Assembly: GCF_900186465.1 (NCBI RefSeq) | Contig: NZ_LT891957.1 | Coordinates: forward strand, 246,328 to 310,327 | DNA: 64,000 nucleotides | From: Centipeda felix | Lineage (GTDB): Bacteria; Bacillota; Negativicutes; Selenomonadales; Selenomonadaceae | Direction: 5' to 3' | In this document: in pieces, positions 1 to 64,000 of the stretch | How positions within the stretch are numbered: position 1 is the first letter of the stretch | Layout: each line of letters opens with the position of its first letter | Position numbers and translations under genes: made by a program | Notes under the pieces: model-generated | What the model was told of the DNA's origin: nothing | What the model saw: the letters and a program-made list of their open reading frames with translations, nothing else | Database searches by the model: none

Positions 1-762
1 GGGGCGCGAGACCTTGGCATTCCTCACGATACGGCACGCCATCGTGAGGTCCGCGCCGCGGTCAACATAGATATGACAGATGCCGGATCCCGTCTCGATC
101 ACAGGGACGCTGCTGCTCTCCACGATGTGGCGGATCAGCCCCGCCCCGCCGCGAGGAATAAGGACATCCAGCAGCCCTGTGAGATGCGTCATCACATCCA
201 CGGCACTGCGCTCCTTCATCGCGAGCATCTGAACGGCTCCCGCAGGAATGCCGGCAGCATAGGCAGCGCGTGAAAGGACATCGGCAATAACAGCGTTGGA
301 GCGCAGTGCATCCGAGCCGCCGCGCAGGAGCACGGCATTTCCTGACTTCAGACAGAGCCCGATCGCATCCGCCGTCACATTCGGGCGCGCCTCGTAGATC
401 ATGCCGACAACCCCGAGCGGTACGCGGACACGGTGAATCTCCAGACCATTCGGACGGCGCACAGCGTAGTCCTCCCGCCCAAGCGGGTCAGGAAGCGCTG
501 CGGTCAGCCGCAGCCCCTCCGCCATCGCATGAATGCGCTCCGACGTGAGCCGCAGGCGGTCGATGTAGGAAGCACGCACACCCGCCGCCTCGGCGTCTGC
601 CACATCGGCGGCGTTCTCATGCAGGATCTCCGCCGCATGTTCCGTCAGTGCCGCCGCCATCGCATGCAGCGCCGCATCACGCACATCGCTGCGGAGCACC
701 GCAAGGGCATAGGATGCCTCCTTTGCCGCTTCTGCCTGTGCCCGCACTGCCTGCTCCATCAT
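1..762 (-). CDS. proA: Gamma-glutamyl phosphate reductase ProA (3' end cut by window edge)
   Basis: NADPH-dependent reduction of gamma-glutamyl phosphate to glutamate semialdehyde, step two of proline synthesis in the cytoplasm. 254 codons are visible from ATG 762 (MMEQAVRAQAEAAK) with no stop; the frame runs off base 1. Family stretches such as VGMIYEARPNVTADA, KSGNAVLLRGGSDA and LIPRGGAGLI are readable. The catalytic-Cys region lies beyond the edge. It follows proB by a few bases, as is usual for the glutamate-to-proline pair. The second ATG (759) is equally possible as start. Confidence 0.93.
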   Translation of the reverse strand, partial: MMEQAVRAQAEAAKEASYALAVLRSDVRDAALHAMAAALTEHAAEILHENAADVADAEAAGVRASYIDRLRLTSERIHAMAEGLRLTAALPDPLGREDYAVRRPNGLEIHRVRVPLGVVGMIYEARPNVTADAIGLCLKSGNAVLLRGGSDALRSNAVIADVLSRAAYAAGIPAGAVQMLAMKERSAVDVMTHLTGLLDVLIPRGGAGLIRHIVESSSVPVIETGSGICHIYVDRGADLTMACRIVRNAKVSRP

Positions 763-774
763 CGCCGTCGCTCC

Positions 775-1899
775 TTACTGCATCAGCACCAAATTATCCC
801 GGTGTATGATCTCCTCATGTGATGCGTCCGAGACAAGGCCTTGAAAGTCCTGTGTCTGATGCCCCATCAGCCGCGCTGTATCCGCCGCACCGTAGGCAGT
901 GATCCCACGCGCAATCTCCTGCCCCAGGGGGCTGAGCACACGTACCATCTCGCCCGCAACAAAGTCGCCGTCCACTGCCGTCACACCGACAGCGAGAACA
1001 CTCGCGCCGCGCCGCATCGCTGCCGCGCACCCGGCATCGACAGAAAGCTCTCCCGCGAGCTTCTTGCCAAAGGCGAGCCAGCTCTTGCGCGTCCTGAGAT
1101 GCGCCTCACGCGCAGGGAAGATCGTCCCGATCTCCTCCCCACGCAGAATGTTGCGGATGATGCCGTCCTCATCACCGCGCGCAATCACCATCGTCGCACC
1201 GGCATTGCGCGCAATTTTCGCCGCCTCGATCTTCGTCTGCATCCCGCCCGTGCCCTGCACTGATCCGGCACCGCCCGCAAGATGCTCAATCTCGGGCGTA
1301 ATCTCTGCGATCTCGGAGATCAGCTGCGCCGACGCATCCGTCCGCGGGTTTGCCGTATAGACTCCGTCGATATCCGAAAGGATAATGAGCGCATCGGCAT
1401 CGACAAGTGCCGCGACAACCGCCGAAAGGCTGTCGTTGTCTCCGATTTTGATCTCATCCACCGCCACAGCGTCGTTCTCATTGATGACGGGAATGACCTG
1501 CATATCGAGCAGGGCGAGAAGGGCACGGCGCGAGTTGATGTACTGATGATGACGCGCCGCATTCTCCTTGGTCAGGAGCACCTGTGCCATCGTTCGTCCA
1601 TACTCATGAAAGAGCTTTTCATAAATGTGGAGAAGGTATCCCTGACCGATCGCTGCAAGGGCCTGCCGCGCAGGCACCGCTGCAGGACGTTCCTTCATGC
1701 CGAGCGCATTCATCCCCGCCGCAATCGCACCGGAGGAAACGAGGAGAATCTCCTTGCCCTGATTGGCCTCGTCGATCAGCTCACGCACAAGATGCTCGAT
1801 GCGGCGCAGATTCATTCCGCCCGAGGGATGCGTCAGCGTACTTGTTCCAACCTTTACGACAATGCGCTTCGCCTCGGAGAGACGCGCCCGCGCATTCAC
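775..1899 (-). CDS. proB: Glutamate 5-kinase ProB
   Basis: Phosphorylates glutamate, the first and feedback-controlled step of proline synthesis. 374 aa, the usual length for the form with an amino-acid-kinase domain (about residues 8-260) followed by a C-terminal PUA domain (about 280-360, LAVGVTAVDGDFVAGEMV). Visible motifs include IVVKVGTSTLT, LLVSSGAIAAGM, INENDAVAV and GTGGMQTKIEAA. The start is GTG 1899, which overlaps the yhbY stop by 4 bp (GTGA), implying translational coupling with the ribosome-assembly genes upstream and proA downstream. Confidence 0.95.
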   Translation of the reverse strand: MNARARLSEAKRIVVKVGTSTLTHPSGGMNLRRIEHLVRELIDEANQGKEILLVSSGAIAAGMNALGMKERPAAVPARQALAAIGQGYLLHIYEKLFHEYGRTMAQVLLTKENAARHHQYINSRRALLALLDMQVIPVINENDAVAVDEIKIGDNDSLSAVVAALVDADALIILSDIDGVYTANPRTDASAQLISEIAEITPEIEHLAGGAGSVQGTGGMQTKIEAAKIARNAGATMVIARGDEDGIIRNILRGEEIGTIFPAREAHLRTRKSWLAFGKKLAGELSVDAGCAAAMRRGASVLAVGVTAVDGDFVAGEMVRVLSPLGQEIARGITAYGAADTARLMGHQTQDFQGLVSDASHEEIIHRDNLVLMQ

Positions 1900-2195
1900 A
1901 GCTCAATCCTCGGCTTGTCAAAATTTCGTTTGAACAGGAGCCCGTTCCTGCCGATCACCTGAACGAGGTTGGCGTCGGCGCGCTCGGCAAGCATGGTAAT
2001 CGCGTCTGCCGGTTCCTCCGGCGCATTCTGCAGAACACGCACCTTGATCAGCTCGCGCTTTTTTATCACCTCACGTGCGGATGCCACTACAGCAGGACTG
2101 ACTCCCTCCTTGCCGATCATGACGACCGCTTCCTCCGTCATGCCGAGGGAGCGCAGCTTTCGTATCTGCTTACTGGAAAGTGATTTTCGCAGCAA
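1896..2195 (-). CDS. yhbY: YhbY-family CRM-domain RNA-binding protein
   Basis: Small ribosome-assembly factor with one CRM domain (99 aa). The frame is open to 2237, but TTG 2195 is chosen because AACGGAGGAAAG sits just upstream and gives LLRKSLSSKQIRKLRSLG, the normal family N-terminus. The longer version would start inside the obgE stop region. The conserved VQVIGRNGLLFKR is near the C-terminus. Known family members bind pre-50S particles, which fits the position directly after obgE. The last 4 bp overlap proB. Confidence 0.9.
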   Translation of the reverse strand: MLRKSLSSKQIRKLRSLGMTEEAVVMIGKEGVSPAVVASAREVIKKRELIKVRVLQNAPEEPADAITMLAERADANLVQVIGRNGLLFKRNFDKPRIEL

Positions 2196-2208
2196 CGTCT
2201 TTCCTCCG

Positions 2209-3492
2209 TTAATCCTGATAATCGAACGCCATATCACCGATGTGGACGGTCATGCCTTCCTTGATGCCGCGTGCACGGAGCTTCTCATCCAGCCCCTTGA
2301 GCCGCCATATATACTGGAATCGGCGCACGGCTTCATCATTGTTGAAATTGGTCATAGCGACCAGCTTCTCGATGGCCTTTCCCGAGACGGTGAAATCGCC
2401 CGCATCGTTGCGTGAGACCGTCACCTTCTCGTCATCGTCCGCATTCTGATCGTAGACGACGACATCGTCCTCCTCCGCCTCCGGCTCAGGGACATAGGCG
2501 TCTAGCCACGCACCGACCCGATCAATCAGCTCCTGCACGCCTTCACGCGTCGCCGCAGAGATCGCAAAGAACGCAAGCCCCTCCTGTACGGCGAGCTCCT
2601 TCAGACGCGGCAGATGCTCCGCCGCAGAGGGAAGATCGACCTTGTTGGCGACAAGGAACTGTGTGCGCCGTGCAATCTTCTCGCTGTAGCGTGCCAACTC
2701 TGCATTGATCTTGTAGTAGTCCTCTACAGGGTCACGGCCTTCGATCCCGGAAGCATCCACAATGTGCAGGATCAGCCGTGTGCGCTCCACATGGCGCAGA
2801 AAGTCATGCCCCAGCCCCACGCCGTCGGCGGCGCCCTCGATCAGCCCGGGGATATCCGCCATGACGAAGCTCTTCTCATAGTCCGTCTGGACAACGCCGA
2901 GGACAGGCGTAATCGTCGTAAAATGGTAGTCTGCGATCTCGGGACGTGCAGCCGAGCAGGAAGCGACAAGGCTCGACTTCCCGACACTCGGATAGCCGAC
3001 CAGCCCGACATCGGCAAGCAGCTTCAGCTCAAGGCGAAGCTTTCGTCCCTCGCCCGGCTCACCGAACTCAGCAAAGGACGGCGCACGGTTGGCAGAGTTG
3101 GCAAACTTGGCATTGCCGCGCCCGCCGCGTCCGCCGCGTGCAATCACCGCCTCCATCCCAATCTCTGCGAGGTCGGCAAGCACCTCTCCTGTCGCCTCAT
3201 CCGTCACAATCGTGCCGGGCGGGACATCGACATAGAGGGGGGGCGCATTTTTACCGAACTGGTTCTTGTACTCACCGTTCTCGCCGTTCTTCGCGACGAA
3301 CTTGCGGCGATAGCGAAAGGAGAGCAGCGTATTCAGATTGCGGTCGGCACGAAAGATCACATCGCCGCCGCGTCCGCCGTCACCGCCCGAAGGACCGCCC
3401 TTGGGCATAAACTTTTCATGGCGAAACGCGGACTTGCCGTGACCGCCGTCCCCCGCTTTCACCGTGATTTGGGCACGATCGATAAACTGCAT
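2209..3492 (-). CDS. obgE: GTPase ObgE/CgtA
   Basis: Essential GTPase of late 50S assembly and stress signalling. 427 aa from ATG 3492 (MQFIDRAQITVKAGDGGHG) behind GGGAGGAGGG; the frame is open to 3600, but that extension covers hairpins. Three domains: glycine-rich OBG fold (about 1-158), G domain with P-loop GYPSVGKSSL, DIPGLIEGAADG and VANKVDL, and an OCT C-terminal domain (about 350-427). It lies downstream of rplU-prp-rpmA, a conserved Firmicutes arrangement. A strong hairpin lies just upstream of the ribosome-binding site. Confidence 0.96.
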   Translation of the reverse strand: MQFIDRAQITVKAGDGGHGKSAFRHEKFMPKGGPSGGDGGRGGDVIFRADRNLNTLLSFRYRRKFVAKNGENGEYKNQFGKNAPPLYVDVPPGTIVTDEATGEVLADLAEIGMEAVIARGGRGGRGNAKFANSANRAPSFAEFGEPGEGRKLRLELKLLADVGLVGYPSVGKSSLVASCSAARPEIADYHFTTITPVLGVVQTDYEKSFVMADIPGLIEGAADGVGLGHDFLRHVERTRLILHIVDASGIEGRDPVEDYYKINAELARYSEKIARRTQFLVANKVDLPSAAEHLPRLKELAVQEGLAFFAISAATREGVQELIDRVGAWLDAYVPEPEAEEDDVVVYDQNADDDEKVTVSRNDAGDFTVSGKAIEKLVAMTNFNNDEAVRRFQYIWRLKGLDEKLRARGIKEGMTVHIGDMAFDYQD

Positions 3493-3518
3493 ACGTCCCT
3501 CCTCCCTCTTTACACAAT

Positions 3519-3560
3519 AAGCTGTTTTCGCAAGTGCACTCTCACCTGCGAAAACAGCTT
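3519..3560 (-). promoter_or_regulatory. 14-bp-stem hairpin just upstream of obgE
   Basis: AAGCTGTTTTCGCA (3519-3532) and its exact reverse complement (3547-3560) are separated by a 14-base loop. The hairpin ends about 15 nt before the obgE Shine-Dalgarno. It has no following T-run on the minus strand, so it looks more like an RNA-processing or stability element than a terminator. Function is inferred only. Confidence 0.6.
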
Positions 3561-3568
3561 CTAAAAGA

Positions 3569-3590
3569 GCCTGTACTAGAGAGTACAGGC
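3569..3590 (-). terminator. Hairpin after rpmA, possible partial terminator
   Basis: GCCTGTACT / AGTACAGGC form a 9-bp stem with a 4-base loop, 26 nt past the rpmA stop. TCTTTTA follows on the minus strand. It could be a leaky terminator that lowers obgE expression relative to rpmA. Confidence 0.55.
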
Positions 3591-3615
3591 ATCTCTGCAT
3601 ATCAAACTTCCGTGC

Positions 3616-3918
3616 TTAGACCGCTGCGCCCGCGAGCGGATATACGCTGATCTGACGCTGATGGCGTCCCTTGCGTTCAAAGGCGACCTTGCCGTCAATC
3701 TTTGCAAAGATCGTGTCATCCTTGCCGATGCCGACATTGTGCCCCGGATGGAAATGCGTACCGCGCTGACGTACGATGATGCTGCCTGCCGTCACATGCG
3801 TGCCCGCCTGCTCCTTCACGCCAAGGCGCTTCGAATGGCTGTCACGTCCATTGCGCGTCGAGCTGACACCCTTTTTATGTGCAAAAAGCTGCAAATCAAA
3901 CGAGAACAAATTATTCAC
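3616..3918 (-). CDS. rpmA: 50S ribosomal protein L27 with cleavable N-terminal extension
   Basis: L27 lies at the peptidyl-transferase centre of the 50S subunit. 100 aa. The core begins [15 protein letters not shown], and it is preceded by [12 protein letters not shown]. In Staphylococcus and other Firmicutes such an extension is removed at the F/A junction by the cysteine protease Prp, whose gene lies immediately upstream here with a 4-bp overlap. The extension is present rather than the short proteobacterial form starting at AHKK. The remaining motifs [17 protein letters not shown] and [17 protein letters not shown] are typical. Confidence 0.97.
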
Positions 3919-4235
3919 CCCTTTACTGCCTGAATCTGAATGCCTTTCGGGCTGATCTTTTCAATCTCTGCGAGTCCCATCCACATGGTTCGCAGAATCG
4001 CTTCACTGCGTTCATCCGGCGGTTCAGAGAGCCGCACACGGAGGTTGCCGCTCGCAATGTCATAGGTGACGGCGCGATGCAGATGCTCCATTATTCCGAG
4101 AAGCGCGGACTGCGTGAGCGCAGATACACCGGCACAGACAATATCCTGTCCGCGTGCCGCCGTTCCGCTGTGCCCTGAAACAGCATAACCGTCGATCATC
4201 CCATCTTCATTCACGAAGATCTTGACCGAAATCAC
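3915..4235 (-). CDS. prp: Ribosomal-processing cysteine protease Prp
   Basis: YsxB/DUF464 protease that trims the L27 N-terminus. 106 aa from GTG 4235. The catalytic pair known for Prp is present at the expected numbering: His22 (in GYAVSGH) and Cys34 (in GQDIVC). It lies between rplU (3 bp upstream) and rpmA (4-bp overlap), the conserved rplU-prp-rpmA order. This is strong contextual support that the L27 extension is processed here. Confidence 0.93.
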
Positions 4236-4238
4236 GGA

Positions 4239-4550
4239 TTAGCCCTCGATCTTCTCGATAACGACTTTCGTGAACGGCTGACGATGCCCCTGACGCTTGC
4301 GATAGTTCGACTTCGCCTTGTACTTGAAGACCAGGATCTTCTTGCCCTTGCCGTGTGCCGCGACCTTGCCCGTCACCTTCGCACCGTCCACCATCGGACG
4401 GCCGATCTTGACATCTGCACCGTTGACAACGGTCAGAACCTGATCGAAAACGACAGCCTCGCCCTCACCCGCCTCGAGCTTCTCCACAAAAATGGTATCG
4501 CCCTCAGCGACCTTGTACTGCTTGCCGCCCGTCTTTACGATTGCATACAT
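4239..4550 (-). CDS. rplU: 50S ribosomal protein L21
   Basis: 23S rRNA-binding protein of the large subunit, 103 aa, normal length. It starts [18 protein letters not shown] behind GGGAGGTGTTTTC and carries the family signature [25 protein letters not shown] near the C-terminus. First gene of the L21-Prp-L27-Obg operon. A promoter and a structured leader of about 110 nt precede it. Confidence 0.97.
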
Positions 4551-4663
4551 GAAAACACCTCCCTATCACGTTACTCGCCGGCTGCGGTTCGGCAGCGCCG
4601 ATTGTGTGACCTCGCCGTGCGGTTGGGGATGGGCTTTCGCCCAAACAGGCTATACGCCTACAT
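4551..4663 (-). promoter_or_regulatory. Structured 5' leader of rplU (possible L21 leader RNA)
   Basis: Between the promoter and the rplU start, the minus strand folds readily: TTTGGGCGAAAGCCC gives a tetraloop hairpin, and CGGCGCTGCCG with CGGCGAG and its partners gives a second GC-rich stem before the GGGAGG ribosome-binding site. An autoregulatory L21 leader is known in Firmicutes. I cannot check this against the covariance model, so identity is inferred. Confidence 0.45.
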
Positions 4664-4669
4664 TAGGGG

Positions 4670-4699
4670 ATAATAGCATATCAAAAGGGCAGTTGTCAA
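4670..4699 (-). promoter_or_regulatory. Promoter of the rplU operon
   Basis: Minus strand: -35 TTGACA (4694-4699), 18-bp spacer, -10 TATTAT (4670-4675) with TGC directly before it. It faces rplU and lies just past the crcB stop (4719), so it marks the end of the B12/crcB transcription unit. Confidence 0.75.
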
Positions 4700-4718
4700 G
4701 ACGGAGATTGGACAGCCC

Positions 4719-5090
4719 CTATTCCCACCCGCTCACCAGATGTTTTGCCAGAAGGAGGGCAAGGATGCCGAACACGATGCTCAGCGCGATATAGGCAAGA
4801 GCAACGGCGAGCTTTCCGTTCTCGATGAGAGAAAGCGTTTCCAACGAAAAGGTGGAGAATGTCGTAAAGCCGCCGCATATCCCTGTCTGGAGGAAGAGGA
4901 CAAGGCGCGGGTCAAGGCCGCTCTGACGTCCCGCCATGCCGACGACAGCGCCGATGGCGAAACAGCCAAGGACGTTGACAGCAAACGTGGCAAGAGGAAA
5001 ACCGCTCCCGATTTTCGGCACGATCTGTCCCAACAGAAAGCGCAAAATCGCTCCGACCGCTCCGCCAAGCCCGACGGCGAGGACGCTCAT
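4719..5090 (-). CDS. crcB: Fluoride ion channel CrcB/Fluc
   Basis: Small membrane protein exporting fluoride as a dual-topology dimer. 123 aa with four hydrophobic segments. Diagnostic stretches are GLGGAVGAILRFLL, ATFAVNVLGCFAIGAVVG and LFLQTGICGGFTTFSTFSLE. It overlaps the upstream phosphatase gene by 4 bp, so it is probably translated from the tail of the B12 operon. No fluoride riboswitch was apparent. Why a fluoride channel sits there is unclear. Confidence 0.93.
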   Translation of the reverse strand: MSVLAVGLGGAVGAILRFLLGQIVPKIGSGFPLATFAVNVLGCFAIGAVVGMAGRQSGLDPRLVLFLQTGICGGFTTFSTFSLETLSLIENGKLAVALAYIALSIVFGILALLLAKHLVSGWE

Positions 5091-5710
5091 TGTACCGTTC
5101 CCGCACGCAAATGTGCCACATCGTTCATGCGCGTCAATACAGCAAAACCGTCGTCCTCGAAGCGGATGCAGTTAACCGCCGTGTTGAGCTGAGAAACGTG
5201 CCAGATCGAGCGGATCGGCATGGCAAGTATATCGGCGATCAGAATGCGGATTGCCGCACCGTGCGAGACGATGATGACGCGCTCGCCTCGATGCTCTGCG
5301 GCGATCGTGCGCACACGCCCTGCGATGCGCTTTTGGAACACGGAAAAGTCCTCACTGTCCGGAATATTCGCATGCTCCGGATCACGGTAAAAATGCTTCA
5401 GCGTCTCGGGATCCTCGGTGTTGATCTCACTGAAGAAGCGCCCTTCCCATGCCCCGAAGTGAAGTTCGCGCAGAGCAGGATCGGGTACAACGGTCAGACC
5501 GAGCCGCGCTGCAAGCGGTGCCGCCGTCTCCATCGTCCGTATGAGGTCACTCGCATAGAACGCATCTGCATGGCCGACGTCGAGATGCTGTCCAAGCAGT
5601 GCTGCCTGTGCGTGTCCCTCCGGTGAGAGCGGCACATCTGACTGTCCCTGAAAACGTCCCGTCTTATTCCACTCGGTCTCCCCATGACGTATGATGATGA
5701 TTTCCGTCAT
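5087..5710 (-). CDS. cobC: Histidine-phosphatase family protein, probable alpha-ribazole phosphatase
   Basis: 207 aa phosphatase of the phosphoglycerate-mutase fold. The N-terminal IIIIRHGETEWN carries the phospho-His site (RHG, residues 8-10) and VIIVSHGAAIRIL carries the second catalytic His. In the B12 pathway CobC removes phosphate from alpha-ribazole 5'-phosphate or adenosylcobalamin phosphate. That role is inferred from position at the end of the cobalamin gene run. The sequence alone cannot exclude a general phosphatase or phosphoglycerate-mutase homologue. Confidence 0.8.
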   Translation of the reverse strand: MTEIIIIRHGETEWNKTGRFQGQSDVPLSPEGHAQAALLGQHLDVGHADAFYASDLIRTMETAAPLAARLGLTVVPDPALRELHFGAWEGRFFSEINTEDPETLKHFYRDPEHANIPDSEDFSVFQKRIAGRVRTIAAEHRGERVIIVSHGAAIRILIADILAMPIRSIWHVSQLNTAVNCIRFEDDGFAVLTRMNDVAHLRAGTVQ

Positions 5711-5734
5711 TTCCCTTCCCCTTCCTATGGTTTT

Positions 5735-6613
5735 CTATGCGCGAATCTCACAGACAACGCCGCCCGAGATCAGCCGTTCTTGACGCATAAAGGCATACGT
5801 GCCGTAAAATTCCTGTGCCAGCTGATGCGTACGCGCGTCGATCGCCGCCGTCGACAGATCGGATGCCCAGAGTGCACCGACCACCGTACCGCTGTGTGCC
5901 ACCAGTACACCGAGCGCGCCTCTGCTCTGCGCCGCCGTGATGAATCGTTCCAGCTCCGGTTTTTCTAGGTGCTGCTGGTTGCGCCGTGCGCTCTCGGTCG
6001 CCGCCTGTCCGAGGAGGCGCTCTTTTTCTGCCCCACTCACGGCAAATGCCTGATCGACTGTATGCAGCAGAGCGCGATAGGCGTCGTCCTGGTCGCCTGC
6101 ATTGCCCTTGCTCTGATAGTAGGCGATAGTATCGACCTCACCGCCCGCATCGAAGATGGAGACGCCGAGCAGCGGAACATTATGGTACTGACCGAACAGT
6201 TCCCCCGTCGTATGACTGACGTGCGAAAGCCCCGCGAAGGCAATGCCGTCGCTCGGCTCGATGGCGATGGCGATGTCCATGATCTCGCGTCCCGTCAGTT
6301 CCCGTCCGTATGCACGCGCTGCGGCATAGGAGACCGCTGCAATATCCGCACTCGAGGATGCCATGCCCTTTCCCTGCGGGATCTCCGTCTCAAGACGGAT
6401 GCCAAAGCGAAACGCCTCCTCACCGATGTGAGCGAGCGTCCGCCGCAGTGCTTCCTGCGCCTTGGTTCCCAGTGCATGTATCCCCGTAAACGCATCCGAG
6501 ACCGTCGCCGTCGCATACATACTGATCGGTGCGGTGACAAGAAACGGCGTTCCCGCAAGAGAGCCCTCGATCAGCTCCCCGCAGGACGCGGGCGCTTTTG
6601 CTATAATTTCCAT
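5735..6613 (-). CDS. pduX: GHMP kinase, probable L-threonine kinase (PduX type)
   Basis: GHMP-superfamily small-molecule kinase, 292 aa from ATG 6613 (MEIIAKAPASCGELIEG) behind GGGGG; a TTG four codons earlier is also possible. The ATP-binding loop IPQGKGMASSSADIAAV is typical of the superfamily. The AxxSCGELIxG start is characteristic of PduX-type kinases, which make L-threonine phosphate, the precursor of the aminopropanol arm of B12. It overlaps cobS by 13 bp. The next enzyme, threonine-phosphate decarboxylase (CobD), is not in this window. Confidence 0.85.
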   Translation of the reverse strand: MEIIAKAPASCGELIEGSLAGTPFLVTAPISMYATATVSDAFTGIHALGTKAQEALRRTLAHIGEEAFRFGIRLETEIPQGKGMASSSADIAAVSYAAARAYGRELTGREIMDIAIAIEPSDGIAFAGLSHVSHTTGELFGQYHNVPLLGVSIFDAGGEVDTIAYYQSKGNAGDQDDAYRALLHTVDQAFAVSGAEKERLLGQAATESARRNQQHLEKPELERFITAAQSRGALGVLVAHSGTVVGALWASDLSTAAIDARTHQLAQEFYGTYAFMRQERLISGGVVCEIRA

Positions 6614-7371
6614 AATAACCCCCAAATGTTCGGATGTGTTGATGCCAGGGAAAAGGTGGCGAGAACCAGAGTCTCCGTCAATACGGTGACCGCACCATAG
6701 ACATCACCTGTCACTCCGCCGAGGATATTGGTGATCGTGCGGCAGAAAAGAAGGGCAAAGAGCACGCCCAACAGCAGCGAAAGTGCCGCCAATACGCCCC
6801 ACGGCAGGACAAGCACCGCCGTCGTCACAGCAGCGATGAGAACGGTGCGTCGATCTGCCATATCGGCAAAGGTCTTTCCGACACCTTCCGCACGGGCGTA
6901 TGGAAAGAGCGCGATCGCAAGTACCATGGCAAGCCTGCCGATGATTGGCATGACGAAGAGCGCGGGCACAAAGAGGAGCGGATGCATATCGGAGATCAGG
7001 GCAAACTGCACGAACATGAGCATGACGAAAGAAACGACGCCAAATGCGCCCGCGCGGCTGTCCTTCATGATCTCGAGCTGACGTGCGCGCTCCCGCCCCG
7101 AGAAGATGCCGTCCGCCGTATCCATAAAACCGTCCGCATGGATGCCGCCCGTCAGGAGAATCGGCAGGATGAGGATCAGGACGCACGTCAGCGACCGCAC
7201 GCCGAGGAAGTAGATGAGCACCCATGCCGCAAGCATGTAGCACAGGCCGAGCACGAGCCCGACCAGCGGGAAAAAACGCGTACTGCGCCCAAAGTCCTCC
7301 GCCGTCCACGCCGTCTGTCGGACGAAGCGGATCCGTGTGAGAAACTGAAGGCCGATCAAAAAAGAATGCAT
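6601..7371 (-). CDS. cobS: Adenosylcobinamide-GDP ribazoletransferase CobS
   Basis: Integral membrane cobalamin(-5'-phosphate) synthase joining adenosylcobinamide-GDP and alpha-ribazole (phosphate). 256 aa, normal length, with several hydrophobic helices. The acidic motif GGIHADGFMDTADGIFSG (about residues 77-94) and KDSRAGAFG are hallmarks of the family. It follows cbiB by 11 bp and overlaps the PduX-like gene, so the lower-ligand assembly steps are clustered. Confidence 0.95.
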   Translation of the reverse strand: MHSFLIGLQFLTRIRFVRQTAWTAEDFGRSTRFFPLVGLVLGLCYMLAAWVLIYFLGVRSLTCVLILILPILLTGGIHADGFMDTADGIFSGRERARQLEIMKDSRAGAFGVVSFVMLMFVQFALISDMHPLLFVPALFVMPIIGRLAMVLAIALFPYARAEGVGKTFADMADRRTVLIAAVTTAVLVLPWGVLAALSLLLGVLFALLFCRTITNILGGVTGDVYGAVTVLTETLVLATFSLASTHPNIWGLLWKL

Positions 7372-7382
7372 AGAACCGATCC

Positions 7383-8339
7383 TTAACGATAGAGCGAAAA
7401 CAAATAGGCAAAGAGCAGAAAGAGAACCGTCGCCGTATACATGAGCCGTACCGCGCCCAAGATGTGTTTGGGGGCAATGTCCATGTGGGCGTCGCCCATA
7501 TAAGCACGGAAGTGCTTTTGTCCAAAGTAGTAGTTGATGCCGCCGAGACGGATGTGCAGTGCGCCCGCCACAGGAGCCTCCGCATATCCGCCGTTCGGAC
7601 TGGGATGCCCCGCCGCGTCGCGCCGCAGGATAAAGAGCGCGTTGCGTGCATCATAGCGCAGGAGGAAGGCCGCCATCACAAAGAGGATGCTCGTGATGCG
7701 CGCGGGAACATAGTTCAGCACATCGTCCACACGCGCCGCCATGCGCCCGAAGTAGAGATAGCGGTCATTCTTGTAGCCGAGCATGGAGTCCATTGTATTC
7801 GCTGCCCGATAGAGCACGGCGAGCGGTGCGCCGCCGAGGAGAAAGAAGAAAAGCGGCGAGATGACTCCGTCCACTGTATTCTCCGCGACGGTCTCAATCG
7901 CCGCGCGCGCAGCGTCCTCCTCGTCGAGCTCCGCCGTATCCCGCCCGACGATATAGCCGACGCGCACCCGTGCACCCACAAGGTTATCCCCGTCGAGCAG
8001 GGCATAGATTTCATGCCCCGCCTTTGCCAGTGACCGTGGAGAGATACAGAAATAGAGCAGGATGATTTCGAGGACATCTGCCCCCCATGCCACAGGCAGA
8101 TGCCGCGCGGCAAGGATCAGCCCCTCCGCCGCAGCGTAGGAAATCGAGAGGACAATCAGCACCAGCAGAGTCCCCATGGCGAACTTCCTGCCGTCTCCTC
8201 CATAGGATGGATAGAGGTGCCGATCCAGCCATCCGATAAATCGCCCGAGAAAGGCGACGGGATGCAGGCGGTTCTGCGGATCCCCCGCTATCGTATCGAG
8301 AAAAAACGCCGCCATGGCGGCGATGGGCGGGGTGATCAT
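7383..8339 (-). CDS. cbiB: Adenosylcobinamide-phosphate synthase CbiB
   Basis: Membrane enzyme that attaches aminopropanol phosphate to adenosylcobyric acid. 318 aa with hydrophobic helices. Diagnostic LDTIAGDPQNRLHPVAFLGRFI occurs near the N-terminus; ETVAENTVDGVISPLFFFLLGGAP and RAANTMDSMLGYKNDRY follow. Start ATG 8339 overlaps the cobQ stop by 4 bp. The N-terminal MAAFFLDTI segment is membrane-like. Confidence 0.95.
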   Translation of the reverse strand: MITPPIAAMAAFFLDTIAGDPQNRLHPVAFLGRFIGWLDRHLYPSYGGDGRKFAMGTLLVLIVLSISYAAAEGLILAARHLPVAWGADVLEIILLYFCISPRSLAKAGHEIYALLDGDNLVGARVRVGYIVGRDTAELDEEDAARAAIETVAENTVDGVISPLFFFLLGGAPLAVLYRAANTMDSMLGYKNDRYLYFGRMAARVDDVLNYVPARITSILFVMAAFLLRYDARNALFILRRDAAGHPSPNGGYAEAPVAGALHIRLGGINYYFGQKHFRAYMGDAHMDIAPKHILGAVRLMYTATVLFLLFAYLFSLYR

Positions 8340-9877
8340 CGTGCATCTCCTGCCGCAATGATCGCCGCCAGTTTATCCATATCGAGACTCCGCTGCACCG
8401 TCGCAGCCAGGCGGTCATAGGCGTGCTCCTTTTCCGCCCCGCAGCGGTACTGAATGGGAAGCTCCTCCATGCCGCGCCGCGCGCGCAGACGGTTGAGCAC
8501 TGCCCGACGGAAATGATCGTCGTCAAAGATGCCGTGGATATACGTGCCCACGACTCCTCCGTCTGCCGAGACCGCACCGTCCAATACCGACGCTTCTGTA
8601 TTGCCCGCACGGACGATACGGAACGGACGGCATACCTCCTCGGCAAATCTTGTGTCGCCCATGTGGATCTCATAGCCCCGCATCCCGTGCACAGAGATGT
8701 TCTCCCCCAAGAAGGGAAACGCCGCACAGTCCGCCGTGACCTGCCGCAGATGCTTGCGCGCGGCAAAGGTCGTCGTGAGCGGCAGATACCCCAGCCCCTC
8801 CACCGCATCATGCGCCGACTCGGTGTGGAGCGGGTCGGAGATCCTCTCCCCGAGCATCTGGTAGCCGCCGCAGATCCCAAAGAGCGGCGTCCCCGCCGTG
8901 ACGCACGCACGGATGGCATCCGCGAGGCCCACCTGTCGGATATGGAGGAGATCTTCCGTCGTATTCTTCGACCCCGGCAGGAGGATGAGATCCGGATGAC
9001 CCAGTTCCTCTGGCGTGCGCACGTAATAGAGCGCGACATCCGGCTCGTGCGCCAGCGCGTCGAAGTCCGTAAAGTTCGATAGTTTCGGCGTACGAACGAC
9101 CGCAATGCGCAGCTGCCCATCGAAGGCGGCCGTATCGCCATAGTGCTGCTCGTCGAGGGAGACGGAGTCCTCCTCATCGATGCCGAGCGCGTCGATGTGC
9201 GGGATGACCCCAAGGACGGGCTTTCCCGTCTTTTTTTCCAAAAAGTCAAGGGCAGGCGTCAGGAGGCTCACGTCACCGCGAAACTTGTTGATGACAAGGC
9301 CCTTGACGAGCGCACGCTCCTCCGCGTCGAGCAGTTCCAGCGTCCCCACAAGGGCGGCAAGCGCACCGCCGCGGTCGATGTCGGCGATCAGGAGGACGGG
9401 CGCGCGAAGATGCTTTGCCACGCGCATATTGACGATATCGTTTGCCTTGAGATTGATCTCGGCGGGGCTGCCCGCGCCCTCGATCACGAGCAGATCATAC
9501 GCGGCACGCAGGCGATCCAGCGACACCTCAACGGCCTCCCATGCCTTGAGCGAATAGCCCGTGTGGTACTCCCGAGCACTCATATTGCCGACCGGTTCAC
9601 CCATGATGACAACTTGTGACTGCGCGTTCCCCGTCGGTTTGAGGAGGACAGGGTTCATATCGACTTCGGGGGCGAGTCCCGCCGCCTCCGCCTGCGCGAC
9701 CTGTGCCCTTCCCATCTCCCGCCCGTCGAGCGTGACATAGGAATTCAGCGCCATGTTCTGTGCCTTAAAGGGCACGACATGCTTACCCTGCTGATGAAAA
9801 ATACGGCAGAGTGCCGTCGTCAGGATGCTCTTGCCGACGTGAGAACTCGTCCCCATCAGCATGATGCTCTTCGCCAT
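8336..9877 (-). CDS. cobQ: Cobyric acid synthase CobQ
   Basis: Glutamine-dependent amidation of carboxylates b, d, e and g of adenosylcobyrinic acid a,c-diamide. 513 aa, normal length. N-terminal P-loop domain (MLMGTSSHVGKSILTTALCR), central dethiobiotin-synthetase-like fold, then a class I amidotransferase domain with nucleophile Cys in LFGICGGYQMLG and catalytic His in GTYIHGIFDDD. One base separates the cobU stop region from its start. Confidence 0.96.
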   Translation of the reverse strand: MAKSIMLMGTSSHVGKSILTTALCRIFHQQGKHVVPFKAQNMALNSYVTLDGREMGRAQVAQAEAAGLAPEVDMNPVLLKPTGNAQSQVVIMGEPVGNMSAREYHTGYSLKAWEAVEVSLDRLRAAYDLLVIEGAGSPAEINLKANDIVNMRVAKHLRAPVLLIADIDRGGALAALVGTLELLDAEERALVKGLVINKFRGDVSLLTPALDFLEKKTGKPVLGVIPHIDALGIDEEDSVSLDEQHYGDTAAFDGQLRIAVVRTPKLSNFTDFDALAHEPDVALYYVRTPEELGHPDLILLPGSKNTTEDLLHIRQVGLADAIRACVTAGTPLFGICGGYQMLGERISDPLHTESAHDAVEGLGYLPLTTTFAARKHLRQVTADCAAFPFLGENISVHGMRGYEIHMGDTRFAEEVCRPFRIVRAGNTEASVLDGAVSADGGVVGTYIHGIFDDDHFRRAVLNRLRARRGMEELPIQYRCGAEKEHAYDRLAATVQRSLDMDKLAAIIAAGDAR

Positions 9878-10450
9878 TTACACCGCCTCCGCCAGTTTTT
9901 TTAGATCAACGGGAATGCCGCAGGTGACGAGATAGACTTTTTCCGCGTGACGGGCGAGCTGCTGATTAGCAAGCCCCGCCATATCCCGATAGAGCCGCCC
10001 GAGGCGATTGGCAGGAACGATCCCGTCCCCCACCTCATTCGTGACAAAAATTGTCGTCGCATCGGCTTCCTCAGCGGCACGAATGAGCGCATGGATACGC
10101 GCCTCGACATGGCGTGCAAAGGAGTCGCGCTCCTGTTCCTCCTCCGAATACCGGAGCATATCGTTGCTGAGAAACATCGTCACACAGTCAAAGAGGATGA
10201 CGCCGTGCGCCTGCCCCGCCTCCCGGATGGCGTTCTCAGAGGAAAACGGTGCCTCGTAGGTCGTCCAGTCTGCCGGACGGCGCGACTGATGCAAATCGAC
10301 ACGCAGCTGCATCTCTGCATCATAGATCTGCGCGGTCGCAATATAGGCGACGGCCGTGCCGCTCTCTGCGGCGCAGCGCGCCGCACAGCGTTCGGCAAAC
10401 GAGGATTTGCCCGAGCGGACGCCGCCCGTTACGAGAATGATCTGCCCCAT
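9878..10450 (-). CDS. cobU: Adenosylcobinamide kinase / guanylyltransferase CobU
   Basis: Bifunctional kinase and GTP:adenosylcobinamide-phosphate guanylyltransferase. 190 aa from ATG 10450 (MGQIILVTGGVRSGKSSFAE), with the P-loop GGVRSGKSS at the N-terminus; FVTNEVGDGIVPANRLGRLYRD is the family's conserved C-terminal stretch. GTG 10459 is an alternative start but lies only one base from the GGAGG, so ATG is preferred. The start lies inside the cbiA 3' end. Confidence 0.93.
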   Translation of the reverse strand: MGQIILVTGGVRSGKSSFAERCAARCAAESGTAVAYIATAQIYDAEMQLRVDLHQSRRPADWTTYEAPFSSENAIREAGQAHGVILFDCVTMFLSNDMLRYSEEEQERDSFARHVEARIHALIRAAEEADATTIFVTNEVGDGIVPANRLGRLYRDMAGLANQQLARHAEKVYLVTCGIPVDLKKLAEAV

Positions 10451-11808
10451 TGATGACACGCCTCCACAAAATGCTCAGCCGCACTGCGGCATCCTGCAAA
10501 GTGCAGGTGCAGATAACTGCCGAGCGTATTCCCCCGACGATGTCCTGCTGGATACTGCGCGCCGCTGCGCAGTTTCGTTAAGCGGAAAGGACGGAGCTCA
10601 CTCTCTTCCGCCTCCGTCTCCTCGACGGAAAAGTGAAACTCGTGCCCGTGCAGGATAAGCCCTGCCGCACCAAGTATCGTATCCTCCGTCTGCTCCGCCT
10701 CCACGTAGCCGACCATCTGCAGGCGTTCGGTCATGCGCGCCCGCGCCGCGAACACCCCCGCCATCTCATGCTCTGCTCCCGCGAAATCCACCATCGAGCG
10801 CATGAGGTACATATAGCCGCCGCATTCGGCGTAGATGGGCATCCCCGCCTCCGACGCTGCACGTATCGCAGCGCGCATTGCCGTATTTTGCGCTAGGTCT
10901 GCGGCAAACATCTCAGGGAAGCCGCCGCCGATGATGATGCCGTCCACATCCGGCAGTGCCGCATCGTGCAGCGGGCTGAACTCCACCAGCTCCGCGCCGC
11001 ATGCACGGAGTTCGTCGAGACTCGCCGCATAGTAGAAGGAAAACGCCTCATCGCGCGCAACGGCAATGCGGCACGGATGCTGCGGTGGGCGTTCTCCCCC
11101 CCCTGCTGCTGCCGAAAGGGGCGGTGCCGTCTTAGCCAGAGCCATAATGCGGTCGATGTCGAGTCCCGTCTCAACGCACGTCCCAAGGCTCTGAATCATC
11201 GCCTTTGCTTCATGCTCCTCCACGGGGGTCAGACCAAGATGCCGCTCGGGAAGAACGAAAGACGCATCGCGGCGCAGCGACCCATAGACGGGCATATCAA
11301 TCCCCACCATAGCCGTGCGAACCATCGCCTCATGTGTCCCGCTGCCGAGACGGTTGAGCAGTACACCTGCGAGTTTTATGCTTGGATCGTAGCTGCGAAA
11401 GCCAAGTGCTGTCGCAGCAGCGGAAGCCCCGACGGATTTGACATCCATGACGAGGAGCACGGGCGCATCCAGAACCTTTGCGATGGCGGCGGTCGAACTG
11501 ATGCCGCGCCGGCCGCCGTCGTACAGCCCCATCACACCCTCGATCACGGCAATGTCTGCGCCGCGGCACTCACGGGCAAAGATTTCCGCGAGCCGTGCTT
11601 CGGGCACAAGCCATGTATCCAGATTATGCCCCGTACGCCCGCCTGCGATGCGGTGATAGCCGAGGTCGATGTAGTCGGGGCCGACCTTAAAGGACTGTAC
11701 GGAAAGGCCGCGCGCCCGCAGTGCTGCAAGCAGTCCTGCCGTCAGCGTTGTCTTTCCTGCCCCCGACTGCGTTGCCGCGATCACAATGCGCGGAATATTC
11801 CACTGCAT
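10429..11808 (-). CDS. cbiA: Cobyrinate a,c-diamide synthase CbiA
   Basis: ATP- and glutamine-dependent amidation of cobyrinate at positions a and c. 459 aa: N-terminal P-loop domain (AATQSGAGKTTLTAGLLAAL) and C-terminal amidotransferase domain with nucleophile Cys in IYAECGGYMYLM. It lacks the longer CobB features. It follows cbiC by 10 bp and its 3' end overlaps cobU. Confidence 0.95.
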   Translation of the reverse strand: MQWNIPRIVIAATQSGAGKTTLTAGLLAALRARGLSVQSFKVGPDYIDLGYHRIAGGRTGHNLDTWLVPEARLAEIFARECRGADIAVIEGVMGLYDGGRRGISSTAAIAKVLDAPVLLVMDVKSVGASAAATALGFRSYDPSIKLAGVLLNRLGSGTHEAMVRTAMVGIDMPVYGSLRRDASFVLPERHLGLTPVEEHEAKAMIQSLGTCVETGLDIDRIMALAKTAPPLSAAAGGGERPPQHPCRIAVARDEAFSFYYAASLDELRACGAELVEFSPLHDAALPDVDGIIIGGGFPEMFAADLAQNTAMRAAIRAASEAGMPIYAECGGYMYLMRSMVDFAGAEHEMAGVFAARARMTERLQMVGYVEAEQTEDTILGAAGLILHGHEFHFSVEETEAEESELRPFRLTKLRSGAQYPAGHRRGNTLGSYLHLHFAGCRSAAEHFVEACHQWGRSFS

Positions 11809-11818
11809 GATGTGCTCC

Positions 11819-12454
11819 TCAGGGACGGGTATTGTCGATCATATACATCAGCGCATTGACTGCCGCCGCCGCAATCGGACTGCCGCCCTTCGACCCTTCG
11901 ACCGTAATGTAGGGAACGATGTCGTTTGCGGCGAGCTCCGCCTTGGACTCTGCCGCACCGACAAAGCCGACGGGAATACCGACGATACAGGCAGGGCGAA
12001 TCCCCTCCTCACGAACCAGGCGCAGAACCTCAAAGAGCGCCGTCGGTGCGTTGCCGATGGCGACGATGCTGCCGTCCATATCCTTGCCAAACGTACGCAT
12101 GGCAACCATTGAGCGCGTAATCCCCTCCGCCTTTGCGCGTGCGGCAACATCGGGATCCGCCACCAGGCAGTGCACCGTACCGCCGAACGAGGCAAGTTTC
12201 TTCTTGTTGATGCCCGTACGCACCATCTCGACATCCGTATAGATATCGACCCCGCGTTTCAGAGCGGCAATCGCCGCGTCGATCGCCTGCGGGTGTACGC
12301 GTGTAATGGGCGCATAGCCCACATCTCCCGATGCGTGAATGAGGCGCGAGTAGAGCTTCGTCTCACGCTCGTCGAGATGCAGCTCTGCCAGATGCGGTGC
12401 GATCAGCTCCATACTGCGATTTTCAATGGTCATCGGCTCTTTGATAAAATCCAT
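11819..12454 (-). CDS. cbiC: Cobalt-precorrin-8 methylmutase CbiC
   Basis: Moves the C11 methyl group to C12, giving cobyrinate. 211 aa, normal length. The conserved His-containing IHASGDVGYAPI (about residues 40-51) and the C-terminal ACIVGIPVGFVGAAESK are typical. It is spaced 9 bp after cbiJ. Confidence 0.95.
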   Translation of the reverse strand: MDFIKEPMTIENRSMELIAPHLAELHLDERETKLYSRLIHASGDVGYAPITRVHPQAIDAAIAALKRGVDIYTDVEMVRTGINKKKLASFGGTVHCLVADPDVAARAKAEGITRSMVAMRTFGKDMDGSIVAIGNAPTALFEVLRLVREEGIRPACIVGIPVGFVGAAESKAELAANDIVPYITVEGSKGGSPIAAAAVNALMYMIDNTRP

Positions 12455-12463
12455 GAAGGTCTC

Positions 12464-13246
12464 CTATTTTCTATCGTAAATATCAGCAACAAATGTCAGA
12501 ACTTCCTCCGCCGTATGGGCCAGATGCGGATAGGAAAGCACGGGGCGGTCGATCACCACGACAGGCAGACCGAGATCTTCCGCCGCCTGAAACTTCGCAT
12601 CCGTCCCGCCGACAGTGCCGCTGTTCTTCGTCACAATCACGTCTGCTTCGTACTTCTCGTACATGGCACGGTTCAGCGCACGGGAAAAGGGCCCCTGCAT
12701 CGCAATGATCTGCGCGGGCGTCAGCCCCAGCTCCGCGCAGAGTGCCACGACCTCCGCCGTCGGCAGAACGCGCGCTGTGAGCACGCAGTCAAACGTCGCT
12801 GCTGCATGGACGAAACGCTCCAGATTGCGGCTGCCCGTCGTCAGAAAGATATGCCGCCCCAAGCCCGCCGCGGTCTCCGCAGCCTCCTCATAGGAGTGTA
12901 CGAGATGCACCTTCTCATACGAGATATCGCTCAGATCGCGCTCGTAGCGGATGTAGGGAACATCTGCCGCCGCACACGCCGCCATGGCGTTGCGCGAAAC
13001 ATTGACAGCGTAAGGATGCGTCGCATCGACAAAGACGCGAACGTCATGTGTCCTAAAATACGCCGCCATTTCATCCGCATTGAGCGGCGTATCATGCACC
13101 GTCAGATGCCCGCCTGCCGCACGCTGCGCCTCGAGCAGCTGCTCCCCGTAGGAACTCACAACAGATGCTGTCACGTCGTATCCCGCTTCGCAGAGACGGC
13201 GGACGACGGCACGCCCGTCCTGCGTCCCCGCTGCCGTGAAGATCAC
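12464..13246 (-). CDS. cbiJ: Cobalt-precorrin-6A reductase CbiJ/CobK
   Basis: NAD(P)H-dependent reduction of the corrin ring. The frame is open to 13291, but GTG 13246 (VIFTAAGTQDGRAVVRRL) is preferred. It gives the normal GTxDGR nucleotide-binding N-terminus, forms a 4-bp GTGA overlap with the cbiH stop like the neighbouring junctions, and yields 260 aa. Later family motifs FVDATHPYAVNVSRNA and IFLTTGSRNLERF are visible. Confidence 0.9.
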   Translation of the reverse strand: MIFTAAGTQDGRAVVRRLCEAGYDVTASVVSSYGEQLLEAQRAAGGHLTVHDTPLNADEMAAYFRTHDVRVFVDATHPYAVNVSRNAMAACAAADVPYIRYERDLSDISYEKVHLVHSYEEAAETAAGLGRHIFLTTGSRNLERFVHAAATFDCVLTARVLPTAEVVALCAELGLTPAQIIAMQGPFSRALNRAMYEKYEADVIVTKNSGTVGGTDAKFQAAEDLGLPVVVIDRPVLSYPHLAHTAEEVLTFVADIYDRK

Positions 13247-13998
13247 AGTCCCGGCTCCCGCTTCTGATAGCCACGCGGCGTAATCATCCACTGCCCGTTC
13301 TGCTTCGTCTTCGAGTTGCCGATGATCACAATCGAGAACATATTGATGTCCTCTTTGGTAAACGCACCGAGGGTTGAGATCACCACGTTCTCTCCCTCAC
13401 GGCTCGCCGACGTCACAATGCCGACGGGCGTTTCGGGCGTGCGCTCATGCAGGAAGATCTCCTGCACGGCCTGGATCTGGCCGACGCGCTTATGGCTGCG
13501 CGGATTGTAAAGCACCGTGACGAAGTCTCCCTTCGCCGCGAGCTCTGCACGCTCCTGGATCAGCTCCCATGGCGTGAGGAGATCGGAAAGACTGATGACG
13601 GCAAAGTCGTGCATGATCGGCGCGCCAAGGAGCCCTGCCGCCGCACTCATTGCCGAGACACCCGGGATCACACCGCCGAATTCGGGACGCAGATCCTCAT
13701 CCATCTTCATGAGGAGTTCGAGCACCAGCCCGGCCATACCATAGATGCCGGCATCGCCGCTTGAGATCACGACGACATTCTCCCCCGCTGCTGCTTCCTC
13801 CAGTGCCGCACGGCAGCGATCGATCTCCTGCGTCATGCCCGTATCGAGCACCTTTTTCCCTTCGACCAGATCGGCGATCAGCTGGATATAGCGGCTGTAG
13901 CCGACAACTGCCGTTGCTTCCTCAATCGTGCGATGTGCACGATAGGTCATATCATCCGTACTGCCGGGGCCAATGCCCACAACACTTATTTTTCCCAT
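13243..13998 (-). CDS. cbiH: Precorrin-3B C17-methyltransferase CbiH/CobJ
   Basis: SAM-dependent methylation with ring contraction, in the tetrapyrrole-methylase fold. 251 aa; GIGPGSTDDMTYRA (SAM site) near the N-terminus, then VVVISSGDAGIYGMAGL and VTVLYNPRSHKR, specific to this branch. ATG 13998 lies 12 bp inside the cbiG coding end. Confidence 0.94.
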   Translation of the reverse strand: MGKISVVGIGPGSTDDMTYRAHRTIEEATAVVGYSRYIQLIADLVEGKKVLDTGMTQEIDRCRAALEEAAAGENVVVISSGDAGIYGMAGLVLELLMKMDEDLRPEFGGVIPGVSAMSAAAGLLGAPIMHDFAVISLSDLLTPWELIQERAELAAKGDFVTVLYNPRSHKRVGQIQAVQEIFLHERTPETPVGIVTSASREGENVVISTLGAFTKEDINMFSIVIIGNSKTKQNGQWMITPRGYQKREPGL

Positions 13999-15074
13999 AG
14001 GAGTGCCACCGTCACTTTCCCAAATACTGTTTTTCCGAGTGCCATGCGGCCGCCTTCCGTGCCTGCTGCACAGAGTGCCGCCGCCTCACATACATTTCCG
14101 ACACCGATTGTTTTCCGCACAAAATCCGATTCGGTCAGACCATAGTCCTCAATCATCTGCCGAAGCTCCTCCTGCGGGAAAAAGACAATCTCACGGCCGA
14201 GCGTCCGCGCGGCTGCGAGAAGCCCTGTCTCATTACGCTTGACCTCGGTGCTCGCAAAACAATCGATCGCGGATGGTTCCCGTCCGATCATCCCACATGC
14301 CTCCGTCAACGCGCGGAGAATCTGGGCCTCCGTTACACCGGCACGGCATCCTACGCCCGCGATCAGGCGCCGTGGAACGAGATAGAGCGTCCGCTCCTCC
14401 GCAGTGGCAGGCACATGCTCCGCCCCAACGATGACAACGCGACAGCTCGCTCCATCCGCAGGGGGAACCTCGCCGCGAAAGAGCCGTGCGCCGATCTCCT
14501 GCTCCCGCAGCTGTGCCTCATAGAAGGCGGCCTGCGGCAGATCACTGTCGATATCGTAGTGCACTTCCTCGCCTGCCATGAGCGCCGTATTCAGCACCTG
14601 TATGGCAGACTTTGGCACAGGGCGCAGGGCAAGCCGCGCAGCGACAGCATCGGGAGCGAGCACACCCGTCACATCCGTTGCCGTCGTAATGACGGGATCC
14701 GCGCCCACCGCCGCACAAAGCGTGCGCGTCAGATCATTCGCCCCGCCGACGTGGCCCGAAAGGAGACTGATGCCATGCCGCCCCTGCTCGTCAAAAACGA
14801 TCACGGCGGGGTCGTACAGTTTGCTGCGGACACAGGGGGCAAGCGTACGCACGACAATCCCCGTCGCCATGACACAGACGAGTGCATCATAGCGTGAAAA
14901 CGCCGTCGTAATCGCCGCGGACAGATGGGCAAAACAGGCAGTATGTCCTGCCGTTGGTGCACTGCCATTCAGCCGCTCCGGCAAATAGAGCTGCGCCTCT
15001 CCGTCAAGGGCGGCACACAGACGCGCCGCAAGCGCAGCTCCGCCGTCCGTCAAGGCAAAGACAGCAGCTCTCAC
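13986..15074 (-). CDS. cbiG: Cobalt-precorrin-5A hydrolase CbiG
   Basis: Opens the lactone and releases the two-carbon fragment as acetaldehyde in the anaerobic pathway. 362 aa with the three usual parts: N-terminal domain, middle domain (LVCVMATGIVVRTLAPCV, LLSGHVGGANDLTR) and C-terminal CbiG domain (LIAGVGCRAGVTEAQILRAL). GTG 15074 overlaps the cbiF stop by 4 bp. Its presence marks the early-cobalt (anaerobic) route. Confidence 0.94.
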   Translation of the reverse strand: MRAAVFALTDGGAALAARLCAALDGEAQLYLPERLNGSAPTAGHTACFAHLSAAITTAFSRYDALVCVMATGIVVRTLAPCVRSKLYDPAVIVFDEQGRHGISLLSGHVGGANDLTRTLCAAVGADPVITTATDVTGVLAPDAVAARLALRPVPKSAIQVLNTALMAGEEVHYDIDSDLPQAAFYEAQLREQEIGARLFRGEVPPADGASCRVVIVGAEHVPATAEERTLYLVPRRLIAGVGCRAGVTEAQILRALTEACGMIGREPSAIDCFASTEVKRNETGLLAAARTLGREIVFFPQEELRQMIEDYGLTESDFVRKTIGVGNVCEAAALCAAGTEGGRMALGKTVFGKVTVALLWEK

Positions 15075-15826
15075 TGCTTTGCATCCCGAAACATGTGCGA
15101 GAAATTGGCAGCATAGAGCCGCGACGGCTCATACACCGCATCGAGGCAGTCGCCGACCACGATCATCGCCGTGCGGTCGATCTCCTCCGCCTTCACCTGC
15201 TCCGCAATCGTCGCAAGCGTACCGCGCAGGATCTTCTGCTCCGGCCATGTTGCGCGCTGCACAATGGCGACGGGGGTCGTCGGCTCATACCCGCCCGCTG
15301 TCAGCTCTGCCGCCACCTCCTCGATCATCGTGATCGAGAGGAAAATACACATCGTCGAATGGTGTGCAGCGAGACTGCGCAGCTTCTCGCGCTCCGGCAC
15401 GGGTGTGCGCCCCTCGTTGCGCGTGATGATGACCGTCTGTGAGATGCCAGGCAGGGTATACTCCTGCCGCAGCGCCGCCGCTGTCCCGAGAAAGGAACTG
15501 ACGCCCGGCACAACATCATAGGAAAAGCCGCGCTTTTCCCACGCGTCCATCTGCTCTTGAATCGCCCCATAGATCGCAGGATCACCCGTATGGAGACGCA
15601 CGGTCATCTTCCCTGCCGTCTCCGCACGCGCGATCACCGCAATGACCTCATCAAGCGTCATGTGCGCCGAGTTGTGGATCTCCGCCTCCTCCTTGCAGAA
15701 ATCGAGGAGGGCGGGGTTCACGAGCGAGCCGGCATAGATAACGACATCCGCCTCAGCCAGATAGCGTGCGCCCTTCACCGTGATGAGCTCAGGGTCACCG
15801 GGACCCGCACCGACAATATGAATCAT
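15071..15826 (-). CDS. cbiF: Cobalt-precorrin-4 C11-methyltransferase CbiF/CobM
   Basis: SAM-dependent tetrapyrrole methylase, 251 aa. MIHIVGAGPGDPELITVKGA is the SAM-site signature; IYAGSLVNPALL and VRLHTGDPAIYGAIQEQ are typical of CbiF/CobM rather than CbiH or CbiL. It lies 7 bp after cbiT and overlaps cbiG by 4 bp. Confidence 0.95.
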   Translation of the reverse strand: MIHIVGAGPGDPELITVKGARYLAEADVVIYAGSLVNPALLDFCKEEAEIHNSAHMTLDEVIAVIARAETAGKMTVRLHTGDPAIYGAIQEQMDAWEKRGFSYDVVPGVSSFLGTAAALRQEYTLPGISQTVIITRNEGRTPVPEREKLRSLAAHHSTMCIFLSITMIEEVAAELTAGGYEPTTPVAIVQRATWPEQKILRGTLATIAEQVKAEEIDRTAMIVVGDCLDAVYEPSRLYAANFSHMFRDAKQ

Positions 15827-15833
15827 GTATTCC

Positions 15834-16409
15834 TCACTTTCTCTGTGCCGTAATGATATAAATCGGATTCAGTGCCTTTGCCATATCGTAGGGACCGACG
15901 CGTTCCAACCGACTGATCTGCACCTGTATAGCCTCGTAGGTATAGAGCTCCGCATGCGCATGGAAATAATCCAGACAGGCGGCGACCGTCTGCATCGTAA
16001 TCGCATTTGTCACGATGCGTCCGCCGCTGTTCATCCGCGTTCCGATGATGTCCAGAATCTCGGGCAGACGCCGTCCGCTGCCGCCGATCAAAGCGACATC
16101 GAGATGGGGAAGCCCATCCAGCGCGGCGGGAGCCGCCCCCTCGATCACCGTGAGGTTCGGCGTGGAAAAACGTGCCGCATTCTCCTTGATGAGGGCGATT
16201 CCCTCGGGATTTTTTTCGATGGCGTAGACATGCCCCTGCGGCGCAAGACGCGCTGCCTCCACCGAGAGTGAGCCCGTCCCCGCACCGACATCATAGACGA
16301 CAGCATCGGGAGCAATCTGCGCCTTGACGAGCGTGAGAGTGCGTATCTCCTCTTTTGTCATAGGCACATTACCGCGCACAAAAGCGTCATCTTTTATGCC
16401 GAGATTCAT
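15834..16409 (-). CDS. cbiT: Cobalt-precorrin-6B C15-methyltransferase (decarboxylating) CbiT
   Basis: Class I SAM methyltransferase, 191 aa. VRGNVPMTKEEIRTLTL at the N-terminus and motif I VYDVGAGTGSLSVEAARLAP are diagnostic for CbiT. It is a separate protein here, paired with cbiE just upstream (4-bp overlap). In many bacteria the two are fused as CobL. Confidence 0.95.
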   Translation of the reverse strand: MNLGIKDDAFVRGNVPMTKEEIRTLTLVKAQIAPDAVVYDVGAGTGSLSVEAARLAPQGHVYAIEKNPEGIALIKENAARFSTPNLTVIEGAAPAALDGLPHLDVALIGGSGRRLPEILDIIGTRMNSGGRIVTNAITMQTVAACLDYFHAHAELYTYEAIQVQISRLERVGPYDMAKALNPIYIITAQRK

Positions 16410-17050
16410 GCATCATCCTCCTTCACCGCACAGACGATAATCACGCCGTGCCCAATTCCTTCATCACGCGCCGCATCTCCCAGCGTCGTCCGAACAATGT
16501 TCTCATCCGCATAGGAAAGGCGCGTCGCTATATACATCATGTCATCTGAACGCCAGCCTGATGAGAGCAGGCGCTGCGCGATGGTCTGCGAGTTGTGCTT
16601 CCCGTCCGTCAGCATCCCGAGCACGGCATCTGCCGTACGCGCGAGCTCCTCTGCCCGCGGCTCGCGCCCGTGAAAACTGAGCAGACGCGCATCGTGCCAC
16701 GGCAGGGCGAGCCGCGCAAAGGCAAATTGGAGCGAGCTGATGCCCGGGATCACAGCCATCTGCTCGGGCGGGAACGTCCGCCGCAGAGCATCCAGCATCG
16801 AGTAGTAGCCGGGATCTCCCGAGACCATGACCACCACATCATCGTCGCGGAGCGCATCCCGGATAAAGGTCAGCACCTCTGCAATATCCGCTCCGATCGC
16901 ATGCGTACGTACCCCCGCAGGAGCAAGATCGGCGAGCGCGCGCCGCCCGCCGACGAGGACGCGCGCGTCATGGATCGCCGCCCGTGCCTGCGGCAGAAGA
17001 TAGGCGGGGTCGCCGGGGCCGATGCCGACGACGGTGATCGTATGTCTCAT
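16406..17050 (-). CDS. cbiE: Cobalt-precorrin-7 C5-methyltransferase CbiE
   Basis: Tetrapyrrole methylase partner of CbiT. 214 aa from ATG 17050 (MRHTITVVGIGPGDPAYLLP), which forms a 4-bp ATGA overlap with the cbiD stop and has GGAG nine bases upstream; an ATG five codons earlier is less likely. VVVMVSGDPGYYSML is the family's second motif. Confidence 0.94.
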   Translation of the reverse strand: MRHTITVVGIGPGDPAYLLPQARAAIHDARVLVGGRRALADLAPAGVRTHAIGADIAEVLTFIRDALRDDDVVVMVSGDPGYYSMLDALRRTFPPEQMAVIPGISSLQFAFARLALPWHDARLLSFHGREPRAEELARTADAVLGMLTDGKHNSQTIAQRLLSSGWRSDDMMYIATRLSYADENIVRTTLGDAARDEGIGHGVIIVCAVKEDDA

Positions 17051-18156
17051 GCGTTCAGTCTCCATCCGCAGGCATCGGCAAAAGCCCGCGCCTGCTCATC
17101 CACACCGAGGATCTCCCCCGCGAAATTCACCATGACGGCACCGACCTTCATTTTCCCGAAGAGATACCGCTCCGCACGGATACGCACGCGTGCGGCGATC
17201 ACCGCGCAGACCCGCTCAGCGAGCCCTGCCGACGCGATCACCGCCAAGGCATCCTCCGTCGTATTCGATGCCAGTACGGCGCGCACATCCGTCTGGCTGA
17301 GCCCCTCAGCGGCAGCATACGCCGCGAGCGTCTCCAGCCGTGCGTCCGCCATGCGGTTATGTGTATGGAAAATGCCGGCGGCAATCTTCACGAGCTTGCC
17401 CGTATGACCGAGAATCAGTACACCCTTTGTACCGCGCTCGGCGGCGCGCTCCAGCATAAAGCCGATAAAGTTGCTCGTCTCAATAATCGCCTTCTGCGAA
17501 ATCCCCAGAGAGAGGGCAATCCGCTGCCCGATCTTCCCGGGAACAAAGACGAGCACCTCCTCCCCCGCCGCACGTGCCACATCGATCTGTGGAACAAGGG
17601 AGTCCTTGAACGCCTCCTCCGACATGGGGCGAAGCACGCCCGTTGTACCGATCACGGAGATGCCGCCCTCTATGCCGAGCACGGGATTGAGCGTTCTCTT
17701 TGCCAGTTCTGTCCCGGCCGGGATGGCAATCGTCACCTCTGCGCCAACATCCTCCCGCCCCGTCATCTCAGTGACAACACGTCGGATGAGCGCACGCGGC
17801 CCCTGATTGATCGACGGCTCACCGACAGGAAGGCTCATCCCCGGCTTTGTCACCGTGCCGACACCCTCGCCTGCACGGAACACAATTCCGCCTGCATCAT
17901 CGCACAGCCTGACCGTCGTAAAGACGGAAACGCCGTTCGTGATATCGGGATCATCGCCCGAGAACTTGACGACCTCTGCACAGATCCCGTCCTCCGTGCG
18001 TGTGACCGCCTTAACGGGAATCGTCAGCGGCGTTCCGTCCAGTGCTGTGAGGGAAATCTCATTCCACGCCTTCCCCTGCAGGAAGAGGAACGCCGCCTTG
18101 ACCCCTGCCGCCGCGCATGCACCTGTCGTATATCCGCTGCGCAGTTCTGTCGCCAT
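17047..18156 (-). CDS. cbiD: Cobalt-precorrin-5B C1-methyltransferase CbiD
   Basis: SAM-dependent C1 methylation specific to the anaerobic B12 route. 369 aa. It starts MATELRSGYTTGACAAAGVKAA, the family's signature N-terminus; EVLVFVPGKIGQRIALSLGI and GVLILGHTGKLVKIAAGIFHTHNRMADAR-type stretches follow. First gene of the B12 unit, with a leader of roughly 200 nt containing a repeat element. Confidence 0.95.
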   Translation of the reverse strand: MATELRSGYTTGACAAAGVKAAFLFLQGKAWNEISLTALDGTPLTIPVKAVTRTEDGICAEVVKFSGDDPDITNGVSVFTTVRLCDDAGGIVFRAGEGVGTVTKPGMSLPVGEPSINQGPRALIRRVVTEMTGREDVGAEVTIAIPAGTELAKRTLNPVLGIEGGISVIGTTGVLRPMSEEAFKDSLVPQIDVARAAGEEVLVFVPGKIGQRIALSLGISQKAIIETSNFIGFMLERAAERGTKGVLILGHTGKLVKIAAGIFHTHNRMADARLETLAAYAAAEGLSQTDVRAVLASNTTEDALAVIASAGLAERVCAVIAARVRIRAERYLFGKMKVGAVMVNFAGEILGVDEQARAFADACGWRLNA

Positions 18157-18184
18157 ACATCGTCTCCGTCCAAAACAAGAAATT

Positions 18185-18349
18185 TAGGAAGCACTGATAA
18201 ATTCGGTACAACCATCTTGACGCATCTTTTTTGCCCGCACTTCGGCGGAAAATCCTCCACAGAGCACCACTCTGCGTCCGGTTTTCCACCTCGTTCGGAC
18301 GAAAAAATCTACGCCAATCTGGCAGACCTCATTTTATCAGTGATTCCTT
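18185..18349 (+). repeat. 165-bp TIR element, copy A (in cbiD leader)
   Basis: Ends AGGAAGCACTGATAAA and TTTATCAGTGATTCCT match as inverted repeats with one mismatch. Internal inverted pairs: GACGCATCTTTTTTGCCCGC against GCGGACG-type sequence on the far side, GGAAAA/TTTTCC and CAGAG/CTCTG. It contains no ORF. It is about 70% alike by eye to copy B. It lies between the candidate cbiD promoter and the gene. It could be a MITE or a structured RNA. Confidence 0.8.
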
Positions 18350-18369
18350 TATCGAAGAAAAACTGATTT

Positions 18370-18398
18370 ATTATAACACTCTGCCGACAAAATGAAAA
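18370..18398 (-). promoter_or_regulatory. Candidate promoter of the B12 (cbiD) operon
   Basis: Minus strand: -35 TTTTCA (18393-18398), 17-bp spacer, -10 TATAAT (18370-18375). It faces cbiD about 210 bp away, with repeat copy A in between, and abuts the lexA terminator. I did not recognise a cobalamin riboswitch (no clear B12 box) in the interval. Confidence 0.5.
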
Positions 18399-18429
18399 GG
18401 GAGCACCGTGCATTTTACACAGTGCTCCC
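18399..18429 (-). terminator. lexA terminator
   Basis: GGGAGCAC and GTGCTCCC stems extended by GTG/CAC across one mismatch, with a loop of A/T bases. On the minus strand the hairpin is followed by TTTTCATTTT. It lies 11 bp past the lexA stop. Confidence 0.8.
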
Positions 18430-18439
18430 CAGTGTCCTG

Positions 18440-19054
18440 TCAAATATTACGATAGAGCCCAATCACCTTGCCGAGAATCTGGACATCCGTCTCGTAGAAC
18501 GGCTCCATGGAATCATTCTCGGGCTGCAGGCGGATGCAGGTCTTTTCACGGAAAAAACGCTTCACTGTCGCCGACTCACCGTTGACGAGCGCCACGACGA
18601 TATCGCCGTTGTTCGCTGTCGGCTGCTGACGCACGAGCACGAAATCACCGTCGAAGATGCCGACGTTGATCATGCTATCCCCCTGGATGCGGAGCATGAA
18701 CACATCCTCCGCCGTCCCGAGAAGCCCGCGCGGGAAGGAGAATACATCCTCCACGTTCTGCTCGGCGAGGATCGGCTCGCCCGCCGTCACAACACCGACC
18801 AGCGGTACGGGGATCGTACGCCCCCACGGATTTTCCCCCATGATGTCGATCGCGCGCGGCTTCGTTGCATCACGGCGAATCATGCCGTTCTCCTCGAGCA
18901 TCGACAGATAGCGGTGCACCGTCGAACTGGATTTCAACCCGACCGCCGTACCGATCTCACGAACCGAGGGCGGATACCCCTTCTCCACCAAGAACTCCTT
19001 GATGTAGTCCAAGATCTCCGACTGCCGCCGCGTGGATATTCTTGTCTTCTTCAC
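18440..19054 (-). CDS. lexA: SOS repressor LexA
   Basis: Represses DNA-damage genes and self-cleaves with RecA. 204 aa from GTG 19054 ([20 protein letters not shown]) behind GGGGGTATCAC; the frame is open to 19147, but the extra residues do not resemble LexA. N-terminal winged helix (about 1-70, [25 protein letters not shown]), cleavage Ala-Gly in VTAGEPI, catalytic Ser in [11 protein letters not shown] and Lys in ESATVKRFF. Confidence 0.95.
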
Positions 19055-19146
19055 CGTGATACCCCCTGACAGGTCCGCATACATACTATTATTGATATCA
19101 TAGCATATATACGTTCTAAAAAAAAGGGGTAAGAGAAGATTTTCCA

Positions 19147-20037
19147 CTAATTCGTATCAAATTTCTGCTCTGCATCGTGGAGGATACTGTCACGGCGTGC
19201 CTTCGAAGCGGAAAAATAGTCGTGGATCGCCTGTCGATCTCCTGCATCAATGGCCGTGATGACCTCCCCCATGATCGTCTGCAGCTCGCGCAGGGCATCC
19301 GTGATCGCCTCCGCGTTCGTCATGCAGATGTCCGCCCACATATCGGCATTCGAGGAGGCGATGCGCGTCGTGTCCTTGAACCCGCCGCCGATGAGCTTCA
19401 GGCAGGAGGAGAGATCATCCCCGCTGCGGTTGAGGAGGGTGACGAGGGCTGCCGCCGCGAGATGCGGCACATGGCTGATGACCGCGGCACAGCGGTCGTG
19501 CTGTGCGAGATCAAGTGTCGTAAATCGGGCACGCGTGAGGCGCAGGACATCCATCAGACGCTCCTTGACCTCCTGCGAGACGGCCGGATCGTCGATGATG
19601 ACGTACGCCTTATGGGCAAAGAGATCCTTTGTCGCCGCCGCTACGCCGCTCTTTTCGCGTCCCGTCATCGGATGCCCCGGGATATAGTAGATATCCGCCG
19701 GCAGGATCTCATGCAGCTGCCGATAGAGTTCGCCCTTCGTACTGCCTGCATCCGTCAGGATCGCACCGCGTTTCAGATACGGCAGGATCTTCTGTACCAT
19801 CGGAACAATCTGGAGGACGGGCGGGCTGAGGTACACGATGTCCGCATCCCCGACTACCTTCGCCAGATCCGCCCCTGCATAGTCCACTGCACCGCAGTCC
19901 ATCGCTGCGCGCATGGACTGCTCCGAACGGCAGAGCCCTGTAATGTAGATCTCGTCACCGAGAGCCTCTTTGAGGCACAGCCCGAGTGAGCCGCCGATCA
20001 GTCCGACGCCGATGATGGCAAGCTTCGTCCGCGTCAT
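19147..20037 (-). CDS. tyrA: Prephenate dehydrogenase
   Basis: NAD(P)-dependent conversion of prephenate to 4-hydroxyphenylpyruvate for tyrosine. 296 aa. Rossmann motif [18 protein letters not shown] at the N-terminus; [16 protein letters not shown] and [12 protein letters not shown] are typical of TyrA. It has no C-terminal ACT domain, so feedback control may be weaker than in longer forms. ATG 20037 overlaps the aroF stop by 4 bp. Confidence 0.94.
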
Positions 20038-21047
20038 GCGCGCCGCCCAACGGCAGGAGCAATCTGCCGCACCTCATCCATCAGCATCTCAAAGTTGCGC
20101 GGGATCAAGCTCTGATCGCCATCGGAAAGTGCCAGCTCGGGACGGCAGTGCACCTCGATGATGAGCCCGTCCGCGCCGACGGCGACGGAGGCACGCGCCA
20201 ACGGGCGCACCATCTGCCACCGACCCGTCCCATGACTGGGGTCGGCAATAACGGGGAAATGCGTCAGCTCTTTGAGTGCTGCAATCGCGTTGAGATCCAT
20301 CGTATTGCGCGTATAGGTCTCATACGTACGAATGCCGCGCTCACAGAAGATAATGTTCTCGTTGCCGCCCGCCGCAATATACTCCGCCGCGTTCAGCCAC
20401 TCGCTGATCGTTGCGGAGAGCCCGCGCTTGAAGAGCACAGGCTTCTGCGTCTTGCCAAGTGCCTTGAGCATCTGGAAGTTCTGCATATTGCGCGCACCGA
20501 CCTGCAGGAGATCGGCATACTCCGAGACGAGTCCGATGTCGTCCTTGTCCACAACCTCCGTAACAACGCGGAGTCCCGTCTTATCCGCGACATCGCGCAG
20601 GATCTTCAGCCCCTCCTCGCCGAGCCCCTGAAAGTCGTACGGGCTCGTACGCGGCTTGAACGCGCCGCCGCGCAGGAACTGTGCTCCCGCCGCCTTGACT
20701 TTGACCGCAGCGTCATAGACCTGATCGTAGCTCTCGACGGAGCACGGTCCCGCCATGATTGCCAGCTGCTCACCTCCGACAGGGAAGCCCGACACGTAGA
20801 CAATGCTGCTCTCGGGGTGGAACTCGCGGCTGACGAGTTTGTACTTCTCCGTGATGCGCACCGTCTTTTCGACGCCCTCCATCATATTCATTTCGAGCCC
20901 TGAAATGAGCTGCTTGTCCCCGATCACCCCGATGATGACACGGTCCTCTCCCTTCGAGAGATGCGTGCGCAGTCCTGCCTGCTCAATCTTGGCGATCACA
21001 TGGTCGATGTTCTCCTGCGTAGCTCCTGCGTTCATAACGACGATCAT
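20034..21047 (-). CDS. aroF: 3-deoxy-7-phosphoheptulonate synthase (type I-beta)
   Basis: Condenses phosphoenolpyruvate and erythrose 4-phosphate, entry to the shikimate pathway. 337 aa. N-terminal ferredoxin-like regulatory domain (about 1-70, MIVVMNAGATQENIDHVIAKI) precedes the TIM barrel; MAGPCSVES, LRGGAFKPRTSPYDFQG and FPVIADPSHGTGRW are conserved. It is paired with tyrA, so the entry and tyrosine-branch steps are co-transcribed. Confidence 0.95.
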   Translation of the reverse strand: MIVVMNAGATQENIDHVIAKIEQAGLRTHLSKGEDRVIIGVIGDKQLISGLEMNMMEGVEKTVRITEKYKLVSREFHPESSIVYVSGFPVGGEQLAIMAGPCSVESYDQVYDAAVKVKAAGAQFLRGGAFKPRTSPYDFQGLGEEGLKILRDVADKTGLRVVTEVVDKDDIGLVSEYADLLQVGARNMQNFQMLKALGKTQKPVLFKRGLSATISEWLNAAEYIAAGGNENIIFCERGIRTYETYTRNTMDLNAIAALKELTHFPVIADPSHGTGRWQMVRPLARASVAVGADGLIIEVHCRPELALSDGDQSLIPRNFEMLMDEVRQIAPAVGRRA

Positions 21048-21059
21048 AGCGTACCTCCG

Positions 21060-21509
21060 TCATACCTTTATCATGGCGATTTCATCACAGTTCGGATACT
21101 TGGGGCAGTCGATGCATTCCTTCCAAACTTTCTGCGGCAGCTCCTCCCTGCTGATGCGGAGGAAGCCTAGGGTCTCAAAAAATGCCGGCTTGTAGGTGAG
21201 AGTAAAAAACTTCTCAATGCCGAGCGTATCCCCCTCATCGAGGAGGCAGCGCACGATCTCTGCGCCGATCCCCTGTCGTATATGCGTCGGTGCAATCGCC
21301 ATCATGCACACCTCGGCGAGACGATCCCACATGATGCGCAGTGCCCCGACACCGACGACGGTACCGTTCTCCTCAGCGACGACAATATCGCGCAGGTTCT
21401 CATAGAGCGTATTGCGCGAGCGCGGCAGCATATCCCCCTGCGCCGCATAGTCCCGTACGAGCTGATAGATCGGCTCAACGTCGTCAAATTTCGCCTTGCG
21501 ATAGATCAC
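21060..21509 (-). CDS. GNAT N-acetyltransferase, ArgA-like short form
   Basis: 149 aa single-domain acetyltransferase: acetyl-CoA motif MAIAPTHIRQGIGAEIVRCLL (about 71-91). Overall it resembles the short stand-alone N-acetylglutamate synthases of Firmicutes and Actinobacteria. The C-terminal tail KECIDCPKYPNCDE carries a Cys-x2-Cys-x5-Cys cluster, which some of these proteins share. Substrate is not provable from sequence. It sits 12 bp upstream of aroF. Confidence 0.75.
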   Translation of the reverse strand: MIYRKAKFDDVEPIYQLVRDYAAQGDMLPRSRNTLYENLRDIVVAEENGTVVGVGALRIMWDRLAEVCMMAIAPTHIRQGIGAEIVRCLLDEGDTLGIEKFFTLTYKPAFFETLGFLRISREELPQKVWKECIDCPKYPNCDEIAMIKV

Positions 21510-21536
21510 GCATATACCTCCTCTCTTCCCCGTATC

Positions 21537-22169
21537 CTATGCCGTGCTACTCGGGCAGACTGCTGCGAGAGCACACGTATCGCAGTGCGGCTTGCGCGCC
21601 TTGCAGACCTGTCTGCCGTGCAGGATCAGCCAATGATGTGCGTCGCTCCAATCCGCGCGTGGAATCGCCTTCTGCAGCCCCTTCTCCACCTCGAGCGGCG
21701 TCGTACCGACCGCAAGGCGCAGGCGGTTCGCCACGCGGAACACGTGCGTGTCCACGGCGATGGCGGGCGTATGAAAGGCAACGCTCATCACGACATTCGC
21801 CGTCTTGCGTCCGACGCCCGGGAGCTTCTGCAGCGCCTCAAAGTCCGCCGGCACCTCGCCGCCGTAGTCATTCAGCAGGATATGACAGGTCTCTATGATG
21901 TGCTTCGCCTTCATGCGGAAAAATCCGCAGTCATGAATCTCCGCCTCAAGTGCGGCCTGTCCGAGCGCAGCAATCGCAGCAGGCGTATTTGCCTTTGGAA
22001 AGAGCCGTCCCGTCACCACATTGACGCGTGCATCCGTACACTGTGCCGAAAGGATGACGGCGATGAGGAGCTCGAACGGCGTCTGGAATGTGAGTGCGGG
22101 CTTTGCATTCGGATAGAGGGACCGCAGGATACGCAGCTGCTCCACCTTAACGGCCTTCGTGACGCGCAT
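21537..22169 (-). CDS. nth: Endonuclease III (Nth), [4Fe-4S] DNA glycosylase/AP lyase
   Basis: Removes oxidised pyrimidines. 210 aa. The helix-hairpin-helix LPGVGRKTANVV holds the catalytic Lys, VDTHVFRVANRL holds the catalytic Asp, and the C-terminal C-x6-C-x2-C-x5-C (CKARKPHCDTCALAAVC) binds the iron-sulfur cluster. ATG 22169 shares one base with the stop of the upstream PFL gene (TGATG), so they are coupled. Confidence 0.96.
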   Translation of the reverse strand: MRVTKAVKVEQLRILRSLYPNAKPALTFQTPFELLIAVILSAQCTDARVNVVTGRLFPKANTPAAIAALGQAALEAEIHDCGFFRMKAKHIIETCHILLNDYGGEVPADFEALQKLPGVGRKTANVVMSVAFHTPAIAVDTHVFRVANRLRLAVGTTPLEVEKGLQKAIPRADWSDAHHWLILHGRQVCKARKPHCDTCALAAVCPSSTA

Positions 22170-23530
22170 CAGTTCGTCAGGGCGCGCGTCGGCGCCGGGA
22201 TACGCCCGCCGCGTGCAATGAACGCCGCCGAGCTGAAGGCACTGCGGACGGGGACGATGGGCGAGTAACCTAGGAGCCCACCGAAGGAGACCGTCTCCCC
22301 CACCTTTTTCCCGGGCACGGGAATGACGCGCACCGCTGTCGTCTTGTTGTTCACCATGCCGATCGCCGCCTCATCCGCAATGATGCCGGCAATCGTGCTG
22401 GCAGGCGTATCGCCCTCAATCGCGATCATATCCAGTCCGACCGAGCAGACACAGGTCATCGCCTCGAGCTTCTCGATGGAAAGACTGCCGCGCTGAACGG
22501 CGTCGATCATGCCCTCATCCTCACTGACGGGAATAAACGCCCCTGACAGGCCGCCGACATGAGAGGTCGCCATCAGTCCGCCCTTCTTGACTGCATCGTT
22601 GAGGAGTGCGAGTGCCGCCGTCGTACCGGGTGCCCCACACGCCTCGAGCCCCATCTCCTCCAAGATGCGCGCCACACTGTCTCCGACCTCCGAGGTCGGC
22701 GCCAGAGAGAGATCGATGATGCCGAACGGGACGCCAAGGCGGCGTGACGCCTCACGCGCGACGAGCTGTCCCACGCGCGTGATCTTGAACGCCGTACGCT
22801 TGATTGTCTCGGCGATCTCCGTGAAGTCCGCGCCCTTCAGATCCTCAAGGGCATGCTTGACCACACCGGGGCCGCTGACCCCGACATTGATGACGCGGTC
22901 GCCCTCGGCAACACCGTGGAAAGCGCCCGCCATGAAGGGATTATCTCCGGGTGCGTTGCAGAACACGACGATCTTGGCGCAGCCGAGCGCCTCCTGCTCG
23001 CGCGTCAGCTCCGCCGTGCGCTTGATCACATCGCCCATCTCGCGCACAGCATCCATATTGATGCCCGCCTTCGTCGAGCCGATGTTGACCGACGAGCAGA
23101 CAATATCCGTCGCTGCCATCGCCTGCGGAATGGAGTCGATGAGCACGCGGTCGCCGTGCGTCATGCCCTTTTCGACGAGTGCCGAAAATCCGCCGATGAA
23201 GTTGACCCCGACCGCCTTGCCCGCGCGGTCGAGCGCCTCTGCCACAGGGACGAAGGAATCCGTCTGACACGCATCCGCTGCAATCCCGATGGGCGTGACC
23301 GAGATACGCTTATTGATGATGGGGATGCCGTACTCCGTCTCGATGTCCTCGCCCGTCTGAACGAGATACTCCGCTGAGCGCGTGATTTTCTCATAGACAT
23401 TCTGACAGAACTTCTCGAGATTTGGATGGGCACAGTCCCGCAGGGAGATTCCCATCGTAATGGTACGCACATCGAGGCGGTTTTCCGTAATCATCCGATT
23501 GGTTTCACGGATGTTCTCAAATGTAATCAA
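22169..23530 (-). CDS. PFL-family protein (DUF711/UPF0210)
   Basis: 453 aa protein of the UPF0210 family, distantly related to the glycyl-radical pyruvate formate-lyase fold. Readable conserved blocks: [61 protein letters not shown] and [13 protein letters not shown]. Biochemical role unknown. Family members are very often encoded next to a small ACT-domain protein, as here (16 bp). Confidence 0.9.
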
Positions 23531-23545
23531 TCTGCCGCTCCTTGC

Positions 23546-23818
23546 TCAAATCTTGTGCATGACCTGGAAAATCTCCTGATGCTGAACCTTGATCTCGAGT
23601 CCCTGCTCCTCGCCCTTCTTCCGCAGAATCTCCTGCAGCTCCTTGAGCTTGATCTCTGCATCATCCGGCATCTCGGCAATCATCACCATGTTGAAAAAAC
23701 CGTCCATAATATTCTGGTTCACATTCATGATGTTGACGCGTTGCTCGGCAAGAATCCCGCTCACCATCGCCACAATACCGACCTGATCCCGTCCGACTAT
23801 CGTTACAACCAGCTTCAT
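23546..23818 (-). CDS. ACT-domain protein (UPF0237 family)
   Basis: 90 aa single or tandem ACT fold, a small-ligand sensor. ATG 23818 (MKLVVTIVGRDQVGIVAMVSG) is preferred over GTG 23827, because GGAG lies eight bases before the ATG but directly abuts the GTG. AEQRVNIMNVNQNIMDGFF is typical. First gene of the ACT-PFL-nth-GNAT-aroF-tyrA run. It probably regulates or partners the PFL-like protein, but this is inference from conserved pairing. Confidence 0.9.
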   Translation of the reverse strand: MKLVVTIVGRDQVGIVAMVSGILAEQRVNIMNVNQNIMDGFFNMVMIAEMPDDAEIKLKELQEILRKKGEEQGLEIKVQHQEIFQVMHKI

Positions 23819-23869
23819 CTTTGCCACTCCTCATCCATTTGCCCACATGGGCTATGCAATATACCCTGC

Positions 23870-23898
23870 ATCATATCAAAAAAGACAGACAGCGTCAA
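23870..23898 (-). promoter_or_regulatory. Promoter of the ACT-PFL-nth run
   Basis: Minus strand: -35 TTGACG (23893-23898), 17-bp spacer, -10 TATGAT (23870-23875), about 50 bp before the ACT gene start. Confidence 0.75.
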
Positions 23899-23945
23899 AT
23901 GCAAATACGGCATGAACCACACTGCAACGTGCTGTCCATGCCGCA

Positions 23946-24587
23946 TCAAAGCCCCAGATCGCCCATCCGCATCTCCGACACATGATCGTCTGTGATGGAG
24001 AAGGCAAATCCGACCGTGGGATCCTCCTCGAAGAAATATATGTAGTCTTTTCCATAAATCATGCTCGGCTCGCCGTAGACACGCCGCAGCTCCTCGACGG
24101 GCGTGCCGATGCGTACGCCCTTGCCGGAGGCAATGGTATTGTGCGACCGTACGCGCACCATGCGCACTGTACCGTCCACCGTCTCGACGAGAAGGCCATC
24201 CTCATATCTGCAGGCAACGATATCCTTGCCCGCATAGCGCATGGATTTCTGCGATGTCGTCTCCTGCGGTGTTCCATAGCTGGCACGCACCTCTGCGTCC
24301 CCCGCACCATACGCGATGCCGCCGAGGAGCAGTGATTTGCGTTCCAGCCGAACGGCCGAGGTCTGCTCCTCTGTACGGTGCTGGCGAAGCAGCTGTGCCT
24401 CACGCTTTGCCGCATCATCCGCCATCAACGTCTTTTTGACAGACTCACGTGCAATCGGTACATGTCCGCTATGCGTACCGTCCTGCGGTTCTTCCGCACA
24501 GCCCGGAAACATAGAATAGGCGGTAAGAACAGCTGCGGCTCCTGCGATGGCAATTCCCGCATACATTGCGTTCTTTCGCATCTTCAC
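23946..24587 (-). CDS. Exported protein with two BamE/SmpA-like repeats (paralogue 1)
   Basis: 213 aa, no recognised function. An N-terminal hydrophobic segment (residues about 9-27) acts as signal or anchor; a Cys follows at PGC, but the lipobox is poor. A charged spacer precedes two similar units: GGIAYGAGDAEVRASYGTPQE...DGLLVETVDGTVRMVRV, and GVRIGTPVEELRRVYGEPS...GFAFSITDDHVSEMRMG. The pattern 'G...V...YG.P...V..g.V' resembles the BamE/SmpA fold (inference). It is paralogous to the gene 14 bp upstream. Confidence 0.75.
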   Translation of the reverse strand: MKMRKNAMYAGIAIAGAAAVLTAYSMFPGCAEEPQDGTHSGHVPIARESVKKTLMADDAAKREAQLLRQHRTEEQTSAVRLERKSLLLGGIAYGAGDAEVRASYGTPQETTSQKSMRYAGKDIVACRYEDGLLVETVDGTVRMVRVRSHNTIASGKGVRIGTPVEELRRVYGEPSMIYGKDYIYFFEEDPTVGFAFSITDDHVSEMRMGDLGL

Positions 24588-24601
24588 CGACCATCTCTCC
24601 C

Positions 24602-25075
24602 TCAGCGGATTGTGCCCACGCAGAACTCAGCAACGCGGCCGTGCTCGATTTCAAAGGTAAGACCGACGCTGTTATCCCCATCCACGCGGTAGATGTAGTC
24701 ATCCCCATGGATCACATCCGGCTGCCCGTATGCCGCAATCAGTGCACTCAGATCACTGCCGACCGTGATGTTATCCTGCGTATAGATGCCGTTGCGCGCA
24801 CCGACCTCAATCTGCCGAACGACGCCGTCCACAAAGATGATGTCAAAATCGCTGCCGTACTCCCACTCGGTCACATGACTGCCCGCGTACATGGAGTCAT
24901 ACTTCGTCTCCACCTCGCGCGGCGCGCCGTAAATACTGCGCACATAGCTCTCCGACGCACCGTATGCAATCCCGCCGGCAGCGAGCGCATCCTGCGGCAC
25001 CGACGCCTGCACAGCGGTCATACCGAGGAAACTGATGCCAAGAGCCAATCCTGCGATTTTGCTGTAAAAAATCAT
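24602..25075 (-). CDS. Secreted protein with two BamE/SmpA-like repeats (paralogue 2)
   Basis: 157 aa (158 if GTG 25078 is used; ATG 25075 is nine bases from GGAG). Cleavable signal peptide likely: FYSKIAGLALGISFLGMTAVQA. Two internal repeats: GGIAYGASESYVRSIYGAPRE...DFDIIFVDGVVRQIEVG, and NITVGSDLSALIAAYGQPD...VGLTFEIEHGRVAEFCVG. It aligns along its length with the downstream gene, including YAG and GxDYIY, so the two are a tandem duplication. Function unknown; probably periplasmic. Confidence 0.8.
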   Translation of the reverse strand: MIFYSKIAGLALGISFLGMTAVQASVPQDALAAGGIAYGASESYVRSIYGAPREVETKYDSMYAGSHVTEWEYGSDFDIIFVDGVVRQIEVGARNGIYTQDNITVGSDLSALIAAYGQPDVIHGDDYIYRVDGDNSVGLTFEIEHGRVAEFCVGTIR

Positions 25076-25124
25076 CACGTTCTCTCCTTATTTTGTTATT
25101 AATAAAAATATAGGATAAAACGCT

Positions 25125-25160
25125 GAAAAGCCTCTGAATATTTCCTTTCAGAGGCTTTTC
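25125..25160. terminator. Bidirectional terminator
   Basis: GAAAAGCCTCTGAA pairs exactly with TTCAGAGGCTTTTC across an 8-base AT loop, with A and T runs on both sides. It ends transcription from the NYN gene before the secreted-protein pair. Confidence 0.8.
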
Positions 25161-25166
25161 ATATCT

Positions 25167-25303
25167 TAGGGAAGCACGGATAAACTCCGTACAAGTATCC
25201 TGACGCATCTTTTTCGCCCGTTTTTCTTGTGCCCTTTATACCGCTTATGCGGTCCCCCTTCCCCGTAAATAACGGGAAAACTCTGATGATCCATGATTCC
25301 TTA
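25167..25303 (+). repeat. TIR element, copy C (interior replaced by a second repeat)
   Basis: The left end TAGGGAAGCACGGATAAAC and the shared core TGACGCATCTTTTTCGCCCG match copies A and B to about 25220. Then a TTGTGCCC...CCGCTTATGCGGTCCCCCTT block of the second repeat class takes over (about 25226-25277). A degraded right end (GATCCATGATTCCTTAG) closes it. The NYN gene's TAA stop lies within that right end. Confidence 0.6.
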
Positions 25304-25975
25304 GAGTCGATCTATGTCGATATACACCCGATTCTGTTGGACACAAAGGTGACTCTCGGCGAGTATATCCTTCATTTTTCGCGTTTTCCCATACCCTTTC
25401 CGTATCTCCGTGAGTGGGATGAGACGGCAGAAGAGATTCATATCGATCCCGCGTGCAAATGGGACTTCGAGCAGCCCACTCTGTGTCTTGAGAAAACACG
25501 TCGTCATATCATACGCCTGCAACTTTTTCAACTCTTTGGACGAAAGCATCGCATGACATACGAGGTGGGCGCCCATGGGATCAATGTCAATGCGGTCAAT
25601 CAGTCCGAGGTCGATCGCCAGCCGCTTGAGATGTTCCTCACGCATCTGACGCGCCGCCACCATAAAAACGCGCTTCTTATGTTCTGTCACTACCTTGATG
25701 GCGGGCAGAAAATCCCGATCATGGGAAAATATGGCGACCCCGCCGATCTCCGCTTCTTCGTAGATTGCACGTACAATGGCCGCCGTCATAAAGGTATCGG
25801 CACTATTTTTTCCGACGAAGGCGCGCACGTAGTTGTGTCCAGCAGCCCACTTGGGACAGACTTTTCCAAATACATCGATCTGAACGAGCTCATGATCTTC
25901 CTGCAGACGGCTGCATCCCTCGATAAACAGGCGTTGACTGATATTCTCTGCATCGATAAAAGCGTGTATTTTCAT
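25301..25975 (-). CDS. NYN-domain (PIN-like) putative ribonuclease
   Basis: 224 aa from ATG 25975 (MKIHAFIDAENISQRL) behind GGAG; the frame extends to 26089 without family similarity. The NYN domain covers about 1-150: first Asp in AFIDAEN, then KNSADTFMTAAIVRAIYE and IFSHDRDFLPAIKVVTEHKK, giving the acidic residues expected in a metal-dependent RNase site. The C-terminal 70 residues are unassigned. Stand-alone gene between two terminators. Target RNA unknown. The opposite-strand ORF here is a shadow. Confidence 0.8.
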   Translation of the reverse strand: MKIHAFIDAENISQRLFIEGCSRLQEDHELVQIDVFGKVCPKWAAGHNYVRAFVGKNSADTFMTAAIVRAIYEEAEIGGVAIFSHDRDFLPAIKVVTEHKKRVFMVAARQMREEHLKRLAIDLGLIDRIDIDPMGAHLVCHAMLSSKELKKLQAYDMTTCFLKTQSGLLEVPFARGIDMNLFCRLIPLTEIRKGYGKTRKMKDILAESHLCVQQNRVYIDIDRL

Positions 25976-26075
25976 GAGGATGCTCCTCTGCTGTATGTGT
26001 CGCAAAACTCCACTCCTGTGTTGCCATACCTCTTTTATTCTACTTGCGAACGCCTGATTCCTTCTTTTTAAAAAT

Positions 26076-26104
26076 GAACTGTTCCGCACGCAGCAGAACA
26101 GTTC
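26076..26104 (-). terminator. Terminator of the symporter gene
   Basis: GAACTGTTC and GAACAGTTC form a 9-bp stem with an 11-base loop, followed on the minus strand by ATTTTTAAAAAG. It lies 15 bp past the symporter stop. Confidence 0.75.
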
Positions 26105-26118
26105 TATGATATTTTTAC

Positions 26119-27438
26119 TTACACGCTTGGAACCGGCACATCCTCATCCGACAGAGTTCCCTCAAGGTCGTGATTTGTGATCGCGCAGACAGCCGAATCC
26201 GACCAGACATTTTCCGCCGTCTCAATCATATCGATGATCGAGTAGATCGGCAGGATGACCCCCATGAGCCCGACCGGTGCGCCAATCGACGCCATGAGAG
26301 AGAGCGTCAGAAAATAGCAGCCCATCGGAACGCCCGCATTGCCGACGGCGGCGAGCACGGCGATAAAGAGCCAGCTGATCATCGTGCCGAGCGAGAGTTC
26401 CATCCCTGCATTCTGCATGACGTAGAGCGAGGTCACGAGAATGAACGCAGCACAGCCGTTCATGTTGATTGTCGTGCAGATTGGCAGGACGAAACGTGTC
26501 ACCGAAGGATGCGCCTTAAGACGCTGCTCGGCAGAAGCGAGTGTCACGGGGAGCGTACCTGCCGAGCTCTTTGTAAAGAGAGCGACCGCGACCGCCGGCA
26601 TCATCTGGCGGAACACGCGCACGGGATTCAGGCCGCGTACAGCGAGGAAGAACGGAATGACAACGAAGAACTGAATCAGATTGCCGCCGATAACAACCGC
26701 GGTATAGACACCGAGCGAGCCAATGATGACGCCCGCCTCAATCTGTGCCGCGAGCTGTGCGGCAAAGGCGAGAATTCCCACAGGCAGAACAGTGATCAGC
26801 GCGCGAATGAGCGTGAAGAGCAGCTCCTGCAGACCGTGAATCCCCTTGAGGAGCATCTCACGGTTCTCCGTCTTGGGGGCAAAGGCAAGTCCGAGCCCCG
26901 CCGCAGCCGCAACGAGCATGACCGAGAGGACGTTGCCCGAGACAAACGGAGCGAGCACATTGTTCGGCACGATGGAGAGAAAGTGATCGTAGTAGGACAG
27001 CCCCTCCAGCTTGCCCGGCACATCCGATGCGCCCGCGCCGACGACATCGGCGGGCAGGTTCACAGGTGCGAGCCAGAGGAAAAGTGCCAGCCCGACCGCC
27101 GCCGCACAGATTGTCGTCAGCAGGGTATAGGTGACGGCGTGGGCAAAGATGCGCCCCGTGTCGCGCTTCGTCCCAAGCGCGGCAAGCGTCGTGATGACGG
27201 CAAGAGCAATCGTCGGCACGGCGACGAACTGGAAAAGGCGCGTAAAGACGGTTGCGATAAAGCTGAACAGGTTGTTCAGCGCGGGCACGTTCGCCCAGCC
27301 AAGAATGCCGCCGACGATGAGCGCCGCGATCCACAGTGCGAGCTGACGCTTCTGCCCGCTGAGCTTCGCGGCAGAGAGCGCCGCCTGCGCCTGCTGTTCC
27401 ACCTCATCATGAGGCGTATGTTTATGTTGATCTGCCAT
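26119..27438 (-). CDS. Dicarboxylate/amino-acid:cation symporter (DAACS family)
   Basis: Membrane carrier of the GltP/SstT fold, 439 aa from ATG 27438 (MADQHKHTPHDEVEQQAQ) behind GGAGG. After a charged N-terminal tail of about 35 residues come around eight membrane helices and the re-entrant loops: FTKSSAGTLPVTLA (serine-rich HP1), ICTTINMNGCAAFILV (TM7 NMNG motif) and VGNAGVPMGCYFLT (HP2). The Ser-rich loop and short length suggest SstT/GltT-like; substrate is not defined. It is driven by a consensus promoter upstream. Confidence 0.88.
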   Translation of the reverse strand: MADQHKHTPHDEVEQQAQAALSAAKLSGQKRQLALWIAALIVGGILGWANVPALNNLFSFIATVFTRLFQFVAVPTIALAVITTLAALGTKRDTGRIFAHAVTYTLLTTICAAAVGLALFLWLAPVNLPADVVGAGASDVPGKLEGLSYYDHFLSIVPNNVLAPFVSGNVLSVMLVAAAAGLGLAFAPKTENREMLLKGIHGLQELLFTLIRALITVLPVGILAFAAQLAAQIEAGVIIGSLGVYTAVVIGGNLIQFFVVIPFFLAVRGLNPVRVFRQMMPAVAVALFTKSSAGTLPVTLASAEQRLKAHPSVTRFVLPICTTINMNGCAAFILVTSLYVMQNAGMELSLGTMISWLFIAVLAAVGNAGVPMGCYFLTLSLMASIGAPVGLMGVILPIYSIIDMIETAENVWSDSAVCAITNHDLEGTLSDEDVPVPSV

Positions 27439-27526
27439 AGAGAATTCCTCCATATCCCAAGATGTAAGAAATCGCTGGTAAGATGATACTGAGCAGATCA
27501 GCGATCTCCAAAAACATTGTTTGCAT

Positions 27527-27555
27527 ATTATATTTCTATGTTAATGATATGTCAA
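27527..27555 (-). promoter_or_regulatory. Consensus promoter of the symporter
   Basis: Minus strand: -35 TTGACA (27550-27555), 17-bp spacer, -10 TATAAT (27527-27532). Both hexamers are perfect. The leader of about 85 nt can form an ATCGCTG/CAGCGAT hairpin (about 27470-27507). Confidence 0.85.
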
Positions 27556-27557
27556 GT

Positions 27558-27587
27558 AAAAACTGCCGTGACAGCACGGCAGTTTTT
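27558..27587. terminator. nifJ terminator
   Basis: AAAAACTGCCGTG and CACGGCAGTTTTT form a 13-bp stem with a 4-base loop and A/T flanks, 44 bp past the nifJ stop. It also works in the other direction. Confidence 0.85.
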
Positions 27588-27630
27588 CTCAGCAGGAGCA
27601 GCAAAGTGTACGAGAAAATCCGGTACGTCC

Positions 27631-30600
27631 TTATGCCTTGCCTGCAAGTTTCTTGTAGTTGTTGTAGCGCGTCTCCGCGTCCTTCTGCGTCTTCTCAAAG
27701 AGTGCATCCGCCGCCTCGGGGAAGCTGCGCTGGAGATTGATGTAGCGGTTCTCACCCAGCAGGAACTCACGGAACTTCGAGAAGTCCGGCTCTTTCGAAT
27801 CGAGGCTGAACGGATTCTTGCCTGTCTCGATAAGCTGCGGGTTGTAGCGATAGTTCGCCCAGTAGCCGCACTCCACGGCGAGCTTGCCCTCAAGCTGAGC
27901 ACAGCCCATGCCCTTGCGGATGCCGTGATTGATGCACGGCGAGTACGCGATGATAAGCGAGGGTCCCGGATATGCCTCCGCCTCGCTGATCGCTTTCAGC
28001 ACCTGATTCTGATCGGCGCCCATGTCGATCTGGGCAACGTAGACGTAGCCATAGGACATCGCCATCATGCCGAGATCCTTCTTCTTCGTCTTCTTGCCCG
28101 TTGCAGCAAACTCTGCAATCGCCGCCGCCGGCGTGGACTTCGACGCCTGACCGCCCGTATTGGAGTAAACCTCCGTGTCAAAGACCATGATGTTGATGTC
28201 TTCGCCCGAGGCGAGCACGTGATCCACACCGCCGTAGCCGATGTCGTATGCCCAGCCGTCACCGCCGAAGACCCACTGCGAACGCTTGACAAAGTAGTCG
28301 TTGTCACTGTAGATGCGGCAGAGGAGCTCGTCCGTCCCCTTCTCCTTCTCGAGCAGCTCGCGCAGGAGGTCGGCGCGGTCGCGCGTTCCCTCACCGCTGT
28401 TGCGCTTTTCGAGCCAGAGCTGCATCGCCGCCTGGAGCTCCGCCGAGCCCTTCTTGGCCTCCAGCGCCTCCGTCACAGCGGCAGCGAGCGACTCACGTAC
28501 CGACTTTGTGCCGAGCAGCATACCGAGACCATACTCTGCGTTGTCCTCGAACAGGGAGTTCGCCCATGCAGGACCGCAGCCCTTCTGGTTTTTCGTGTAC
28601 GGAATGGCAGGTGCACTGGCGCCCCAAATGGAGGAGCAGCCCGTTGCATTGGCGATCATCATGCGGTCTCCAAAGAGCTGCGTGATGAGCTTGGCATACG
28701 GTGTCTCACCGCAGCCTGCGCACGCCCCCGAGAATTCAAAGAGCGGCTGCTCGAACTGCGAGCCGATCAGCGTTGTCTTCTTCATCGGGACATTCTTGAC
28801 CGCGACCTTCGTCGTATCGACACCGTAGTCAAAGTACTTCTGCGCATCGCGGAGCTTGTCATCGAGCAGGGTCATATCAAGTGCCTTGCCCGGGCAGACC
28901 TGTGCACAGTTGCCGCAGCCAAGGCAGTCAAGTGTCGAGACGGCGATGGTGAGGTTCATTCCCTTTGCGGGACGCGACTTCACAGACTGCATCCCCTCAG
29001 GTGCTGCCGCAAGCTCCTCGTCCGTCGTCAGGATCGGACGAATCGTCGCATGCGGACAAACAAAGGAGCACTGGTTGCACTGAATACACTTCTCAGGGCG
29101 CCATACGGGGACAGAGATCGCCGTGCCGCGCTTCTCATAGGCTGTACCGCCCACGGGGAACGTACCGTCCTCCATGCTGAGGATCTCGGAGATCTTGAGC
29201 TTGTCGCCCTCCTGACGATTCATGACATTCTGGACGTTCGTGATGAATGCAGGCGTCTTCTCGTTGACCGGCACCTCTTCGTCCACAGCATCCTTCCACG
29301 CATCAGGAACATTGACGCGATGCAGCGCCTCGATGCCCTTGTCGATCGCACCATTGTTCATGTTGACGACCTTCTCGCCCTTGCTGCCGTAGGAGGTGAC
29401 AACCGCATCCTTGAGATACTTGACTGCATCGTCGAGCGGAATGATGTTGGCGAGCTTGAAGAACGCGGACTGCATGACCATGTTGAAGCGTCCGCCAAGT
29501 CCGAGCTCACGCGCGATGTGAACGGCGTCCACCGTATAGAACTGGATGTCGTTGCGTGCGATAAAGCGGCGCATTGATGCGGGCAGATGCGTATCCAGCT
29601 GCTCATCCGACCAGAACGTATTGAGCAGGAACGTGCCGCCCTTTCTGAGTCCTGCGAGCAGGTCATACTGACGTACATAGGACTGCTGCGAACAGGAGAT
29701 AAAGTCCGCACGGTTGATGAGATACGGGCTGATGATCGGCGACTTGCCAAAGCGCAGGTGACTCATCGTGATGCCGCCCGACTTCTTCGAGTCGTAGGCA
29801 AAGTATGCCTGCGCATACATATCCGTCTTGTCGCCGATGATCTTGATCGCGCTCTTGTTCGCGCCGACCGTGCCGTCCGAGCCGAGTCCCCAGAACTTGC
29901 ACGCCGTCGTCCCCTCCTTCGTGAGGTTGACATCTCTGTGTGCGGGCTTCAGGCTGCGGTTCGTCACATCATCGACGATGCCGAGCGTAAAGCCGTGCAT
30001 CGGCTCGTTCTTCTTCAGCTCCTCGTAGACGCCAAAAATCTGATCCGGCGTCGTATCCTTGCCGCCGAGACCATAGCGGCCGCCGACGATGACGGGATCC
30101 ATGCCTGAGCCATAGTACGCCGCCTTGACATCGAGGTAGAGCGGCTCGCCAAGGGCACCCGGCTCCTTCGTGCGGTCGAGGACAGCAACCTTCTTCACCG
30201 TTTTCGGGAGATACTTGAAGAAATGCTCGACGGAGAACGGACGATAGAGATGAACGGACAGCAGTCCGACCTTCTCGCCCTGTGCATTGAGATACTCTGC
30301 GACCTCCTCCGCCGTCTGGCAGACCGAGCCCATCGCAATGATGATGCGGTCCGCATCAGGTGCGCCGTAGTAGTCAAAGAGATGGTGCTCACGGCCTGTG
30401 ATCTTTGCCATCTGTGCCATTGCTTCCTCAACGAGGGAAGGAATGGCATCATAGTAACGGTTGACCGCCTCACGCCCCTGGAAGTAGATATCAGGGTTCT
30501 GTGCCGTGCCGCGCACCACCGGATGATCCGGGTTGAGCGCACGGCGGCGGAACGCCTCAACGGCATCCCAGTCGAGGATCTTCGCGAGGTCAGCATAGTC

Positions 30601-31158
30601 CACGACCTCGATCTTCTGGATCTCATGCGAGGTGCGGAATCCGTCAAAGAAGTTGATGAACGGCACACGTCCCTTGATGGCGACGAGATGCGCTACTGCA
30701 GAGAGATCCATGACCTCCTGCACGCTCGACTCGGCGAGCATGGCAACACCTGTCTGACGCGCTGCCATGACATCCTGATGGTCGCCGAAAATGTTCAGCG
30801 AGGAGGCGGCAATGGCGCGTGCACTGACGTGGAACACGCCCGGCAGCAGCTCACCTGCAATTTTATACATATTGGGGATCATCAGCAGAAGACCCTGCGA
30901 TGCTGTGTAGGTCGTCGTCAGCGCACCCGCCTGCAGAGACCCGTGGACAGCACCTGCAGCACCGGCCTCCGACTGCATCTCAATCAGACGCAGCTTCTGT
31001 CCAAAGATATTTTTCATTCCTTTGGCAGCAAGGCTGTCGACATACTCCGCCATCGGCGACGAGGGCGTGATCGGATAGATCGCTGCCACGTCCGTAAAGG
31101 CATAGGAAATATAGCCCGCGGCGGTATTTCCGTCCATCGTCTTCATCTTTTTTGCCAT
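27631..31158 (-). CDS. nifJ: Pyruvate:ferredoxin (flavodoxin) oxidoreductase
   Basis: Oxidative decarboxylation of pyruvate to acetyl-CoA with low-potential electrons to ferredoxin, central to anaerobic metabolism. 1175 aa, the full single-chain form: domains I-II (N-terminal, YAFTDVAAIYPITPSSPMAEY), two [4Fe-4S] motifs CIQCNQCSFVCP and CLGCGNCAQVCP around residues 690-760, and a C-terminal thiamine-PP domain (CAGCGETPYAKLITQLFG, FGGDGWAYDIGYGGVDH) with an extra cluster Cys set. A leader of about 300 nt contains repeat copy B. Confidence 0.97.
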   Translation of the reverse strand: MAKKMKTMDGNTAAGYISYAFTDVAAIYPITPSSPMAEYVDSLAAKGMKNIFGQKLRLIEMQSEAGAAGAVHGSLQAGALTTTYTASQGLLLMIPNMYKIAGELLPGVFHVSARAIAASSLNIFGDHQDVMAARQTGVAMLAESSVQEVMDLSAVAHLVAIKGRVPFINFFDGFRTSHEIQKIEVVDYADLAKILDWDAVEAFRRRALNPDHPVVRGTAQNPDIYFQGREAVNRYYDAIPSLVEEAMAQMAKITGREHHLFDYYGAPDADRIIIAMGSVCQTAEEVAEYLNAQGEKVGLLSVHLYRPFSVEHFFKYLPKTVKKVAVLDRTKEPGALGEPLYLDVKAAYYGSGMDPVIVGGRYGLGGKDTTPDQIFGVYEELKKNEPMHGFTLGIVDDVTNRSLKPAHRDVNLTKEGTTACKFWGLGSDGTVGANKSAIKIIGDKTDMYAQAYFAYDSKKSGGITMSHLRFGKSPIISPYLINRADFISCSQQSYVRQYDLLAGLRKGGTFLLNTFWSDEQLDTHLPASMRRFIARNDIQFYTVDAVHIARELGLGGRFNMVMQSAFFKLANIIPLDDAVKYLKDAVVTSYGSKGEKVVNMNNGAIDKGIEALHRVNVPDAWKDAVDEEVPVNEKTPAFITNVQNVMNRQEGDKLKISEILSMEDGTFPVGGTAYEKRGTAISVPVWRPEKCIQCNQCSFVCPHATIRPILTTDEELAAAPEGMQSVKSRPAKGMNLTIAVSTLDCLGCGNCAQVCPGKALDMTLLDDKLRDAQKYFDYGVDTTKVAVKNVPMKKTTLIGSQFEQPLFEFSGACAGCGETPYAKLITQLFGDRMMIANATGCSSIWGASAPAIPYTKNQKGCGPAWANSLFEDNAEYGLGMLLGTKSVRESLAAAVTEALEAKKGSAELQAAMQLWLEKRNSGEGTRDRADLLRELLEKEKGTDELLCRIYSDNDYFVKRSQWVFGGDGWAYDIGYGGVDHVLASGEDINIMVFDTEVYSNTGGQASKSTPAAAIAEFAATGKKTKKKDLGMMAMSYGYVYVAQIDMGADQNQVLKAISEAEAYPGPSLIIAYSPCINHGIRKGMGCAQLEGKLAVECGYWANYRYNPQLIETGKNPFSLDSKEPDFSKFREFLLGENRYINLQRSFPEAADALFEKTQKDAETRYNNYKKLAGKA

Positions 31159-31177
31159 AGTACTGCTCTCCTCTCTT

Positions 31178-31342
31178 TAGAGAAGCGCCGATAAATTCGG
31201 CACGACCATCTTGACGCATCTTTTTCGCCCGCTTATCGTTAGCAAATCCTCGACATAGCTCTCGCTATACGTCCGGTTTGCTGTATCAAGCGGACAAAAA
31301 ATCTACGCCAATCTGAGAGACTGTTTTATCAGCGATTCCCTA
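31178..31342 (+). repeat. 165-bp TIR element, copy B (in nifJ leader)
   Basis: TAGAGAAGCGCCGATAAA at one end and TTTATCAGCGATTCCCTA at the other are inverted repeats. The core blocks CTTGACGCATCTTTTTCGCCCGC and AAAAAATCTACGCCAATCTG match copy A. Inner stems AGCAAA/TTTGCT and ATAGC/GCTAT sit where copy A has GGAAAA/TTTTCC and CAGAG/CTCTG, i.e. compensatory differences. No ORF. Confidence 0.8.
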
Positions 31343-31564
31343 GAAATGCTTCTGCACTTCATCGAATATTAAAATATATACACATGAGCAAAGAATTTCT
31401 TCCCCTCCGTCGAACGAGAAACAATATCTATGGAGAAGTATCAATTCTATACTTTCTGTTTATTATACAACGGAACACCCGCCTTGTAAACAAGACAGGT
31501 GCTTTGTATCTCCGATATTACGGTGTTCTATCATTGTTTTTTATGATGCAAGCATCCGAACGCC
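31343..31564. other. nifJ promoter region, no gene seen
   Basis: AT-rich gap between repeat copy B and the enoyl-CoA hydratase stop. It holds the nifJ promoter (listed separately). A 69-codon plus-strand frame (31384-31593) has no ribosome-binding site and no recognisable product, so it is not called. Confidence 0.6.
31462..31490 (-). promoter_or_regulatory. Promoter of nifJ
   Basis: Minus strand: -35 TTTACA (31485-31490), 17-bp spacer, -10 TATAAT (31462-31467). The -35 lies within the arms of an imperfect CACCTGTCTTG/CAAGGCGGGTG hairpin that could be an operator or the terminator of the preceding gene. The gene start is about 300 bp downstream. Confidence 0.7.
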
Positions 31565-32353
31565 CTATTTCGTTCCTGTTTCCTTCTGATTAAAGCTCGG
31601 TTCGCGTCTTTCCAAGAATGCCGTCACAGCCTCACGATGATCCGGAGAGGCCCCCGCCTTCCCGAGATTTTCCGCCTCGATGCGACTGTATGCCATATAG
31701 TCGCGGTAAAAAACCTCATAGTAAAGCTGTTTCTGCATGGCGATGGCATCAAGAGGACGGCGCAGGAGCTGTATGGCAAAGGCACGCGTTTCCTCTTCCA
31801 GTTTTCCTGCGGCAGCGACCCGCGTGGCCAGTCCGAGACGCAGCGCCTCCTCACCGTAGACGGGGGTACTCAACGCCATGAGCTCAATCGTCTTCGCGAG
31901 TCCAACAATCTGATGTAGATGATAAATGCAGCCCGTGTCCCCGGGCAGAGCGACGTTCGAGAACGCTGTGAGCAGGCAGCTCCCTTCCGTCATGATGCGG
32001 AAATCTGCGCCGAGCGCGAGGCCGCAGCCGGCGCCCGCAGCCGTGCCGTTCACCATCGCAATCACAGGTTTTCGGCACTTTCGCAGAGCAAGCGACGCCT
32101 GCCCTGTCAGCATGGAGAGTTCATAGCTGATGAATGAAAAGGTCGCCATCTCCTTGATGTCGCCGCCTGCGGAGAAATTCTTGCCCGCACCCGTGAGGAT
32201 GATCACCTTCACCGCTTCGTCCGCATCACAATGCTCCACAGCCGCAATCAAATCGCGGAACATCTGCGCGTCCAGTGCATTATTTGATGCGGGACGATCC
32301 ATAACGATCTGCGCGATGCCATCCTGAATGGATTGCTTGATATGCTGATCCAT
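31565..32353 (-). CDS. Enoyl-CoA hydratase/isomerase family protein
   Basis: Crotonase-fold enzyme, 262 aa from ATG 32353 (MDQHIKQSIQDGIAQIVMDRP) behind AGGAGG. The oxyanion-hole segments are FSAGGDIKEMA and NGTAAGAGCGLALGADFRI; the second catalytic Glu of classical hydratases would fall in VALPGDTGCIYHL, where Gly-Asp is seen instead, so isomerase or another crotonase chemistry is possible. It stands alone, without other beta-oxidation genes. Confidence 0.85.
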   Translation of the reverse strand: MDQHIKQSIQDGIAQIVMDRPASNNALDAQMFRDLIAAVEHCDADEAVKVIILTGAGKNFSAGGDIKEMATFSFISYELSMLTGQASLALRKCRKPVIAMVNGTAAGAGCGLALGADFRIMTEGSCLLTAFSNVALPGDTGCIYHLHQIVGLAKTIELMALSTPVYGEEALRLGLATRVAAAGKLEEETRAFAIQLLRRPLDAIAMQKQLYYEVFYRDYMAYSRIEAENLGKAGASPDHREAVTAFLERREPSFNQKETGTK

Positions 32354-32416
32354 GGGAAACCTCCTATCGGAATACACAAAGGACGATGTCCCGCTCGGGC
32401 AGCGCACGGGACATTC

Positions 32417-32641
32417 TCAGCAGCTTGTCCTGCCAAGGAGCGGATGTGCGGTCGGACGCAGGTCACGCACGCGGATGAGGTGCAGTGCCTCCGCGAGATC
32501 AATGTCTCGACGTTCGGAGCCGTTCTCGTACACGTAGACAGGATACTCCACGCCGACCTCGCTGCCCGGCATATAGACATACTCCGCCGTATGCGCATCA
32601 CCAAAGATGATGCCGCGATCCAGCTGTGCTTCGCGTATCAA
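32417..32641 (-). CDS. Small hypothetical protein translationally coupled to the CorA-type gene
   Basis: 74 aa from TTG 32641, whose first bases overlap the upstream stop (TTGA). The sequence IREAQLDRGIIFGDAHTAEYVYMP...YPVYVYENGSERRDIDLAEALHLI has a balanced, protein-like composition and codon use like its neighbours. No family recognised. It could be a cytoplasmic partner of the transporter or a fortuitous frame. Confidence 0.45.
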   Translation of the reverse strand: MIREAQLDRGIIFGDAHTAEYVYMPGSEVGVEYPVYVYENGSERRDIDLAEALHLIRVRDLRPTAHPLLGRTSC

Positions 32642-33591
32642 AACATATCCCTCCGCCAGAGCAGGTAGACCGCCAGCGTCGATACGCAGACAGCAAAGAT
32701 GAGTACGCGCAGGAAGCCCGTCGGATCATCCTGATACGGCACCGGCACATTCATCCCTAGGAAACTTGAGATCACCGTCGGGATGGCGAGAATAATCGTA
32801 ATTGCGGTCAGAAACTTCATCACGAGGTTCAGATTGTTCGAGACGATGGACGAAAACGTATCGGCAAGACGCGCCAAGATCGTGCTGTATAGATCCGCCA
32901 TCTCACGCGCCTGCTTATTCTCGATGATGACATCCTCCAGGAGATCCTCGTCCTCCTCATACATGCGAAAGATATGATGGAGGGAGGTATTCGTCCGCAG
33001 GCGCATCAGGCGGTCGAGCACCGCTCCGTTCGAGCGCAGTGCTGCATTGAAATACGTCAGGCCCTTCTGCAGCTGCAGCAGACGCAGGATTTCGCTGTTC
33101 TTCATATCATGCCGCAGCCGATCCTCGATTTCCTCGGTCAGCTTGCTGATCTGCCGCAGATAGCGCAGGTAGAACACATCGGATTTATAGAGAATCTGAA
33201 AGAGGAACCGCGTCCGCTTGTACGTGCGGAACATCTTCGCTGTCCGCTCGTTGAACTCCGCGATGACGGGCGTCTCTTCGAGACAGACGGTGATGACATG
33301 CTCATCCGTGAGAATGATCGCAAGCGGCAGTGTGTCGTAGCTGTCCTCGCCGCGATAGACGGGGACATTGGTCAGGATCATGACGGAGTCATCCTCAACA
33401 TCCGTATGCGAACGCTCCTCATCGTCGAGAGCGGAACGCAGGAAATCGGGATCAACCTCTGTGAGGGTACTGACGACCTTCAGCTCGTATGGCGTCGGAT
33501 TGACGATATTGATCCATGCCCCTTTGGACAGCGTCTTGAGTGACAGCTCCTGCAAGGGGCCGGATTCCATGGATTTATAAATCTGCAGCAA
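32638..33591 (-). CDS. corA: CorA-family divalent cation transporter
   Basis: Mg2+ (or Co2+/Ni2+) channel, 317 aa from TTG 33591, with AAAGGAG nine bases upstream. Long cytoplasmic N-terminal domain with the coiled stalk helix, then two C-terminal membrane helices. The diagnostic GMN selectivity motif is present (FLGMNVPVPY, about residue 283), and the positively charged RRDMF tail closes the protein. A short proline-rich upstream ORF precedes it. Confidence 0.93.
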   Translation of the reverse strand: MLQIYKSMESGPLQELSLKTLSKGAWINIVNPTPYELKVVSTLTEVDPDFLRSALDDEERSHTDVEDDSVMILTNVPVYRGEDSYDTLPLAIILTDEHVITVCLEETPVIAEFNERTAKMFRTYKRTRFLFQILYKSDVFYLRYLRQISKLTEEIEDRLRHDMKNSEILRLLQLQKGLTYFNAALRSNGAVLDRLMRLRTNTSLHHIFRMYEEDEDLLEDVIIENKQAREMADLYSTILARLADTFSSIVSNNLNLVMKFLTAITIILAIPTVISSFLGMNVPVPYQDDPTGFLRVLIFAVCVSTLAVYLLWRRDMF

Positions 33592-33627
33592 GGGAGAACG
33601 CTCCTTTCCGATCGTCCTCCCCCGCTG

Positions 33628-33705
33628 TCACCGCATCATAGCTGCGCAGCGAAGGGAGGACAAAATACACGTATGCGGCGGAGGCTGCAAAGGTGTATCG
33701 TCCAT
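33628..33705 (-). CDS. Candidate leader peptide (uORF) of the CorA-type gene
   Basis: A 25-codon frame with ATG 33705, preceded by AAGGAAGTGAAGAGC, and TGA at 33628, ending 37 bp before the transporter start. Peptide begins MDDTPLQPPPHTCIL and contains a Pro-Pro-Pro run. Proline-rich leader peptides control Mg2+ transporters in enterobacteria (mgtL). Whether this one is translated is unknown; similarity in role is inference. Confidence 0.35.
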   Translation of the reverse strand: MDDTPLQPPPHTCILSSLRCAAMMR

Positions 33706-33742
33706 GCTCTTCACTTCCTTTCATCGTGCTCAGAAATTACGC

Positions 33743-34849
33743 TCAAACATTAAAACGGAAATTCACCACATCACCGTCGCGCATGACATAGTCCTTGCCC
33801 TCAAGCCGCACCAGACCCTTGTCACGCGCTGCCGCGACACTGCCGAGCGAGACGAGATCGTCATAGTTCACGATCTCCGCACGGATGAACCCACGCTCAA
33901 AGTCCGTGTGAATCTTTCCTGCCGCCTTCGGCGCGGTCGTTCCGCGCGTAATCGTCCACGCACGGCACTCATCCTCTCCCGCCGTGAGGAATGTCTGCAG
34001 GCCGAGCAGGGCAAACGCACCGTGGATCAGGCGATCCAGCCCGCTCTCCGCAAGGCCAAGATCTTCAAGGAACGCTGCTGCTTCCTCGTCATCGAGCTCG
34101 GCAATCTCCTCCTCGAGGCGCGCCGATACCGTCACCACCTGCGCACCCGTACGCGCAGCATACTCCTTCACCTTCTGCACGTGAGGATTCTCCGCATCCG
34201 CTGTCGCCGCCTCATCCTCGCCGACGTTCGCGATGTAGAGGATGGGCTTACGCGTGAGGAGATTCAGATCACGCAGGATCCCCTGCTCCTCCTCGGAGAG
34301 CTCCATCTCGCGCGCAGGCCGCCCCGCATCGAGCGCCTCCTTCAGGCGCTCCAGTGCCGCGTGCTCCGCCTTTGCCTCCTTGCTCCCCGATTTCAGCAGT
34401 TTCGTCACCTTGACGAGGCGTTTTTCCACCGCCTCCAGATCGGCAAGGCACAGCTCCGTCTCGATGATGTCAATATCGCGCAGAGGGTCAATGCCGCCCT
34501 CTACATGCGTGATGTCCGAGCTCTCAAAGCAGCGCACCACATGGGCGACAGCATCCACTTGGCGGATGTGCTCGAGGAACTTATTGCCCAGCCCCTCGCC
34601 CTTCGAGGCGCCCTTCACAAGGCCTGCAATATCGACGAAGCGCACACTGGCGGGCGTCGTCTTTTTGGAATGATAGAGATCCGTCAGCACCTTGAGACGC
34701 GCATCCGGCACGGCCACGACGCCCACATTCGGCTCAATCGTGCAGAACGGATAGTTCGCCGCCTCTGCGCCCGCCTTCGTGATCGCGTTGAACAGCGTGC
34801 TTTTTCCCACATTCGGCAGACCGACGATTCCGACTTCAAGATTGCTCAC
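33743..34849 (-). CDS. ychF: Ribosome-binding ATPase YchF
   Basis: Obg-related P-loop protein, 368 aa from GTG 34849 (VSNLEVGIVGLPNVGKSTLFNAITK) behind GGAGG; the frame continues to 34975 without similarity. G4 motif is NVGE (IANVGEDEA) instead of NKxD, the known basis for ATP preference. An A-domain coiled coil lies in the middle and a TGS domain at the C-terminus (GLQTFLTAGEDECRAW...MRDGDVVNFRFNV). Confidence 0.96.
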   Translation of the reverse strand: MSNLEVGIVGLPNVGKSTLFNAITKAGAEAANYPFCTIEPNVGVVAVPDARLKVLTDLYHSKKTTPASVRFVDIAGLVKGASKGEGLGNKFLEHIRQVDAVAHVVRCFESSDITHVEGGIDPLRDIDIIETELCLADLEAVEKRLVKVTKLLKSGSKEAKAEHAALERLKEALDAGRPAREMELSEEEQGILRDLNLLTRKPILYIANVGEDEAATADAENPHVQKVKEYAARTGAQVVTVSARLEEEIAELDDEEAAAFLEDLGLAESGLDRLIHGAFALLGLQTFLTAGEDECRAWTITRGTTAPKAAGKIHTDFERGFIRAEIVNYDDLVSLGSVAAARDKGLVRLEGKDYVMRDGDVVNFRFNV

Positions 34850-34982
34850 AGATATTCCTCCAAAACACGTTATGACAGATATACACGTTATGTTATAGCA
34901 CACAACCCATGCACAGGTCAATTCCAACACAGTTCTCCGACGCTTTTCTTCACAGCATGGACGTATATGTTGCAAATGGTAC

Positions 34983-35010
34983 TTTCAATTTTTATATCTT
35001 GTGCTATAAT
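34983..35010 (+). promoter_or_regulatory. Promoter of the DUF1858 gene
   Basis: -35 TTTCAA (34983-34988), 16-bp spacer, -10 TATAAT (35005-35010), 58 bp before the start codon. It is divergent from ychF. Confidence 0.65.
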
Positions 35011-35068
35011 GTGAAAAAGTCAAGGATATCTTCCTTCTTTTCACTGTATTTTCCCATAGGAGGTCATT

Positions 35069-35281
35069 ATGGCAATTACCAAAGATATGAGCATCATCGA
35101 GATTGTGCAGAAGTACCCCGACACGGTCGAGGTTCTGATGAACGCAGGCATGGGCTGCCTCGGCTGCGCGGCGGCACATTTCGAGAACATCGAGCAGGGC
35201 GCACTGGCACATGGCATCGACATCGACGCACTCATCGACAAGCTCAACGAGACGGTCGGCGAGACAGCCGCGGCACAGTAA
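35069..35281 (+). CDS. DUF1858 redox-disulfide domain protein
   Basis: 70 aa, ATG 35069 behind ATAGGAGG. The protein begins MAITKDMSIIEIVQKYPDTVEVL and carries CLGC (GMGCLGCAAAHFE, about residues 30-33), the Cys-x2-Cys of the hybrid-cluster-protein-associated disulfide domain. The electron partner is not encoded nearby. It is a monocistronic unit with its own promoter and terminator. Redox role is inferred from the family. Confidence 0.88.
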   Translation: MAITKDMSIIEIVQKYPDTVEVLMNAGMGCLGCAAAHFENIEQGALAHGIDIDALIDKLNETVGETAAAQ

Positions 35282-35297
35282 GCACAAAATACGCACG

Positions 35298-35332
35298 AAA
35301 AAGCCACCTCACGACAACGAGGCGGCTTTTTT
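35298..35332. terminator. Terminator between DUF1858 gene and convergent methyltransferase gene
   Basis: GCCaCCTC and GAGGcGGC (one mismatch, 8-base loop) preceded by A5 and followed by T6. The methyltransferase stop (35309) lies inside the hairpin. Confidence 0.8.
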
Positions 35333-36160
35333 GATGCAGTTGTTAGAGCATTCCCGCACATCCCACCAAATCACGGCCGAGCGCGTTGCAACAGTGCATT
35401 TTCCGTTCTTTGCCTCCGCGCAGACGGCACGGTGCAGCTCCTCACGCACGGCATCCGTGACATCGCCCTCATACTGCTCATAGGCGAGCAGCCGATACCG
35501 CAGCTCATCCTCAATACTGCGCTCACAGCGATAGTCAATTGTGCGCACGTTGGCGAACCGTCCCTGCGCAGCAAGCATATTGTAGAGAATCTGGAACTCC
35601 TCCACGTCACAGCTGCTCGCCGAGCGCGGATTTTTCTTGTCGGGGATCTCCGCCACGATGGCGCAGTATGCCTTCGTATATGCCTCCATCTGCAGGATGA
35701 GCGGCCATACATCCGCATACATCCAGAAGACGAGCGACACCGTCACGAGATCAAATGCACGGTCAAGTGCCCCGCCGACAGGAAGATCCTGCACCAGCTC
35801 CTCGATCACCGCATAGTTGGACACACCTGCCTCAGCGGCATTTTCCCGCAGGAGGTGTACCATCTCATGCGACGGTTCCACTGCCGCAGCGAATTTGATC
35901 TTCTCGGCAAAGGGAATAATAAAGGAGCCGGGTCCCGCGCCGATATCGAGCATCGTCGCGTCCGCGCTCAGAATGTGCCGCAATGCCGCATAGGTTTTCC
36001 GCCCGTAGTCATAATCGTTGCTGCGGCGCATGGCGGAGAAATCTCGTGCGCGCTTGTCCCAATAATCCACCTGCGGGTTTGCCCGTATGTGCTCCACGCG
36101 TTCGTGAAATTTCTCCTTCCACCAGGCATTCCAAAAAGAAAAGTCCGGCTTATCTCCCAT
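35309..36160 (-). CDS. Class I SAM-dependent methyltransferase
   Basis: 283 aa from ATG 36160 (MGDKPDFSFWNAWWKEKFHER) behind AGGAG. Motif I is MLDIGAGPGSFIIPFAEK; the acidic end of strand 2 is AAVEPS, and YAVIEELVQDLP and LVTVSLVFWMYADVWP follow. No substrate-specific domain recognised. It is encoded 36 bp after the AmmeMemoRadiSam fusion gene, so the two may share a transcript, but a functional link is unproven. Confidence 0.85.
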   Translation of the reverse strand: MGDKPDFSFWNAWWKEKFHERVEHIRANPQVDYWDKRARDFSAMRRSNDYDYGRKTYAALRHILSADATMLDIGAGPGSFIIPFAEKIKFAAAVEPSHEMVHLLRENAAEAGVSNYAVIEELVQDLPVGGALDRAFDLVTVSLVFWMYADVWPLILQMEAYTKAYCAIVAEIPDKKNPRSASSCDVEEFQILYNMLAAQGRFANVRTIDYRCERSIEDELRYRLLAYEQYEGDVTDAVREELHRAVCAEAKNGKCTVATRSAVIWWDVRECSNNCIKKAASLS

Positions 36161-36195
36161 GCAAATACTCCTTTCCCGCGGCGAAATGCTCCTGT

Positions 36196-37593
36196 TCAAT
36201 GATGCCGAATGACGGTAAATCGTGCGAGAGAAATCGGCTCTTTCGGCATGATGTGTGCCTTCTCCCGTGCAATGGCGATCTGCTGCTCCGCCGTGTCGAT
36301 CCCCGCGAGATCGGGCAGCAGGAGACCGCGCCGACGGTCCGCCACGCTTTTTACGATAACGCCGTAGACATGCGGATCCAGTTCCTCTGCCGACGTGATC
36401 GGCTCAGGCGTACTGAGCACATCCACGCTGTAGACGAGACGATCCAGTTCCTCCACGGCAATCGGCTCAAATCGACTGTCGTGTGCCGCTGCCGAAACTG
36501 CATTGTAGAGAATCTCCTCGGCGAGACTCTGCTGTGCGGGCAGAAACGTCCCGATGCAGCCACGCAGTTTTCCATATTTCTTGATGGAGACAAAAGCCCC
36601 AGCACGTCCCTCTGTCAGCTCCTCCGGCATATCTTGCGGCAGAGCGGCATAGGTATGCGTCCGCACAAAGTGCTCCACGCTCGCCCGCGCGAGACGTACA
36701 TACATATCCTCCGATGCACGCAGCTTCTCCATCGCCGCATCCTCCGCACGAACGAGCTGTGCCGTATAGTCGCGGCTCTCATCCATTCCCGTGACCGTAA
36801 AGGAAGCCACTGCATAGCCGACGCCGAAGGGTCCTTCATAGCTGCAGAGACGGCTCTCTATTGCACTGCCGTCGAGCACACCGGCGAGCACCCAGAGCCC
36901 ATTCAGCCCACAGTGTCCTGCCGCCTCGGCAAAGCTCCCCGGAATCTGCAGCAGGGAGAAAAAATCCCCCGTCCCCATAAACGCCGTACAAAGGCGGTCA
37001 AACTCCGGTCCCTCCTCCGCAAAACCATTCGGTGCCGCAGGACTGAGCCGATGCGAGAGATCGCCACTCGCGATACACAGAGTGCGCCGCCCCAGCCGCT
37101 CTGCCACGGCAGCAATGCACTGTCCGAGCCGTGCGTGCAGATAGGCCGACAGCCCCGAAACACCGATGCGCACCACCTTAACCGGCGCATCTCCGAGATA
37201 ATCGCTCAAAAAAGCCAGCGGAATCATCGTCGCGTGATCGAGTGCCGGCGCCCGCTCACCGAGGGTGCCCGCCGGAATATCGTGATCCATCGCCGTCGCG
37301 GCAAGCGCCCGTACGAAATCCTCGTCATAGTCGACACCGACAGAGATCGCGGGATGTCCAAATGCTGCAAAATTTCCTTCCGCATGCTCTCCCGGCGAGA
37401 TATGAAAGTAATCCTCATAGACGACAGCATGCGGACTGATGACAACAACGGTATCGGGACGAAGCTCTGCCGCCGCACGCATGACCTCACGATAGGCGGC
37501 GACGGTGTGCGCAATCTCCTGCTCGCGTCCCGCGCCGATCGCGGGAAGAATGAGCGGCGGATGTGGTACAGCATAAGCAGCAAGAACAGACAT
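36196..37593 (-). CDS. AmmeMemoRadiSam system proteins B and A fused (MEMO1-AMMECR1)
   Basis: 465 aa from ATG 37593 (MSVLAAYAVPHPPLILPAIGAG) behind GGAGTG. The N-terminal half (about 1-265) is the LigB/MEMO1-type extradiol-dioxygenase fold (VVVISPHAVVYEDYFHISPG, CIASGDLSHRL). The C-terminal half (about 280-465) is AMMECR1 (GAFVSIKKYGKLRGCIGTFLP, DVLSTPEPI). In many anaerobes the two occur with a radical-SAM protein; none is in this window. The function of the trio is undetermined. Confidence 0.92.
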   Translation of the reverse strand: MSVLAAYAVPHPPLILPAIGAGREQEIAHTVAAYREVMRAAAELRPDTVVVISPHAVVYEDYFHISPGEHAEGNFAAFGHPAISVGVDYDEDFVRALAATAMDHDIPAGTLGERAPALDHATMIPLAFLSDYLGDAPVKVVRIGVSGLSAYLHARLGQCIAAVAERLGRRTLCIASGDLSHRLSPAAPNGFAEEGPEFDRLCTAFMGTGDFFSLLQIPGSFAEAAGHCGLNGLWVLAGVLDGSAIESRLCSYEGPFGVGYAVASFTVTGMDESRDYTAQLVRAEDAAMEKLRASEDMYVRLARASVEHFVRTHTYAALPQDMPEELTEGRAGAFVSIKKYGKLRGCIGTFLPAQQSLAEEILYNAVSAAAHDSRFEPIAVEELDRLVYSVDVLSTPEPITSAEELDPHVYGVIVKSVADRRRGLLLPDLAGIDTAEQQIAIAREKAHIMPKEPISLARFTVIRHH

Positions 37594-37632
37594 AAGATTC
37601 ACACTCCTATACAACGAATGATGGACTTCATC

Positions 37633-37650
37633 TTATCCGCGATTCCCTAA
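37633..37650 (-). repeat. TIR element, end fragment (copy E)
   Basis: TTATCCGCGATTCCCTAA matches the right terminus of the 165-bp element family. No other end found nearby. The adjacent A-run doubles as the T-run of a terminator on the minus strand. Confidence 0.5.
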
Positions 37651-37657
37651 AAAAATA

Positions 37658-37676
37658 CCGACTGCACTGCAGTCGG
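37658..37676 (-). terminator. Distal terminator of the sngABC-tRNA unit
   Basis: CCGACTGCA-C-TGCAGTCGG hairpin. On the minus strand it is followed by TATTTTTTT. It lies about 135 bp past the tRNA 3' end. Confidence 0.7.
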
Positions 37677-37770
37677 AAGGAACGGTGCACCATGGGTGCG
37701 GCTTCGTCCTGCCAAGGAAAAGAAGACGATATAAACCTGCAGCGAACCCACGAGAACAAATGAAAGAAAG

Positions 37771-37793
37771 CGCTGACCACTATCCCGTCAGCG
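37771..37793 (-). terminator. Hairpin just downstream of tRNA-Leu
   Basis: CGCTGAC / GTCAGCG with a 9-base loop, followed on the minus strand by CTTTCTTTCATTT. It could be a weak terminator or a 3' processing signal for the tRNA precursor. Confidence 0.5.
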
Positions 37794-37810
37794 GTTCCGA
37801 TAAGCCAAAA

Positions 37811-37895
37811 TGGTGCGGATGAAGGGGGTCGAACCCATACGCCTTGCGGCACTGGATCCTAAGTCCAGCGCGTCTGCCAGTTCCGCCACATCCGC
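37811..37895 (-). tRNA. tRNA-Leu (anticodon UAG), CCA encoded
   Basis: 85 nt on the minus strand. Acceptor GCGGATG pairs with CATCCGC, discriminator A, and CCA is encoded. Anticodon stem CTGGA/TCCAG with loop CTTAGGA gives UAG, reading CUA. The long variable arm (TGCCGCAAGGCGT) is typical of class II tRNA-Leu, and the T loop GGGTTCGACCCC is normal. It starts 15 bp after the sngC stop. Confidence 0.95.
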
Positions 37896-37910
37896 ATGGA
37901 AATCATTCTA

Positions 37911-40166
37911 TCATGCACGCGCAATACTGTCAATCCGCGCTCCCCGCCACGAGAGAACGGTTTTCCGCATCTCTGCTGTGTGCAGCACGCCCTCCGCGAA
38001 TCCGCGCCGTACCAGTTCCGCGGGGAGATACTCATCGTACTTGTCAAACACAGGCACTTCATCCGAATAGAGAAGCTCCATCGGCGTAAAGTCTGCCGCA
38101 GCTTCTTCCGCGAGAATGCGGAAAAAGTCGGCAGGAGACGCCTTCATCGTAAACTGCATAAAATACGGCCGCATGGATTCCAGCCCGCGCAGGCCAAGAC
38201 GCGCAGCACAGCGGATCCGCAGAAAGCGCTCCAACGCGAGAAAGGCATAGCTGCCAAGCCACGGCAGAAGTGCATACATTGCTCCGCCGAGCGGTATGAG
38301 CACGTCCCGCCCTGCCCCTGAATGCTGTGCCGCCCTCCGCGCTCCCATGAGACGCGCCGCGGCATTTTTCAGCAAATACGGAGGGAGAAGATCCTCGGCG
38401 AGCACCTGCCGCATCCGATGCAGGATATGCGTATGGATGTCCCCGGGACACTCGCCGAAATACGCGGGCACATTCCCCTTGACCATTTCACAGTAGACGT
38501 GATGCCGCTTGCGGTCCACCTCCAGTACACGCCACACATGCCCCGCAATGGCAATTTTCTCACCGACCGGCGGCGGTGTGACAATCGTTCCGATCTCCTG
38601 GGACTCGCAGCGAACCGTGTACTCCTCGTTTTCCTGAAAGACACCGTAAAAGCGATAGGACTGCACGACGCGCTCCCCTGCCAGCCCAACGATCAGGCCG
38701 CCGCGCTCCGTCCGCTGGATATGCTCCTCCTGCAGGAGATGGCGCAGGAGTGTGCGATAGTCCTCCTGCGTCACGCGTGCGAAAACAGGCAGTGTGAGTA
38801 CCCGTTCCGCCAGTGCGCGTGGAGAGAGCTCGCCACAGGAGGCGAGGGTGCTCATCGTCTGATGGTAGAGGAGGCTGAACGGGAGACGATGAAGGCGCGG
38901 CGGCTCCACCCAGCGCTCCTCAAGATAGAGCTGAATCAGGGCAATCCCCTGCAGGAGCTTCCACGGGATCGCTGCAGGCAGGAGAGCGCGTGCATCGGGA
39001 ACATCCTCGCGCACGACAAAGTGCATCTCCTGCGGCTGCCCGCGCCGCCCCGTCCGTCCCATGCGCTGGAGGAAGGACGACACCGTCCACGGCGCATCGA
39101 TCTGAAACGCGCGCTCAAGTCTGCCGATGTCGATGCCGAGCTCAAGCGTCGCCGTCGTGCACGTCGTGAGACAGCTCTCCTCATCCTTCATGCGCGCCTC
39201 TGCCGTCTCACGAAAGGCAGCCGAGAGATTGCCGTGGTGGATGAGGAACCGATCCGGCTCATGCCTGCGCTCGCAGTAAGAGCGCAGGGTATTCGTCACC
39301 GCCTCGCACTCCTCGCGCGAATTGACAAAGACGAGACATTTTTTCCCGCGCGTATGCTCAAAGATATAGGCAATCCCCGGATCCGCCCCCTCCGGTGCCA
39401 TATCGGTCGGTGCATCCGGCGCGGTGGGCAGATCAATATCCGTACGGCCTTCTCCCGCCTGCGTGTCCTGCACGTAGAAATGCTCCACGGAAAGCCGCCA
39501 TCGGCTTCCCTTCGCTGCGATCTCCGGCACCAGCGTCCCGCGCCCCGTCCCCGCCGCAAGCAGTGCCCCCGTCTCTGCGGGCGTGCCGATGGTTGCCGAC
39601 AGCCCGATGCGGCGCGGCTGCACACCGGCGATACGCGAAAGACGTTCGATCAGGCAGAGCGTCTGCCCGCCGCGATCCCCGCGCAGGAGAGAATGCACCT
39701 CGTCGATCACGACGAAGCGCAGATCGCCGAAGAGCTTCGGGATCGCCGCATGCCGATGCAGGAGGAGCGCCTCAAGTGACTCGGGCGTGATCTGCAGAAT
39801 GCCCGACGGATGCTTCATCAGCCGCGCCTTGTGCGTCTGGCCGACATCGCCGTGCCAATGCCGCACGGGGATCCCCGCCGTCGCGCAGAGCGGCGTCAGC
39901 CGCTCAAATTGGTCATTGATGAGTGCCTTCAACGGGCCGATGTAGATGCAGCCGACGGAGCTGGGAGGGCTCTCCAGCAGCAAGGTGATGATCGGAAAGA
40001 ACGCCGCTTCCGTTTTCCCCGACGCCGTTGAGGAGGTGAGGAGGACGTGCTCCTCCGACCCAAAGATCGCCTCGCCTGCCGCGACCTGAACCCCGCGCAG
40101 ACTGCGCCAATCCTGCCCGTAGATGTACTCACGGACACAGGGCGCATAGCGGTCAAACACGTTCAT
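37911..40166 (-). CDS. sngC: Shango-type defence helicase (DEAD/DEAH, Lhr-like SF2)
   Basis: 751 aa superfamily-2 helicase. Walker A TSSTASGKTEA (residues 44-54), DEVH box at 155-158, motif III GLSATIG and motif VI QRMGRTGRRG; the C-terminal third is an Lhr-type extension with IAGHVWRVLEVD-like beta segments. ATG 40166 overlaps the sngB stop by 4 bp. Together with a TerB-domain protein and a P-loop ATPase it matches the three-gene Shango anti-phage system (established knowledge). The helicase presumably acts on invading DNA; activity here is inferred. Confidence 0.85.
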   Translation of the reverse strand: MNVFDRYAPCVREYIYGQDWRSLRGVQVAAGEAIFGSEEHVLLTSSTASGKTEAAFFPIITLLLESPPSSVGCIYIGPLKALINDQFERLTPLCATAGIPVRHWHGDVGQTHKARLMKHPSGILQITPESLEALLLHRHAAIPKLFGDLRFVVIDEVHSLLRGDRGGQTLCLIERLSRIAGVQPRRIGLSATIGTPAETGALLAAGTGRGTLVPEIAAKGSRWRLSVEHFYVQDTQAGEGRTDIDLPTAPDAPTDMAPEGADPGIAYIFEHTRGKKCLVFVNSREECEAVTNTLRSYCERRHEPDRFLIHHGNLSAAFRETAEARMKDEESCLTTCTTATLELGIDIGRLERAFQIDAPWTVSSFLQRMGRTGRRGQPQEMHFVVREDVPDARALLPAAIPWKLLQGIALIQLYLEERWVEPPRLHRLPFSLLYHQTMSTLASCGELSPRALAERVLTLPVFARVTQEDYRTLLRHLLQEEHIQRTERGGLIVGLAGERVVQSYRFYGVFQENEEYTVRCESQEIGTIVTPPPVGEKIAIAGHVWRVLEVDRKRHHVYCEMVKGNVPAYFGECPGDIHTHILHRMRQVLAEDLLPPYLLKNAAARLMGARRAAQHSGAGRDVLIPLGGAMYALLPWLGSYAFLALERFLRIRCAARLGLRGLESMRPYFMQFTMKASPADFFRILAEEAAADFTPMELLYSDEVPVFDKYDEYLPAELVRRGFAEGVLHTAEMRKTVLSWRGARIDSIARA

Positions 40167-41488
40167 AGATCAAACTCCGCAAACTGCGCGCTGACCTCCG
40201 CCCCCTCCACCGCATTGGCGGCATAGGAAAAGTTCTCCGACAGGAGCAAATCTGCCATCTTGAGCGTCGGTGTCTGATAGATGATATCCAGTGCCTGAAT
40301 GAAGTCACGAATCACCTCACGCGGCGTAATGTGGTCATCTGCGCCGATACGCCCGAACTCGATGCGGATGAAATCCGCCAGATCCTCCTGCGTGACGGTC
40401 GTCTCGTATCCGTACAGCTCCGCATGGATGCCTGACAGCTTTTCCACCAGCACCAGCATCTCCTCGTGAGTCAGGGGTGACAGCTTGATAACGGGCGAGA
40501 GCAGATCGCGGTGCTCGCCTGCAAAGCGCCCCTCGGCAAGGCGCGAGCGCAGCGCCTCATAGCTGTATACGCCGCGGCGCGTATCCTCCATGCAGGCAGG
40601 CGTGCCGCAGAGAACCATCCCGAGATACTTGGCGCGCCCCTGCATGGCGTCGTTATACATCGTGAGGATCTTCTCATAGTTATACTGGCGCGTAATCGCA
40701 TGGGGAATCTTGTAGATATTGACCAACTCATCGATAAAGATGAGCATCCCCGCGTAGCCTGCCTGCCGCAGAAATGCGGCGAACAGCTTCAGATACTCAT
40801 ACCAGTCATCATCTGTGATGATGATATTCACGCCGAGCGCATGCCGTGCCTCCGTCTTGGTCGTATACTCTCCACGAAACCATCGCGCTACCTGTGCACG
40901 CAGTGCATCGTCACCGTCGCGATAAGCATGATAGTAGAGCGTCAAAAGACGCGTAAAATCAAAGCCGTGGACAAGATCATTCAGACCGTAAATCATCGCA
41001 GCGATGCGCCGATCCACTGCCGCCGAGAAGTTCGCACTGTCCGGCGGCGTTTCGTCCGCCGTCTCCTGCTGGATTCGGCTGATCCAGCGGTCGAGGATGA
41101 GGGTGAGCGCCCCTCCCTCGGGCGTCGTCTTGGTCGCCATATTGCGGATCAGCTCACGATAGGTTGCGAGCCCCTGCCCGCGCGTCCCCTGGAGACGGCG
41201 CTCCGGGGAGAGATCTGCGTCCACCACGACGAAATTCTTCGCCATCACATAGCTGCGCAGGGTCTGAAGGAGGAAACTCTTGCCGCTCCCATAGCGCCCC
41301 ATAATAAAACGAAAGGATGCGCCGCCCTCCGCAATCATATCCACATCCGACAGGAGCGCCTCGATCTCACGCCGACGCCCCACCGTGATATAGGGAAGCC
41401 CGACACGCGGCACAACGCCCCCCTTGAGCGCATTGATGAGCGTCTGTGCGATGCGGCGCGGAACCTTCCGCGTTTCATTCGATGCCAT
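40163..41488 (-). CDS. sngB: Shango-type P-loop ATPase (DUF2791-like)
   Basis: 441 aa from ATG 41488 (MASNETRKVPRRIAQTLINAL), behind GGAAGGGCGG and 14 bp inside the sngA end; a longer frame to 41551 is less likely. Walker A is GRYGSGKSF (64-72) and Walker B is MLIFIDELVNIYK (about 198-210). The YITVGRRREIEALLSD start is typical of DUF2791 ATPases, also found as BrxD in type 2 BREX. The rest of BREX (pglX, pglZ) is absent, so Shango is the better reading. Confidence 0.85.
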   Translation of the reverse strand: MASNETRKVPRRIAQTLINALKGGVVPRVGLPYITVGRRREIEALLSDVDMIAEGGASFRFIMGRYGSGKSFLLQTLRSYVMAKNFVVVDADLSPERRLQGTRGQGLATYRELIRNMATKTTPEGGALTLILDRWISRIQQETADETPPDSANFSAAVDRRIAAMIYGLNDLVHGFDFTRLLTLYYHAYRDGDDALRAQVARWFRGEYTTKTEARHALGVNIIITDDDWYEYLKLFAAFLRQAGYAGMLIFIDELVNIYKIPHAITRQYNYEKILTMYNDAMQGRAKYLGMVLCGTPACMEDTRRGVYSYEALRSRLAEGRFAGEHRDLLSPVIKLSPLTHEEMLVLVEKLSGIHAELYGYETTVTQEDLADFIRIEFGRIGADDHITPREVIRDFIQALDIIYQTPTLKMADLLLSENFSYAANAVEGAEVSAQFAEFDL

Positions 41489-43019
41489 GACTGTACCGCC
41501 CTTCCAATTCATCACGATAGTCCTCCACAACGGCAGGCGGCTCGCCCTCAATCACCGTATCGGAAAAGTCCTCATACAGCTTCTCGTTGATGCTGTCCAC
41601 GAGCACGGAGAGGATCTGTCCCTCCGCGCGCACCCAGTCAAGCGTCCCACCAGTGAGGAGTGCACAGAGGAGACGCTTCTCCGCCTGTGTCAGGCCATAA
41701 TCGACGGACGACGAGGACGGTGTATACTGCTGCTGCGGATTCGTATATGGCGCTGCCGCTGCATCCTGCGCTGCAGGGGGTTGCGGAGAATGCTCCTGCA
41801 TAAGAGGTGATATGTTCTCCCCTGCGACGGGGAGCAATTCATCATCCTCATCCACAATCAGGCGCTCCTCGGTGACAGCAGCATCGGCGCGGATGCGGTC
41901 AAGCTGACTGAAATCCAAATGAACGCGGCGTGCCTCGATCTCGCGCTGTGCCGCGAAAAATTCTGCCGTCTCCTCACGGATGATCTTCCACTGCCATTTT
42001 AGAAGCTGCGGCAGACGAATCTCCGTGAGCCCATAGTGCTCGCGCAGCTGCGTATCCACCCCGCGCAGGAGCCCACCGATACGCTGCGCCGCACCATCCG
42101 TACGCTCATAAGAATGCAGCTGCCATGCGCCGCCTGCGCACTCATACTGCCGCAGAGGATGCACGGCATAGATGCGGTCCTCCTCCGCGCGCGGCGGATG
42201 AAATACGGCCGACGCAAAGAGATCCACCGACCTCGTACAGGAATGTGCGATACAGTCCGAGAAAAAATCGCAAATGCGGTGTTTTTCATAGTATTCTTTG
42301 ACACGTGCAAGGACGCGGAGAACAATGGCATCCGCTTCCGCCGTATGTGCACGATAAAGTTTGGAGCGCTCCAAACGATACGAGGAAAGCGTACACACTG
42401 CCGCCATGATCTCCTCTGCCGTATGCTCCTCTTGATGCAGCATCACATAGACAGCATCATCCTGTCTGCGCTCCTGCACCGCCCCATCATGCTCCTCCAA
42501 CAGCGCAGGACTGAGCCCGTAGTAGATGATGAGCGCACGCTCCCAATCCTTGAGGCAGCGCAGAATCTGCGGATCCAGAGCACCATAGGCGTGACCGAAG
42601 ATATGCAGGCGCTCATAGGCATCCATCGGCGATGTGCAGCCAACGAGTGCCAGGAGTTCATAGGCGTAGAGCGACGCGTAGGACATTCCCCGCCGCTCCA
42701 CCTCCCCGCGCCGCACCTTCGTCCGCCAAGCAAAATACCCGCGCAGCTCGGGATCGGTGAGCGAATCGTACGTTGGGAAATACTGATTGACCGTTCCCCG
42801 ATAGTCATAGTCGTCCTCGTAGTTCGCCATGAGACGCGCCTGCTTGAGGAAAAGCTCGGAACGGGACTGCCAGAAGTTCGTCGAGGTTTTGACAAGAGAG
42901 CGCATGGCACGGAGCAGTTTCGGTGTTTTCTCCGCCGGCGGCTGCGGCGGGATTGCCTCATCGCCATAGAGATTCCCCCCTGTATGCCTGCCGTCTGCAG
43001 GCCTCCACTCCCATACCAT
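41475..43019 (-). CDS. sngA: Shango-type TerB-domain protein (TerB_N plus TerB_C)
   Basis: 514 aa, ATG 43019 behind GAGGAGGGAGC. TerB_N region about 45-250: FWQSRSELFLKQARLMANYEDDYDY, YFPTYDSLTDPELRGYFAWRTKVRRGE and SYASLYAYELLALVGC are strongly diagnostic. A TerB_C-like region covers about 365-510 (LDFSQLDRIRADAAVTEERLIVDEDD), split by a Pro/Gln/Ser-rich linker (about 405-445). First gene of the three-gene operon, with its own promoter. Known as a defence component in Shango; probably senses or scaffolds, which is inference. Confidence 0.87.
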   Translation of the reverse strand: MVWEWRPADGRHTGGNLYGDEAIPPQPPAEKTPKLLRAMRSLVKTSTNFWQSRSELFLKQARLMANYEDDYDYRGTVNQYFPTYDSLTDPELRGYFAWRTKVRRGEVERRGMSYASLYAYELLALVGCTSPMDAYERLHIFGHAYGALDPQILRCLKDWERALIIYYGLSPALLEEHDGAVQERRQDDAVYVMLHQEEHTAEEIMAAVCTLSSYRLERSKLYRAHTAEADAIVLRVLARVKEYYEKHRICDFFSDCIAHSCTRSVDLFASAVFHPPRAEEDRIYAVHPLRQYECAGGAWQLHSYERTDGAAQRIGGLLRGVDTQLREHYGLTEIRLPQLLKWQWKIIREETAEFFAAQREIEARRVHLDFSQLDRIRADAAVTEERLIVDEDDELLPVAGENISPLMQEHSPQPPAAQDAAAAPYTNPQQQYTPSSSSVDYGLTQAEKRLLCALLTGGTLDWVRAEGQILSVLVDSINEKLYEDFSDTVIEGEPPAVVEDYRDELEGRYSHGIE

Positions 43020-43061
43020 ATTGCTCCCTCCTCTCGTTCATGCGTTCGAATCCATCCTTTT

Positions 43062-43089
43062 ATTGTACTACGAATTAGCGAAAAGGCAA
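43062..43089 (-). promoter_or_regulatory. Promoter of the sngABC operon
   Basis: Minus strand: -35 TTGCCT (43084-43089), 16-bp spacer, -10 TACAAT (43062-43067), 43 bp before the sngA start codon. Confidence 0.65.
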
Positions 43090-43109
43090 GAATTGTACGC
43101 AAAGAAAAT

Positions 43110-43137
43110 ACGCCTCCCGCCGGGCAGCGGAAGACGC
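43110..43137 (-). terminator. Terminator upstream of sngA
   Basis: GCGTCTTCCGC and GCGGGAGGCGT pair with several G-U pairs on the minus strand, followed by ATTTTC. It insulates the sngA promoter from the ABC-transporter transcript. Confidence 0.55.
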
Positions 43138-43407
43138 TTTTCGATAGAGAGAAAGAAATGTAGGGAATGTATGTGAACCCTACGGAAGGGAAGACCGCAG
43201 GAGATTCACCGGAATCGGTCGTAAGCGTTTGGTTCAGCATGCCTGCGTCGCTCTCTCGCTTACATTGATTACTATAACGGAGCGATTTTAAAACGTCTTG
43301 TGAGGGGCGTTAGGTTTTAATTAAGAACTATCGTTTGCCTATTATTTTACACACTGGTACCGGGATTTCGCACCAAAGCAAGATCAAAAATCAACGCTAA
43401 TTCAGCT
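43138..43407. other. Intergenic region, no gene seen
   Basis: No credible ORF, tRNA or repeat array. It becomes AT-rich toward 43300-43380. One end carries the TIR fragment listed separately. Confidence 0.6.
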
Positions 43408-43433
43408 GTGCCGAATTTATCCGTGCATCCCTA
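43408..43433 (-). repeat. TIR element, end fragment (copy D)
   Basis: Minus strand TAGGGATGCACGGATAAATTCGGCAC matches the left end of copies A-C and then diverges. Its first three bases are the TAG stop of the ABC ATPase gene. Confidence 0.6.
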
Positions 43434-44228
43434 GCTCAGCAGGAGGCTGTCACTCGCCAGCTCGCTGCCCGCCGCCTGTTCAAACATGGAGAGCAGGTCG
43501 CGCGTGGTCAGCCCCTCCTTTTTCTCCTGCGGCACATCGAAGAGAATGCGTCCCTCGTGCAGCATGATGAGGCGGTTGCCATAGCGCAGGGCATCCTTCA
43601 TATTGTGCGTAATCATCAGTGTCGTCAGCTGATCCTCCGCGACGATCTGCTGCGTCAGTTCCAGCACCTTCGCCGCCGTCTTCGGATCAAGGGCTGCCGT
43701 ATGCTCATCGAGGAGGAGCAAATTCGGCTTGACGAGCGTCGCCATGAGAAGTGTCAGTGCCTGCCGCTGTCCGCCCGAGAGAAGCCCGACACGCGAGGAA
43801 AGGCGATCCTCCAGACCAAGTTTCAGGCGTGCGAGCTTCTCACGAAACACATCGCGCATCTCACTCGTCGAGCCCCATTTGAGTGTCGGCGTCTGCCCGC
43901 GCCGCGCCGCGATGGCGAGATTCTCCTCGATCATCATGCGTGCCGCCGTCCCCATCATCGGATCTTGGAAAACGCGTCCGATGAACTTTGCACGGCGGTG
44001 CTCCGGCCACTTCGTAATGTCCTCGCCCGCAATGTAGATCTTCCCCGCATCGACCGAAATCGCCCCCGCGATAGCATTCATCAGCGTGGACTTGCCCGCA
44101 CCGTTGCCGCCGATCACGGTGACGAAATCACCGGGGCGAAGGTGAAGGCTGATGCCCGAGAGCGCCTTTTTCTCCGTAATCGTCCCGGGGTTAAATGTTT
44201 TCTTAATATCCTCGATCTGCAGCATCAC
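43431..44228 (-). CDS. ABC transporter ATP-binding protein
   Basis: 265 aa ATPase of an importer. Walker A IGGNGAGKSTLMN, signature LLSGGQRQALTLL, Walker B LLLLDEHTAALDPKT and His-switch MITHNMKDAL. It belongs to the set whose permease and binding protein resemble TrpXYZ-type tryptophan importers; substrate unproven. GTG 44228 or ATG 44225, with a 4-bp overlap with the permease stop. The stop codon lies in a repeat end. Confidence 0.9.
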   Translation of the reverse strand: MMLQIEDIKKTFNPGTITEKKALSGISLHLRPGDFVTVIGGNGAGKSTLMNAIAGAISVDAGKIYIAGEDITKWPEHRRAKFIGRVFQDPMMGTAARMMIEENLAIAARRGQTPTLKWGSTSEMRDVFREKLARLKLGLEDRLSSRVGLLSGGQRQALTLLMATLVKPNLLLLDEHTAALDPKTAAKVLELTQQIVAEDQLTTLMITHNMKDALRYGNRLIMLHEGRILFDVPQEKKEGLTTRDLLSMFEQAAGSELASDSLLLS

Positions 44229-45106
44229 TCTGCCCCCTTCCGCATTGCATGGTACTTCTCCTGAATGAGCGGGAGCGAGAGCGCAATCGCCACGAGGATC
44301 GCCGTAAAGAGCTTGAGGTCATTCGGCTGCATGCCGAGCTGGAGCACGATCGCGATGACGGCGCGATAGACGACCGAGCCGAGCACCACGGAGATCAGCC
44401 AGTTCTTAAAGCTGCGCGTGCCAAAGAGCACCTCGCCGATGATGACGGAGGCAAGTCCGATAACGATCGTGCCCGTCCCCATACCGACGTCGGCGAAGCC
44501 GTTGCTCTGCGCGACAAGGGCGCCGCAGACCGCGACCATCCCGTTCGAGAGAAGCAGTCCGAGGACGATCATCACATCTGTGTTCACGCCGTTTGCGCGG
44601 ATCATGTGAGGGTTCGCGCCTGTCGCACGAATCGCCGTCCCGAGCTCCGTGCCAAAGAACCAGTACGTCAGCAGGATGGCAAGAACAACAACGACCGTCC
44701 CGATGAGGAGAATATTGGTCGAGGCATCAAGCCCCCAGATGTTCCACTGGGTAAACAGCGTCTCACGCTGCAGGAGTGGCAGATTTGCCTTTCCCATGAC
44801 GTGCAGGTTGATGGAGTATAGCCCGATCATGGTCAAAATACCAGCGAGCAGCGCAGGAATCTTGAGTTTCGTGCAGAAAAATCCCGTCACGATCCCGGAG
44901 GCACACCCCGCCATGCAGGCAGCAAAGATCGCAGTGATCGGCGCATAGCCAGCCATCAGCATTGAGGCGGCGACTGCTGCACCGAGCGGGAAGCTGCCCT
45001 CCACGGTCAGGTCGGCAATATCCAGTACGCGATAGGTCAGATAGACGCCCAGTGCATAGAGTCCCCAAAGAACCCCCTGCGCAGCCGTCGCTACAACGAG
45101 ATCCAT
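44225..45106 (-). CDS. ABC transporter permease
   Basis: 293 aa from ATG 45106 (MDLVVATAAQGVLWGLYALGVYL) behind GGGAGTG; the frame extends to 45157 into the repeat. About eight hydrophobic segments and the BPD_transp_2 character (LADLTVEGSFPLGAAVAA, GTELGTAIRATGANPHMIRANGVN). Paired with a PF04392-type binding protein, as in tryptophan-type importers. Separated from the binding-protein genes by a repeat block. Confidence 0.9.
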   Translation of the reverse strand: MDLVVATAAQGVLWGLYALGVYLTYRVLDIADLTVEGSFPLGAAVAASMLMAGYAPITAIFAACMAGCASGIVTGFFCTKLKIPALLAGILTMIGLYSINLHVMGKANLPLLQRETLFTQWNIWGLDASTNILLIGTVVVVLAILLTYWFFGTELGTAIRATGANPHMIRANGVNTDVMIVLGLLLSNGMVAVCGALVAQSNGFADVGMGTGTIVIGLASVIIGEVLFGTRSFKNWLISVVLGSVVYRAVIAIVLQLGMQPNDLKLFTAILVAIALSLPLIQEKYHAMRKGAE

Positions 45107-45135
45107 AATGTCACTCCCAAACTCCGTAAAAAGAA

Positions 45136-45170
45136 GCTGTTGCACGAAGGTATTCACCTCGTATAACAGC
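45136..45170. repeat. Palindromic repeat, copy 1
   Basis: GCTGTTGCACGAAGG ... CCTCGTATAACAGC, an imperfect copy of the GGCTGTTGCACGAAG palindrome. It lies inside the ABC operon between binding protein and permease, followed directly by the GC-rich second repeat class. Confidence 0.7.
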
Positions 45171-45176
45171 CCTTTC

Positions 45177-45298
45177 TTGTGCCCCTTCCACCGCTTCGCG
45201 GTCCCCCTTCCCCGTCATACGGGGAAGGCTTTACGACCTTTCTAAATTGCTTCCCCCGTTTACGGGGGAAGTGGCGAGCATGGCGAGCCGATGGGGGG
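45177..45298. repeat. GC-rich repeat block, class 2 (copy 1)
   Basis: TTGTGCCCCTTCCACCGC, then CCGCTTCGCGG, CCTTCCCCG/CGGGGAAGG and CTTCCCCCG/CGGGGGAAG hairpins, ending GGCGAGCATGGCGAGCCGATGG. Parts recur at 25226-25277 and 49243-49272. Non-coding. Confidence 0.7.
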
Positions 45299-45330
45299 AT
45301 GCAATAGTTCCTCTTTGTGTCGATTGCTTG

Positions 45331-46317
45331 TTACTCGACAATGGTCGCACCGTTTAACACATCCGCAGGAATCGTCAGCCCGATCTTCTCTGCATTCTTC
45401 TTGTTGATGACCACTGTGAGGTCATGTGCCGTCTCGATCGGCATCGCAGCCGGCTTCTTTCCTTCAAAAATATCCGCCGCCATATTGCCCGTCTGTACGC
45501 CGAGCTTGTAGTAGTCGATGCCCTTCGTCGCAAGCGCACCTGCCGTAACACCACCGACGTAACCGCAGATCACGCCTTTGCCCGCAGGATCCGTAATGCT
45601 CGTGAGCGTCGGAATCGCCGATGCGATCACATTATCCGTCGGCTCATAGAACACATCCACATCGTTCACCATACTCTGCGCTGCCTGCTGGATGTCGTTG
45701 ACCGTCGAGATCGTCGCCGTACGCACCGTCAGCCCCTTGGACTGTGCATACTCCGTCATTGCCTTGACCTGAATCTCCGAGTTGATCTCACTCGATGAGT
45801 AGATCGTTCCGATGGTCTTGGCATTCGGATAGAGCTGCATCAGGAGGTCAATCTGCTCCGCGATGGGCGCGAGATCGCTCGTCCCTGTCACATTGCCGCC
45901 CGGGGCATCATTCGATGCGACGACCTTCGCACTCACGTAGTCCGTCACAGCCGTACCGACGATGGGAATATCCTTCGTCGCATTCGCAGCAGACTGTACT
46001 GCCGGTGTTGCAATCGCACAGATTAGGTCAACCTTGTCACTGATAAAACGCTGAACGATATTCTGGAGGTTGGACTGATCCGCCTGCGCATTTTGACGGT
46101 CAATCGTGAGGTTCTTCCCCTCCTCATAGCCGCGTTCCTTCAGCCCGTCAACAAATCCGCGGTTTGCGTCGTCAAGCGAGCTGTGCTCCACAAGCTGAAC
46201 AATTCCGACCTTGTAGGTCTTTTCTCCCTGCTGCGCCTGCTGTCCGCAGCCCGCCGCCACAAGTCCGAGTGCCGTCAGTCCAAGAGCGGCACATTTCATC
46301 CAATTATTCATCCGCAT
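45331..46317 (-). CDS. ABC transporter substrate-binding lipoprotein 1
   Basis: 328 aa from ATG 46317 (MRMNNWMKCAALGLTALGLVAAGC); lipobox LVAAGC indicates a lipid anchor. PF04392-type ligand-binding protein: KVGIVQLVEHSSLDDANRGF, DKVDLICAIATPAVQSA and YEPTDNVIASAIPTL. Tryptophan-importer-like by family. It is about two-thirds identical by eye to the next protein upstream, so the pair arose by tandem duplication and could widen substrate range. Confidence 0.9.
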   Translation of the reverse strand: MRMNNWMKCAALGLTALGLVAAGCGQQAQQGEKTYKVGIVQLVEHSSLDDANRGFVDGLKERGYEEGKNLTIDRQNAQADQSNLQNIVQRFISDKVDLICAIATPAVQSAANATKDIPIVGTAVTDYVSAKVVASNDAPGGNVTGTSDLAPIAEQIDLLMQLYPNAKTIGTIYSSSEINSEIQVKAMTEYAQSKGLTVRTATISTVNDIQQAAQSMVNDVDVFYEPTDNVIASAIPTLTSITDPAGKGVICGYVGGVTAGALATKGIDYYKLGVQTGNMAADIFEGKKPAAMPIETAHDLTVVINKKNAEKIGLTIPADVLNGATIVE

Positions 46318-46341
46318 CAACGTCCCATCATCATCCATTCA

Positions 46342-47337
46342 TCAGTCCACCAGTGTTGCATCCTTCAGGACCTCCTCCGGAATCGTCAGTCCGAGCCGCT
46401 CTGCGTTGCCCTTGCTGACGACCAGCGTCAAGTCGCGCGCCGTCTCAATCGGCATATCTGCGGGCTTTGCCTTGCCGTCGAGAATGTCGGCCGCCATATC
46501 GCCCGTCTGCACGCCGAGCTTGTAGTAATCGATGCCATAGGTCGCGAGACAGCCGCCCGTGACCATGTATGGCTCGGCGCAGATAACTGCCTTGCCCGCC
46601 GCATCCGTAACGCTGACGAGCGTCGGGATCGAGGAGGAAATCACATTGTCCGTCGGCTCATAGAATACATCGACATCACCGACCAGACTCTGTGCCGCCT
46701 GCGGGATGTCATTGACCGTCGATACCGTCGCAGCGCGTACCGTCAGCCCCTTCGACTCCGCGTACTCCTTCATCGCCTTGATCTGCGTCTCAGAGTTGAT
46801 CTCGCTCGAGGAGTACACCGTCCCGATGACCTTTGCATTCGGGTAGAGCTGCATAAGGAGGTCGATCTGTTTCTTGATCGGATTCAGATCGCTCGTGCCC
46901 GTCACATTTCCGCCCGGTTTCTCATTCGATTGGACGAGCTTTGCGCTCACATAGTCCGTGATCGCCGTCCCGACGATGGGGATATCCTTCGTCACATTTG
47001 CTACCGATTGTGCCGCGGGTGTTGCAATCGCGCAGATCAGATCGACCTTGTCGCTGACAAAACGCTGTGCGATATTCTGGAGATTGGACTGATCCGCCTG
47101 TGCATTCTGGCGGTCGATCGTGAGGTTCTTCCCCTCCTCGTAGCCACGCGCCTTCAGGCCATCGACAAAACCACGGTTCGCCGCATCGAGCGCATTGTGC
47201 TCCACCAGCTGAACGACACCGATCTTATAGGTCTTCTCTCCACTCGCCTGCTGACTTTTTCCACAGCCTGAGAGAGACAGAAGCCCGAGGGCGACGACGC
47301 CAAGAGCAACTGCCTTCATTGCCGTTTTCATCCGCAT
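46342..47337 (-). CDS. ABC transporter substrate-binding lipoprotein 2
   Basis: 331 aa, ATG 47337 (MRMKTAMKAVALGVVALGLLSLSGC) behind AGGTGGAG; lipobox LSLSGC. Same PF04392-type fold and the same motifs as its tandem paralogue (VGVVQLVEHNALDAANRGF, YEPTDNVISSSIPTL). First gene of the importer operon. It differs most in the segment VICAEPYMVTGGCLATYG against VICGYVGGVTAGALATKG, near the expected ligand pocket. Confidence 0.9.
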   Translation of the reverse strand: MRMKTAMKAVALGVVALGLLSLSGCGKSQQASGEKTYKIGVVQLVEHNALDAANRGFVDGLKARGYEEGKNLTIDRQNAQADQSNLQNIAQRFVSDKVDLICAIATPAAQSVANVTKDIPIVGTAITDYVSAKLVQSNEKPGGNVTGTSDLNPIKKQIDLLMQLYPNAKVIGTVYSSSEINSETQIKAMKEYAESKGLTVRAATVSTVNDIPQAAQSLVGDVDVFYEPTDNVISSSIPTLVSVTDAAGKAVICAEPYMVTGGCLATYGIDYYKLGVQTGDMAADILDGKAKPADMPIETARDLTLVVSKGNAERLGLTIPEEVLKDATLVD

Positions 47338-47485
47338 CGAATCTCCACCTTTTCTTTCCTATCAAATTTTGAATCTTTTTCATTATACATGGACAACAAG
47401 AAAAAAGCTAGTGGGATAACGTCAAATGATGCGCTAATCTATCGAATCTATTGCTATCGCACGGAAGATGCGCTGCCCGCTGTCC

Positions 47486-47514
47486 TTGACAACGCACTCC
47501 AAGCCTACTAGAAT
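47486..47514 (+). promoter_or_regulatory. Promoter of tag-azlC-azlD
   Basis: -35 TTGACA (47486-47491), 17-bp spacer, -10 TAGAAT (47509-47514). Transcription would start near 47521, leaving a leader of about 78 nt that contains a terminator-like hairpin. Confidence 0.75.
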
Positions 47515-47551
47515 ACGACGTATCGCAATTCAGAGTGAAATAGAGGACAAA

Positions 47552-47580
47552 GGCCGAAGTCCTAGGGGCATCGGCTTTTC
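47552..47580 (+). terminator. Terminator-like hairpin in the tag leader (possible attenuator)
   Basis: GCCGA/TCGGC outer stem and GTCC/GGGC inner stem (one A-A mismatch, loop TAG), followed by TTTTCTT. It sits between the tag promoter and the start codon. Confidence 0.5.
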
Positions 47581-47598
47581 TTAATGGAGCGTGTATAT

Positions 47599-48156
47599 AT
47601 GGAGAAAAAATGCAGACGATGTGCATGGGTCAATCCAGAGGATCCCATCTATATCAAGTACCATGACGAGGAGTGGGGCATCCCGCTCCACGACGATCAC
47701 GCACTCTATGAGCTCTTCCTCTTGGAGACATTTCAGGCGGGACTCTCGTGGGCGACGATCCTGCACAAGCGCGAGAATTTCCGCCGTGCCTACGAAGGAT
47801 TTCTCCCGGAGCGCGTCGCCGCATTCGACGCAGCAAAGATAGATGCACTCATGCAGGATGCGGGCATCGTCCGCAACCGCCGCAAGATCGAGGCGAGCAT
47901 CACGAACAGCCGCGTCTTTCTCGACATCGTTCGTGAATACGGCTCGTTCGACGCCTATATCTGGGGCTTCACCGAGGGAAAGTCCATCCGCGAGAGCTGG
48001 GAGCTCCGCACCACATCTCCCCTCTCCGACCGCATCACAAAGGATTTGAAGCGACGCGGGATGAAATTTGTCGGCTCGACGTCGATCTACTCGACACTGC
48101 AGGCAATCGGCGTGCTTGCCGCACACGCAGAGGACTGCGACTGGAGGCAGCCATGA
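47599..48156 (+). CDS. tag: DNA-3-methyladenine glycosylase I
   Basis: Excises alkylated adenine from DNA. 185 aa from ATG 47599 (MEKKCRRCAWVNPEDPIYIKYHDEEWG), with GGAG nine bases upstream; an ATG at 47584 is also in frame. Zinc-ligand residues near the N-terminal C..CAW and C-terminal HAEDC match Tag. LLETFQAGLSWATILHKRENFR and MKFVGSTSIYSTLQAIG are the catalytic HhH-family blocks. Its last 4 bp overlap azlC. Confidence 0.94.
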   Translation: MEKKCRRCAWVNPEDPIYIKYHDEEWGIPLHDDHALYELFLLETFQAGLSWATILHKRENFRRAYEGFLPERVAAFDAAKIDALMQDAGIVRNRRKIEASITNSRVFLDIVREYGSFDAYIWGFTEGKSIRESWELRTTSPLSDRITKDLKRRGMKFVGSTSIYSTLQAIGVLAAHAEDCDWRQP

Positions 48157-48860
48157 AAGGAATGACGAACGTTCCGCTCGCTGCCCTGCGCGCCGCCTTC
48201 CCCTACACCGTCCCCATCCTCGCAATTTTTTTCCTTGGGATTGCCTATGGCATCTACATGAATGCATTGGGCTTCTCCTTTCTCTACCCAATGGCGATGA
48301 GCGCGATCATCTTCGGCGGTTCGCTTGAGTTCATCGCCACGGCGCTCCTCCTCGCTCCCTTTGCCCCGCTCGAAACGTTTCTGCTCGCCCTCATGGTGCA
48401 GGGGCGGCATATCTTCTACGGCATCTCCATGTTTGAGAAATACCGTGGAACGGGATGGAAAAAACCGTACCTGATCTACGGAATGTGTGACGAGTCATTC
48501 TCCATCAACTACACGGCAAAGATCCCGCCGCATATCGACACAGGCTGGTTCATGTTCTTCGTCACTCTGCTGAACCAGCTCTACTGGGTCGCAGGGGCCA
48601 CGCTCGGCGGACTGATCGGGAGCGCTCTGCCCATCAACACATCCGGCATTGAGTTTGCCATGACCGCACTCTTTGTCGTGATCTTCATTGAACAGTGGAA
48701 GAACGATCCGCAGCATCTGACGGGCATCCTCGGCATCGCCGCTGCTGCACTTGCGCTCGTAATATTCGGCCGAGATGCATTCATGCTGCCGACCATGGGG
48801 ATGCTCCTCCTCGGATGCCTCATCCTGCGCCCCATCATCGAGAGGAGGGAGACGGCATGA
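48153..48860 (+). CDS. azlC: Branched-chain amino acid exporter subunit AzlC
   Basis: Large subunit of the AzlCD branched-chain amino acid exporter. 235 aa with hydrophobic helices. [56 protein letters not shown] and [11 protein letters not shown] are characteristic. Overlaps of 4 bp on both sides indicate an operon of tag, azlC and azlD. Confidence 0.93.
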
Positions 48861-49189
48861 GTCTTACCGAGCAGTGCATCACGATCGGACTCTGTGCGCT
48901 TGCGAGCGTGCTCACGCGCGCACTCCCCTTTCTCCTCCTCTCGGAGAAAAAGCCGACGCCGCCGCTTGTTCGCTACCTCGGCAACGTCCTCCCCGCCGCC
49001 GTCTTCGGAATGCTCGTCGTTTACTGCCTGAAAGATGTGTCTCTCCTCAGCGGGACGCACGGCATACCTGAGGGGATTGCCATCGCCGTCACGGCACTCC
49101 TGCATTTGAAATTCCGTCAGATGCTCCTCTCCATCGGCGGCGGAACGGCAGTCTATATGCTCCTCGTCCAGTTCGTATTTGCTGCATAA
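48857..49189 (+). CDS. azlD: Branched-chain amino acid exporter subunit AzlD
   Basis: Small membrane partner of AzlC. 110 aa from ATG 48857 ([28 protein letters not shown]), coupled by an ATGA overlap; the frame is open further upstream, but only inside azlC. Four hydrophobic helices, with [21 protein letters not shown] and [27 protein letters not shown]. Confidence 0.93.
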
Positions 49190-49199
49190 AGACAATAAA

Positions 49200-49236
49200 G
49201 GCTGCTGCACGAAGCGTAAAACTTCGTGCAGCAGCC
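49200..49236. repeat. Palindromic repeat, copy 2
   Basis: GGCTGCTGCACGAAG and its exact reverse complement CTTCGTGCAGCAGCC flank a CGTAAAA loop. It lies 10 bp after azlD and probably serves as a terminator. Confidence 0.85.
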
Positions 49237-49242
49237 TTATCT

Positions 49243-49272
49243 TTGTGCCCCTTCCCCGTCATACGGGGAAGG
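49243..49272. repeat. GC-rich repeat, class 2 (short copy)
   Basis: TTGTGCCCCTTCCCCGTC followed by ATACGGGGAAGG; the CCTTCCCCG/CGGGGAAGG hairpin is shared with 45181-45228. It lies next to palindrome copy 2, 10 bp before the RND gene stop. Confidence 0.65.
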
Positions 49273-49281
49273 CCTTTGGGT

Positions 49282-52200
49282 TTACATATAATCGTCCGCC
49301 GTGCGTGTCTTCGCTTTCTTACTGATGCCGAGCATCCGCGAGATGCGGTCGACAATGACGTAGAACACAGGGATGAGGAACACGCCGAGCACCGTCGCAC
49401 AGAGCATTCCGCCGACGACGGCAACCCCCATGCCGTTGCGCGCAGCTGCGCCCGCACCGGACGCCATACAAAGTGGCAGACAGCCGATGATGAACGCGAA
49501 CGAGGTCATGAGGATCGGGCGCAGGCGTAGACCTGCCGCCTGGATGGCCGCCTTCAGCGGATCCATGCCGCGATCCACGCGTACCTTTGCAAACTCGACG
49601 ATCAGGATGGCGTTCTTTGCAGCAAGACCGATGACCATGATGACACCGATCTGCATGTAGACGCTGTTCTGATAGCCCGGTGCCGGAATGCCAATCGCCC
49701 CGAAGATCGCAGCAAGAATGTACTCGGCAAAGAGAGCACCGAAGATGCCCGTCGGCACGGTGAAGAGTACGGCAAACGGCACGCTCCAGCTCTCATAGAG
49801 AGCCGCCAGACAGAGGAAGACAAAGAGCAGTGCGAGCGCGAGAACTTGCATCGTCGAGTTCGCCGACTTCTGCTCCTCGCGGCTCTGCCCAGACCATGCG
49901 ATCGAGAAGCCGGAGTTGATGTGATGCTGCACCACCTCGGTGATGGCGTTCATCGCCTGGCCCGAACTGTATCCCGATGCCGCATTCCCCTGTATGTTGA
50001 TCGAACGTGCGCCGTTAAAGCGGCTGATCTGTGTCGGACCAGTCGTGAGTTTCGGCTTCAGAAGTGTATCAAGCGGTACCATCTCTCCCGCCGAATTGCG
50101 GACAAAGATGAACTTCGCGGCCTCTGCCTCTGTACGATACGGCGTCGCAGACTGGAGCACGACCTTATAGGTGCGGCCGAACTGATTAAAGTCGTTGACC
50201 TCGTAGCCGCCAAAGTTGGTCTGCAGTGCCGTAAACACGTCCGAAAGCTGCACACCAAGATTTTTGACCTTCTCGCGGTCAATCTCGTACTGATAACTCG
50301 GCGCATTGATCTTGAACGTCGTACGAACGCCCTGCAGCTCAGGACGCGTCCGCGCCTCAGCGAGGATGGCATTCACGATGTCGTTCAGCTCGGTATCCGA
50401 GTGACCGCTCATATCCTGCAGCTGAAGCGACCAGCCGCCGACATTGCCGAGCCCCGGCAGTGCCGGCGGGTTGATGGCGACGACAGTCGCCTCCGGCGCC
50501 TCCATTGCCCCCACGCGGAACATCGTTCCGACAGCGGCAGCAACAGACTCAGCCAGACCAGGACGCTGCGACCAATCCTTCATACCGACGAAGACAACTG
50601 CGCCGTTGGAGTTTGCACCCCCGGCGAGAATGTCAAAGCCGTTGATCGACATGACGGCATCCTGCCCCTTGATCTCCTTCTGCGCCGCCTGCTGGATCTT
50701 GTCCACGACCTTTTGTGTCTGATTCGTGGATGCCCCGGACGGGAGCTGGATGGCGATCAGCAGATAGCCCTGATCCTCATCGGGGACAAACGTAGATGGA
50801 AGGTTGCGATAGATGATGGCAGTCAGACCGCAGACGATGAGCAGGAATACGACGGCAATACGCGACTTGCGGATGAATCTTGAGACAACGCCTACATAGC
50901 CCTTGCGCGTACGGTCAAAGACACGGTTAAACCAAGCAAAGAAGCGGTCGAGTACGCCCCCTGAATTGCTCTCCTTCTTTGGCTTCAGCATCATCGCACA
51001 GAGTGCGGGCGTCAGTGTCAGGGCAACGAAGGCGGAGAGTGCCATCGCGATCGCAATGGTCAGAGCGAACTGCTTATAGAGCACGCCCATCATGCCGCCC
51101 AAGAAGGCGACGGGGACAAAGACAGCCGCAAGGACGAAGGCAATCGCCACAACCGGCCCCTGCACCTCTGCCATGGCACGCTCTGTTGCGTCCACAGGCG
51201 AGAGTCCGCTCTCCATGTGATGCTCTACGTTCTCAATAACGACGATGGCATCATCGACGACGAGACCGATGGCGAGCACCATCGCAAAGAGCGTCAGCGT
51301 ATTGATGGAAAAATCCAAGAGGACGAATGTGCCGAATGTACCGATGAGCGAGACCGGCACGGCGAGCAGTGGGATAATCGTTGCGCGCCAGCTCTGCAAA
51401 AAGACGAAGATGACGAGCACGACGAGCAGCAGTGCCTCGACGAAGGTGTGAACCACCTCTTTGATGGAGGCATTGATGTAGTCCGTGCTGTCAAAGACCG
51501 ACTTCATCTTGAGCCCGGGCGGGAACGTCTTCTCCGCCTCCGCAAGCACCTTGCGTACCTCGGCAAGGGTAATCATCGCATTCGCATCCGAGGTGAGCCG
51601 GATACCGAAACCGACGGCAGGGTAGCCGTTGAACTTCGCGACGATATTGTTCTGCCGCTCGCCCGTCTCGATGCGTGCCACATCCTTCAGGCGGACGAAC
51701 GAGCCGTCCTTGCCCGAGGCGATGATGACGTTGCCGAACTCCTCCGGCGTCGTCAGGCGTCCCTGCACCTTGCCCGTAAACTGTTTTTCCTGCCCATTCT
51801 CTGCCGGCATACCGCCGACGGTTCCGGCAGGAGCCTGTATGTTCTGCTCCTTGATCGCCGCCGTGATGTCTGCGACGGTCAGGCCGAGCTCAGCGAGGCG
51901 GTCGGGATTCAGCCAGACGCGCATCGCATAGTCTGAGCCAAAGACCTGCACGTCGCCGACGCCGCTGATGCGCTTGATCGCATCGAGGAAGTAGAGCGTC
52001 GCGTAGTTCTTCATAAAGGCACGGTCATACCTGCCGTCCTCGGAGTACATCGAAACAAAGTACGCCATCTGCCCCGAGGATTTACGCGTTGTGACCCCTG
52101 CAGACTGCACCGCGGAGGGCAGGCTCGCGTTAGCACCGGCGGCGTTGTTCTGCACCTTGACCGCGTCCATATCGCCGTCCGTACCGACATCAAAGGTGAC

Positions 52201-52473
52201 AGAGAGGCTGTAGCGTCCGGTATCATCAGAGGTGGAGCTCATGTAGTCCATTCCCTGTGTGCCGTTGATCTGCTCCTCGATGACCTGTGCGACCGTCTCA
52301 TTGACAACGGCGGCGCTCGCGCCCGTATAGGATGCCGACACCGAAACCGTTGGCGGAGAAATCTGCGGATACTGCGCAATTGGCAGCGAAAACCCAGCCA
52401 GCGTTCCGACGATAACAATGATCAGTGCGATAACAATCGCAAAGATCGGTCGGTGAATGAAAAATTTTGCCAA
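49282..52473 (-). CDS. RND multidrug efflux permease (HAE1/AcrB type)
   Basis: Proton-driven inner-membrane pump of a tripartite efflux system. 1063 aa, normal length, with 12 membrane helices and two large periplasmic loops. MAKFFIHRPIFAIVIALIIVIVGTLAG starts it. TM4 GLVVDDAIVVIENVEHHM carries the Asp pair for proton transfer; GPTQISRFNGARSINIQG lies in the second porter domain. It is encoded 12 bp after the adaptor gene. No outer-membrane channel gene is present in this window. Confidence 0.95.
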   Translation of the reverse strand: MAKFFIHRPIFAIVIALIIVIVGTLAGFSLPIAQYPQISPPTVSVSASYTGASAAVVNETVAQVIEEQINGTQGMDYMSSTSDDTGRYSLSVTFDVGTDGDMDAVKVQNNAAGANASLPSAVQSAGVTTRKSSGQMAYFVSMYSEDGRYDRAFMKNYATLYFLDAIKRISGVGDVQVFGSDYAMRVWLNPDRLAELGLTVADITAAIKEQNIQAPAGTVGGMPAENGQEKQFTGKVQGRLTTPEEFGNVIIASGKDGSFVRLKDVARIETGERQNNIVAKFNGYPAVGFGIRLTSDANAMITLAEVRKVLAEAEKTFPPGLKMKSVFDSTDYINASIKEVVHTFVEALLLVVLVIFVFLQSWRATIIPLLAVPVSLIGTFGTFVLLDFSINTLTLFAMVLAIGLVVDDAIVVIENVEHHMESGLSPVDATERAMAEVQGPVVAIAFVLAAVFVPVAFLGGMMGVLYKQFALTIAIAMALSAFVALTLTPALCAMMLKPKKESNSGGVLDRFFAWFNRVFDRTRKGYVGVVSRFIRKSRIAVVFLLIVCGLTAIIYRNLPSTFVPDEDQGYLLIAIQLPSGASTNQTQKVVDKIQQAAQKEIKGQDAVMSINGFDILAGGANSNGAVVFVGMKDWSQRPGLAESVAAAVGTMFRVGAMEAPEATVVAINPPALPGLGNVGGWSLQLQDMSGHSDTELNDIVNAILAEARTRPELQGVRTTFKINAPSYQYEIDREKVKNLGVQLSDVFTALQTNFGGYEVNDFNQFGRTYKVVLQSATPYRTEAEAAKFIFVRNSAGEMVPLDTLLKPKLTTGPTQISRFNGARSINIQGNAASGYSSGQAMNAITEVVQHHINSGFSIAWSGQSREEQKSANSTMQVLALALLFVFLCLAALYESWSVPFAVLFTVPTGIFGALFAEYILAAIFGAIGIPAPGYQNSVYMQIGVIMVIGLAAKNAILIVEFAKVRVDRGMDPLKAAIQAAGLRLRPILMTSFAFIIGCLPLCMASGAGAAARNGMGVAVVGGMLCATVLGVFLIPVFYVIVDRISRMLGISKKAKTRTADDYM

Positions 52474-52485
52474 CGGATTTCCTCC

Positions 52486-53676
52486 TTACTGCGCGGGCGT
52501 CGGTGCGCTCGCATTAAAGTCAGAGGAATCTCCCTCAAGCGTGAACCCCATATCGTCCGGCGTCACCATCGTCACCGCGAGATCGCCGCCCTCCTGGAGC
52601 GTCGTGAGCCCTTCGACGACGACCGTGTCCGAGGCATCCAGACCGTCCTTCACGACGTAGTAGCTGCCGATCTTATCCCCGAGGGTGATCGTGCGGGCTT
52701 CTGCCTTGTTGTTTGCGCCGACGACCATCACAAAGGATTTGCCGAGAAGCTGCTGCACAGCACGCTCGGGAACGAGAAGTGCATTCGGAATCGTATCGCC
52801 GATCAGCGTTACGCGCGCGAACATCCCCGGCAGGAGAAGTCCGTCCGGATTGTCAAAGAGTGCCTTGACCGTCAGCGTGCCCGTCTGTGCCGTCAGTGCG
52901 CGGTCAGACGTAACGATATGGCCTGTGATCGGATACTTCGAGCCGTTCGAGAGAGTCAGCGTCACTACGACAGAGCCGATACCGCCCTGCTGTACCGCCT
53001 GCTCGACAAAATTCAGGTACTCGTTCTCTGAGAGACTAAACTTCGCATAGATGGGGTTCGACGTGCCCATGGAGACCAACGTTGTCGAACCTGCCGACAC
53101 AAAGGTGCCGACGGCAACATCATCGACGGAGAGCTGCCCCGACATCGGTGCGTAGATCGTCGTATCGTCGAGGTTCTCCTGCGCCTGCTGCACCATTGCC
53201 TGGTGCGCCGCAACTGCAGCCTCGTAGGCATTCACCTGCGCCTGCTGGTTGCTCACGGTCTGCTCTGAGATCGCCGCGTTCGCATAGAGCTGCTGGTAGC
53301 GGTCGAGATCCATGCGCGCGTTGGCGAGCGTCGCCTCCGACTGCGCGAGGTTCGCCTTTGCCTGCAGAAGTGCGCTCTCATACTGGCGCGCGTCGATGCG
53401 GTAGAGTGGCTGTCCCGCGCGTACAGGCTGGCCGCCGGTGATGTATTTCTCCACGATGTTGCCGGAGACGCGCGACTGGATCTTCACCTCGTCCGTGCCC
53501 ATGATCTGTCCGGCGTAGACGTGCGTCAGCGGTGCGTCCTGCCGCAGGACATTCATCGCCTTGACGGCAGTGGGACGTGCGCCCCCCTGCTTTTCTCCGC
53601 CACAGCCCGTGAGCACCACGCTGAGTGCCAGCGCAGCGGCGGCAAATACGCCAAGTCCTTTCCTTATCTCAAACAA
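52486..53676 (-). CDS. RND efflux periplasmic adaptor (membrane-fusion lipoprotein)
   Basis: 396 aa from TTG 53676 behind GAGGAGG. Lipoprotein signal with VVLTGC lipobox. Order: short beta barrel, lipoyl half (GTDEVKIQSRVSGNIVEKYITGGQPVRAGQPLYRID), coiled-coil hairpin (about 95-150, LAQSEATLANARMDLDRYQQLY), second lipoyl half (TTIYAPMSGQLSVDDVAVG), barrel and membrane-proximal domain. Partner of the downstream AcrB-type pump. Confidence 0.94.
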   Translation of the reverse strand: MFEIRKGLGVFAAAALALSVVLTGCGGEKQGGARPTAVKAMNVLRQDAPLTHVYAGQIMGTDEVKIQSRVSGNIVEKYITGGQPVRAGQPLYRIDARQYESALLQAKANLAQSEATLANARMDLDRYQQLYANAAISEQTVSNQQAQVNAYEAAVAAHQAMVQQAQENLDDTTIYAPMSGQLSVDDVAVGTFVSAGSTTLVSMGTSNPIYAKFSLSENEYLNFVEQAVQQGGIGSVVVTLTLSNGSKYPITGHIVTSDRALTAQTGTLTVKALFDNPDGLLLPGMFARVTLIGDTIPNALLVPERAVQQLLGKSFVMVVGANNKAEARTITLGDKIGSYYVVKDGLDASDTVVVEGLTTLQEGGDLAVTMVTPDDMGFTLEGDSSDFNASAPTPAQ

Positions 53677-53846
53677 GTGAATAACCTCCTCTTCTCATTT
53701 CCCGCAACAGGAGATAATTGTCAAAATACTCCCACAAGAGAAGGACAAGCATCCATATAGTCGGAATCCCTGCCATAGTGTGTTTATCTTATCGAAATGC
53801 ACGGCAAAAGTCAAGAAATGATGCACGGCTGAACCACAGTCAATAG
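53677..53846. other. Upstream region of the efflux operon
   Basis: 170 bp between the adaptor gene and the IS element. A TTGTCC...GGACAA-like inverted pair (about 53718-53738) is visible near TTGACAATTAT. No clear -10/-35 pair with good spacing was found, and no repressor gene (TetR/MarR) is adjacent. Confidence 0.4.
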
Positions 53847-53867
53847 AGTAGACACAAAAAAGAGCAA

Positions 53868-54731
53868 CTAAACAGATGAGAAGCGGTTGAAGAAATCGGC
53901 TTCAAATTCATTCGGGGTTTTATATGCAAGAGATCCATGAGGAAGCCGATTGTTATAAAGATTCTCGATATAGTCGAAGATGTCCAAACGTAACTCCTCG
54001 ACAGAGTGATAGGTACGTCGATTGGTACAATTTTTCTTTAAGAACTTAAAGAACGATTCACAACAGGCATTGTCAAAGGGACATCCTTTCTTGGAGAACG
54101 ACTGGACAATATTGTTTGCATCCAAAAGCTTACGGAAAGAAGAAGCGGTATACTCCGCCCCCTGATCGGAATGGAAGATCAGTCCGTAGGAAATATTTCT
54201 GCTCTGATATGCTTTATGGAAGGCTGCGATAATCAGGGCGGTATCGTGTTTGGAGGATAAACTCCAACCGATGATCTTTCGGGAAAACAAATCCATCACA
54301 ATACAAAGGAAATACCAAGTACGATTGACCCTAAGATAAGTAAAATCACTGACCCAAACAAGATTGGGGGCAGACTGATGAAACTGCCGACGCAGGAGAT
54401 CGTGGCATTCACCGGAGTCTTTCTGTGGGGTTCGTTTTGGCTTAACGGTGGAAGGCTTTGGAAGGGTCATGGAGCGCATCAGGCGGTACACTCTTCCGCT
54501 GCTGATGGAAATGCCATAGTCACGGGATAAGATATGCGTTATTTTATAAGCACCGATGCAGTTGTCGTAGTCGGCATAGATATGAAGAATGAGGCGACGA
54601 ATGTTCTGATTCTCCTTGATTCTTGGAGAAGGAGGCGCATTAAAGTGCTTATCGTAGGAACTGCGGTTGACGTGAAGGACCCTGCATAGGGTTTTGATGT
54701 CATGTTGGAGGCGCAGCTGATGGACGGCATT
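53868..54731 (-). pseudogene. IS3 transposase OrfB (integrase core), start lost
   Basis: DDE rve domain of about 287 residues following TGA at 54732-54734 (first residues NAVHQLRLQHDIKTL). Catalytic triad visible: VWVSDFTYLRV (D), LIFHSDQGAEYTA (D) and FDNACCESFFKFLKK (E). HTH_21-type helices lie in the N-terminal portion. There is no ATG or TTG before GTG 54491 in frame, and the frame cannot be reached by slippage from OrfA at the A7 run because of that TGA. The copy therefore looks decayed, though programmed shifting elsewhere is not excluded. Confidence 0.7.
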
Positions 54732-55018
54732 TCATCGTTGTTTGAGTGTGGCGTGAATATGGCAATCGCTTTTTTTAGGATAAGATTTTCCTCCTCGAGC
54801 TGGGCGTTACGTCTTTGCAAGTCTTTGATCTGTTTGGCAGTCATAATATCGCCATCGACGGTTTTGACCTCGGAATAAAGATGAATCCACTTTCCAATAG
54901 CAGAAAGGGAAACGCCATATTCCTTTGAGAGTTGTGATTGCGTTTTTCCATTTTGATAGAGGGCGACGATAGTTTTTTTGAAATCCTCGTCGTAGGGACG
55001 ATGTGTCATAGAAAACAT
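54539..55018 (-). CDS. IS3 transposase OrfA (HTH_28-like)
   Basis: The true part is about the first 95 residues: MTHRPYDEDFKKTIVALYQNGKTQSQLSKEYGVSLSAIGKWIH (helix-turn-helix), then a leucine-zipper segment LQRRNAQLEEENLILKKAIAIF. The following residues to 54539 (SISCASNMTS...) are out-of-family readthrough, because the expected stop is missing. An A7 run (54770-54776) codes the LKK segment where -1 slippage would normally occur. Confidence 0.75.
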   Translation of the reverse strand: MFSMTHRPYDEDFKKTIVALYQNGKTQSQLSKEYGVSLSAIGKWIHLYSEVKTVDGDIMTAKQIKDLQRRNAQLEEENLILKKAIAIFTPHSNNDEMPSISCASNMTSKPYAGSFTSTAVPTISTLMRLLLQESRRIRTFVASFFISMPTTTTASVLIK

Positions 55019-55092
55019 TCCTCCTTTGTGTTTACTGAAGTGTAATATAAAGTCCTGTTTTGTGTCTACTTTTTTAGTATAGATCCAATTGA

Positions 55093-55124
55093 GGCTGCTG
55101 CACGTTTATCTCGTGCAACAGCCC
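55093..55124. repeat. Palindromic repeat, copy 3
   Basis: GGCTGCTGCACG ... CTCGTGCAACAGCC with a TTTAT loop and flanking CCCTTTCTTTT. It lies between the IS right end and the aldolase gene, marking the left side of the AT-rich operon. It probably acts as its terminator. Confidence 0.75.
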
Positions 55125-55184
55125 CTTTCTTTTATACAAAAAACTCGCTGTATAATCTTACAGCGAGCTACAGTTCTATCTTTT

Positions 55185-56018
55185 CTATTCATTAATTTTT
55201 TGGACAAGGTTCTTAGTCACACGGGCAACTTCATCCACAGCTTGTAAGCTAATTGAGATAATCTGATTTTCTTTATGATTCTTTTCGTAAGCTTTTCCAT
55301 ACGTAGCAACAAAAACTCGACGAAGATCCGCACCATAGTTGATTTTAATAAGATTATATTTGCGTGCTTCATGAATAATGTCGAAAGAAATACCTGATCC
55401 GCCATGAAGTACAAGCGGTACGGGGCTTATTTCCGCAATCTTTTTCAAAAGAGGCAAATCGATATGAGGTACTGCGTCGATTCCATGGACATTTCCCACA
55501 GCAACCGCAAGGGTGTCACATCCTGTCCTCTCGACAAAATCTGCGACCATATTGGGATCCGTTTTCGCATCAGCTTCGCTGACCAAATCATCTTCCTTCC
55601 CGCCAATAGAACCTAGCTCAGCTTCCACGGGAAGATTATAGAAATGACAGTATTCCACAGCACGGCGTACTTCAGCAATATTTTCCTCAAAAGGCAAATG
55701 AGAAGCATCTATCATAATGGAGGTGAATCCGGCCTTAACACAAGCACATACATCTTCATAGGATTTCCCATGATCAAGATGTAGACCAATCGGTGTATCA
55801 TTATTTTCCTGTGCGCGGCGTGTTAAATATGCAATCGTATCAGGATCGGACAGGCGGAGATTATTGGATGAAATCTGAACATATCCCGGTAGTTTTGCTG
55901 CATTCAAGCCTTTGACAATGGCAAACGTCATCTCCATATTTGTCGTATTAAATGCAGGAAGAACAAGTTTTCTGCGCTGTGCATATGACATCAAGTCAAA
56001 GCCATTTATCAGTTTCAT
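55185..56018 (-). CDS. Class II ketose-bisphosphate aldolase (GatY/KbaY/FbaA type)
   Basis: Zn-dependent cleavage of a ketose 1,6-bisphosphate. 277 aa. Zinc and substrate ligands: LHLDHGKSYE, AELGSIGGKEDD, AVGNVHGI and LVLHGGSGIS. The length fits tagatose- or fructose-bisphosphate aldolases of sugar operons rather than long FbaA. Last gene of the PTS operon; start ATG 56018 overlaps the kinase stop by 4 bp. AT-rich codon use compared with window neighbours. Confidence 0.92.
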   Translation of the reverse strand: MKLINGFDLMSYAQRRKLVLPAFNTTNMEMTFAIVKGLNAAKLPGYVQISSNNLRLSDPDTIAYLTRRAQENNDTPIGLHLDHGKSYEDVCACVKAGFTSIMIDASHLPFEENIAEVRRAVEYCHFYNLPVEAELGSIGGKEDDLVSEADAKTDPNMVADFVERTGCDTLAVAVGNVHGIDAVPHIDLPLLKKIAEISPVPLVLHGGSGISFDIIHEARKYNLIKINYGADLRRVFVATYGKAYEKNHKENQIISISLQAVDEVARVTKNLVQKINE

Positions 56019-57499
56019 TTGAAGCCTCCTATACTATGTTCCATCATTATTTTTCTTTCATATAGTTCCACATAGGCTGTATACAGGCGATTGAGCTTCT
56101 CCGCATATTCTGCATTCGGATGTACGGCACGCACCGACATTGGCACGCGCTTGGCAAGCGATGGATATGCATAGACAAGAGCACCATAAGAGACCGCCTC
56201 ATCAACCTCTGTCACAAATATGGTTTGGTTCAATGCATCCGCTTTGAGTTGAAGCCAAAGATCATTTTTGGTTGCAGGACCAATAACTTTAATAGAGGAA
56301 ACGGCATTATCTTTCCCGATAAATGTATCATACAGATGCCGTAGCTCCATACAAACACCTTGTGCAACAGCATAAAAGAAATCTTTTATGCCCGTATTCG
56401 CTGTCAATCCATAAAGCATCCCGCGCGCATGAATATTTTTATCCGGACTCCCGCTGCCGACGAGGTGTGGAATAAAGAGAAGTTCTTGTGCACTCTGCAT
56501 CTTCCCTGCACGATAATCCTCCAACAGCTCCATATAAACTTGATCTGCCTCTTTTTGACTAAGCCGAAACATCTTACGAGCCCATTCATAAGAGAGGCCT
56601 GCTGCCGGAAGGGAGCCATATAGTGTAAATTTTTCAGGAAAAACGAACCGTCCTCCTGCAAGTTTAGCCGAACGCTCACACTCTCCCATCGGATATTCAG
56701 AGGAGATTCGCAAGAACCCTTCCGTTGTGCCTGTCGAATTAAGCAGCTCGCCTTCTTTTAGTCCAACGGCAAGAGAACCAACCATGTGGTCGTGTCCGAC
56801 CACTGAAACTCGCGTGTTTTCGTCAAGACCTAGTCTTCGAGCCATGGAAGGCTTAATCACGTGAGCAACGTCTCCTCCATATGCAAGAGGCGGAAAAATA
56901 CTCCGAGGCACACCATACAACATAATGAGCTCTTCAGACCACTCTCCACGACGCAGATCAAACGCCATTGTTCGACTCGCCATCGTGCTTACAGTCTGAC
57001 GAATACCCGTAAGTAAAAAAGAAATATAATCCGGCAAATTGAGCCAGGTCAGTCCTTCTTCCCATGCAATATGGCAATGTTGTTCCAACCATTTAATTTT
57101 AGCAATGCTGTAATTACTGTGCGGTGGCAATCCTGTAATCTCTTGAATTCTCTGCCAATCTGTGAAGGAAAGGCTATCGATATATTCTTTCCCTCGGCTA
57201 TCATTCCATGCAAGCATGGGGCCCATAATAGCCCCTGCTGCATCTACAATAACGCCCATCTCTCCGACACTGGCAATAAGAATATGCTCTATATGCCAGC
57301 AACCAGCCATTGCGAGATTTTTGATTTCATTCGTGATATTCTGAAATAACAGTGCACTGTCAAAATCAACTTCATCACGAATAATAATCTTCGGTGTACG
57401 AAAACTCCTTTTGCTGCAAAGTTCAGCTGTGGATGTATCGAACAGAAGAATCTTCGTATTCGTTGTTCCTACATCGATAACGACCGCTGCTGCCTGCAC
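56015..57499 (-). CDS. FGGY-family carbohydrate kinase
   Basis: 494 aa from GTG 57499 (VQAAAVVIDVGTTNTKILLFD); ATP-binding phosphate-1 motif IDVGTTNTKI at the N-terminus, then a FGGY-type second lobe (VVGHDHMVGSLAVG, LLNSTGTTEGFLR, ALVYAYPSLAKR). It belongs with xylulo-, ribulo- or gluconokinases; substrate not defined. Such a kinase beside a sugar PTS is unusual, because the PTS already phosphorylates its cargo. It follows the EIIC gene by 2 bp. Confidence 0.85.
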   Translation of the reverse strand: MQAAAVVIDVGTTNTKILLFDTSTAELCSKRSFRTPKIIIRDEVDFDSALLFQNITNEIKNLAMAGCWHIEHILIASVGEMGVIVDAAGAIMGPMLAWNDSRGKEYIDSLSFTDWQRIQEITGLPPHSNYSIAKIKWLEQHCHIAWEEGLTWLNLPDYISFLLTGIRQTVSTMASRTMAFDLRRGEWSEELIMLYGVPRSIFPPLAYGGDVAHVIKPSMARRLGLDENTRVSVVGHDHMVGSLAVGLKEGELLNSTGTTEGFLRISSEYPMGECERSAKLAGGRFVFPEKFTLYGSLPAAGLSYEWARKMFRLSQKEADQVYMELLEDYRAGKMQSAQELLFIPHLVGSGSPDKNIHARGMLYGLTANTGIKDFFYAVAQGVCMELRHLYDTFIGKDNAVSSIKVIGPATKNDLWLQLKADALNQTIFVTEVDEAVSYGALVYAYPSLAKRVPMSVRAVHPNAEYAEKLNRLYTAYVELYERKIMMEHSIGGFK

Positions 57500-57501
57500 A
57501 A

Positions 57502-58872
57502 TCAGTCGCTCCCCTCCGCATATACAACATTCTTCGTCATACGATACACACCGTAGACAACAACTGCAATAACCGGAATGAAGGCTAGCGCCATCACATC
57601 TCCATCAAAAATCTTCAGCACCCAGAAGCGGAATGGATTCCCACCGTCGAGGAAACTCGATACCATTCCTGTCGATCCGGCAGGCATCTGGAAATTGACA
57701 TCTGCAGCCATCTGCGTAACAAATCCGGCAATATTGGTTGCCACAAACAAATCTGCTATGATACAGGGAATTGCAATGATTACTGCCCGGAAAACATTTC
57801 CTTTTGTCGCAAGCACAATCATAGAGGCGAATACTGCGAGGTTTGCAAGATCACCAAGGGGCAAAACGCCATTGCCAGGCAGCACAAAAGCAAGGATAAC
57901 GGCAATCGGCGTAAGAAGAAGTGCCGTGGAAATAATCGCCGGATTTCCGATCGCAACAGCAATATCAAGACCAATGTAAAGATCTTCACGCCCCGGATAA
58001 CGTTTTTTAAGGAAGCCCTTAATGGCGTCAGACAGCGGCAACAATCCTTCCATAAGGATACGTACCATGCGAGGCAGTATAAACATAACCGCACCAATAT
58101 TAATCCCAAGAGAAAGGATACCTTTCAGATCATACTGCGCAATGACACCGACAAGAACGCCTAGAATAATCCCAATCATCATGGGTTCACCCAAAAGCCC
58201 AAAGCGTTTCTGAATGGTAGCCGGATCGATAGAGATTTTATTAATGACAGGGATTTTCTCAATGATAAGATTACCCAACAAACCAATGGGAAAAAACACC
58301 GCGGAAGAAAGTGTCGGAAGAGAAATTCCCTCAAGGTCAAAATAACGCTGCAACATCGGGGCACTCCAATCCGCAAGCTTTAGAATGACCACTGCAATAA
58401 TTCCCGCAGCAAGTAGTCCCAGCCAAAAGCTCCCCGTGCTGTAATAGACGAGTGTCCCACCAAGAGCAAAATGCCAATAATTCCACATATCAACATCTAC
58501 CGTTTTGGTAAGACGCAATGCCAACATCACAATGTTAATGAGAATCGTCAGGGGGATAACAAATGCTGCAATGGGTCCTCCCCATGTAATCGCAGCAAGT
58601 GGCGGCCACCCTAGATCGGTCACAGGCAAATTAACACCACTATTGATAACCATTGCTTGAGCAGCAGGACCTATACTGGACGTCAAAATTCCAAAGATAG
58701 CATAAATACCGACAAATCCAATACCTACAGTCAATGCTGAACGCACCGCCTTAGCGAGAGGAACTTGGAAAACAAGTGCGAAAAAGAACAATACAACCGG
58801 CAGCATCACCGTCGGACCCATGCCCAAAATAAATTGGACAACTTCCAAGAGTGTGTTTCCAAATGCTTCCAT
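57502..58872 (-). CDS. PTS galactitol-family EIIC permease
   Basis: 456 aa integral membrane carrier. MEAFGNTLLEVVQFILGMGPTVMLPVVLFF and the segment DVDMWNYWHFALGGTLVYYSTGSFWLGL resemble GatC; about ten hydrophobic stretches. It transports and phosphorylates a polyol or hexose with the EIIB and EIIA encoded next to it. Substrate may not be galactitol. Separated from EIIB by 68 bp. Confidence 0.9.
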   Translation of the reverse strand: MEAFGNTLLEVVQFILGMGPTVMLPVVLFFFALVFQVPLAKAVRSALTVGIGFVGIYAIFGILTSSIGPAAQAMVINSGVNLPVTDLGWPPLAAITWGGPIAAFVIPLTILINIVMLALRLTKTVDVDMWNYWHFALGGTLVYYSTGSFWLGLLAAGIIAVVILKLADWSAPMLQRYFDLEGISLPTLSSAVFFPIGLLGNLIIEKIPVINKISIDPATIQKRFGLLGEPMMIGIILGVLVGVIAQYDLKGILSLGINIGAVMFILPRMVRILMEGLLPLSDAIKGFLKKRYPGREDLYIGLDIAVAIGNPAIISTALLLTPIAVILAFVLPGNGVLPLGDLANLAVFASMIVLATKGNVFRAVIIAIPCIIADLFVATNIAGFVTQMAADVNFQMPAGSTGMVSSFLDGGNPFRFWVLKIFDGDVMALAFIPVIAVVVYGVYRMTKNVVYAEGSD

Positions 58873-58940
58873 GATTCCTACCTCCTTGCCAAAATAAATA
58901 TACTTTCAACATCTTAGCATTTTCACTCTTACGCTATGCT

Positions 58941-59222
58941 TCAATCTTTTAAGATTTCACGTATTTTCTCATAGACTTTCTCTTCCCCAATGCCTGTGAT
59001 AAGAGGCAGACCTTTAACAACAGGTATTGTTGTTTCGTAGGGGATATTCGTCGTTGAAACGATCAGATCTGCACTTCCGTCATACCCCGGAACACTTGCA
59101 ACATTGATCTGTTGGTGCGTCATCTCAATGCCTTGTTCTTTGCAGTAAGCAATGACCTTTTCTGCAACCTCTGTAGATGTCGCTATACCTGTAGCACAAA
59201 CAAAGAGTACATGCTTCGTCAT
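58941..59222 (-). CDS. PTS galactitol-family EIIB
   Basis: 93 aa phosphocarrier. MTKHVLFVCATGIATSTEVAEKV holds the phosphorylatable Cys9 within CATG(I/x)ATS, typical of GatB. It ends 2 bp from EIIA's coding region, so the two are co-translated. Confidence 0.92.
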   Translation of the reverse strand: MTKHVLFVCATGIATSTEVAEKVIAYCKEQGIEMTHQQINVASVPGYDGSADLIVSTTNIPYETTIPVVKGLPLITGIGEEKVYEKIREILKD

Positions 59223-59223
59223 A

Positions 59224-59688
59224 TCAGATTTCTCCTTTCAACTTGCTATCTAATATTTTATAAATTTCAGTCGAATCACAAGATAACAATTTCTCCAATT
59301 GCTTTGCATCACGAATCAGTTCCGTAATGCTTTTTAGGATGTTTAACTGTTTCTGCGATTCATTTAACGCCAGAAGAAATACAACTCGAACATCTGTGGT
59401 TTCATCATCTGTCCCCATGACAGTGAATGTAACAGGATGTCTCAATACGCCAACACTGATTGCATTCTGCTTGACATATTCGGGATCCGTATGTGGAATG
59501 GCTACCCCAAAGGGCTCTGTTGGTAGCCCTGTCGGAAAATTTTGTTCCCGCCTCCTTACCCCCTCTAAAAAGCCCTCATTAACAAGATTAAGATCATAGA
59601 GAGGCTTTGCTAACTGTTCAAAGATTTCATTCTGCGTCGATGCAATAACATCTGTTTGAATAAGATCTTCGTTTATAATAATCTTCAC
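59224..59688 (-). CDS. PTS EIIA (fructose/mannitol-type domain)
   Basis: 154 aa. Phosphorylatable His66 in FGVAIPHTDPEYV. It is a PTS_EIIA_2 domain of the kind found as GatA. The order EIIA-EIIB-EIIC behind the regulator gene is typical. AT-rich. Confidence 0.92.
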   Translation of the reverse strand: MKIIINEDLIQTDVIASTQNEIFEQLAKPLYDLNLVNEGFLEGVRRREQNFPTGLPTEPFGVAIPHTDPEYVKQNAISVGVLRHPVTFTVMGTDDETTDVRVVFLLALNESQKQLNILKSITELIRDAKQLEKLLSCDSTEIYKILDSKLKGEI

Positions 59689-59709
59689 AAAAGCCCTCCT
59701 TTAGAATAT

Positions 59710-60447
59710 CTATCTTTGATAGACTGTACCTAGGTAATATCGATTCGATTTCAGCCATACGTTGCCGAACTCGACCACTTTGCTCGAATCCAGATGGACT
59801 AACTGAACTAGATGCAATACAGGTGCATCATCTGAAACCTGTAAGAAGGCTGCACGCTCTCTGCCGACTACACGAGCCGCATATTGACTCTCCGAGAACT
59901 TAATCTTTGTTCCCGCAATTCGTTCAATTGCAGTAAAAAGAGATTCCTTGGTAAAGTCAACATGTTCAACACCCCGACACAAGGAAATATTTACTCGATT
60001 TTCAATCAGCATGACAGGCTCACCATCAACGCTTCTGACACGCTTCAAATAAAAGACATCATCTCCCGGGGAAATATTCAATCGATCCGCTGTGTAAGGA
60101 TTTGCCGGCTCAATACGAGCCTCTATTACCATTGTCTCAAACTGAATATTTCGCTCAGCAAGAGCCTCAGCAAAAGAGAGAAGCCCTTTACTCAGTGGAT
60201 AGGAAATCTTATTATCTGTAACAAAAGTCCCTTTCCCTTGTACCTGTGACAGCAACCCCTCATCACAAAGAATTGCGATTGCCTTTTTTACAGTTCCACG
60301 ACTAACCTTTAGAGAATTCACTATACTGTTTTCAGAATCTATCTGCTGCCCATACCCCCATGTTCCGTTATAAATATTATTGCGTATCCAATCAGCAACC
60401 TGTTCGTACAACGGCGTCATACCATTCTTTTGAAGATTGTTTGTCAT
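59710..60447 (-). CDS. GntR/HutC-family transcriptional regulator
   Basis: 245 aa from ATG 60447 (MTNNLQKNGMTPLYEQVADWI) behind AAAGGATG; the frame extends seven codons further. N-terminal winged helix (about 10-80, DSENSIVNSLKVSRGTVKKAIAIL), then a UTRA ligand domain (about 95-240). First gene of the operon; an operator-like nested palindrome overlaps its promoter. It probably represses the PTS operon until a sugar phosphate binds. Confidence 0.92.
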   Translation of the reverse strand: MTNNLQKNGMTPLYEQVADWIRNNIYNGTWGYGQQIDSENSIVNSLKVSRGTVKKAIAILCDEGLLSQVQGKGTFVTDNKISYPLSKGLLSFAEALAERNIQFETMVIEARIEPANPYTADRLNISPGDDVFYLKRVRSVDGEPVMLIENRVNISLCRGVEHVDFTKESLFTAIERIAGTKIKFSESQYAARVVGRERAAFLQVSDDAPVLHLVQLVHLDSSKVVEFGNVWLKSNRYYLGTVYQR

Positions 60448-60478
60448 GATAAACATCCTTTGTCTCATAGAAATATAT

Positions 60479-60516
60479 AGATGTACTTACTTGTCTATAT
60501 ACAACTATGTACATCT
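60479..60516. promoter_or_regulatory. Nested palindromic operator for the GntR regulator
   Basis: Outer arms AGATGTAC (60479-60486) and GTACATCT (60509-60516) and inner box TTGTCTATATACAA (60491-60504, near-perfect TTGTxTATAxACAA) share the same centre at 60497.5. They lie just past the -10 of the promoter. HutC-type GntR proteins bind similar sites. Confidence 0.75.
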
Positions 60517-60519
60517 TGT

Positions 60520-60547
60520 ATTTTACAGCATTCTCCAATAAAGTCAA
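60520..60547 (-). promoter_or_regulatory. Promoter of the gntR-PTS operon
   Basis: Minus strand: -35 TTGACT (60542-60547), 16-bp spacer, -10 TAAAAT (60520-60525). The operator overlaps the start site, so bound repressor should block initiation. Confidence 0.75.
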
Positions 60548-60596
60548 TAGCGATTGAGAAAAATATATAGTTTTTATGAAATGATAAAAGAAGCGA

Positions 60597-60634
60597 GGCT
60601 GTTGCACGAAGTTTTCTAGCTTCGTGCAACAGCC
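60597..60634. repeat. Palindromic repeat, copy 4
   Basis: GGCTGTTGCACGAAG and its exact reverse complement CTTCGTGCAACAGCC with a loop of about 8 bases. It lies 5 bp beyond the rnc stop and 50 bp from the GntR promoter, on the right side of the AT-rich operon. It is likely the rnc terminator on the minus strand. Confidence 0.85.
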
Positions 60635-60639
60635 CCAAC

Positions 60640-61356
60640 TCACTCCTTCTTTATACATCTGAGTGCGGCTTCTGCCGCATGCTGCTCCGCCTCTTTTTTG
60701 CTGCGTCCTATTCCTTCGCCCAGGACCTCCATCCCAATGCGAACGCGCATGGTAAACCGCTTATCATGGTCGGGACCACTCTCAGCGACCTGCTCGTAGG
60801 CAATACATTCATGCCTGTGACCTTGTACGTATTCCTGCAGCATCGTCTTGTAATCCTGTGCGACGTGTTCCTGCCGCAGATGCGGCAGCTCGTCGGCAAA
60901 CTGACGCTGCACATAGGCGCGTGCCGCATCCCAGCCACGGTCAAGGTAGACCGCGCCGATCACCGCCTCAAAGACGTTCTCAAGGTTGTTCTGCCGCTCT
61001 GCTCCGCCGCCGAGCATCTCGCCGCGCCCCATGCGCAGATGTGCTCCGAGATGCAGCCGGCGCGCCAGCCGTGCGAGCGTCTCGCTCTGCACGAGACTCG
61101 CGCGCATCTTCGTCAGCTCCCCCTCCGCACAGTGCGGATAGGCGTCGTAGAGATACGTACTGATCGCGAGCTCGAGAACGGCATCGCCCAGAAACTCCAG
61201 CCGCTCGTTATGTGCTGCGTGTCCCCGTGCCTCGTTGGCATAGGAGGGATGGGTCAGCGCCTCGTCGAGGGTGGAGAGATTGGCAAAATCTATGCCGAGG
61301 GACGCAGAAAGGCGCACGAGTTCCGCGCGCCTTTTTTCCGTTATCGGATATGTCAT
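60640..61356 (-). CDS. rnc: Ribonuclease III
   Basis: Double-stranded-RNA endonuclease for rRNA and mRNA processing. 238 aa. The endonuclease domain has NERLEFLGDAVLELAIS (signature with catalytic acids) and ENVFEAVIGAVYLDRG; a C-terminal dsRBD covers about 165-235 (DYKTMLQEYVQGHRH, GIGRSKKEAEQHAAEAALR). ATG 61356 overlaps the fabF stop by 4 bp, the usual acpP-fabF-rnc order. Confidence 0.96.
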   Translation of the reverse strand: MTYPITEKRRAELVRLSASLGIDFANLSTLDEALTHPSYANEARGHAAHNERLEFLGDAVLELAISTYLYDAYPHCAEGELTKMRASLVQSETLARLARRLHLGAHLRMGRGEMLGGGAERQNNLENVFEAVIGAVYLDRGWDAARAYVQRQFADELPHLRQEHVAQDYKTMLQEYVQGHRHECIAYEQVAESGPDHDKRFTMRVRIGMEVLGEGIGRSKKEAEQHAAEAALRCIKKE

Positions 61357-62603
61357 GATTCTTTCGCGTATTTCTTAACGACGAGACAGGCGTTGTGTCC
61401 GCCAAAGCCGAACGAGTTGGAAATCGCCGCACGCACTGTCTTAGCGCGTGCTTTGTTCGGCACATAGTCCAGATCCAGCCCCTCATCCGGCGTCTCGTAG
61501 TTGATCGTCGGCGGGAGCATATCGTTCTCCACCGCAAGAACGCTCGCGATCAGCTCCACACTGCCTGCCGCTCCGAGAAGATGTCCCGTCATGGACTTGA
61601 TCGAGGAGACGGCGACATCCTTCGCCGCCGCACCCCAGACCGTCTTGATCGCCTCGGTCTCACAGAGATCGTTCATGTGCGTGGACGTGCCATGTGCATT
61701 GACATAGTCGACGTCCTCGGGACGCAGCCCTGCATCATCGAGTGCCAGCTGCATGCACTTTGCCTGATACTCGCCGTGCGGCGCCGGGCTCGTGATATGA
61801 TAGCCGTCCGAGTTCGAGCCGTAGCCGACAAGCTCTGCGTAGATATGCGCACCGCGCGCCTCGGCGTGTTCGAGCGTCTCGAGCACGACCAGCCCTGCGC
61901 CCTCGCCCATGACGAACCCCGAGCGGTTCTTGTCAAAGGGACGCGAAGCGTGCGCAGGATCGTCATTGTGATCCGTGCAGAGCGCCTTCATCGCCGCAAA
62001 GCCCGCACTCGCCGCCTCGGAGATGCTCGCCTCCGTGCCGCCCGCGATCATGACATCTGCCTCGCCGCGCTGCATGACGCGATAGGCGTCACCGACACAG
62101 TTCGCGCCCGTGGCGCACGCCGTCACGATGCAGGACACGGGGCCGTGCAGACCGTAGTTGATCGCAACCTGCCCCGCTGCCATGTTGGCGATCATCATGG
62201 GGATGAAAAAGGGGCTGACACGCTCGGGGCCCTTTTCAAAGAGACGCTCATAGGTGCTGTGCATCGTCTCGATGCCGCCGATGCCCGCGCCGACATAGGC
62301 GCCGATGCGGTCACGGTTCTCCTTATCGAGATCGAGCCCCGCATCCTTCAATGCCATGCCCGCCGAGACGACGGCAAACTGCGCATAGCGATCCATGCGC
62401 TTGGCTTCCTTCTTGTCGATGTAACCGTCAATGGAAAAATCCTTGACCTCGCCGGCAATCTGCGCGGCGTAGCGTGTCGCGTCGAAGCGGGTGATGCGGT
62501 CGATGCCGTTCTTTCCTGCGAGAAGCGCATCCCAGAACGCCTCCTTGCCGATGCCGATCGGTGTGATCGGGCCGACCCCCGTAACGACTATCCTCTGTTT
62601 CAA
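61353..62603 (-). CDS. fabF: Beta-ketoacyl-ACP synthase II
   Basis: Condensing enzyme of fatty-acid elongation. 416 aa. Start MKQRIVVTGVGPITPIGIGKEAF. Catalytic Cys in SCIVTACATGANCVGDAYR; the two His are in VNAHGTSTHMNDLCE and KSMTGHLLGAAGSVE. Situated between the FabK-like gene and rnc. Confidence 0.97.
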   Translation of the reverse strand: MKQRIVVTGVGPITPIGIGKEAFWDALLAGKNGIDRITRFDATRYAAQIAGEVKDFSIDGYIDKKEAKRMDRYAQFAVVSAGMALKDAGLDLDKENRDRIGAYVGAGIGGIETMHSTYERLFEKGPERVSPFFIPMMIANMAAGQVAINYGLHGPVSCIVTACATGANCVGDAYRVMQRGEADVMIAGGTEASISEAASAGFAAMKALCTDHNDDPAHASRPFDKNRSGFVMGEGAGLVVLETLEHAEARGAHIYAELVGYGSNSDGYHITSPAPHGEYQAKCMQLALDDAGLRPEDVDYVNAHGTSTHMNDLCETEAIKTVWGAAAKDVAVSSIKSMTGHLLGAAGSVELIASVLAVENDMLPPTINYETPDEGLDLDYVPNKARAKTVRAAISNSFGFGGHNACLVVKKYAKES

Positions 62604-62622
62604 ACCAACCGACTCCTTTCCG

Positions 62623-63570
62623 CTAATTCGCTGCTGCGAGCTGCTGTTTCAACTCCTCAAATATCTCATGAACACTCATAATCCGATCAATACGCGGCAT
62701 AAATTCGCCGGTAAAGACAAGTCCCGTCTCCACGTCGCCCTGCTGTGCACGCGAGAGCGCACGGATGATGCAGAAGTGGTGATCGCACTGCTTGAGGCAG
62801 TGGTCACAGACCTTCGGCGGGACGGGTCCTTCCATGATCCGCGCGGAGAACGGAGTGCGCACAGCACGCCCGGGAAGCCCCACGGGACTGTGGATGATGA
62901 CCACGTCCTCCTGCTTCGTCTTCAAATAGTACTCTTTCAGCGACGGTGCCGCATTGGACTCGACGCTCGCAGCAAAGCGCGAGCCGAGCTGCACGCCGTC
63001 CGCACCCATCTTGTGCAGATCGGCAATATCCTGTCCCGTCAGAATGCCGCCGGCAGCGAACACGGGGATCTTCACAGCGGCGCGGACATCGGAGATGATG
63101 CTGCGCACCGACTGATCCGTACCGAGATGCCCGCCTGCCTCCTTGCCCTCGACCACGACGGCAGCCGCACCGAGTTTTTCGGATATCTTCGCCAGTTTGG
63201 CCGAGGAGACAATCGGCACGATCGGCGTCCCCGATTCCTTGCCATACTGGAACATATCACGGGAGAATCCAGCGCCTGCGACGACGAGATCAATGCCCTC
63301 GTCGATGGCAATTTTAACGGCATCAGCAAAGTCTTTTGCCGCGACCATCTCGTTGATGCCGATGATCCCATGGGGAGAAAGTGAGCGTGCGAGCCGGATC
63401 TCATAGCGCAGCTCCTTCGGCTTCATGCCGGATGCTGCGATGAGCCCGATCCCTCCCTCGTTTGCAGCGGCAGCAGCGAGACGCGCTGTCGTGATGCGAA
63501 TCGCCATGCCGCCCTGAATGATGGGGATCGTAGCCACTTTCTTGCCGATCCTCACCTCGGGTAGTCTCAT
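62623..63570 (-). CDS. NAD(P)H-dependent flavin oxidoreductase, FabK/nitronate-monooxygenase family
   Basis: 315 aa FMN TIM barrel from ATG 63570 (MRLPEVRIGKKVATIPIIQGGMAIRI) behind GGAGGG. Conserved AAAAANEGGIGLIAAS, AGAGFSRDM and VVEGKEAGGHLGT are shared by FabK enoyl-ACP reductases and 2-nitropropane dioxygenases. The C-terminal CDHCLKQCDHHFC cysteine-rich motif is not seen in classical FabK. Location next to fabF and acpP suggests an enoyl reductase role, but the alternative stands. Confidence 0.8.
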   Translation of the reverse strand: MRLPEVRIGKKVATIPIIQGGMAIRITTARLAAAAANEGGIGLIAASGMKPKELRYEIRLARSLSPHGIIGINEMVAAKDFADAVKIAIDEGIDLVVAGAGFSRDMFQYGKESGTPIVPIVSSAKLAKISEKLGAAAVVVEGKEAGGHLGTDQSVRSIISDVRAAVKIPVFAAGGILTGQDIADLHKMGADGVQLGSRFAASVESNAAPSLKEYYLKTKQEDVVIIHSPVGLPGRAVRTPFSARIMEGPVPPKVCDHCLKQCDHHFCIIRALSRAQQGDVETGLVFTGEFMPRIDRIMSVHEIFEELKQQLAAAN

Positions 63571-63743
63571 ATAAGCCCTCCAATCGGGAAAGTGCACTGC
63601 CTCCGGCAGGTCTCTCCGTAGAAGTTTCGGCTCCCCCTCCACCCATTGCTGTTCGTTTGTACCGCCGGATGGAAGGCGGATCTATTCATGCAGGGCACAC
63701 AGAAGCCCTGGTTTTATACATAATTAATTCCGCCTTTTGAGAA
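63571..63743. other. Leader between acpP terminator and fabK-like gene
   Basis: No gene. Hairpin-capable stretches CCGCC/GGCGG (about 63661-63680) and AGGGC...GCCCT (about 63697-63711). A TATAAAA-like AT block near 63713-63728 could be a promoter on the minus strand, giving a leader of about 140 nt. Confidence 0.4.
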
Positions 63744-63775
63744 AAATCCCGTGCGCCTCAGCTGTCACGGGATTT
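63744..63775 (-). terminator. acpP terminator
   Basis: AAATCCCGTG / CACGGGATTT with a 12-base loop, followed on the minus strand by ATTTTTC. It lies about 50 bp past the acpP stop. Confidence 0.8.
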
Positions 63776-63822
63776 CCCAAAAAGACCGATATGGTGCAGT
63801 GCCGCAGCGCGGCCGCAGTCCA

Positions 63823-64000
63823 TTACTTGTGCTGGTCGATGTAATTGACGACATCCTGAACCGTCTTGATCTTCTCAGCAGCCTCATCAGGGATCTCGAC
63901 GTTAAACTCTTCCTCAAATGCCATGATGAGCTCAACGATGTCGAGGGAATCAGCACCAAGATCGTCAATGAACGTCGACTCCAAGGTGACCTCATCAGCC
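63823..64000 (-). CDS. acpP: Acyl carrier protein (5' end beyond window)
   Basis: Carries fatty-acyl intermediates on 4'-phosphopantetheine. 58 codons are visible, ending ...VVNYIDQHK before TAA at 63823-63825. The phosphopantetheine site is [20 protein letters not shown] (Ser of DSL). The N-terminal 20 or so residues lie beyond the edge. Confidence 0.96.

Follow-up and report, generated by a model that had tools for sequence, protein, structure and literature searches.

Probable recent horizontal acquisition of an AT-rich PTS operon at the 3' end of rnc in Centipeda felix

The PTS operon and its surroundings

The window analysed here is a 64,000-nucleotide stretch of the Centipeda felix genome (contig NZ_LT891957.1, positions 246,328 to 310,327), and all coordinates below refer to it unless stated otherwise. 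Six minus-strand genes at 55185-60468 form an AT-rich PTS operon. Read along the minus strand, they encode a GntR/UTRA regulator (59710-60468; PF00392, PF07702), PTS EIIA (59224-59688; PF00359), PTS EIIB (58941-59222; PF02302), PTS EIIC of the galactitol (Gat) type (57502-58872; PF03611), an FGGY carbohydrate kinase (56015-57499; PF00370, PF02782) and a class II aldolase of the PRK07998 type (55185-56018; NF005943, above the cut-off). An inverted repeat, GATGTAC...GTACATC (60480-60515), lies between the GntR gene and a promoter-like site (60547-60520), just behind the latter, and is a putative operator. At the other end, a minus-strand stem followed by a T run (hairpin C, 55142-55169) resembles a terminator and would be the operon's own.

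The six genes differ in composition from their surroundings, as the original prediction held. Their GC3 ranges from 0.34 to 0.43, against a mean of 0.69 (minimum 0.54) for 42 background ORFs of the window, which are mechanically called ORFs of at least 150 amino acids rather than curated genes; codon use deviates from the background as well.

The native left neighbour of the operon is the gene for an RND periplasmic adaptor (52486-53676, minus strand; TIGR01730), which is present in all 14 genomes of the genus. Between the two lies an IS3-family element (53847-55070, minus strand) with the ends AGTAGACACAAA and the genes orfA (54539-55018) and orfB (53868-54491). Similarity to the sister species ends at about 53830, so that 16 bp (53831-53846) separate the native upstream region from the element. 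The genome has no second copy of it, and no target duplication was seen around it. A DNA search in 13 relatives returned matches to palindrome B, a hairpin described below, and none over the body of the element.

Enterobacterales, Enterococcus and Pectinatus have the same gene set, and their EIIC is about 70-73% identical to that of the operon; at the Pectinatus locus the search matched no GntR gene, and gene order differs in Enterococcus and Pectinatus, where the aldolase gene precedes that of EIIA. The PTS-Gat operon found between nikR and yhhJ in Escherichia coli (NZ_CP018957.1, 1018888-1024487) has the same order of GntR, EIIA, EIIB, EIIC, FGGY kinase and class II aldolase genes, and its EIIC gene is 68% identical in DNA to that of the window. 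It differs in an additional HPr-family gene and in its locus. An EIIC match was present in 1617 of 5426 complete E. coli genomes, and the searches made did not find the substrate of this E. coli operon. A plasmid origin of the C. felix operon was rejected: no plasmid record covers it, the best matches (68% identity over 30% of the query) being to two E. coli records of chromosome size. A viral carrier was likewise rejected, as viral contigs scanned for EIIC, rnc and the junction pattern described below yielded no relative.

Palindromes at and beyond the operon borders

The operon had been described as bracketed by a GGCTGTTGCACGAAG palindrome that occurs on either side, at 55093-55124 and at 60597-60634. 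Both palindromes exist and far exceed chance expectation, but the exact 15-mer is found on both arms only at 60597-60634; the 55093 palindrome is of another subtype, with a loop of its own and two mismatches to the 15-mer in its arm. The further claim that the pair flanks exactly the genes of deviant composition does not hold, because low GC begins at about 53.8 kb, with the AT-rich IS3 element, and the DNA shared with Centipeda periodontii ends at 60679, inside rnc. Nor are the palindromes restricted to the operon borders, with a further copy at 49200-49236 and a degenerate one at 45135. Using the pattern GCTGYTGCA-N(4-30)-TGCARCAGC, we counted three palindromes in the window, against a mean of 0 in shuffled sequence, and 13 complete palindromes in the 2.4-Mb genome, against 0 for a reversed control. 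The family is present in all 14 genomes of the genus, with 2 to 31 copies per genome. At 45135 and 49200-49272, its members adjoin a second repeat type, CCCCTTCC...GGGGAAGG, which recurs beside other palindrome copies, so that composite repeats exist.

The right-hand palindrome (palindrome A, 60594-60637) sits 3' of the rnc stop codon and has the anatomy of an intrinsic terminator, a stable GC-rich hairpin followed by a T run. On the minus strand, which is that of rnc, the hairpin 60637-60594 has a predicted folding energy of -39 kcal/mol (71-base stretch; z -8.2) and is followed by CTTCTTTTAT. The left-hand palindrome (palindrome B, 55093-55123) is a terminator-like hairpin with a T-rich tail on the plus strand and has no plus-strand gene ahead of it. 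Of 31 distinct palindrome copies, 26 have at least six T within 14 bases on one side; the 31 hairpins derive from 33 loci, less one locus (L144) that was shorter than expected and yielded no hairpin, and one duplicate. The copies are mostly intergenic, and the ORFs that read across the hairpin in 11 of the 33 loci are in some cases probably spurious. A search of the window against Rfam returned one tRNA only.

In being short, repeated, GC-rich and mostly intergenic hairpins with T-rich tails, these palindromes resemble REP-like interspersed repeats. They differ in that the family lacks a link to a REP-associated transposase and that loop and arms vary among genomes. The Y1/REP-type transposase (PF01797) was not found in C. 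periodontii (26 palindromes), genome G011 (31) or the sister species (6), and an assignment to REP/RAYT repeats was rejected on the absence of co-occurrence in the first two. The sequence features instead suggest that the family consists of repeated sites resembling intrinsic terminators, spread genus-wide, and that palindromes A and B are probably ordinary transcription stop signals rather than moving machinery.

Site occupancy and a crossover within rnc

Among the 14 genomes, an EIIC orthologue (99% identity) is confined to the window genome (G000) and C. periodontii DSM 2778 (G007); the remaining 12 have no EIIC or paralogues of at most 49% identity. Conservation of the operon at this locus in all relatives, which would have spoken against an insertion, is thus not seen. 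The insertion between the efflux operon and rnc that had been proposed is borne out: in 11 of 13 relatives rnc directly neighbours the RND adaptor gene, with 178-359 bp between aligned ends, so that the site is empty there, while it is occupied in one relative (C. periodontii) and rearranged in another (G012, in which the two genes lie 440 kb apart). The sister species (G003) has an empty site and a left flank 94-95% identical to that of C. felix. In C. periodontii, the operon lies between rnc and the adaptor gene in the same position and orientation as in C. felix. Across the whole family, DNA of the segment was matched at an E value of 1e-20 in five of 189 genomes, with most of the segment present only in C. 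felix and C. periodontii. No palindrome is present at any of the 11 empty sites, contrary to the expectation of a relative with an empty site marked by a single copy.

The segment common to C. felix and C. periodontii spans 55136-60679 and is 98.25% identical over 5548 aligned columns. Outside it, the two genomes are only 75-85% identical: the left flank on the RND side reaches 82.8%, rnc about 75% and fabF-fabK 85.3%. Identity between the two carriers is therefore higher inside the segment than in its flanks, as expected of an insertion.

The right limit of the segment lies 46 bases past palindrome A, within rnc. Compared with C. periodontii, C. felix has five differences in the 200 bp before 60680 and five in the next 41, and departs from it from 60697 on. 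Compared with the sister species, 17 of 40 positions differ before 60680 and none of 158 after it (60680-60837). As the likeness switches from C. periodontii to the sister species at 60680, the crossover falls in rnc, within the 17 bp (60680-60696) that are identical in all three genomes. The rnc gene of C. felix is thus chimaeric: its 3' end (60640-60679, minus strand), which ends in HAAEAALRCIKKE, agrees with C. periodontii in 39 of 40 bases, whereas the rest (60680-61356, minus strand) is native. With the crossover in rnc, the last rnc codons, the terminator hairpin and the operon arrived together, and palindrome A came along as the predicted terminator of the imported rnc tail. Counts of the 60597-type hairpin (at most one mismatch), which is common in some relatives, agree with its import: there is one in C. 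felix, none in the sister species and 12 in C. periodontii; G005 has 10 and G010 has 11.

Farther into rnc, at 60838-61356, C. felix is only about 87% identical to its sister species, against 94-95% in the neighbouring RND genes, and the fully identical patch of 158 bp borders the crossover. This pattern of identity suggests further recombination within rnc.

In C. periodontii, the far end of the segment borders directly on a displaced rnc 3' end, which is in frame to its stop codon (GRSKKEAEKHAA...IKGG*) and is followed by the native spacer and then the adaptor gene. This displaced end forms a 45-bp direct repeat of the present rnc, identical at 42 of 45 positions, and no clear microhomology is apparent by eye at the join. 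The fragment is absent from the left end of the C. felix segment; palindrome B and the IS3 element stand in its place. Similarity to C. periodontii ceases about 13 bp from palindrome B, and the IS3 element obscures this end of the C. felix segment.

The rearranged genome G012 has a degenerate rnc-like fragment and hairpin C ahead of its adaptor gene. The outer end TTGAAGAG-N6-GGACGCAGCAA is common to C. periodontii and G012, both of which have a hairpin like hairpin C at the junction, and among 191 loci this pattern with its six-base spacer is found only in these two. The two genomes are not sisters in the adaptor-gene tree, in which support is weak. In G012, an apparent CRISPR-Cas locus with its array, which we take to be of type I-C from gene sizes and sequence starts, lies beside the adaptor gene, near the rnc-like fragment (L189:8294-18400, L091:2951-3009). 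Its rnc is on the other strand relative to the adaptor gene, and a phage portal protein fragment (phrog_12; L188:1931-2269) lies about 17 kb downstream of rnc.

Mode of joining and meaning for the genus

We consider it likely that the AT-rich PTS operon was acquired recently by horizontal transfer and entered the chromosome where rnc ends, swapping the 3' end of that gene; transfer and site are well supported. The incoming DNA would have carried an rnc 3' end, the terminator hairpin and the operon, in that order, and would have recombined with the resident rnc in the conserved stretch that codes for the end of the double-stranded-RNA-binding domain, leaving rnc intact with its 3' end exchanged. 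Joining of the other end would have taken place outside long homology, through homology-facilitated illegitimate recombination or else a single crossover with a circular molecule. In C. periodontii, this joining would have left the old rnc 3' end beyond the operon, and in the window genome the IS3 element and an orphan hairpin would stand in place of the old end. For RecA-type recombination, 17 identical base pairs make a short run; the actual donor may have matched the recipient in rnc over more than these 17 bp, and C. periodontii may be a second recipient rather than the donor.

The homologous anchor in rnc, with its breakpoint at 60680-60696, combined with a non-homologous far join, fits homology-facilitated illegitimate recombination. 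That model was put forward for type VI secretion effector modules of Vibrio cholerae, with a displaced 3' region proposed in the passages of that report that deal with the model (PMC5361080). As described there, the modules share with the present case a conserved anchor, new genes beside it and an old 3' end pushed behind the insert; here, by contrast, a sugar operon is anchored in the housekeeping gene rnc, and all that persists of the old end is a fragment of rnc in one of the two carriers. Recombination of a circular molecule through one crossover would also account for the short repeat of the rnc end. In E. coli conjugation experiments, single crossovers produced a partial duplication of the homologous gene end of 109-950 bp, according to the relevant passages of PMC3240628. 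The cargo there, too, has a short repeat of the target gene's end at its border (about 45 bp here), but in our case the repeat is shorter and no vector or circle was seen. A random illegitimate join is countered by the sharing, between the non-sister genomes of C. periodontii and G012, of hairpin C and the bases beside the displaced rnc end, and this common outer end leaves room for a site-specific element.

Such an element, integrating at the rnc 3' end, with the operon as its remnant or cargo and the integrase lost or acting in trans, is unlikely, although several features are in its favour. A gene 3' end restored by import, with a displaced copy at the far end, is the pattern of tRNA-type attachment sites, and C. 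periodontii and G012 share the outer end described above. However, profile searches identified none of the insert's six genes as an integrase, and C. periodontii has the same six; three scans of viral contigs found no relative; and the repeat in G012 is degenerate. Direct repeats of the gene end stand at both borders in C. periodontii; in C. felix the left copy is missing. Far less probable is repeat-mediated insertion, which the original prediction held plausible, with the palindromes themselves acting by recombination between copies or through a transposase that targets them. The family is repetitive, a palindrome lies near each end of the operon, and palindrome B is close to the point where similarity to C. 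periodontii stops; yet the empty sites hold no palindrome, C. periodontii has only the one on the rnc side and lacks palindrome B at its junction, the right breakpoint lies beyond palindrome A within the rnc coding sequence, and PF01797 was not found in C. periodontii, G011 or the sister species, all of which carry palindromes.

Mobilisation by the IS3 element, as a composite transposon or by one-ended transposition, is suggested by its position directly left of the insert in C. felix, but is highly improbable: a composite transposon would have an IS on both sides and a target duplication, whereas the element here is on one side only, lacks a duplication, is unmatched in the relatives and is absent from the C. 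periodontii junction. That the operon is ancestral at this locus and was lost from most relatives can be practically dismissed; C. felix and C. periodontii do agree in its position and orientation, but the excess of identity inside the segment, the sharp breakpoint, the chimaeric rnc and the empty site in the sister species all argue against it. Acquisition by transfer with replacement of the rnc end thus accounts best for the locus.

It is conceivable, though doubtful, that the rnc 3' end is a recurrent insertion point in the genus for modules whose outer end is fixed (hairpin C and TTGAAGAG beside the rnc core) and which bring a spare rnc tail and exchangeable cargo, namely the PTS operon in C. 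felix and C. periodontii and, apparently, CRISPR-Cas in G012. A literature search on Selenomonas and C. periodontii, the Gat-type operon and integration at rnc, which covered titles and the openings of abstracts, found no paper on this locus.

Well resolved as it is, the event is of an ordinary kind, in which a catabolic operon moves horizontally and a gene end is exchanged along with it. For this recent transfer between oral bacteria, one of the operon's breakpoints is narrowed to 17 bases, and the incoming DNA would have both split a housekeeping gene and repaired it. The case shows that eye-catching palindromes at the edges of foreign DNA can be passengers, here predicted terminators, rather than the cause of its insertion. 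If the rnc end is a common insertion point, it would be a place to seek variable cargo in Centipeda and Selenomonas genomes.
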